A program made the position numbers and the translations under genes. From positions 1 through 33,006 of the forward strand of contig CALMML010000322.1 of the NCBI GenBank assembly GCA_937868485.1: DNA of 33,006 nucleotides. Reading direction: 5' to 3'. Of the stretch, positions 1 to 33,006 are shown piece by piece. The stretch's first letter is position 1. Every line of letters starts with the position of its first letter. This stretch comes from an uncultured Myxococcales bacterium. Lineage in GTDB: Bacteria; Myxococcota_A; Polyangia; Palsa-1104; JAEUJZ01. The notes beneath the pieces were generated by a model. That model was not told the DNA's origin and did not search any database. It saw nothing but the letters and a program-made list of their open reading frames with translations.

Positions 1-547
<547 letters not shown>

Positions 548-583
548 GGTTTGTCGTTCCTTACCGTAAGAGGAAGCTCTTCA

Positions 584-874
584 CTACCCGTCGATCACCG
601 CGATGAGATCTTCTTCGCGCATGATGAGGTGCTCCTCACCGTCGAACTTGATCTCAGTGCCGGCGTACTTGCCGAACAGCACGGTGTCGCCCGGCTTGAC
701 CTTCGGCGCGGCAATCGAGCCGTCATCGAGAACGCGGCCTTTGCCGACAGCCACCACGATGGCTTGGGTGGCCTTTTCCTTCGCACTGTCGGGGATATAC
801 AGCCCGCCAGCCGTCCGTTCCTCTTCGTTTTTCCGCTTGAGCAGTACTCGGTCATGCAGGGGACGAATCGCCAT
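584..874 (-). CDS. groES: GroES co-chaperonin
   Basis: Ten-kDa co-chaperonin that caps the GroEL cavity. The 96-residue product has the normal family length and begins [20 protein letters not shown]. The mobile loop that contacts GroEL spans about residues 17-33 ([13 protein letters not shown]), and the C-terminal half contains the conserved [17 protein letters not shown] and a final EDLIAVID. It sits between the fmdB-like gene (60 bases upstream) and groEL (36 bases downstream) on the same strand, the usual groES-groEL order. Heat-shock control by HrcA is inferred from the CIRCE element at the head of the operon. Confidence 0.98.
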
Positions 875-934
875 CAGAATGCTCCTTCTTGGTTGTCTTT
901 GCTGTGGTGTAAGAGTCGTCGTTTCGTGAGAGCG

Positions 935-1240
935 CTACGTCGAGGAATCACCCGAAGACGAGCTTCCCGAGGAAGAATCGCTCGACTTGGACTCGCTCTC
1001 GTTGAGCTTTTGAGACAGCTTGTCGATGCGCTGGTTTTCCGTGCGGCCCGCCGAGCCCGCGCTTCCGTAGCCGTCCTTGTACCAGCCGCCGCCCTTGAGA
1101 TGAAAGGCTGGCGCGCTGATCAGTCGCTGAAGCTTGGGCTGCTTACACTGCGGACAGTCGGTAAGCGCTTTTTCGGTAATCCGCTGCGAGGTCTCGAAGG
1201 TGTGGCCGCAGCTCTGACACTCGTAGTCGTAATTTGGCAT
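935..1240 (-). CDS. FmdB-family small zinc-ribbon protein
   Basis: Small protein of 101 residues starting MPNYDYECQSCGHTFE. Cys8-x2-Cys11 and Cys29-x2-Cys32 form the zinc ribbon typical of the FmdB/CxxC_CxxC_SSSS family, and the C-terminus is a serine-rich tail (SSDSSSGSSSSGDSST), also usual for the family. The ATG at 1238-1240 is chosen over an upstream in-frame start at 1300 because homology begins there and GGAAGGG lies seven bases before it; the upstream start would also run into the promoter. The biochemical role of FmdB proteins is poorly defined; some were described as putative regulators. Being first gene of the groESL operon implies heat-shock co-expression. Confidence 0.9.
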   Translation of the reverse strand: MPNYDYECQSCGHTFETSQRITEKALTDCPQCKQPKLQRLISAPAFHLKGGGWYKDGYGSAGSAGRTENQRIDKLSQKLNESESKSSDSSSGSSSSGDSST

Positions 1241-1268
1241 GGTAGTACCCTTCCAAACGGCGCTGGTT

Positions 1269-1296
1269 ACGCTAAGTACGGGACGCGGAATGTCAA
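1269..1296 (-). promoter_or_regulatory. Sigma70-type promoter of the fmdB-groES-groEL operon
   Basis: Read on the minus strand, TTGACA (1291-1296) is a perfect -35 box, followed after 16 bases by TAGCGT (1269-1274) as a weak -10 box. Transcription would start near 1262, about 20 bases before the fmdB-like ATG. The -35 box overlaps the proximal CIRCE arm, which fits repression by HrcA. The -10 assignment is tentative. Confidence 0.6.
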
Positions 1297-1320
1297 GCAC
1301 TCAACCACGATGAGTGCTAA
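1294..1320. promoter_or_regulatory. CIRCE element (HrcA operator)
   Basis: Inverted repeat with the CIRCE geometry: arm CAAGCACTC (1294-1302), nine-base spacer (1303-1311), arm GAGTGCTAA (1312-1320). The second arm matches the consensus 9/9 and the first 7/9. CIRCE is the binding site of the heat-shock repressor HrcA and is typically found before groESL or dnaK operons. Here it lies before the fmdB-like gene, so the three genes form one heat-shock unit. A further partial half-site, AAGTGCTTG, lies at about 1332-1340. Confidence 0.9.
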
Positions 1321-1385
1321 CAGTTGTCGCGAAGTGCTTGATTTGCAGGAACTTGCACGCATTTTTTGTCCACCAAATCGAGCGC

Positions 1386-2867
1386 TCAGCGCAGCTCATG
1401 CGCGCCCAGGTCGTAGCCATCGCCTTTGGGCCGCAGCCCGCCGAAGTGATCGTTCCGAACGGACTCTTCCGTCGCACCTTTGTCGATGACATACATGCGA
1501 TTGTTCGGTGTGTTTAGCAGTCGCAGGCTCTGATCCAGGTCGGGAATCGCGCGAATCAAGCCTTCGCTGGGAGGCACGACGACGGTGCCATCGATCCCGA
1601 CGACAATGCGAGTGAGCCGACAGTCCCCCACAAACTGCGAGCCGAGCGGCTGACCGCTGCCGTCCACTTTCGCACTCATCGCGTTCTGGACGATGATTGA
1701 GCTTGCGATGCTGCGCGTCGTGGTTCCGCCGGTCTCACAGCGAATCGCACCGCCGTCGACACCTTTTTCGCCGTTGTTGAGCAGCGTGTTGTACGCAAAC
1801 AGGCCGCTGGTGCCCGCTGCGATGGCGACGCCGTGACCGCCCGTGCTCTGTCCGTTGCCGTTTGCGACGCTGTTGACGACGCGATACTGCTTGGTCTGAC
1901 TGCCGATGCGAAGACCGACGCTGCGGTTGCCCAAGATGCTCGACTGCTCGACGACCAAGCGGTTGCAGCCTTGCGCATCAATGCCGACGGAGCCGTTTTG
2001 AACGATGCTGCGCAAGACCCACAAGTTGCCGTCTTTGCCGCACAGGATGCCGCTCACATCGCCGCGCACGGTGACATCGCTGACGACCAGTGCGGTCTGG
2101 CTGCCGCTCACCGACAGGGAAGCCAGCTGCGCGGGACTTGTGGCATCGCGTCCCGGTCCGACGATGGTCGTGCGTCTTCCATCGCTGACGGAGATTCCGG
2201 TATACAGGCCGCTCGTCCGAGGCCGCACGACGACAAAGTCCGTCTTTCCAAGCGCGTCGCGGATTTCACAAAATGGCCTGTCGCTGTCGCCGGTAGCAGC
2301 GGGTCCGCCCCGAGGACAGCGATCCGCATCGACGAACACCACTTTGCTCTTTGGAACGCACTGACCGAGCTTGATGTCGGGAATGTCGACGAGTCCGCCG
2401 CCGAGGTTGCAGACCTGCGACTCGCTGCACTCGCTGTGTTTTTGGCATGCGCGACAAGAAAAGCTGGCGCCGTCGCAGATGGGCAAGATTCCGCCGGTGC
2501 AGTGCGCGTCGATGCGGCACTCTCCACAGCTTCCTTTGCGCGCGCCCGAGCGAATGCACGCGGCGATGTCTTTTTGGTTCTTGCGCTGGCACGCTTCGTC
2601 GGCAGCGTCGGGACTTGGCAAGACATCGCAGGCGACGCAGACTGCGCCGTTACAGACGGGACGATCGCTGACTACGCACTGCTCTGACGATGTACACGGC
2701 GTACCGGACTTGCGTCGACACTGGCGCGTTTCGGGATCGCAGTCCCCGCCGGGGCCGCAGAGCTCAGGGTTTTGTACGCAGTCCACCACCGTCGCGGGCG
2801 AGCTACAGCCAAGCGCGCCCATCAGCGTCGCAGACAGAGGCAGTATGGCAAGCCGCAGCAGATCCAT
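1386..2867 (-). CDS. Secreted cysteine-rich lipoprotein with right-handed beta-helix
   Basis: Predicted surface lipoprotein of 493 residues. The N-terminus is a lipoprotein signal peptide with the lipid-attachment Cys21 in GALGCSS. Residues 30-175 hold many closely spaced cysteines in repeated modules (for example CTSSEQCVVSDRPVCNG and CRIDAHCTGGILPICDG), resembling disulfide-rich modules common in myxobacterial exoproteins. Residues about 215-400 read as a parallel beta-helix with short Asn/Gly/Val-rich coils (VVEQSSILGNRSVGLRIGS, VVNSVANGNGQ, LFAYNTLLNNGEKG), a fold often used for polysaccharide binding or cleavage. The end, DYDLGAHEL, matches the usual end of such choice-of-anchor/beta-helix proteins. 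No catalytic residues can be assigned; substrate and activity are unknown. Confidence 0.85.
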   Translation of the reverse strand: MDLLRLAILPLSATLMGALGCSSPATVVDCVQNPELCGPGGDCDPETRQCRRKSGTPCTSSEQCVVSDRPVCNGAVCVACDVLPSPDAADEACQRKNQKDIAACIRSGARKGSCGECRIDAHCTGGILPICDGASFSCRACQKHSECSESQVCNLGGGLVDIPDIKLGQCVPKSKVVFVDADRCPRGGPAATGDSDRPFCEIRDALGKTDFVVVRPRTSGLYTGISVSDGRRTTIVGPGRDATSPAQLASLSVSGSQTALVVSDVTVRGDVSGILCGKDGNLWVLRSIVQNGSVGIDAQGCNRLVVEQSSILGNRSVGLRIGSQTKQYRVVNSVANGNGQSTGGHGVAIAAGTSGLFAYNTLLNNGEKGVDGGAIRCETGGTTTRSIASSIIVQNAMSAKVDGSGQPLGSQFVGDCRLTRIVVGIDGTVVVPPSEGLIRAIPDLDQSLRLLNTPNNRMYVIDKGATEESVRNDHFGGLRPKGDGYDLGAHELR

Positions 2868-2956
2868 GATTTCGCGCCACGGAAGCGCACAGGCTGCGGA
2901 GCGTAGGCAGCGTGACCAAGCAGTGTCAAGCGGCGAACCGACGACACGCGTCGAAG

Positions 2957-3868
2957 CTACGGACTCGGACGCGGCGACATTGGCACCCGAAAGCGATACA
3001 GGATGGGCACCGCCGGAAGCAGATCCATTTCTCCCTCGACGTAGCCATCGGTCCAGTTGTTGACGATCAGCGGCTGTCCCGACGGACCGAGCTTGTCCGA
3101 GACAATGCCCGCGTGATCAGCGCCCGCTTTGCTCGGAAACGTGTCGAGCAGCACCAAGTCTCCGGGCAGATACGGATCGTCTTTCTTTAGCTCGACGAAG
3201 TTCTGACGGAAATAGGGCAGCATCATGCGAATCCGACGGTGATCAATGTTGGCGTCGGGAGCTCGTTCCAGCGGATAGAGCTTCGGCTTGCGCAGCACGT
3301 CTTCGTGAATCCCACTTTGCAAGTCCCAGCCCGCGTTGCGCAGCGCTCGAATCAGCGTGTCGGTGCAGACCCCTTCTGTGCGTGGAACGTCGCCATTTGG
3401 ATAGCCAAGGCGTCGATAGTTCGACACGTAGGATGCGCGGTTTTCGCACAGCTTCTTGGCTCCGACCAGCACATCGAGCGTGTTGACGATGCCGTCTCCG
3501 TCGCGATCTTCATGCCGAGGCGGCGGACCCCACAGCACCTGCGGCGACTCGGGCAGCTTCGCGGAGATCTCATTTTGGGCAGGATGTTCCAACAGCGAGA
3601 GGATCTCACTGCGACGCGGCGACTTTGACAGCGACGAAAGCTTGTCTTCTCGCAGCGGATACGCCGACAGCGGCAGCGCGCCCTGAAACAGCGTCAGCAG
3701 ACGATGCACCGGATCGATTCTCACCGTCACAGCACCGTCGGAAACTTGCCAAGCTGGACAGCGCACCGTCACGCGCTCGCCCAAGTCTGGAAAGATGCCC
3801 TGATCAACCGTCCCCAAGACCAGCAAGGCCGTCAGTGTGGTCAGCATGCGCCCTCCAAATCGGTCCAC
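2957..3868 (-). CDS. Secreted DUF1287 (NlpC/P60-like fold) protein
   Basis: Protein of 303 residues with a hydrophobic N-terminal segment (residues 8-25), likely a signal peptide; Met8 is an alternative start. Residues about 145-300 match the DUF1287 family: GYPNGDVPRTEGVCTDTLIRA with Cys168, WDLQ-x3-HED, NIDHRR near 207-212, PGDLVLLD, and DHAGIVSD with His252. Cys168 and His252 fit the Cys/His pair of papain-like NlpC/P60-type enzymes, so a cell-wall hydrolase or amidase role is possible but unproven. Just before the domain, residues 121-132 (DRDGDGIVNTLD) form an EF-hand/dockerin-like calcium loop, unusual for this family. No neighbour indicates the function. Confidence 0.85.
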   Translation of the reverse strand: MDRFGGRMLTTLTALLVLGTVDQGIFPDLGERVTVRCPAWQVSDGAVTVRIDPVHRLLTLFQGALPLSAYPLREDKLSSLSKSPRRSEILSLLEHPAQNEISAKLPESPQVLWGPPPRHEDRDGDGIVNTLDVLVGAKKLCENRASYVSNYRRLGYPNGDVPRTEGVCTDTLIRALRNAGWDLQSGIHEDVLRKPKLYPLERAPDANIDHRRIRMMLPYFRQNFVELKKDDPYLPGDLVLLDTFPSKAGADHAGIVSDKLGPSGQPLIVNNWTDGYVEGEMDLLPAVPILYRFRVPMSPRPSP

Positions 3869-4070
3869 GCATCCAACGCAGCAGCGCAGCCGAAGATCTG
3901 GCGGGAAGGAACCTGCAGTTCGTCAGAGCCAACCACACTACGCGCAACCCACCCCGCGCCAAACACCAGTACGTTCTTCTAGCAACATCGATTTAAGTAA
4001 TATAGAAAACTTTATTTTATAGGATTATTGCTCAATCGCTCGTTGGTGTGCGCCAAGGGGAGGCTGGATC
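3869..4070. other. Divergent intergenic region with AT-rich promoter-like stretch
   Basis: About 200 bases separate two divergent genes. Positions roughly 3990-4025 are strikingly AT-rich in a GC-rich surrounding (TTTAAGTAATATAGAAAACT and onward), which suggests a promoter or UP-element region, but no clear -35/-10 pair can be fixed. AAGGGGAGG at 4055-4063 is the ribosome-binding site for the downstream GTG start at 4071. Confidence 0.45.
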
Positions 4071-6248
4071 GTGGTGACCAATTGTCGTTCGGGCTGGTTT
4101 TGGGCTGCAGCGCTGGCTGTCTCATGTTCAGCGAGCACTGCCGTCGCTCAGAACCGAGACAACTTTCGCAATGCAACCTTCGACATGCAGCTGTACCGGC
4201 CCGCGATGGACTCGCGTGGCTATGTGACGGTGAACTCGTCGAAGCTGCTCGGGCATCTCGACTTTTCGCTCGGGCTTCAGGGAACGTGGGCGTTTCAGCC
4301 ACTGAAGCTCCAGCTCGACGGAGGCTCGAACTACGGCGACGATCCGGCGGCCTCGGTAGTGACCAACACGCGGACGTTTACCGTCGACCACTTGGTGACA
4401 CCGCAGCTTCAGTTTGCCATCGGCCTGTTTAAGTGGGTCGAGCTTGGCATCGGCATTCCGCTCGGGCTGTCGATCGGAAAGCGGCAGCAGTGCGACGCCA
4501 ACGGTGAAAACTGCGGCGGATTTAACCAAGCAGCGGTCAGCGATCAGCTTCGCTACACCAAGGTGATGCTGTCGGACATCGCGCTGCATGCCAAAGTGCG
4601 CGTACTCGATCCGTCGAGCTTTCCCATTGGCATCGCGGCGCTGGTGTCAGCGTATTTCCCGATTTCCAAGTGGGCAGCGGACGACGGCTACAAGACGTTC
4701 CTCGGCGAAGACAACGTCACGCTGCGGCCTCAGCTGATCCTCGAAAGAGAATGGGGTGACTCGCGACGAATCCGCACCGCGATCAACGTCGGTGCCGTGG
4801 TTCGCTTCGGCAGCACCACGTTCACCGACATCGGCAAGAGCATCGCACTCGGCAGTGGTCAGCTGTGTTATCCGGCGGACAGCACCGCAGTGGGTGGCGA
4901 GTGCAATCCCGGCGTCACCTTCGGTGGAACCGGTCTCAGCCGCTCGGTCGGAACCCAGGTCACGTACGGCGTCTCGGCGGCGTTCGGTGTGGTGATGAAC
5001 CGACTCGACATTCTCGTCGAGGCATTCGGTTATGCCGACGTCACTGGCAATGCCAAGGCGTTCCCCGTCGAAGCACTCGGTGCGCTGAAGCTGTATCTGG
5101 CGAAAAATTCGTTCTTTTTGGCTGGCGCAGGCGCGGGTGTGTACGGAAACGGTGGCGAACAGACGGGAAGCCCGAAGGTCCGCGCGTTCCTTGGCTTCGT
5201 CTATGAGCCGCGTATCGGTGATCGCGATGGCGACGGAATCCGCGACAACATCGATCAGTGTCCCGACGAGCCCGAAGATCTCGACGGCTTCCAAGACGAA
5301 GACGGCTGCCCGGAGCTGGACAACGACAACGACGGAGTTCCCGACAGCAAAGACCGCTGTCCGAATGTCCCAGGAACCTGGGATAACAAGGGCTGCCCGA
5401 CGGATGCCGACAAGGACGGCGACGGGATTCCCGATAGCAAAGACAAGTGCCCCGACGATCCCGAAGATCGCGATGGCTGGGAAGACGACGACGGCTGCCC
5501 GGAACTCGACAACGATGGCGACGGCATTCCCGATCACCTCGACAAGTGTCCAAATGAGTCCGAGACGGTAAACGGCATCGACGACAAAGACGGATGTCCC
5601 GACGGTGAAGACACCGATAAAGATGGCATTCCCGACGCAGTCGATAAGTGTCCGTACGAGGCGGAAGACAAAGACGGCTTCGAGGATCAAGACGGCTGCC
5701 CCGAGGCTGACAACGACAAAGATCGCATTCTCGACAAGGACGACAAGTGCCCGAACGAGCCGGAGACCTACAACGGCTTCGACGACGGCGACGGCTGCCC
5801 CGACAAAGGCCGCGTAATGATGGAAGGCGGCAAGATCAACATCCTCGACAAGGTCTACTTCGAGACGGGCAAGGCCGTGATCAAGCCGGTCAGCTTCCCG
5901 ATTCTCGACGCAGTGGCCGCGACGCTGGTGGGCAATCCCGAGATCGAGCTGCTCGAAATCCAAGGTCATGCCGATGAGCGCGGCGACGACAACGCGAACC
6001 TGCGCCTGACGGCTGCGCGGACTCAGTCGGTGAAAGCGTATCTGGAAAAGAAAGGCGTGGCCGGAAACCGACTGGTTGCAAACGGATACGGTGAGACCAA
6101 ACCTGTTTGTACTGAGTCCAACGAAGAGTGCTGGGAAAAGAACCGTCGCGTCGAGTTCGTAATCCTCAAGCCCGCAGCGCCCGGAGCCAGCCCGCCAAGC
6201 CCGCCGCCACAGCCGCAGCTCAAGCCAAGCAAGGGCAAGAAGAAGTAG
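4071..6248 (+). CDS. OmpA-family outer-membrane protein with thrombospondin type 3 repeats
   Basis: Large OmpA-like protein of 725 residues that links outer membrane and peptidoglycan. A GTG start at 4071 is supported by AAGGGGAGG seven bases upstream and by a signal peptide ending near STAVA|QN (residue 25). Residues about 30-380 are a beta-rich, probably barrel-forming region. Residues 384-585 carry at least five calcium-binding TSP3 units of the type DxDxDGIxDxxDxCPxxPE (DRDGDGIRDNIDQCPDEPED and relatives). Residues about 590-697 form the OmpA C-terminal peptidoglycan-binding domain (VYFETGKAVI, IQGHADERGDD-x-NLRLTAAR, NRRVEFVIL). The tail is Pro/Lys-rich. This architecture is common in Myxococcota and related groups. 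One repeat (DNDKDRILDKDD) has lost its usual glycine. Confidence 0.93.
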   Translation: MVTNCRSGWFWAAALAVSCSASTAVAQNRDNFRNATFDMQLYRPAMDSRGYVTVNSSKLLGHLDFSLGLQGTWAFQPLKLQLDGGSNYGDDPAASVVTNTRTFTVDHLVTPQLQFAIGLFKWVELGIGIPLGLSIGKRQQCDANGENCGGFNQAAVSDQLRYTKVMLSDIALHAKVRVLDPSSFPIGIAALVSAYFPISKWAADDGYKTFLGEDNVTLRPQLILEREWGDSRRIRTAINVGAVVRFGSTTFTDIGKSIALGSGQLCYPADSTAVGGECNPGVTFGGTGLSRSVGTQVTYGVSAAFGVVMNRLDILVEAFGYADVTGNAKAFPVEALGALKLYLAKNSFFLAGAGAGVYGNGGEQTGSPKVRAFLGFVYEPRIGDRDGDGIRDNIDQCPDEPEDLDGFQDEDGCPELDNDNDGVPDSKDRCPNVPGTWDNKGCPTDADKDGDGIPDSKDKCPDDPEDRDGWEDDDGCPELDNDGDGIPDHLDKCPNESETVNGIDDKDGCPDGEDTDKDGIPDAVDKCPYEAEDKDGFEDQDGCPEADNDKDRILDKDDKCPNEPETYNGFDDGDGCPDKGRVMMEGGKINILDKVYFETGKAVIKPVSFPILDAVAATLVGNPEIELLEIQGHADERGDDNANLRLTAARTQSVKAYLEKKGVAGNRLVANGYGETKPVCTESNEECWEKNRRVEFVILKPAAPGASPPSPPPQPQLKPSKGKKK

Positions 6249-6362
6249 CCTCATTTTTCTCACCCAGGTTCGCGCGCACGACCTACACTCTGTGTGGCGC
6301 GGCCCGGGCCCCCGTCCATCGAGGCAGGGGGATCTGGCAAGCAGTCCGCGTCAGCGACGAAC

Positions 6363-7739
6363 ATGCTGGGAAACCTGCTCAGGCCAGACATCGAAAAGAT
6401 GATTCGGGATAAGGACTGGAAACACCTGCGCCAAGAGTTTGCGCAGCTGGATCCGTCCGATCTGGCCGAGATCTTGGAAGAATTTCCACTGCAAGACGCG
6501 GCGCTGGTGTTTCGGATTCTGCCAAGAGACGCAGCGGCGGTGATCTTTGAATACCTGCCGCTGGAGCTGCAAACCAAGCTGGTGCAGAGCCTGGCCGACG
6601 AGCAGCTGGTGAACGTCGTCAACGCGATGGCGCCAGACGATCGGACGCGACTTCTCGAAGAGCTGCCACCGGAAGTGACCAAGCGCGTGCTTGGCAGCCT
6701 GACGCCGAGTGAGCTGAAGATCGCGCGACAGCTGCTCGGTTATCCCGAAGACTCCGCCGGGCGCTACATGACGCCCGAGTACGTCGCGGTTCGTCCCGAC
6801 ATGACCGCGGCGGAAGCGCTGGCCTACATTCGGAAGCACGGCAAAGGCGCAGAGACGCTGAACGTCATCTATGTCACCGACGAAAAAGGTCGACTGCTGA
6901 GCGATCTGCGGCTGGCGGCGCTGGTGATGGCGCAACCGACGACGAAGATCGAAGATCTGAGCGACGGTCAGATGTTCAACATCCCGGCCACGGCGGATCG
7001 GGAAGAGTTCGTCGCTGCGTTTGAAAAGTACGATCGCGTCGCGCTGCCCGTCACGGACTCCAAAGGCGTGATGCTGGGCATCATCACCATCGACGACGTG
7101 CTCGATGTAGCCGAAGCAGAGGCGACGGAAGACATCCAGAAGCTCGGCGGTATGCAAGCCCTGGAAGCGCCGTATATGGACAGCCCGTTTGTGGACATGA
7201 TCAAGAAGCGCGCGGGCTGGCTGCTGGTGCTGTTCTTCGGCGAGATGTTCACCGCGACGGCGATGGCGTTCTTCGAAGGAGAGATCAAGCGCGCGGTGGT
7301 GCTGGCGCTGTTTATTCCGCTCATCATCTCGTCGGGTGGTAACTCGGGCTCGCAGGCAACGTCGCTGATCATTCGGTCACTGGCGGTGCGAGAGCTGGAG
7401 CTGTCCGACTGGGTGCGCGTCATGCGCCGAGAGATCCTGTCCGGCATCGTGCTCGGATCGATCCTCGGGATCGTCGGATTTTTGCGGATTGTGCTGTGGC
7501 CGTCTCGAGTGGCTGTCTACGGACCACACTTTGTCCAAGTCGCGGTGGTGGTTTCGATCAGCTTGGTCGGCGTGGTGATGTTTGGAACGCTGGTTGGATC
7601 GATGCTGCCGTTTTTGCTGCGACGACTGGGGCTTGATCCAGCGGCGGCTTCGGCCCCGTTTGTGGCGACGCTGGTCGACGTAAGTGGTCTGGTCATCTAC
7701 TTCACAGCCGCTTCGATCGTGCTACGCGGGCTGTTGTGA
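6363..7739 (+). CDS. mgtE: MgtE-family magnesium channel/transporter
   Basis: Inner-membrane Mg2+ channel. Starting at the ATG at 6363 the product has 458 residues, the normal MgtE length; an in-frame GTG at 6294 would add 23 low-complexity residues, and neither start has a strong ribosome-binding site. Domains in order: superhelical MgtE N domain (about 20-125, LDPSDLAEILEEFP, LPRDAAAVIFEYLP), a CBS pair (about 125-255, GRYMTPEYVAVRPDMT and IITIDDVLDV), and a membrane domain from about 285. The pore signatures are visible: PLIISSGGNSGSQATSLIIR and LGLDPAAASAPFVATLVDVS. The cytosolic domains normally act as the Mg2+ sensor gating the pore. It lies 114 bases after the OmpA gene and 91 before the UspA gene. 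Confidence 0.95.
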   Translation: MLGNLLRPDIEKMIRDKDWKHLRQEFAQLDPSDLAEILEEFPLQDAALVFRILPRDAAAVIFEYLPLELQTKLVQSLADEQLVNVVNAMAPDDRTRLLEELPPEVTKRVLGSLTPSELKIARQLLGYPEDSAGRYMTPEYVAVRPDMTAAEALAYIRKHGKGAETLNVIYVTDEKGRLLSDLRLAALVMAQPTTKIEDLSDGQMFNIPATADREEFVAAFEKYDRVALPVTDSKGVMLGIITIDDVLDVAEAEATEDIQKLGGMQALEAPYMDSPFVDMIKKRAGWLLVLFFGEMFTATAMAFFEGEIKRAVVLALFIPLIISSGGNSGSQATSLIIRSLAVRELELSDWVRVMRREILSGIVLGSILGIVGFLRIVLWPSRVAVYGPHFVQVAVVVSISLVGVVMFGTLVGSMLPFLLRRLGLDPAAASAPFVATLVDVSGLVIYFTAASIVLRGLL

Positions 7740-7830
7740 TGCGGGCTCAGACGATGGACCAAGTTTCTTCCGAGCGACAAGGCAAACGGAGTACCTTGTT
7801 GCTAGCAGTTGCACTTCTAGGAGGCATGGC

Positions 7831-8472
7831 ATGAGTTCCGGCAAGATGAATATCCTGGTCGGCGTCGACTTTAGCGATACCTCGGCGGTGGCGATGTACC
7901 ACGCGCTGGCGCTGGCCGAACGAACCAGCGCGGTGCTGCATCTCGCGCACATTGTGCCCGGTGACATCGAGATCCCGACGGATCTGGGCATGAACCTTCC
8001 GCCTGAGCTGACCGAGGTCAAAGAGGCGCGGACGCGTCTAGAGCGGATGCGCGCGATGATCGGCGGCAAGGTCGATGTCGAGCTGCACCTGCGCTCGGGT
8101 CAGGCGGTAGACACGATGCTAAAGCTCATCAAAGAGCTAAAGCCCGATCTCGTGGTCGTCGGAAGCCATGGTCGCGGAGCGATGCTGCGGCTGCTGATTG
8201 GCAGTGTGTCGATGCAGCTCACCAAGCGCAGCCCGATTCCGGTGCTGGTGGTGCCTGCGCCGGGTCGCGAAGCCGAAGCGGACAAGCCCGAGCCCAAAGT
8301 GGAACAAGCGGCGGATGCGGGTCTACCGTCGATCGGTCAGGCTGCCGGTGAAATCAGCGAGCAGTCGCACGAATATCGCGGTCTGTCGGGCAGCATGTCG
8401 AGCGGCGTCGGAACGTCTCCAGGCGGAGTCTCGGGCGTCGACGTAAACCCCGAGCTGCGCGTCCGCTACTAA
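7831..8472 (+). CDS. UspA-family universal stress protein
   Basis: Single-domain universal stress protein of 213 residues. The ATG at 7831 is preceded by TAGGAGG six bases upstream. The UspA fold is seen from NILVGVDFSDTSAVAMYHAL (Walker-like strand and Asp13) to GSHGRGAMLRLLIGSVS, the ATP-binding glycine motif G-x2-G-x9-GS, followed by SPIPVLVVP. The family binds ATP or cAMP-like ligands and is induced by stress. The C-terminal 70 residues after VVPAPGRE are an atypical low-complexity Gly/Ser/Glu-rich tail, predicted disordered, which makes this protein longer than the usual 140-150 residues. It could be co-transcribed with mgtE. It converges on the deacetylase gene with only five bases between stop codons. 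Confidence 0.93.
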   Translation: MSSGKMNILVGVDFSDTSAVAMYHALALAERTSAVLHLAHIVPGDIEIPTDLGMNLPPELTEVKEARTRLERMRAMIGGKVDVELHLRSGQAVDTMLKLIKELKPDLVVVGSHGRGAMLRLLIGSVSMQLTKRSPIPVLVVPAPGREAEADKPEPKVEQAADAGLPSIGQAAGEISEQSHEYRGLSGSMSSGVGTSPGGVSGVDVNPELRVRY

Positions 8473-8477
8473 GCGCC

Positions 8478-10010
8478 CTACCCTCTCAGCAGCTTCGCCA
8501 AAAAGACCTGTTCGCTGAAGCTGCCGCCGATTCCCAAGCCCGAAAGCTCCGAGATCATCTGACGACCGAGTCGATAAGGCTTCGCCGGTCCCGCTTCGGG
8601 CGCAATTCGCACCGCATAGTCATAGCCCGCTGCTTGTGCTGCAGCCTCGACACGTCCGTCGCTGTCTCCGTTTGGATATGCGAGCCCCGGACACTGGCCA
8701 GCCAAATCGACGATAAACTGCCGACTCGCGGACAGCTCGTGATGAAGTTCTTCGTCGGTGGTTCGCGTCAAAATCGGATGCTGACAGGTGTGCGACGAGA
8801 TCTCCGCACCGAACGTCAACAGCTGCTTGGCCCCGTCGCTGTCCAGATATCTTGGCGTCAGCGGACGAGCCATCACATCTGCGCCCACCGATTCCCACAA
8901 GCGCGCACACAGCTCTCGTCGCTCAGCGTCTGACAAGCGCTTCAAGATCATCAGCACCGTCGGAATCAGTCGAAAGCTGGGAACACGCGCACCGCTCAAG
9001 CTGGCCAGCGACGGCTCCGAGCGAAGCACTGCCAGCGCTCGAGCGGACGTTTCCGTCGCAGCCAGCGCGTGCTGAACCAGCTCATACCAAGGCAGCGACG
9101 ACTTTTGGGCCAAGATGTCGCTGATGAAATAGACGGTAAACGGCACACCGAGCGACTTCAGGATCGGCGCCGCCACCGTCAGCGTATCGAGATATCCGTC
9201 GTCAAAGCTCACCGCCAGGCTCGGGCTGTCGGATGGTGCGCCCGATAGCAGCTCTTTGGCCTGCGCAGCCTGCGTCATCGGTCGATAGCCACGCGACAGC
9301 AGCAGCCGGATCTGCCGCTCAAACGTCGAGGCGGACACCACCAAGTTCAGGTCGACACCGCGCAGCTCAGACGAAACTTGGTGATAAGCCAGCGACAGCG
9401 AACGAGGCCGCGACAGCGCTGTCAGCACCCGCGCCGCCGACGCTTTGAGCAGACCGTGTCCAATCGAACGATGCGCGCGCTCGCCACACAGCTCGGTCAG
9501 AAGCTCACACAGTGCGTGAAGCTGCTGCGAAGAAGGAGGCTCGTCGTCAGACGATGCTGCAACCAGATGAACACGCGACGACAAAAAAGCGGGCTGCCCG
9601 GCACACATCGTCTCCAGCGCTTGGCGCTGCGCGTCCGTTCCGATGATCGCGTGCGACGGCAACACCAGCTTCTGCGACGCGTGCGATGACGGCGAGTGCG
9701 GGTTGTGAACCACACCGTGCGGCCAGTAACACGCAACGATCGGCGTCCCGCGCAGCGTCGCCAGCGGCCTGACCTCTGCAAGCGACGCGGCCCCGCTGAC
9801 CACAAACAGATCAGGCGCAAAGGCCCGCAGCTTCTGTCGGAGCCGAAACCGCGACAGCCGTCCCAGACCGTGATGCAGCAGCTCAACGGCGCAGCCTAGC
9901 TCCGTCGCTGTGCGTGCAAGCGCGGTCAGGGCGCGATGATCCGCGTGCGAGCGACTGCCCTCGATGACCATCGCCAGCCGGGGCCGGTTATCCGTTGTGT
10001 CTGCTGACAT
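8478..10010 (-). CDS. Polysaccharide deacetylase (CE4) with extra N-terminal domain
   Basis: Protein of 510 residues. Residues about 205-500 are a carbohydrate esterase family 4 NodB-type domain: SFDDGY with Asp270/Asp271, the metal-binding His407-x3-His411 in SSHTCQHP, and the LAYPNGDSD motif with Pro446. Such enzymes remove acetyl groups from N-acetylglucosamine polymers or peptidoglycan, or act in exopolysaccharide pathways. Residues about 10-150 form a separate alpha/beta domain (LAMVIEGSRSHADHRAL, DLFVVSGAASLAEV, IVACYWPHGVVHNPH) resembling the N-terminal half of a GT4-type glycosyltransferase but with no obvious donor-binding half. No signal peptide is visible, so the protein may be cytoplasmic. 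The insert at 305-385 is alpha-helical, as in cell-wall biosynthesis members. Confidence 0.85.
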   Translation of the reverse strand: MSADTTDNRPRLAMVIEGSRSHADHRALTALARTATELGCAVELLHHGLGRLSRFRLRQKLRAFAPDLFVVSGAASLAEVRPLATLRGTPIVACYWPHGVVHNPHSPSSHASQKLVLPSHAIIGTDAQRQALETMCAGQPAFLSSRVHLVAASSDDEPPSSQQLHALCELLTELCGERAHRSIGHGLLKASAARVLTALSRPRSLSLAYHQVSSELRGVDLNLVVSASTFERQIRLLLSRGYRPMTQAAQAKELLSGAPSDSPSLAVSFDDGYLDTLTVAAPILKSLGVPFTVYFISDILAQKSSLPWYELVQHALAATETSARALAVLRSEPSLASLSGARVPSFRLIPTVLMILKRLSDAERRELCARLWESVGADVMARPLTPRYLDSDGAKQLLTFGAEISSHTCQHPILTRTTDEELHHELSASRQFIVDLAGQCPGLAYPNGDSDGRVEAAAQAAGYDYAVRIAPEAGPAKPYRLGRQMISELSGLGIGGSFSEQVFLAKLLRG

Positions 10011-10198
10011 CGCTCTGTGCGCCAGTTGAAGTCCTTTTTCGCAAGCTCAGTGACCCGAGCGCAAGCGGCGAGTGAACACGCAGCCCAGTCCGCTGGTTGA
10101 ACCGGTGTGGAGCGTGCCCCGTCTGGCGCCGTAAGCAACTTCTCTGCCTGACTCCCCGAATATTAACGTAAGAAACGATACTTTTTTGGGGGTGTCCG
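10011..10198. other. Divergent intergenic region upstream of the lipase-like gene
   Basis: Nearly 190 bases between divergent genes. The 3' part has ATTAACGTAAGAAACGATAC just before a GGGGG ribosome-binding site (about 10188-10192) for the ATG at 10199. The ACGTAAG core recurs in other intergenic regions of the window (20743, 26374, 26453). No confident promoter boxes. Confidence 0.35.
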
Positions 10199-12277
10199 AT
10201 GTCCGGCGAATCCGGCTTTACGTCTCCGAGCGCCATTGGTTTCAACCCGTTCACGACCGGCGGCTTTGGTGGCTTCGGTACCATGGAGGACGGCTACAGC
10301 GACGGTGGCGGCGGCCAGCAGACTGAAGACAAAGAGATCGGCAAGGCCAGCCAAGAGCAGCCCGCAGCCAAAGAGGCGAGCGCGGCGATCAAGGAAGCAG
10401 CCAGCAAAGAGCCGACGATGGGCAGCCGTGAGCAGGTCATGGCCAACCCGGAAAAGTACGGCTGGCGACCAGGCATGACGACCTCGCCCGAGGAGTACGC
10501 GCAGCAGTACTTCCACGAAGCCGTTGCCAAGCTCAGCTACAAAGACCCGAGCATCAACGGCAACGAAAAGGGCAAAGAAAAAGACGGCTACAGCGACGCG
10601 GATCGCAAGTTCCTGGAGCAGTGGGGCTACAAGGTCGGCGGTGAAGTGCGTGGCAACGGCGCGCTCGGCAACACCGAGTCGGGTATGTACGCCGTTCGCT
10701 TCGAGCCGCTCGATCCAAAGTCCGGCTCGGCACCCGTCGTCGCGTTCCGAGGCAGCGAGTTCAACGAAAACTTTGTCGACTGGCGAACGGACCTCACCGA
10801 CTCGACGATCGGCAAGCGACAGTACGATGCGTCGCGCAAAGAGATCGATGCGCTGATGAAGGTGGCGCCCGGTCAGCGACTGGAAGTCACGGGTCACAGC
10901 CTCGGTGGAGCGCTGGCCCAAAAAGCCGCTGCAGAGCACGCCAAAGACATCGGTGCGGTCACGACGTTCCAAGCACCGGGCGTGGACTACACCGACGCGG
11001 CCAAGTTCAACGCCAACAAGAACAACGACGTTCGGGTCAATCACCACTACGTCTCCAGCGACGTGGTTCATCGTGCGGGAGAACAGAAGCTCGACGGTAA
11101 CTTCTTCGAGCATCACGTTGCCGGCGCAGGCGGAGTGGGAGCAATCGGCGGCTCGCACACGGCGAACCTGCTGCACAATCCGGGTGACAACTCGTACATC
11201 GGCGACGGCTCGAATCCGCTTGGAACGCGAGACAGCGTCACCAAGCACGACAAAGACGTCCAGGGCGATCGTCACTTCTTTGAAGGTCTTCGTCAGCTGA
11301 TCGGTGTCGGTGCGCTGGGTCCGCTCGAAGGACTGGTGTCGGGCCTGGAAAAAGGCGTCGGCGGTGTCCTGACGGGAGCCAAGGAAATCGGCGCGGGCCT
11401 CAAGAACGGCTTCATGAACGCGATGAACGGCATCACGGGCGGCATGAGCACGGCCTGGGACGGAGCCAAAAAGGGCGGCTCCGAGATGGCCGGCGGCTTC
11501 AAGCAGATGATGTCGGGCAACATCCTGGGCGGACTCGGCGGCATCGGCAAAGGCATGTGGGACGGTGCCAGCGGCCTGGTGTCGGGAGCCGGTCAAGCGG
11601 TCGGCGGCGTGGCCTCGGGACTGTGGGAAGGCGCCAAAGGGCTCGGCACTGGCTTGTGGGACGCGGGCAAAGGTCTCGTCGGTGGCGCAGGTGACCTCAT
11701 CGGCGGCGTGCTCAAAGCGCCGATGGGCATTGCCAAAGGACTTGGACACCTGGGCATTGCGGGCGCCCAGGCACTCATCAACAGCGACGCGGGACAAGGC
11801 ATCGCCAACGGCGTGTCACACGCAATCGGCGGCGTCGGCAGTGCAATCGGCGACACCGGCAAGGGCCTGGGAACGGCTGCCAAGAACACGCTCGGAGGCA
11901 TCGCAGACGCAGGCTCCACCGCGTGGAACGGAATGAAGAAGGGCGGCGGCGAGCTTCTCGGCGGAGCGAGCGATCTGCTCCACGGCAACCTGAGCGGCCT
12001 GGGCGGCATTGGCAAAGGTCTGTGGTCCGGCGCGAGCGGGCTTCTCAGTGGTGGCGCAAACGCAGCGGGCTCGGTGCTCAGCGGCATCGGATCGGGCGCG
12101 GCTGCCGTCGGTAAGGGAGCCTGGAACGCGGGCAAGTCGATTGTCGGTGGCATCGGAGAAGCCGGCAAAGGCATCGCTTCCACCGCCAGCAACGTCGCAG
12201 GCGCAGCATGGGATGGAGCAAAGTCCGTCGGTGGCGCCATCGCAGGCAAAGCCAAGAGTCTGCTGTCCGGCTGGTAA
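10199..12277 (+). CDS. Class 3 lipase-like protein with glycine-rich duplicated tail
   Basis: Protein of 692 residues with no signal peptide. Residues about 95-330 form an alpha/beta hydrolase of the lipase class 3 type: FRGSEFNENFVDWRTDL (oxyanion/lid region) at 183-199, nucleophile Ser234 in VTGHSLGGALAQ, likely acid Asp288 in YVSSDVVHRAG, and likely His320 in GGSHTANLL. Residues about 365-692 are about one-third glycine, with repeated GLWxGAKGL and GxxxG patterns, predicted to be amphipathic or membrane-active. A unit starting STAWDGAKKGG at residue 417 is repeated as STAWNGMKKGG at 573, so the tail contains a diverged internal duplication. The next gene encodes a YbjN/chaperone-like protein. 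An exported effector without a classical signal is a reasonable inference; the secretion route is unknown. Confidence 0.82.
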   Translation: MSGESGFTSPSAIGFNPFTTGGFGGFGTMEDGYSDGGGGQQTEDKEIGKASQEQPAAKEASAAIKEAASKEPTMGSREQVMANPEKYGWRPGMTTSPEEYAQQYFHEAVAKLSYKDPSINGNEKGKEKDGYSDADRKFLEQWGYKVGGEVRGNGALGNTESGMYAVRFEPLDPKSGSAPVVAFRGSEFNENFVDWRTDLTDSTIGKRQYDASRKEIDALMKVAPGQRLEVTGHSLGGALAQKAAAEHAKDIGAVTTFQAPGVDYTDAAKFNANKNNDVRVNHHYVSSDVVHRAGEQKLDGNFFEHHVAGAGGVGAIGGSHTANLLHNPGDNSYIGDGSNPLGTRDSVTKHDKDVQGDRHFFEGLRQLIGVGALGPLEGLVSGLEKGVGGVLTGAKEIGAGLKNGFMNAMNGITGGMSTAWDGAKKGGSEMAGGFKQMMSGNILGGLGGIGKGMWDGASGLVSGAGQAVGGVASGLWEGAKGLGTGLWDAGKGLVGGAGDLIGGVLKAPMGIAKGLGHLGIAGAQALINSDAGQGIANGVSHAIGGVGSAIGDTGKGLGTAAKNTLGGIADAGSTAWNGMKKGGGELLGGASDLLHGNLSGLGGIGKGLWSGASGLLSGGANAAGSVLSGIGSGAAAVGKGAWNAGKSIVGGIGEAGKGIASTASNVAGAAWDGAKSVGGAIAGKAKSLLSGW

Positions 12278-12441
12278 TGTCCGGCGACCGTTCCCAATTT
12301 CCCCAAAACCTAATAAAATGTCGGTGCGCGGTTTCGCGCTTACGGCAGAGGGCATGCCATACAGAGAGCCGTTCTCAGACAGTGCCCTCCGACTAGGCGC
12401 CCAACGTCCTTCACGCAAACATCCGTAAGGAGAGTCTTCAC
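12278..12441 (+). other. Spacer between the lipase-like and YbjN-like genes
   Basis: A 164-base gap. It contains a small hairpin, GCGCG-GTTT-CGCGC at about 12325-12338, without a T tract, and AAGGAGA at 12426-12432 as a strong ribosome-binding site for the ATG at 12442. The lipase stop overlaps an ATG (TAATG); the 39-codon frame from it shows no recognisable protein. Confidence 0.4.
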
Positions 12442-13016
12442 ATGGCCATTGATCCGAACTCGATTGGCAACTTCGCCGACCTCGTCAAGCTGCTGGAAAA
12501 GGACGGAGTGCTTCACAAGACCGACCTGGCAGAACAGACGGTGCAGATTCCGACCCAGCGTGGCGAGCTGGACAGCGTGCTGCTCATGCGGTGGCAGGAC
12601 TCCGATGGTGTGGTGCAGTTTATCCAGGCGCTCCCGATCGAAGTGCCCGCCGACAAGCTGCTGATCGTAAGCGATGCAGTGACGCGCCTAAACCACGCGC
12701 TGGCGATTCCGGGCTTTGACCTCAACCACCAGCACGGCCTGGTTGCGTATCGTCTGTATCTGCCGATTTATCCGCGCGGCTCGGTGCGTCCAAATGAAGT
12801 CCAGGCGATGTTCCGCTTGACGGTGAAGACCGCTGCCGACTTCTTCCCGACCATCCGTCGCATCATCGCGGGCGAAATCCAGCCGGAATCGATCGTCGAT
12901 GAAGCCAAGAAAGCCTGGGAAGCCGCCGCTGCCGCCGCGCAGCCTGCTCCGGCGAAGCCTCCGACTGGCACTCCGCCCGCTGGCAACGGTCAGACGCCTC
13001 CCGGCGCCAACATGTA

Positions 13017-13020
<4 letters not shown>
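12442..13020 (+). CDS. YbjN-like (type III chaperone-like fold) protein
   Basis: Protein of 192 residues with AAGGAGA upstream. The core (about 5-155) reads as a YbjN-domain protein: an N-terminal helix (NFADLVKLLEKDG), strands (VQIPTQRGELDSVLLMRWQ, VVQFIQALPIEVP), the signature LNHALAIPGFDLNHQHGLVAYRLYLPI, and a C-terminal amphipathic helix with TAADFFPTIRRII. YbjN proteins share the fold of type III secretion chaperones. The last 35 residues are Pro/Ala/Gly-rich and disordered. It follows the lipase-like gene in the same orientation, so it may be that protein's chaperone, export adaptor or immunity partner; that role is inferred from context only. Its stop codon overlaps that of the convergent FG-GAP gene. 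Confidence 0.78.
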
Positions 13021-15233
<2,213 letters not shown>

Positions 15234-15631
15234 GGCGACTCCTTGACGACGACGTGAGCGGATCTTGCGACCCGAAAATCGCCGCGACTATAGCAAGCGG
15301 TCTCAGCCAGATCGAGCGTTTCGCTGCCCAATCTACGTTCGGACCTCCAGCGAAGCGGGATGACTCCGCAGAAGTCCGCGCCGAACGGGGAACCCAAGCA
15401 CAGGACTCCTTTTCGGACTCTGCACGGGCTCTGCAAGGCCCCCTTTCGCGCTCCCAACACGACTCCTAAACACGCTTAGGAACGCACATCTTCCGTCGAA
15501 AACCACCACCCAGAGCGCCTCCCAAGTACGTTTCTCAGCACAGCCACGATTCTCCCTTGTACGCGCCCGATCGCTCATGTACCTTTCACGCGTTTCCGAA
15601 ATTACTCCTAAGTCCCACAAAGGAATCATCG
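15234..15631. other. Divergent intergenic region before the histone-like gene
   Basis: Nearly 400 bases with no convincing gene. A perfect six-base inverted repeat, TCCTAA-ACACGC-TTAGGA, lies at 15464-15481 and could be an operator for the histone-like gene. AAAGGAA at about 15619-15625 is the ribosome-binding site for the ATG at 15632. Several short reading frames cross this stretch but none resembles a protein family. Confidence 0.4.
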
Positions 15632-16315
15632 ATGAAGAAGCGCAGCACCTCGAACGAACTCCAGGACCTCATCAAGCAGCTCACGACGATCCGCAAGGAA
15701 CACGTTCGTGCGCTCGAAGAAATTGAAAACACCTTCCGGATGTTCGGTCTGGAGCGACTGCTGAAGGACGGCGCTGGCAAGAAGCGCGGCGCCAAGAAGA
15801 CGGCCACCGCTGCGAAGGCTCCCAAGGCCGCTGCGAAGGCCACCAAGGCTGCGAAGGCCACCAAGGCTGCGAAGGCTCCCAAGGCTGCGAAGGCTCCCAA
15901 GGCCGCTGCGAAGGCTCCCAAGGCCGCTGCTGCGAAGGCTCCCAAGGCCGCTGCGAAGGCTCCCAAGGCCGCTGCGAAGGCTCCCAAGGCCGCTGCAAAG
16001 GCTCCCAAGGCCGCTGCAAAGGCTCCCAAGGCCGTGAAGGCCCCCAAGGCCGCCAGCAAGAAGCGTGGCTCGTTCGAGATCACGGGTGACGAGCTGATCC
16101 TGCGCTTCGTCAAGGACAAGGGCGGCGCGACCACCGAGCAGATCCGCAAGCACTGGGAAGCGTCCAACCGTGGTGGCAAGTCGGACAACAACCTGACCAA
16201 CCTCGTCAAGAGCGGCAAGCTCCTGCGCAGCAAGGATCCGAACGGTCCGGGCTCGCTGTACACGGCCTCAGCTGAAGCTGCGGCTCCGGCTCCCTCGACC
16301 ACTCCGTCGAGCTAA
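15632..16315 (+). CDS. Histone H1-like KAPKAA-repeat DNA-binding protein
   Basis: Protein of 227 residues; the ATG at 15632 is chosen because AAAGGA precedes it and the N-terminus MKKRSTSNELQDLIKQL forms a clear helix. Three parts: an N-terminal coiled helix (about 6-45); a low-complexity Lys/Ala/Pro region (about 57-140) built from repeated KAPKAA and KATKAA units, like the C-terminal tail of eukaryotic histone H1 and of AlgP/AlgR3; and a globular C-terminal domain (about 146-215, DELILRFVKDKGGATTEQIR, NNLTNLVKSGKLL) that looks like a small winged helix. The repeats should bind DNA non-specifically while the helical domain may add specificity or dimerise. Nucleoid organisation or gene regulation is inferred. 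Strong hairpins follow the stop codon. Confidence 0.88.
   Translation: MKKRSTSNELQDLIKQLTTIRKEHVRALEEIENTFRMFGLERLLKDGAGKKRGAKKTATAAKAPKAAAKATKAAKATKAAKAPKAAKAPKAAAKAPKAAAAKAPKAAAKAPKAAAKAPKAAAKAPKAAAKAPKAVKAPKAASKKRGSFEITGDELILRFVKDKGGATTEQIRKHWEASNRGGKSDNNLTNLVKSGKLLRSKDPNGPGSLYTASAEAAAPAPSTTPSS
15800..16060 (+). repeat. In-frame 15-24 base tandem repeat (KAPKAA)
   Basis: Tandem, in-frame units based on AAGGCTCCCAAGGCCGCTGC encode the Lys/Ala/Pro region of the histone-like protein. Unit length varies by whole codons (KAPKAA, KAPKAAA, KATKAA), so slippage or recombination could change length without breaking the frame. Confidence 0.85.
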
Positions 16316-16322
16316 CTTCCCC

Positions 16323-16366
16323 GTCGCTACGCAGCGACTCTGTGCGTGAACATTCACTTCACGCAC
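16323..16366 (+). terminator. Two tandem hairpins after the histone-like gene
   Basis: Two perfect hairpins directly follow the stop codon: GTCGCT-ACGC-AGCGAC at 16323-16338, and GTGCGTGAA-(7)-TTCACGCAC at 16342-16366 with a nine-base stem. Neither has a T tract, so they may protect the mRNA 3' end or act together with the terminator at 16431 or with the pyrimidine-rich TTCCTAC repeats at 16370-16415. Confidence 0.55.
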
Positions 16367-16430
16367 GTCCCGTTCCTACTTCCTACGTTCCTCGCACACT
16401 TCCTACGCTGCGGCTCGGATTCCTCAAAAT

Positions 16431-16453
16431 GAGGCGTCTGCGATGCCTCTTTT
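16431..16453 (+). terminator. Rho-independent, possibly bidirectional terminator
   Basis: GAGGCGT-CTGCG-ATGCCTC forms a seven-pair stem (one G-U) with a five-base loop, followed by TTTT at 16450-16453. On the other strand the same stem is followed by ATTTTG, so it can also serve the convergent RlpA-like gene, whose stop codon is at 16510. Confidence 0.65.
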
Positions 16454-16509
16454 GTGCGCGCATCACGAGGTTCCGCAGTCCGCGTGAGCGGAGCAGCGGA
16501 CACAGCGAC

Positions 16510-17343
16510 TTAGCTGTTGGCAGGAAGCGGACGCGTCGACGGAGTCGTCACGACTTTGGCCGAGCGACCCATTCCGTATCGCGACTGAACCATCGCATCC
16601 GGCATCGGCGCTCCAGCGCCTCGCAGCGGAGGGAAGGTCTGCGCAGCGGTCCGAACCGAGACAGACGACGAAACCGGAAGCGTCGCCACAAACGTCGGTG
16701 CGGACGCAGGCTCCAGCGACTCCAGTCCTCGCAGCGGCGGCAGCGCACCTTCACGAACCGGCTTGGGAACCGTCACAGAAGCCAGCACTTCTCCCGTTTC
16801 CCAGGTTCGCAGCGGAGGAAACGGACTGCTGCGATGGCTCGGTGCCAGGTAGAAGGCAAATGGACTCGGCCCCAGGCTGCGCAGCGGCGGCAGCCGTGTG
16901 TCACGACTTCGCTGCGCCTGTGCCGGATCAGGCATCGGCCAAAACACAACCTTTTCAATCCCTTGCAGGTCAATCGCGGAATAAACACCTGGCAGCAGAT
17001 CGAGGACTCCTCGATAGTGCTCACCGGGAGCCAGCTTGCCCGTGCGAACGTGCCATTCACCATGTCGGTCTAGCGCGCCCCAGGGTCCACGATCCACTAC
17101 ATATGCAGCAGTACAGCGGCCAGTACGTTGATTGCAAATTCCGAGTCGTGTACCACATGGCAAGGTGCGATGCGCGACGCCATGCGCTCGCATTTTCTGC
17201 CATGTCTTTGAACCATAGCGAGCGGACAATGTGCGACGACACGCAAAGGTACCGACGTTATCGTACAAGTCTCCTTCGTAGCCATAGCGCGAGGCATTCC
17301 CAGCATCCATCCCTGCCAGCATTGTGATCGCAAGCAGCAGCAT
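16510..17343 (-). CDS. RlpA-like double-psi beta-barrel secreted protein with PPLR repeats
   Basis: Protein of 277 residues from the ATG at 17341-17343, chosen because a signal peptide (MLLLAITMLAGMDAGNA) starts there and AGGGGAGG lies upstream; an in-frame start at 17445 is less likely. Residues about 25-135 resemble the RlpA/expansin-like double-psi barrel: AHGVAHRTLPCGTRLGICN at 53-71 and YVVDRGPWG with Asp84, including the His/Asp region used by RlpA lytic transglycosylases on denuded peptidoglycan. Cys35, Cys63, Cys70 and Cys77 may form disulfides. The C-terminal half has no known domain but carries four PPLR motifs at residues 152, 176, 202 and 238, each preceded by Leu or Phe. Catalytic activity is unproven. 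Confidence 0.8.
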   Translation of the reverse strand: MLLLAITMLAGMDAGNASRYGYEGDLYDNVGTFACRRTLSARYGSKTWQKMRAHGVAHRTLPCGTRLGICNQRTGRCTAAYVVDRGPWGALDRHGEWHVRTGKLAPGEHYRGVLDLLPGVYSAIDLQGIEKVVFWPMPDPAQAQRSRDTRLPPLRSLGPSPFAFYLAPSHRSSPFPPLRTWETGEVLASVTVPKPVREGALPPLRGLESLEPASAPTFVATLPVSSSVSVRTAAQTFPPLRGAGAPMPDAMVQSRYGMGRSAKVVTTPSTRPLPANS

Positions 17344-18026
17344 CAGTGGCGTCCTCCCCTGCGCAGCATCGCAACTGCATGACCCGAGTCCGTCGCCAAG
17401 ATGCCGACATGCCGACCCGAGACAGCACTCACGTAAGTGCGCCAATTACAACACATTTGCAACGCCTAGATTACGAAACACCGCGTAGAAGGATATCAGA
17501 GTGCGTTCAAAACCAGATCTGAATATTTTCAACCTACACGCAAATTCGTGCGATAATGTAGATTCCGACATCACGCACTACGACATTTGAATACGATGTA
17601 GTTTCTCTGTCCGTCTTTGAGTCCAGTCGACGGAGATTTAGATTGATAAGAAAATTCTTCAGAAATCGAAGCGGTCGGCGCAAAATTGGTCGTGCCATCA
17701 TCCACAAGATATGCACATGTAGTTTATATACACAAAAATCACAGATATATATTCACATACGACTATTCATTAAAATAGATCATTAAACAAAACCTGCAAA
17801 ATCACGGAAAGCTGCGATAACTCGTGCGATCTGGTGGGCTGGCAGATCCAGCGAGCCGCTTCGACCTGCGCAGGAAGCGATCTCGAAGTGAAGGAGACGA
17901 TCACGAGGGAGAGAGGGAGTTGGACGAAAGGGACGAAAGAGACAGCGGAAGCGCGAGGGATGACGGAACGGAAGGAATGCGCGCAGCGACGGAAGGAAAG
18001 ACGAAAAGGAAGCTGTCAGTGGGCGC
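17344..18026. other. Gene-free region: AT-rich island, then purine-rich tract
   Basis: About 680 bases without a supportable gene. From about 17440 to 17820 base composition drops sharply to AT-rich (for example TTATATACACAAAAATCACA near 17725), unlike both flanks. From about 17870 to 18015 the plus strand is purine-rich (GGGAGAGAGGGAG; GGACGAAA twice near 17930); on the minus strand this is a C/T-rich, G-poor stretch just downstream of the epimerase stop, which fits a Rho-dependent termination zone. The AT-rich part may hold the promoter of the RlpA-like gene or be a remnant of foreign DNA. Short reading frames here show no family resemblance. Confidence 0.5.
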
Positions 18027-18992
18027 TTAGGAAGCGGGCTGACGACTCCGCAGCCAGTCTGCGTAGCGAGCAATGCCTTGGCGGATGTCGACCGTGGGAC
18101 TGTAGCCTAGCTCTCGTCGCGAACGGTCGAGCGAAGACCACGTAATCGGAACGTCGCCGGGCTGATCGGGACGCCACTCGATGCGGGCCGAGCGACCGAG
18201 CGCCGATTCGAGCAGCGATACCAGCTCGCGCAGCGTCGTGGTCTTTTCGCCGCCGAGGTTGTAGCAGCGCAGTCCCAGGGTGCGATCCGAGGTCTTGTGA
18301 AGCGCGGCGATGACTCCGTCGATGATGTCGTCGATGTAGGTATAGTCGCGGGCACTTTCGCCGTTTCCGTGTAGAAACACCGTCTCTCCGCGCAAGATGC
18401 GCGCGGCGAAGCTGGCGATCGCCATCCCGGGACGCTGATGCGGTCCATACAAGGAAAAAAAACGCAGGGCAGCGATCGATCCACCGTAGAGATCACAGTG
18501 CGTGGCGCAGAGCAGCTCTCCGGCGCGCTTGCTGGCCGCGTAGGGAGACGCAGGCAGAACCGCCGGATCTTCTTCGGAAAACGGCACCGCACAGTGTGCG
18601 CCATACACCGAGCTGGAGGACGCAAAGACGATTCGCTCAATGCGATGTTGCTGACAGGCCGACAGGATGTTTTGGGTTCCTTCGACGTTGTAGCGCATGT
18701 AGCGAGAAGCCTGGCTCAGCGACGGACGAACGCCCGCGAGCGCAGCCAAATGAATCATCGCCGATGCCTCTTTTGTGATCGCGCCAAGCAGCGCCGCATC
18801 CAGGATGTTTCCTTCCACAAAGCGGAAGCGCGGGTGCGACAACAGCGGCGCAAGCTGGGCGTGATGAAGCGCGGCGGGATAGAGCGTCTCGTCGAAGCAG
18901 TCGATTCCGATCACCGACATGCCCAGGTCCAGCAGTCGCTTCGCTACGTGATGACCGATAAATCCAGCACAGCCAGTCAGTACAACGTGCAT
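18027..18992 (-). CDS. NAD-dependent sugar-nucleotide epimerase/dehydratase
   Basis: Extended short-chain dehydrogenase of 321 residues, most like UDP-glucuronate 4-epimerases and UDP-glucose 4-epimerases. The NAD-binding TGCAGFIG motif is at residues 6-13, a nucleotide-side DxxD/E strand follows (IGIDCFDE), SSSSVYG at 125-131 supplies the catalytic serine, and Tyr151-x3-Lys155 (PYAASK) is the catalytic pair. The substrate-side motifs RFFSLYGPHQRPGMA and DYTYIDDIIDG are typical for UDP-sugar epimerases. The product would feed capsule, O-antigen or exopolysaccharide synthesis. It is last in a three-gene minus-strand group; only nine bases separate it from the upstream gene. Confidence 0.92.
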   Translation of the reverse strand: MHVVLTGCAGFIGHHVAKRLLDLGMSVIGIDCFDETLYPAALHHAQLAPLLSHPRFRFVEGNILDAALLGAITKEASAMIHLAALAGVRPSLSQASRYMRYNVEGTQNILSACQQHRIERIVFASSSSVYGAHCAVPFSEEDPAVLPASPYAASKRAGELLCATHCDLYGGSIAALRFFSLYGPHQRPGMAIASFAARILRGETVFLHGNGESARDYTYIDDIIDGVIAALHKTSDRTLGLRCYNLGGEKTTTLRELVSLLESALGRSARIEWRPDQPGDVPITWSSLDRSRRELGYSPTVDIRQGIARYADWLRSRQPAS

Positions 18993-19001
18993 CGCGGAAC
19001 C

Positions 19002-19697
19002 TCAGAAGCGTCCGACAACGGCGGTGCCGCTGCCCGTAGGAATCACTGCGACATCGTCGACCACGCGCAGTCTCGGGAGTGCGCCGTGAAGCAGCAGCAC
19101 AAAGCCGGTGGTCTGGAGCAGTCCACTCGTGAGCAGCCATGGAACGCTCCAGGCAGACATCACCGCGCGACCGTTGCCCTCTTCGGCCTGCGCAGGCGCC
19201 GCAATCGCCGAGATGTACGGACCAATAAGAGGCACGAGCAAGGAGTAATTTGCGAGCGCGGTCGGGCCGTCCAGTGTGTCGACGCGAGGCCACAGAAGCA
19301 GCGGCGCAATCAGCGCGGGAAGATAGCCTCCGGCCCAAATCAGCGCGCCCAGCCGAACCTGCTTGGGATCGCGACGAACGGGCGGAAGTGGCGGCGGAAG
19401 CGGAGCCAGCACCAGGTCGTTTCCCAGACCTCCCGATGGTGGCACGATCTCTTGCGCGGGCGTCACCAGCGGAGGCGGCGGCAAGACGGGTGGCAGCTCG
19501 GGCACTGGCTGGGGCGCGGGCTTGGCTGCGGGCTTGGTCGAAGCTGCGGGCTTGGTCGAAGCTGCGGGCTTGGTCGACACCACAGGCTTGGCCGGAACAG
19601 ACGCAGCCGGACGAACCATCGGCGCAGGATCAGCCAAAGCAGCAGCGGACAAGGCACACACGATCGAAGGCGCCACAAACAGACGAGGAATGCGCAT
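19002..19697 (-). CDS. Uncharacterised membrane protein with signal peptide and TKPAAS repeats
   Basis: I do not recognise a family. From the ATG at 19695-19697 the product has 231 residues with a signal-like N-terminus (MRIPRLFVAPSIVCALSAAALA). An in-frame ATG at 19760 would overlap the upstream stop by 11 bases and has GGAG upstream, so translational coupling with a longer N-terminus is possible. A low-complexity Pro/Ala/Lys region (STKPAASTKPAAS) is followed by a proline-rich linker and by about three hydrophobic segments (LGALIWAGGYLPALIAPLLL, YSLLVPLIGPYISAIAA, WLLTSGLLQTTGFVLLLHGA). The layout resembles small myxobacterial envelope proteins of unknown function. It lies between the PDL-repeat gene and the epimerase, likely in one operon. 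Confidence 0.72.
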   Translation of the reverse strand: MRIPRLFVAPSIVCALSAAALADPAPMVRPAASVPAKPVVSTKPAASTKPAASTKPAAKPAPQPVPELPPVLPPPPLVTPAQEIVPPSGGLGNDLVLAPLPPPLPPVRRDPKQVRLGALIWAGGYLPALIAPLLLWPRVDTLDGPTALANYSLLVPLIGPYISAIAAPAQAEEGNGRAVMSAWSVPWLLTSGLLQTTGFVLLLHGALPRLRVVDDVAVIPTGSGTAVVGRF

Positions 19698-19749
19698 CGT
19701 CTGCCAGCGTATCGCGCGCCGCGCCAGTCGTCGAGACAGCGGCGCTTGG

Positions 19750-20700
19750 TTAGCTTGCATCCAGACACAGCTCCACGGTGTTGATGACCAGATCGTTTGA
19801 CGAGGGCCCAGCGTACAGACGAATGCCGGTCAGACCTGGAGCGTCTCCGATGCGCACATTGGAGGTGTAGTCCACGCTGCTCCAGCTATAAGGCCACGCG
19901 TTGGACAGCGAGTTTGTGGGCGACTTGATGCTGCCGTACAGCGGCGACCACGCGTCGAAGCTACCGCTCGATCCGGTGCTGTAGGAACGACCGTAGATCG
20001 AAAGCGTAGCGCTGCGAATGGTGGTCAGACCGACGAGGCTGAAGCGAATGAGAATCCAGTTTCCGCTCGCGATCTCGATGCCGCCGCCGTGGAGGGTGTC
20101 GGTGAAGCTGGTCGCGCGGGCGGGAACCGCTTCAAAGTTGCTGGTATCGGGCAGTCCCAGCGCTTCGACCCGGGCCGACGTCGATCCTGAATACTTGAAG
20201 CGGAAGGCAGCCCAGCCGGTGCCGCGTAGACACGGTGGGCGCGTCGACAGGTCGGGCGGAACAGACAGATCGGGAGGTGTGGCCAGATCCGGCGGCGTGG
20301 CCAGATCCGGCGGGCGGCTCAGGTCGGGCGGCGTCGAAAAGTCAAACGGTGGCAGCGTCAAATCCGGCGGCGTCGAAAAGTCAAACGGTGGCAGCGACAG
20401 ATCCAGCGGCGCAGCCAAGTCCGGCAAAGCAGCCAAGTCACGCGGTACGGCCAGATCGATCGACATCAGATCGGCGGAATCCGAGAGATCACGCACGACG
20501 CAGAGATCCGCTTCATCACCTGCATCGACAGACACCGACAGATCCCGCACGGGTCGCAGATCAGTCAGTCCGGCATCCATGTCGACATCACGATCTCGAT
20601 CGCGATGACAGGCACTTTCACCGAGCCACAGCGCGCACAGCCCGGACAGCAGCGAAGGCACAAAGAATCGGAACGAACGTCGCCTGCGAGAACCGCTCAT
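19750..20700 (-). CDS. Secreted protein with PDL-repeat spacer and C-terminal beta-sandwich-like domain
   Basis: Product of 316 residues from the ATG at 20698-20700, chosen because a basic then hydrophobic signal segment begins there (MSGSRRRRSFRFFVPSLLSG); the frame extends further upstream but into the neighbour's promoter region. ESAC (Cys31) could be a non-canonical lipidation site. Residues about 40-160 are a low-complexity spacer rich in PDL, with units such as PPDLATPPDLS and LPPFDFSTPPDLT, a style frequent in Myxococcota surface proteins. Residues about 165-316 look like a beta-rich domain (WAAFRFKYSG, NWILIRFSLVGL, GIRLYAGPSS, NTVELCLDAS), possibly ligand-binding. Function unknown. 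Confidence 0.78.
   Translation of the reverse strand: MSGSRRRRSFRFFVPSLLSGLCALWLGESACHRDRDRDVDMDAGLTDLRPVRDLSVSVDAGDEADLCVVRDLSDSADLMSIDLAVPRDLAALPDLAAPLDLSLPPFDFSTPPDLTLPPFDFSTPPDLSRPPDLATPPDLATPPDLSVPPDLSTRPPCLRGTGWAAFRFKYSGSTSARVEALGLPDTSNFEAVPARATSFTDTLHGGGIEIASGNWILIRFSLVGLTTIRSATLSIYGRSYSTGSSGSFDAWSPLYGSIKSPTNSLSNAWPYSWSSVDYTSNVRIGDAPGLTGIRLYAGPSSNDLVINTVELCLDAS
20220..20470 (-). repeat. Degenerate tandem repeat encoding PPDL units
   Basis: Repeated GC-rich units encoding PPDLATPPDLS and LPPFDFSTPPDLT. One longer unit with the core GTCGAAAAGTCAAACGGTGG occurs twice, at about 20333 and 20373, forty bases apart. It forms the flexible spacer of the secreted protein. Confidence 0.7.
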
Positions 20701-20870
20701 GCGCCGCGTTTTACCAAAATGTGCCAGCCGCGCATCTTCTTTACGTAAGGGATCGTCCGCGCCGAGTTGCTTCGCTGGCTGAGCAATTGCGGTTAGGATA
20801 GTTACAAATCCCCAAAGCTGTGGAGCCGCGCGTGCTCCAGCAACCTTGTCGCTGACTTGGAGTAGCACCG

Positions 20871-21668
20871 ATGAAGAGAGCGTTGCCGTTTGTCCTGCTT
20901 TTGAGCCTCGCTGCGGGCTGTGGCATTCCGAAAGAGCAGTGGGAACAAAAGCTGCGTGAAAACGCGGATCTACAGACCCGGGTTACGGATCTCGAAAAGC
21001 AGAAGACCAAGCTGGAACAAGAGATCGCTGATCTGAAGAAGGAAAAAGCGGATCTCCAGCGGACGATCGACAACCTGAAGGACAGCATGGGCAAGCTGGG
21101 CAAGGACAAGGCCGACTTGCTCGAGCGCATGGCGAAGCTGAGTGCGACGCTGGAAGACCTGGAGCGCGCCAAAGCCGCCGCCGACAAGCGTAGCAAGGCG
21201 TTCCGAGACCTGCTCGCCAAGTTCAAGGCGATGATGGATGCGGGCAAGCTACAGGTCGAAGTGCGCAACGGTCTGATGCTGGTGAAGCTGCCGGACAACA
21301 TCCTGTTTGATCCAGGCAAGACCGAGCTCAAGAAGGAAGGTCAGGAAGCCATCGGACAGGTGACGCGCATCCTCGGCAGCATCGAGGGTCGCAAGTTCCA
21401 GGTCGCGGGTCACACCGACAACGTTCCGACGGGCAAGAACTCGCGCTTCAAGTCAAACTGGGAGCTGTCGTCGCAGCGCGCGCTGACCGTTCTGGAGCTG
21501 ATGATCAAAGAAGGCATGGACGCCAAGCGGCTGTCGGCGGCAGGTTATGCGGATGTGCTCCCGGTGGCGACCAACGACAGCGACGATGGCAAGCGCCAAA
21601 ACCGTCGCATCGAGATCGTGCTCCAGCCAAACATCGAAGATCTGCCGGGCATCGACGACAAGCAATAG
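20871..21668 (+). CDS. OmpA-domain lipoprotein with coiled coil
   Basis: Product of 265 residues with the lipobox LAAGC (Cys17). Residues about 22-120 form a long heptad-patterned coiled coil (QTRVTDLEKQKTKLEQEIAD). Residues about 130-255 are an OmpA/MotB-type peptidoglycan-binding domain: NILFDPGKTELKKEG, VAGHTDNVPTG, NWELSSQRALTVLELM, RLSAAGYAD, KRQNRRIEIVL. The protein probably spans the periplasm from a lipid anchor to the cell wall, like Pal or the coiled-coil OmpA proteins of gliding bacteria. It is divergent from the PDL-repeat gene and is followed by a stem-loop at 21693-21724. Confidence 0.93.
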   Translation: MKRALPFVLLLSLAAGCGIPKEQWEQKLRENADLQTRVTDLEKQKTKLEQEIADLKKEKADLQRTIDNLKDSMGKLGKDKADLLERMAKLSATLEDLERAKAAADKRSKAFRDLLAKFKAMMDAGKLQVEVRNGLMLVKLPDNILFDPGKTELKKEGQEAIGQVTRILGSIEGRKFQVAGHTDNVPTGKNSRFKSNWELSSQRALTVLELMIKEGMDAKRLSAAGYADVLPVATNDSDDGKRQNRRIEIVLQPNIEDLPGIDDKQ

Positions 21669-21692
21669 CGCCCGCTCGCACAGTGAGTACCG

Positions 21693-21724
21693 CCGTTCAC
21701 GTTGCCCGCTGAGCCTGTGAACGG
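21693..21724 (+). terminator. Stem-loop downstream of the OmpA-domain gene
   Basis: Perfect eight-base inverted repeat, CCGTTCAC (21693-21700) and GTGAACGG (21717-21724), with a 16-base loop, 24 bases after the stop codon. There is no T tract, so it may be an mRNA-stabilising structure, an operator for the next gene, or part of a Rho-dependent terminator. Confidence 0.45.
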
Positions 21725-21861
21725 TGCGCTACAAATCCAGCCTCTCCGACGACAAAGCCTGCTGGCACCAAACCTGCTAAGATATCCGGTCAACCACTCA
21801 TCTTCACGCACAGGCCCCCCTGGCTTAGAGGCCAGATGTACCTGTCGAAAGGAATGAAGCC

Positions 21862-22713
21862 ATGACGCGGACTCAGCTCCTCCTGTCGCTTGCAGTGACC
21901 TTTGCCGTTCCTGCGCTTGCCGCAGCCCAAGTGGGCCCCGATCCGAATGTGCAGCCTGGAGGCTATTACGCACCTCCGGCGGGCTACGCAGGTCAGCCCT
22001 ATCAGCCAGCTCCCGTGTATCAGCCGGCTCCCGTTTATCAGCCAGCTCCCGTTTATCAGCCAGCTCCCGTCTATCAGCCAGCTCCCGTCTATCAGCCGGC
22101 TCCCGTCTATCAGCCGGCTCCCGTCTATCAGCCAGTGCGTCGCTCGCTTGTGTACGGAAATCACTTCCGTCCGCAGTTTGGCTTGGCTGCACGCTTTGGC
22201 GGATATGGCAACTACGGCTCGTTTGGCAGCTACACCACCGGCGGTGTCGGTCTGGACATGCTGTTCCGCGCGCATCCGCGACTGACCTTCGAGCTGGGCT
22301 TTCAGTATCAGCGCATCTCGCAGGAAGATCTGTACTGGAACGACTATCAGTACGAGCGCTTTGACGTCCCGATGACGCTCGGACTGCGCGTTCACCTGGG
22401 CAATCCGCTGTGGCTGTTCTCTCCGTACCTCGTCGGTGCAGGCGGAGTGACCTATTCCCGACAGTACCTGACCGATGCGCTCGCGTATGAGTCGCACTGG
22501 TTTGGTGAAGTCCAAGGCGGCATCGGCTTCGAGTGGAGACTCGGCCCGCACTTCGCCTTCAACTTCGACGTGCGCGGTCAAGGTCGCTTCCGTAACGTCG
22601 GCGAGCTTGGAACCACCGAAGGAACGCTCACCGATCAGTACGGAAACACCGTCGCTGCCATGGGTCCGAGCGCCGGCTTCATCATCAACCTCGGCATCGG
22701 CGGCTTCTTCTAA
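21862..22713 (+). CDS. Outer-membrane beta-barrel-like protein with YQPAPV repeats
   Basis: Product of 283 residues. The ATG at 21862 is preceded by AAAGGA, and the signal peptide (TRTQLLLSLAVTFAVPALAAAQ) fits export. Residues 47-88 contain seven perfect YQPAPV hexapeptides, a proline-rich extended segment. Residues about 95-283 show alternating hydrophobic and aromatic strands (RPQFGLAARFGGYGNYGSF, RLTFELGFQYQRIS, PMTLGLRVHLGNPLWLFSPY, FAFNFDVRGQGRF) and end in an aromatic Phe, typical of an eight- to ten-stranded OMP barrel. Function unknown. Its stop lies four bases from that of the convergent lipoprotein gene. Confidence 0.85.
   Translation: MTRTQLLLSLAVTFAVPALAAAQVGPDPNVQPGGYYAPPAGYAGQPYQPAPVYQPAPVYQPAPVYQPAPVYQPAPVYQPAPVYQPAPVYQPVRRSLVYGNHFRPQFGLAARFGGYGNYGSFGSYTTGGVGLDMLFRAHPRLTFELGFQYQRISQEDLYWNDYQYERFDVPMTLGLRVHLGNPLWLFSPYLVGAGGVTYSRQYLTDALAYESHWFGEVQGGIGFEWRLGPHFAFNFDVRGQGRFRNVGELGTTEGTLTDQYGNTVAAMGPSAGFIINLGIGGFF
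22000..22125 (+). repeat. Seven tandem 18-base repeats (YQPAPV)
   Basis: Seven near-identical copies of the unit TATCAGCCAGCTCCCGTN, differing only at synonymous positions, followed by a partial eighth. The unit is a multiple of three, so gain or loss of copies keeps the frame. Confidence 0.95.
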
Positions 22714-22717
22714 GCCA

Positions 22718-23983
22718 TCACGGACACTGCGCGCGCGGCTTCAGACACACATCCGAAGTCTTGCGCACCACCGCCGTCCAAAACAGCGTCTTGCCGCTCT
22801 TGCTGGCTCCGTTTTGGAGCATTCCGACAAACGTCGCTTCCTGACCCGCCATCACGACCGGATCGAAGCCCGCAAAGCCTTTGCCCGGAAGCTGCACGTT
22901 AAAGCGCGTTCCCAGTCCCCCATCGAACGAGGGATTTACGCCGCCACAGCCCGTGCTGCTCTTTGGGTCCATGTCGACTTGGTTGATGACGACGGTGTTG
23001 TACTGAATCCAGTTGCCCTTGCGGTTGTCGTCTTCCGTCACATCACAGACGATACCCGACACGCGCACCGGCGCGGCAATGTACTTGGTCAGCCACTGGT
23101 TGTTGGCCGACGTTGGACCTCCGGTTGGCCGCCGCGTCGCATCCAGCTCAATCGGCGTCGGAACCCAGTCTGGTCGATACACATCCGTCGGAATCAGCGT
23201 CGGATTCGCGAGCTGCGTCATCCCGTTGAACTTGGCAATCGCCCCCGACAGTCGCTCCAGCACCGTCCCGATCTGAAGCTGCGCCGACGGCTGAGAAAAC
23301 GTAAAGATGTACATGCTGCCGTAGTCCGGCGACGACGTATCAGTCACCGCCAAGCCACTTTGGAACAGCGACGAGACGATCAGCTTTCCTTGCGCCGTCG
23401 CCGTCCCGTCGATTGTTACCTGACGAGCCAGATACGGACTACAGAACGACGCATTCCCCGCCGTCACATCGAGCGGCTTCATCAGTCGCGCGATCGTCGG
23501 GTTCGGAAAGTAAATCGGTGGCGTCGAGCTAAGCGACTGACTCGACAGCTCTTCGAGGTTGATGGCAATGCGACCGAAGACCGCCGGAAGCGACAACGAG
23601 ACTTGCTCGCCGGTGACTTTGCCGCCACGCATCCCGATGGTCTTGAGCAGCGCCGGATCGCCCGTCGTTGATGAAGACTGACACGGATCGAGCAGCGACA
23701 GACGGCTCCCACCTGCGACGATATACGCCGACAGGTTGGCATCCACCGCCATCAAGCGGCCTTGTTCGTCCAGCGCCTCGACATCAAACTTCAGCGACGA
23801 TGGAGTCACCGGATTCGACGGCGAGCCCAGCTCACTTTCCATCGGGCTCTGGAGCAGCATTCGCAGGCTGGTCAGACGATGTTCACCGGATACCTGATAT
23901 TCGCAGCCCATTCCCAGCGTCGAAACACCGACGGACAAAGCCACAAGTCCAAGGCCAGCAAGGCAGGATGTTGTTCGTTTCAT
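22718..23983 (-). CDS. Uncharacterised secreted lipoprotein
   Basis: Product of 421 residues with the lipobox LGMGC (Cys27). I do not recognise a known domain. The sequence reads as beta-rich: KFDVEALDEQGRLMAVDANL near residue 65 looks like an Ig-like or big-domain start, and VRVSGIVCDVTEDDNRKGNWIQYNTVVINQ near 310 resembles an OB-like strand pattern. Paired cysteines (Cys100, Cys179, C-terminal CLKPRAQC) may form disulfides. It lies 12 bases downstream of the 5'-nucleotidase-family gene on the same strand, so the two are very likely co-transcribed and may act together at the cell surface. Confidence 0.8.
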   Translation of the reverse strand: MKRTTSCLAGLGLVALSVGVSTLGMGCEYQVSGEHRLTSLRMLLQSPMESELGSPSNPVTPSSLKFDVEALDEQGRLMAVDANLSAYIVAGGSRLSLLDPCQSSSTTGDPALLKTIGMRGGKVTGEQVSLSLPAVFGRIAINLEELSSQSLSSTPPIYFPNPTIARLMKPLDVTAGNASFCSPYLARQVTIDGTATAQGKLIVSSLFQSGLAVTDTSSPDYGSMYIFTFSQPSAQLQIGTVLERLSGAIAKFNGMTQLANPTLIPTDVYRPDWVPTPIELDATRRPTGGPTSANNQWLTKYIAAPVRVSGIVCDVTEDDNRKGNWIQYNTVVINQVDMDPKSSTGCGGVNPSFDGGLGTRFNVQLPGKGFAGFDPVVMAGQEATFVGMLQNGASKSGKTLFWTAVVRKTSDVCLKPRAQCP

Positions 23984-23995
23984 CGCCAGCTCCCG

Positions 23996-26257
23996 TTAGC
24001 GGACCAAGGGTTGGATGCGCCCGTCGTGGGCAAAGACTTCAGGCAGAAGGCAGGTGACGCCGGTGTAGTCGTAGTCTCCCGTCTGATTTTTGCCCTTGAT
24101 GTTACTCCACTTGCTCGGGTCTTTGCAGCGGTAGCGCTCGTCGACACCGAGAGAGCGAACGAAGTCCGCCAGCGAGTCGCGCAAGCTGATGCCGGTGTTG
24201 AAGCGCGTGGTGTTTCGCTTGAGCACCACAAAGCCAGAGCCACCGACGGAGATATAGTCGTTCACAGCGGTCTTGTAGCTGGCAAAGCAGTCGAGCGGCT
24301 TGCACTTGTCGGTGTTGACGCTGCCGTCGATGTTGCGACAGTCGTCTCCGAAGACCACTTTGTCAGCAAACGGACCGACCCACTTGGCCTTCTGGGCTTG
24401 CGTCGCGCTCAGTCGCTCCGTGCAGGACAGCGACGTCGGACACTGCGCCCGGTAGGTCTGGCAGTCCGCCGTCTTTTGACAATCGCACAGATCCGGGTTC
24501 GCTCGGCACGCGCAGCGCTGGTTCTGACAGTTGAGCGTGAAGTAGATGCCAGAGACCTGCACCTGCGTCTTGCAGCCACGCTCACTCGAGCGGTCAGCGA
24601 CGAAGTCGAGCATCTGAAGCACTTCGTCTCCCGACAGAAACTGCGTGGTGATCGTGTTGTCGAACGGAAACACGTTGTAGAGCTGTTCCAGCGTGAGCGG
24701 TCCCGACTCAAAGTCCGCGCGAATGCCCAGCGAGTTGGTCAGCGCAAAGTCCGCTTCCACGCGTCGTCGCAGCCGCATCGACGTCGCCACCAAGTTGCCA
24801 AGCTGCGAGTCTCCACCACCGGCATCGTTGCGCAGCACCTTCGGACAGCTCGACGATCCCGCAGGACACGGAACCACTGCGTAGACCTGCCCCAGGTTGA
24901 GCAGCTGCTTCATCTTGATCTCATACGGCTCGAGCAGCCTCGACATGTCCGCATCGGGCGGCGTGCAGACCACACGCGGCCTCGGCGCTGGCATCGTTCC
25001 TTTGTACGGACACGACACCTTCGGGTTCGACGGATGCGCCGGGTCGCAGCGAATCGAGGGATCGCACGGATCAGTCGGATCGCCCTGCTGCCAGGGACGC
25101 TCTCCGATGGGGATGACGCGGAAGGTGTAGCTCTTGACGTAGGTGCGACGGTTGAGCGGATCGGCAGCGCTCGGATCACCGACGTGAACCACCATATCGA
25201 GCGAGCCCACAAACTTTGCAAACGCACCGCTGTTGACGATGATCGTGTGACCTTGGTAGGTGCCGCTCTTGTCGTAGTGCGAGACGTCGACGGGCGGATT
25301 GTAGACGGTGTGCAAGTGTCCACCGAGCACCACGTCGATTCCGTTTAGATCCACCGCCGCGCTGTTGGGATCGCTGCCCGCGCCTTCACTGTTTTCGTCG
25401 GATACTTCGCGAGCTACTGCGGTGTCATCGTCGGGGCCCATGTGACTGACGACGACCATCAGATCGACCTGCGGACGCAGCACGCGCACCAGATCCGACA
25501 CCGCTTGCTTGGCGTCACGCGCGCGAATGCCCAGCGAGTTGTCTCCTTCCACCGAGCTATTGAGCGACGAGACGTTGCCAAGACCAATCACACCGACGCG
25601 AATGCCGCGCACGTTGTAGACCGCCACCGGCTGGATGAACCGTCCGAGCTTGGGTGAGCGCTGGTCGTCGGGATCGAAGTACTCGTAGTTGGCGGCCAGG
25701 ATCGGGAAGTTCGGCCCGTGATTCATCAGCTGAATCCCGAGCAGGTTCGCGCCTTTGTCGAACTCGTGGTTGCCGAGCGCCATGCCCTGCACACCGAGGA
25801 GTCCCATCGTGCGAATCTCGACTTCTCCGTTGAACAGGTTAAAGACCGGCGCGCCTTGAAACATGTCGCCGGAATCGAGGTGAAGGGTTCGCGGAGCACG
25901 CCCTCGCTCACGCTTGATCACCGTCGCCATTCGCGCAATGCCACCGACGGATGCGGTCGGAAACGCCGCACAGTCAGCATCGGTCGAACAGCTTCGCGAC
26001 AAGTCCGAGCTACACGTCCTGTCGTCCGTACACACACCCGACAGCACATTGAGCCCCAGGTTGCGATCGGGCAGGTTCGGCGCGTACTGGTACGGCAGAA
26101 GCCGCGAGTGTACGTCCGAGGTGTGAATGAGCACCATGTGGACATCTTGGCCACGGAGATCCTCGGGCTCACGGCTGTAGGTACAAGCGGACAGACCGGC
26201 AAGCAGCGACAGGGCCAACAGCCAAGGCGCACGCCAGCAGAGCGTTTTGGACGACAT
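23996..26257 (-). CDS. 5'-nucleotidase/UshA-family metallophosphatase lipoprotein
   Basis: Surface lipoprotein of 753 residues. The ATG at 26255-26257 has GAGGAG upstream and gives a good lipobox (GLSAC, Cys25); an in-frame ATG at 26293 is less likely. Metallophosphoesterase motifs: IHTSDVH (Asp48, His50), SGDMFQG, LGNHEFDKG, VVSHMGPDDD and GGHLHTVYN, which bind two metal ions. The C-terminal 5'-nucleotidase substrate domain follows (GGDSQLGNLVATSMRLR, FPFDNTITTQFLSGDEVLQML). The protein probably dephosphorylates extracellular nucleotides. Two cysteine-rich insertions are unusual: one near residue 80 (GVCTDDRTCSSDLSRSCSTD) and one near 570-610 (CQNQRCACRANPDLCDCQ), which also interrupt the canonical folds. 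Confidence 0.92.
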   Translation of the reverse strand: MSSKTLCWRAPWLLALSLLAGLSACTYSREPEDLRGQDVHMVLIHTSDVHSRLLPYQYAPNLPDRNLGLNVLSGVCTDDRTCSSDLSRSCSTDADCAAFPTASVGGIARMATVIKRERGRAPRTLHLDSGDMFQGAPVFNLFNGEVEIRTMGLLGVQGMALGNHEFDKGANLLGIQLMNHGPNFPILAANYEYFDPDDQRSPKLGRFIQPVAVYNVRGIRVGVIGLGNVSSLNSSVEGDNSLGIRARDAKQAVSDLVRVLRPQVDLMVVVSHMGPDDDTAVAREVSDENSEGAGSDPNSAAVDLNGIDVVLGGHLHTVYNPPVDVSHYDKSGTYQGHTIIVNSGAFAKFVGSLDMVVHVGDPSAADPLNRRTYVKSYTFRVIPIGERPWQQGDPTDPCDPSIRCDPAHPSNPKVSCPYKGTMPAPRPRVVCTPPDADMSRLLEPYEIKMKQLLNLGQVYAVVPCPAGSSSCPKVLRNDAGGGDSQLGNLVATSMRLRRRVEADFALTNSLGIRADFESGPLTLEQLYNVFPFDNTITTQFLSGDEVLQMLDFVADRSSERGCKTQVQVSGIYFTLNCQNQRCACRANPDLCDCQKTADCQTYRAQCPTSLSCTERLSATQAQKAKWVGPFADKVVFGDDCRNIDGSVNTDKCKPLDCFASYKTAVNDYISVGGSGFVVLKRNTTRFNTGISLRDSLADFVRSLGVDERYRCKDPSKWSNIKGKNQTGDYDYTGVTCLLPEVFAHDGRIQPLVR

Positions 26258-26373
26258 CAGGCTCCTCGTAGGAAGTAAGCGATACTGTAGCAAAAAATCG
26301 TTCCTCGTCGAAAAACATGCCCGCCGGAGCGGTCTCCACCGTTGTTACATAAGTGACTTCATAAGTGGAACTC

Positions 26374-26385
26374 GAACCCTTACGT
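26374..26385 (-). promoter_or_regulatory. Left arm of an inverted motif flanking the isc promoter
   Basis: GAACCCTTACGT on the plus strand, the exact reverse complement of ACGTAAGGGTTC at 26453-26464. It lies upstream of the predicted -35 box, between the divergent isc and nucleotidase operons. An operator role is inferred. Confidence 0.5.
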
Positions 26386-26403
26386 GCGCGATAGATTTTG
26401 CGC

Positions 26404-26434
26404 TTGACCGCTGCCAGGTGGCATCTGATACTAC
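26404..26434 (+). promoter_or_regulatory. Candidate promoter and MerR-type operator of the isc operon
   Basis: TTGACC (26404-26409) is a good -35 box. Two -10 readings are possible: GATACT (26427-26432) after 17 bases, or TACTAC (26429-26434) after 19 bases, the lengthened spacing typical of MerR-activated promoters. A perfect palindrome, TGCCA-GG-TGGCA (26412-26423), sits in the middle of the spacer, exactly where MerR-family regulators bind. This suggests autoregulation and control of iscS onward. Confidence 0.6.
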
Positions 26435-26452
26435 GCGAAAAACCTCACGCAT

Positions 26453-26464
26453 ACGTAAGGGTTC
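26453..26464 (+). promoter_or_regulatory. Right arm of the inverted motif, overlapping the ribosome-binding site
   Basis: ACGTAAGGGTTC, the inverted copy of the motif at 26374-26385. It includes the AAGGG ribosome-binding site of the merR-like gene, so a protein or RNA interaction here could affect translation as well as transcription. ACGTAAGGG also occurs at 20743-20751. Confidence 0.5.
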
Positions 26465-26467
26465 AAG

Positions 26468-27016
26468 TTGCAAACCAAGCACCAGACAGCCGAGGTCCCG
26501 GAACACACGGAGACCAAAGGGGACAGCGAAAGCGGGCAGCCACGGCCCGATAAGCTGCTGCGCATTGGTCAGCTTGCCGAGCTGTGCAACAAAACCACGC
26601 GAGCGCTTCATCTGTATGAAGAGCTGGGGCTGCTCAAGCCGGTGATTCGCTCACGCGGCGGCTTTCGGCTGTATTCGCAGACGGCGATCGAGCGTGTGCA
26701 GTGGATTACGCGACTGCAAGATGCGGATGTCTCTCTCGGGGAAATCTCGCAGCTGCTACGTGATCTCGAAGAACAGCGCGTCGGTAGCGAGGCCATGACC
26801 AAGCTGCGCTCGCTGCTTGAACAAAAGCTGAAAGAAACGCGCGAGCAGATCGACAAGCTGCGAATGCTCGAACAGGACTTACAGGCCGGGCTCAGCTATC
26901 TCGACGGTTGCAAGGTGTGCAGCACCGAAACCCCCGCCTCGGAATGTGGTGGCTGTCGAATTCACGGCCACGACGGACCCCAGCCGCTGATGGTGGCCGG
27001 GGTGCTGGTTAGCTAA
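26468..27016 (+). CDS. MerR-family regulator with four-cysteine C-terminal motif, head of the isc operon
   Basis: Transcription regulator of 182 residues. TTG (26468) is the only plausible start before the DNA-binding domain; AAGGG lies six bases upstream. The MerR winged helix spans about residues 30-98: [27 protein letters not shown], then [10 protein letters not shown] and [21 protein letters not shown] long dimerisation helix follows (100-143). The C-terminus has Cys148-x2-Cys151-x8-Cys160-x2-Cys163 then His166 and His168, a pattern that could bind a Fe-S cluster or zinc; SoxR also holds a cluster there but with closer cysteine spacing. The gene is ten bases before iscS, replacing the usual Rrf2 regulator IscR. 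A role as Fe-S or metal sensor for the operon is inferred. A disordered 28-residue leader precedes the domain. Confidence 0.88.
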
Positions 27017-27026
27017 AGGACGAAAC

Positions 27027-28247
27027 ATGGCGCTCAAGCTCCCGATTTTTATGGACTATCACTCGACGACCCCGGTGGATCCGCGCGTCCTCGAGACGAT
27101 GCTGCCCTACTTCACGACGCACTTTGGCAACGCGGCGAGCCGCAACCACGCGTTTGGCTGGACTGCCGAAAAAGCCGTCGATGATGCACGCGAGCAGGTC
27201 GGTCAGCTCATCGGAGCCTCGGGCAAAGAGATCGTGTTTACCTCGGGCGCAACCGAGTCAAACAACCTGGCCATCAAGGGCGCGGCGCACTTTTACAAAG
27301 ATCGCGGCAACCACATCATCACGACGCAGATTGAGCACAAAGCGGTGCTCGATACCTGCAAGCGGCTGGAGCTGGAAGGCTTCGAGGTGACGTATCTGCC
27401 GGTGGAATCCGACGGAAGGCTGCGTCCCGAGCTGCTCGCGCAAGCGATGACCGACCGCACGATCCTGGTGTCGGTGATGCTGGCAAACAACGAGATCGGA
27501 ACGATTCAGCCGCTCAAAGAAATCGGCCAGATCGTGAAGGCTCGCGGCGCGCTGCTTCACACCGACGCAGTGCAAGGCGTGGGCAAGATTCCGTTCGACG
27601 TAAACGATGTGCAAGCGGATCTGGTGTCGCTGACGGCGCACAAGATGTACGGTCCGAAAGGCGTCGGGGCGCTGTATGTCCGTCGCAAGCCGCGGATTCG
27701 TCTGGAAGCCCAGATGGATGGTGGCGGTCACGAGCGAGGTCTGCGCTCGGGCACGCTCAATGTTCCAGGCATCGTCGGCTTTGGCAAAGCATGCGAGATC
27801 GCCAAGCACGAAATGGTCGAGGAGTCGGCGCGGATTGCCCGGATGCGCGATCGTCTGGAAACCGCGCTGATGCAGTCGATGCCACACGTCTTCCGCAATG
27901 GCTCGGTGCAGCATCGTCTGCCCGGCAACGCGAACCTAAGCTTTGCGTACGTCGAGGGTGAAGGCCTTCTGATGGCGCTCAAAGACGTCGCGGTGTCGTC
28001 GGGTTCGGCTTGTACGTCAGCGTCGCTGGAGCCGTCGTATGTGCTGCGTGCGCTCGGGATTGGCGAAGAGCTGGCGCATACCTCGATTCGCTTTGGTCTG
28101 GGCCGCTTCACCACCGAGGAAGAAGTGGACTTCGTTATCAAGCTCACCGTCGACAAAGTGAGCCGTCTTCGTGAAATGTCGCCGCTGTGGGAAATGGTCC
28201 AAGAAGGCGTCGACCTCAAGAGCATCGAGTGGACCGCTGCCCACTAG
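27027..28247 (+). CDS. iscS: Cysteine desulfurase IscS
   Basis: PLP enzyme that takes sulfur from cysteine and passes it as persulfide to IscU. The 406-residue product shows [14 protein letters not shown] at the start, [12 protein letters not shown], His104 in [10 protein letters not shown], the PLP-binding Lys206 in [12 protein letters not shown], and the catalytic Cys329 in the class I loop [21 protein letters not shown]. Its length and the SSGSACTS loop mark it as IscS/NifS rather than SufS. AAAGGA precedes the ATG at 27027. It starts ten bases after the regulator and 27 bases before iscU. Confidence 0.98.
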
Positions 28248-28274
28248 CGTCTGCACACACAAAGAGAACACACC

Positions 28275-28682
28275 ATGGCTTACAGCAACAAAGTCATCGA
28301 CCACTACGAAAACCCGCGCAACGTCGGTAGCTTCGACAAAAACGATCCCGATGTCGGGACTGGTCTCGTCGGAGCCCCGGCTTGCGGCGACGTGATGAAG
28401 CTTCAGCTCAAGATCGGCGACGACGGCGTGATTCAAGACGCGCGGTTTAAGACGTTCGGCTGCGGCTCGGCCATCGCCAGCTCGTCGCTGGTGACGGAGT
28501 GGGTGAAGGGCATGTCGATCGAGGACGCGGAAAAGATCCAAAACTCGTCGATTGCCGACGAGCTGAACCTGCCGCCGGTCAAGATCCACTGCTCGGTGCT
28601 GGCTGAAGACGCGATCAAAGCCGCGATTGCCGATTACCGTCGCAAAAAAGGCCCAGGCAGCGAGACGGAGAAAGCGAGCTAA
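28275..28682 (+). CDS. iscU: Iron-sulfur cluster scaffold IscU
   Basis: Scaffold on which new Fe-S clusters are built. The 135-residue product begins [20 protein letters not shown], the hallmark IscU N-terminus. Cluster ligands Cys37 (APACGD, with Asp39), Cys63 ([11 protein letters not shown]) and Cys106 ([11 protein letters not shown]) are all present, as is LPPVK at 99-103, the motif bound by the chaperone HscA. The only difference from E. coli is a short charged C-terminal extension. Only two bases separate it from iscA. Confidence 0.98.
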
Positions 28683-28684
28683 CG

Positions 28685-29026
28685 ATGGGCATCCAAGCAA
28701 CCAGCAAAGCCATCGCCGAGGTCAAGCGCCTGCAAGAAAAGCGCATGTCGGAAGGCAAAGCTGCGCAAGGGCTTCGCATCGGCATCCGCGGCGGCGGCTG
28801 CACCGGCTTTTCCTACCTGTTCGAGTGGGCCGACGAGCCGCCTCGTAGCACCGACCGCGTGTTCGAGTTCCACGACGGTGTTCGCATCTTTGTCGACCCG
28901 AAGAGCCTGGTCTATTTAAACGGCACGGAGCTGGACTTCGTGACGAGCATGATGGGCTACGGCTTCAAGTTCCAGAACCCCAACACCAAGGGAAGCTGTG
29001 GCTGCGGTGAGAGCGTCCAGTTCTAA
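28685..29026 (+). CDS. iscA: A-type Fe-S carrier IscA
   Basis: Carrier that accepts Fe-S clusters or iron and delivers them to target proteins. The 113-residue product contains all three conserved cysteines: Cys39 ([10 protein letters not shown]) and Cys105/Cys107 (GSCGCGESV). The body matches the HesB/IscA fold ([26 protein letters not shown]). It is co-translated with iscU and its end overlaps the hscB start by 29 bases. IscA and ErpA cannot be separated by sequence alone, but the operon position favours IscA. Confidence 0.95.
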
Positions 29027-29573
29027 GACGTACTTTTCGCTGCTCGATCTGCCCGCGCGATTTTCGGTCGATTTGGCGGATTTGGAGCAGCGTTACCGCG
29101 AAAAGTCGCGAAACTGGCATCCTGACCGCTTCAGTCGGGCTCCAGCGAGCGAGCGCGCAGCCGTGCTTCAGCGTGCGACCGAGCTAAACGAAGCGTATCG
29201 GACGCTGCGCAGCGACAGCAAGCGCGCGGCGTATCTGCTGAAGCTTCACGGGATCGATGTCAGCGACGAACGCCAAAAGCCCGCGCTCGATCCGGCGTTT
29301 CTCGGTGAGATCTTGGAGCTACGCGAAGAGCTGGCGGATGCGCGCGTCGAGCGTGACGATGCCAAGCTGTCGTCCATCAAGCGCAGGATCGAATCCGAGC
29401 AGCAGCAGCTCTCTGAGCGACTGCACGCAGGCTTTGTCCGTCTGGAACAAGAAGATCCCGCCGCGCTGTCCGAGCTGACCGAGACGGTCTTTGTGCAGCG
29501 CTATTACCAGCGCTTCGCCGACGACATTGCGGAATACGAAGAAGCGCAAGCTGGCCACAGGGCCGTGCTATAA
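28998..29573 (+). CDS. hscB: Co-chaperone HscB (J protein)
   Basis: J-domain protein that brings IscU to HscA and stimulates its ATPase. The 191-residue product starts with GTG at 28998 (AAGGGAAG just upstream, within iscA); GTG at 29007 is an alternative. The J domain covers about 11-80 with HPD at 41-43 (NWHPDRFS) and a conserved [20 protein letters not shown] helix. The C-terminal three-helix bundle (about 95-185, with [12 protein letters not shown] and [10 protein letters not shown]) is the IscU-binding HscB domain. Confidence 0.95.
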
Positions 29574-29643
29574 GCCCGCGCAGCGTTGCGGACTTGGTTC
29601 GCCTCCCGTCGTCAACCTTAGCCAAAAGACCAAGAGTACATCG

Positions 29644-31599
29644 ATGAGCCTGTTTCAAATTGCCGAGCCTGGCGAGTCCACGGCCAAGGAAGCGTGTAAA
29701 GGTCGCGTCGTCGGAATCGACCTTGGCACCACGAACTCGCTGGTTGCGGTGGTGCGCGACGGAGATCCGCAGTGCCTGCTTGATGAGCACGGACAAGCAC
29801 TTCTTCCGTCGGTGGTTCGCTATCGAGCCGGGGTTGCGCCGGTCGTTGGTCAAGCGGCCAAGAGCAGCGCAGCGGAAGCACCTCACGACACGATTGCGTC
29901 GGTGAAGCGCTTCATGGGCCGAGGCCCCGCAGACATCGCCAAAGACGGCACGGCGCAGCGCTTCGGTCAGTATCGATTTGCGGACGCCGCGCAGCATCAA
30001 GATGGCGTGGTGCGACTGCTCGTCTCTGCGCCCGGTGGACTGCGAGCGGTGACGCCGCTGGAAGTCAGCGCCGAGATCCTGCGTGTGCTGCGAAATCGGG
30101 CGGAAGAACAGCTCGGTGGTGAGCTAGAAGGCGCGGTCATCACGGTTCCGGCGTATTTCGACGATGCGCAGCGTCAAGCCACCAAAGATGCGGGCCGACT
30201 GGCTGGCCTTCAGGTGATGCGACTGCTCAATGAGCCGACGGCGGCAGCGCTGGCGTATGGGCTCGACAAGAAGCGTGAAGGCAAGTTCGCGGTCTACGAT
30301 CTGGGCGGCGGCACGTTCGATGTCTCGATTCTGGATCTGTGCGACGGAATCTTTACGGTCATGGCGACGAGCGGAGACACGGCGCTCGGCGGTGATGACA
30401 TGGATGCGGCGCTGGCGGAGCTGCTGCTGTCGAAGCATCCTGCTCGCGAGAGCCTACGTGCTCCGACGAGCCAAGATCCGATCTTCGCGCGACAGCTTCT
30501 GGATACAGCACGGGCCATCAAGCATGAGCTGACGACGCATGAGCAAGCGACGGTGACGTGGGAAGCTGCGTCGCTGACGGTGACTCGGAGTGAGTTTGAC
30601 CAAGCGATTGCGCCGATCCTGAATCGGACTGCAGGTCCGTGCCGACGGGCGATGAAAGATGCCGAGCTGACTGGGAAGGATCTTTCGGGTGTGATTCTCG
30701 TCGGTGGAGCGACGCGTGTTCCTGCGGTGCGACGCTTCGTTGGTGAGCTGTTTGGTCAGTCGCCGCTGTGTGATCTCGATCCCGAACAAGTGGTCGCGCT
30801 CGGTGCGGCGGTGCAAGCCGATATTCTGTCGAGTGAGCGTCAAGACGCGCTGCTGATTGATGTGACACCGCTGTCGCTCGGACTGGAGCTGATGGGCGGA
30901 ATCGTCGAAAAGATCATCCCGCGAAACAGTCGCGTTCCGACGGGAGCCAAGCAGGTTTTTACGACCTACGCCGACGGACAGACTGGCTTCGATCTGCACG
31001 TTGTCCAAGGCGAACGGGAAACCGCTGGGGAGTGTCGCAGCCTGGCGCGCTTCAAGCTGACCGGCGTTCCAAAGATGGCGGCGGGCATGGCTCGCCTGGA
31101 AGTGATGTTTCTGATCGACGAAAACGGCCTGCTCGCAGTGGACGCGCGCGAGCTGACGTCGGGACGGGCTGCGCACATCGCGGTCAAGCCGTCGTATGGA
31201 CTGAGCGAAGAGCAGATCGAACAAATGCTCGTCGATAGCTTTGAGCACGCCGAGGGAGACCTGCGCAAGCGCGCACTGCTGGAGCAGCGCGTCGAGGCGG
31301 AGCGAATCCTGCAAGCGCTTGAGATTGCCCTTGCGCAAGACGGTTCGCTGCTCAGCGAAGAAGAAATGCAGCCAATTGTCGAGGCGCGCACTGCCCTGCA
31401 AGCGGCCCGTACTGGCGTCGATCATCGACTGATTGCCGACTGCATCACCGCGCTGGATGTCGTCAGCAAAGAGTTCGCGCAGCGTCGGATGAACGCCGGA
31501 CTGAGCCGAGCCGTCACTGGAAAGTCGGTTGGAACCGTCGAAAAAGCCGTTCACTTCGACGAAAACGATCTGCCCAAAAGCATCCCTCTCGCCGAGTGA
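29644..31599 (+). CDS. hscA: Fe-S assembly Hsp70 chaperone HscA
   Basis: Specialised Hsp70 that releases clusters from IscU. From the ATG at 29644 the product has 651 residues, slightly longer than E. coli HscA; the frame is open further upstream into hscB but homology starts here. ATPase-domain motifs: [66 protein letters not shown]. The substrate domain begins near [26 protein letters not shown], followed by a helical lid. The HscB partner and the LPPVK motif in IscU confirm HscA rather than DnaK. Four bases separate it from fdx. Confidence 0.97.
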
Positions 31600-31603
31600 G
31601 AAC

Positions 31604-31963
31604 ATGCCCACCGTTACCTTTTTGAACGATCCCGGCCCCGACGGCAAACCGAAGAGCATTGAGGTTGCAGCGGGCACCAGCATTCTCGAAGCGGCCAAGC
31701 GCGCGCATGCTCAAGTGGGCTACGCGTGCGGCGGCGTCTGTGCGTGCTCGACGTGTCACGTCTACGTTCGCTCGGGCCAAGCGACGCTCAGCCCGCAGAA
31801 AGACAAAGAAGAAGACATCCTCGACAAAGCGTTCGATGTCCGCGCAAACTCCCGTCTGAGCTGCCAAGCACGTCTCGCGAGTGGCTCCGTCGAAGTCGAG
31901 ATCTCTCGCGAAAGCCGTCGCGCCTACGCCGACGAACATCCCGAGTCACGCACATCGGGCTAA
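31604..31963 (+). CDS. fdx: Adrenodoxin-type [2Fe-2S] ferredoxin of the ISC system
   Basis: Ferredoxin that supplies electrons for Fe-S assembly. The 119-residue product starts at ATG 31604 and has the adrenodoxin-type pattern Cys42-x5-Cys48-x2-Cys51 (ACGGVCACSTCHVYV) plus Cys87 (SRLSCQARL). Cys46 is an additional cysteine inside the loop, also found in E. coli Fdx. The C-terminal tail (SRRAYADEHPE) is short and charged. It is the last gene of the operon; no iscX follows, and the convergent kinase gene begins its coding end 26 bases away. Confidence 0.96.
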   Translation: MPTVTFLNDPGPDGKPKSIEVAAGTSILEAAKRAHAQVGYACGGVCACSTCHVYVRSGQATLSPQKDKEEDILDKAFDVRANSRLSCQARLASGSVEVEISRESRRAYADEHPESRTSG

Positions 31964-31989
31964 GCAAGTCTCGACGGCGGCATCAGGGT

Positions 31990-33006
31990 CTACACCGCCA
32001 GTTGCTGTCGCTGGAGCAGAGACTGCATCGCCTGTGCAGCCGCAAGCTGTTCCAACACCAACTCGATGGTGCTGCGCTCGCTCAGCTTGTCGGTCCGATG
32101 ATCGTCGAGCATCAGTCGGGCAAGCTGCGGCCAACCGATCCGCGCTTGCTCGGCCAGCTCGCGAAGCTCTCGTCGCAGACGATACAGCTCTGGCTCGGGC
32201 GAGGTCGGTGCCGAAAACAGCACCTGCGCCAGCAGCCGCTCTTTTTCCTCAATCGCCCGTCGCAGCCGTCCGCGCTCAAACTCGGGCAGCTCGCTCTCTA
32301 GCTGAAGCCGCTCGCTCAGCGCGAGGATCTGCTGACGAAGCTCGCTCTTGTGCTGCTGAAGCCGCGACTGCTGAAGCTGAACCTGATCGTTGAGCAGCTT
32401 GATTCGCTTGTGCCGCTTGTCTTGCGCCACCGCGTTTCCGACGAGCAGCTCTCGCAGCGTCTGCGGTCTGTCCGGCCAGCCATCGCCCCACAGCTTCTGA
32501 CCAAGCGGCTCTAGCAGCGACGAAAGCCGCGCGAGCAAGTGGACGATCTCGCTGTCAATCGCCTCGATTTCCGCCTGTCGCGCCGCTGTGTTCGCATCCC
32601 CGCGAGGCAAGATCACCGTCGCAGCACGCGGCTCTGGCGGTAGGCTCGACGACGGCAAAATCACCGTCTCTTTTTCGCGCAGCGCCGGGTCCGCACTGCT
32701 CGCCTTCGGCTGTTCCGAGCGCATCAGCTGCACCGAGCGCGTCGGCAATAGGGCCCGAATCCGCGCCAGGATTTCCACCGTTTCCGACGCAGAGGGACGC
32801 TTGAGCGGGTTCTTTTCCAGCAGCTGCGCCGCCAGCTCGTCCAGCTCTCGCGGGATCATCGAATCCCGACGACGCTCCGACAGCTTGGGCGGCACCACGT
32901 TCATGTGTCCGTGCAGGATCTCTTTGAGATCGCCCTTCCACGGCGGCTCACCGACGATGGTGTCGTGCAGCATGATCCCCAGCGCGTACAAATCCACCGA
33001 CGGAGA
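31990..33006 (-). CDS. Ser/Thr protein kinase, C-terminal part (runs off right edge)
   Basis: The visible 338 residues contain only the end of a eukaryotic-type kinase domain: SVDLYALGIMLHDTIVGEPPW (subdomain IX, Asp-x3-LG), then DELAAQLLEKNPLKRPSASE with the subdomain XI arginine. The catalytic loop and ATP site lie beyond the edge. After a short linker with two TVILP motifs, residues about 150-310 are a long Gln/Leu/Glu/Arg-rich coiled coil (LLNDQVQLQQSRLQQHKSEL), and no membrane segment is seen, so this looks like a soluble kinase with a coiled-coil regulatory tail. Myxococcota have many such kinases; the substrate is unknown. Confidence 0.9.
   Translation of the reverse strand, partial: SPSVDLYALGIMLHDTIVGEPPWKGDLKEILHGHMNVVPPKLSERRRDSMIPRELDELAAQLLEKNPLKRPSASETVEILARIRALLPTRSVQLMRSEQPKASSADPALREKETVILPSSSLPPEPRAATVILPRGDANTAARQAEIEAIDSEIVHLLARLSSLLEPLGQKLWGDGWPDRPQTLRELLVGNAVAQDKRHKRIKLLNDQVQLQQSRLQQHKSELRQQILALSERLQLESELPEFERGRLRRAIEEKERLLAQVLFSAPTSPEPELYRLRRELRELAEQARIGWPQLARLMLDDHRTDKLSERSTIELVLEQLAAAQAMQSLLQRQQLAV

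Follow-up and report, generated by a model that had tools for sequence, protein, structure and literature searches.

The window, i.e., the whole stretch of 33,006 nucleotides that was analysed, contains a gene for a MerR-family regulator followed by iscS-iscU-iscA-hscB-hscA-fdx, as assigned with NCBIfam and Pfam models (Table 1). The last base of the regulator gene is 27016 and the first base of iscS is 27027; the order of the isc genes and the gap of ten bases, which had been described in an earlier note on this DNA, were both confirmed. Read from the sequence, the open reading frame of the regulator begins with TTG, the sole ATG, GTG or TTG codon before the winged helix.

Table 1. Genes and predicted regulatory features at the isc locus (positions in the window).
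Feature	Position	Strand	Remarks
5'-nucleotidase/metallophosphoesterase gene	23996–26293	-	divergent; common intergenic region with O2
Second candidate operator O2, AACCCTTACGTGCGCGATAGATTT	26375–26398	+	26.6 bits; 5 bp upstream of -35 box
Predicted sigma70-type promoter, TTGACC-N17-GATACT	26404–26432	+	between O2 and O1; 17-bp spacer, not the MerR-type 19–20 bp
Candidate operator O1, AAACCTCACGCATACGTAAGGGTT	26440–26463	+	24-bp dyad; PWM 36.4 bits, top site in window
MerR-family regulator, 182 aa	26468–27016	+	winged helix 31–102, dimerisation helix 106–147, C-terminal C148-x2-C151-x8-C160-x2-C163
iscS, cysteine desulfurase	27027–28247	+	TIGR02006, 656.5 bits, above cut-off
iscU, scaffold	28275–28682	+	TIGR01999, 229 bits, above cut-off
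iscA-type carrier	28685–29026	+	family match, under equivalog cut-off
hscB, co-chaperone	28998–29573	+	curated cut-off passed
hscA, chaperone	29644–31599	+	curated cut-off passed; listed ORF from 29491, homology from near 29644
fdx, [2Fe-2S] ferredoxin of isc operon	31529–31963	+	family match, under equivalog cut-off; true start within listed ORF

The product of 26468–27016 matched the Pfam models MerR_1 (4.2e-14), MerR and MerR-DNA-bind; a MerR winged-helix domain was indicated by PF13411 (52.8 bits, cut-off 21.6), PF00376 and PF09278, and no match to the Rrf2 domain PF02082 was obtained in the Pfam scan. An AlphaFold model based on an alignment of 52 rows (mean pLDDT 90) contained the winged helix, a long helix at residues 106–147 and a short helix at 157–162, so that the winged helix and dimerisation helix of the earlier note are borne out by Pfam and by the model. 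A long dimerisation helix followed by a cysteine loop as effector region, as seen in the model and in the PDB matches, is the arrangement of the MerR family. A second model, from an 11-row alignment, resembled MerR-family crystal structures in the PDB, i.e., CadR, CueR, SoxR (2zhg) and HiNmlR, with zinc-containing CadR among the closest folds. Scores against curated subfamily models were low: 42.7 bits for SoxR (TIGR01950, cut-off 116.9), 61.6 bits for a ZntR model (far below its cut-off of 168) and, as the top value for any curated metal sensor, 65 bits for the ZntR model PRK09514 (cut-off 143). Since none of the cut-offs of the ZntR, CadR, CueR and SoxR subfamilies was reached, the protein is a MerR-family member outside the named subfamilies.

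The four cysteines are at the positions given earlier (148, 151, 160 and 163) and were conserved in 52/52, 52/52, 51/52 and 52/52 aligned members, respectively, down to 33% identity, i.e., as strongly as the DNA-binding core; a lack of conservation, which would have spoken against the earlier note, was thus not seen. The majority spacing among relatives is that of the window protein, C-x2-C-x8-C-x2-C, and, as had been pointed out, it is unlike the C-x2-C-x-C-x5-C of SoxR. Histidine 166 is common (29 of 52 members), and no further cysteine is conserved in the alignment; residue 40, considered as a second metal ligand in the N-terminal half, was rejected, being Cys in only 4/52 sequences. All four cysteines fall directly after the dimerisation helix, the region which serves as ligand site in SoxR and in metal sensors. 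The pattern CX2C...CX2C is zinc-ribbon-like; CX2C-X8-CX2C is no recognised Fe-S signature and suits zinc equally well.

Linkage to Fe-S assembly genes was assessed by comparing the positions of MerR profile matches with those of IscS in 379 Myxococcota genomes. Every one of the 120 matches with more than 150 bits heads an Fe-S assembly operon; iscS follows in 119 of them and sufABCD in one. In 113 cases, the distance to a co-directional iscS downstream is no more than 312 bp; inspection of the remaining seven loci placed six beside iscS and one at the head of sufA-sufB-sufC-sufD. Strong matches which had at first been deemed "unlinked" turned out to be due to contig ends, more divergent IscS proteins or the SUF operon. 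For the nine matches below 110 bits, no co-directional iscS was located within 312 bp downstream. In this sample, every strong member is thus associated with Fe-S assembly, and the earlier suggestion that a conserved isc linkage should be detectable in related genomes held true. Gene arrangement and cysteines alike recur across the Myxococcota and are not due to chance. Within the order to which the window belongs, 10 of 14 genomes possess a family member; nine of these loci are complete and continue with iscS and iscU, and one more match is situated at a contig end. One pattern scan of GTDB contigs yielded 12 loci, all titled as Myxococcales, Myxococcota, Deltaproteobacteria or Oligoflexia MAGs. 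The suf-linked gene (locus L061, G317:C67:14000-22000, positions 2643–7219) belongs to the same MerR subfamily and to a genome of the same class; thus, where one machinery has been exchanged for the other, the regulator has remained with Fe-S assembly.

Each of the 49 Fe-S-linked genes tested was preceded by a symmetric dyad of 24 bp, AACCCTTACGnnnnCGTAAGGGTT. Its weight matrix was trained on the same 49 regions, and leave-one-out matrices, from which near-identical sites were also dropped, were used to limit bias; with these the dyad exceeded 50 shuffles in 49/49 cases. The outer half-sites ACCCT...AGGGT, spanning 22 bp overall, are MerR-like, comparable to those of the ZntR and CadR operators. 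When ten whole genomes were scanned with two mismatches allowed, the dyad occurred essentially only at the MerR-isc promoter, which was the single place in seven of them. Two places were found in the other three: in the genome of the window both lie at the isc promoter (26441–26462 and 26376–26397), and in the other two the extra match has two mismatches, approximately the rate of a reversed-pattern control. The next unrelated site in the 33-kb window scored 3.1 bits. Sixteen loci carry two well-separated strong sites, which are 65 bp apart in the window and in a close relative. The dyad was absent from three isc loci of family f25, a lineage without isc-linked MerR. The MerR gene is, therefore, the first gene of the isc operon and has a conserved candidate regulatory site at its promoter, as would be expected of an IscR analogue.

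All promoters considered here are sequence predictions. Of 49 loci, 45 allowed a promoter of the type TTGAC-N17-TAnnnT to be called, and 37 of these have the 17-bp spacing. In classical MerR members the operator typically lies in an overlong spacer of 19–20 bp, a trait not required of all members, and untwisting by MerR needs a fixed place of the operator in this long spacer. Here, the dyad lies outside the spacer. Its start mostly falls between about 0 and 18 bp past the -10 box, at an offset which varies, and the dyad covers the transcription start. O1 of the window starts 7 bp past the -10 box, extends from the predicted +1 to about +25 and overlaps the AAGGG ribosome-binding site of the MerR gene; O2 ends shortly before the -35 box. 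The variable offset, together with the normal spacer, argues for steric repression rather than spacer untwisting, and the predicted O1/O2 layout fits the former and not the classical MerR twist. In seven loci, the best dyad is upstream of the called -35 box, so that activation may also be possible there. The region 26404–26434, which had been proposed for a binding test, is the promoter itself; the flanking dyads O1 and O2 appear to be likelier sites. A palindrome in the spacer, TGCCAGGTGGCA (about 26412–26423), which has the look of a classical MerR operator, was dropped, as it is not conserved in relatives.

IscR above its curated cut-off (207.55 bits) was found in none of the 379 Myxococcota genomes. 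The genome of the window encodes two Rrf2 proteins, which reached 63.5 and 44.7 bits against this cut-off, and both are located on other contigs. In the sister family f25, which possesses the same operon with strong IscS matches and no isc-linked MerR, an Rrf2 gene occupies the same slot directly before iscS in two of three loci (L074, L075). These data support the earlier idea that the MerR protein replaces IscR. No match to SufB was obtained in the genome of the window (assembly 99.7% complete), although SufB was matched in 14/14 control genomes; thus, isc is its only recognised Fe-S assembly pathway. The isc locus of Myxococcus xanthus is without an iscR-like gene and is controlled by the Rrf2 protein RisR, which is encoded with suf; holo-RisR, bound over the -10 box and the start, is a repressor of isc (PMC9973013).

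Most likely, the MerR protein would repress its own gene along with the only Fe-S assembly pathway of the cell and would monitor Fe-S status by its four cysteines, a ligand assignment for which zinc is the main rival. The protein may bind both O1, which lies at the transcription start, and O2, immediately before the -35 box, and would then block RNA polymerase at a normally spaced promoter; from the sequence data we infer both the binding and the repression of its own operon. With less certainty, the Cys4 site could hold an Fe-S cluster built by the operon's own machinery, in which case the cluster-loaded form would repress and loss of the cluster, by iron limitation or oxidation, would release the operon. 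The logic of this feedback would be that of holo-IscR of E. coli and holo-RisR of M. xanthus. We incline slightly towards this reading as a whole, namely, a dedicated local isc autorepressor which does the job of IscR with a protein of an unrelated family and acts in its cluster-loaded form.

A repressor at the same operators might instead bind zinc with its four cysteines, as a structural metal or as a sensor of zinc or thiol stress, and be released by the metal or by thiolate oxidation. The curated models matched best by the protein are those of Zn(II) and Cd/Pb sensors, with every score far short of its cut-off, and both the fold of CadR with Zn and the ribbon-like cysteine pattern mentioned above would suit this explanation. 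The same module also exists away from isc: a distant MerR group of about 25% identity, encoded in the same genomes, ends in C-x2-C-x8-C-x2-C (L133:5612-6289, minus strand; L134:2241-2870; L135:3661-4227, minus strand), and its neighbours, judged by eye, include hrcA/grpE, a Clp-type ATPase and a Lon-domain protein. The module need, therefore, not be specific for Fe-S sensing, which makes zinc more possible. However, the metal ligands of ZntR and CadR are different, with fewer cysteines which are shared between subunits, the N-terminal half of the isc-linked protein has no conserved cysteine, and the genes to which it is linked serve Fe-S assembly and not zinc export. We regard zinc binding as rather unlikely, although it is the main rival.

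An isc activator of the SoxR or classical MerR type, turned on by oxidants or metals, would appear improbable. SoxR, itself a MerR protein, carries a [2Fe-2S] cluster at its C-terminus and is similar in fold, and the seven loci with an upstream dyad, as well as the place of O2 in the window, could be suited to activation; but classical untwisting does not apply to standard 17-bp spacers with the dyad outside, and the cysteine spacing of SoxR differs. That the MerR gene is a conserved neighbour with mainly other targets, and that an unlinked Rrf2 protein controls isc, is very doubtful: two such proteins are encoded in the genome and RisR acts on isc from an unlinked suf locus (PMC9973013), but the dyad is virtually confined to the MerR-isc promoter in the ten genomes and missing where the isc-linked MerR is missing, and the isc promoter of the window lacks the RisR motif TKGAC-N7-GTCCW.

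Compared with known systems, the preferred autorepressor would share with IscR of E. coli and RisR of M. xanthus the role of an isc regulator encoded with Fe-S assembly genes and the use of cysteine ligands. IscR and RisR are, however, Rrf2 proteins (RisR of Rrf2 group IS6) with three cysteines, and the operator used for comparison is TKGAC-N7-GTCCW, the RisR motif, whereas the window protein is a MerR protein with four cysteines in CX2C-X8-CX2C and the candidate operator ACCCTTACG-N4-CGTAAGGGT. SoxR has in common with it the winged helix, the dimerisation helix and a four-cysteine C-terminus after that helix; it differs, besides the cysteine spacing, by an operator in a 19–20 bp spacer and by activating soxS or transport genes. 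ZntR, CadR and CueR are the closest relatives in sequence and fold and possess similar outer operator half-sites (ACYCT/AGRGT), but differ in ligand arrangement, target genes and position of the operator relative to the promoter. Non-classical layouts are known from the MerR-type regulators HnoC and McdR, with palindromes overlapping start and -10, and from CvkR, a MerR-type repressor without recognisable effector site (PMC9938897); palindromes near or over the start are a trait shared with the window locus, but the targets of these proteins are unrelated. MliR of Bizionia is likewise MerR-like and tied to iron homeostasis, but it has no cysteines or metal site and no reported isc linkage (PMC9478572).

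A search of the literature, mostly without subscription papers, brought up no description of a MerR-family protein that regulates isc or suf. To our knowledge, the known regulators of isc and suf all belong to the Rrf2, SufR (ArsR-like) or Fur groups, and SoxR, which regulates a stress response, is the only MerR protein known to hold an Fe-S cluster. New to us is the combination of MerR with isc, the cysteine spacing and the operator: by fold a MerR protein, by role an analogue of IscR. If this is correct, an essential switch of homeostasis would have been replaced convergently by a MerR protein over Fe-S assembly, and its operator is clear. That a large branch of the Myxococcota has, at the head of isc, a MerR protein with invariant Cys4 and its own dyad suggests that this control was solved independently. 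It is an evenly balanced question, in our opinion, whether a MerR Fe-S protein took over the IscR role independently in a large part of the phylum, as a Cys4-cluster repressor with flanking operators which followed the exchange of isc for suf. The system should be suitable for experiments on which cluster is bound, which signal is sensed and how a regulator can be exchanged while an essential pathway stays under control.

In a tree of 56 MerR sequences, the window protein grouped with good support with relatives of its family and class, including the suf-linked protein. The deeper branches were weak; thus, the isc-linked group probably arose only once, but the tree does not prove it. Two loci of family f48 (L072, L073) contain a divergent four-Cys MerR gene before a NifS/IscS-like desulfurase, and the conserved dyad is not present upstream. 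In family f37 (L068–L071), second four-Cys MerR copies were found, whose promoters carry overlapping dyads of variant sequence; this points to a joint evolution of dyad and protein. In L068, a gene for an ECF-type RNA polymerase sigma factor is next after the second copy.
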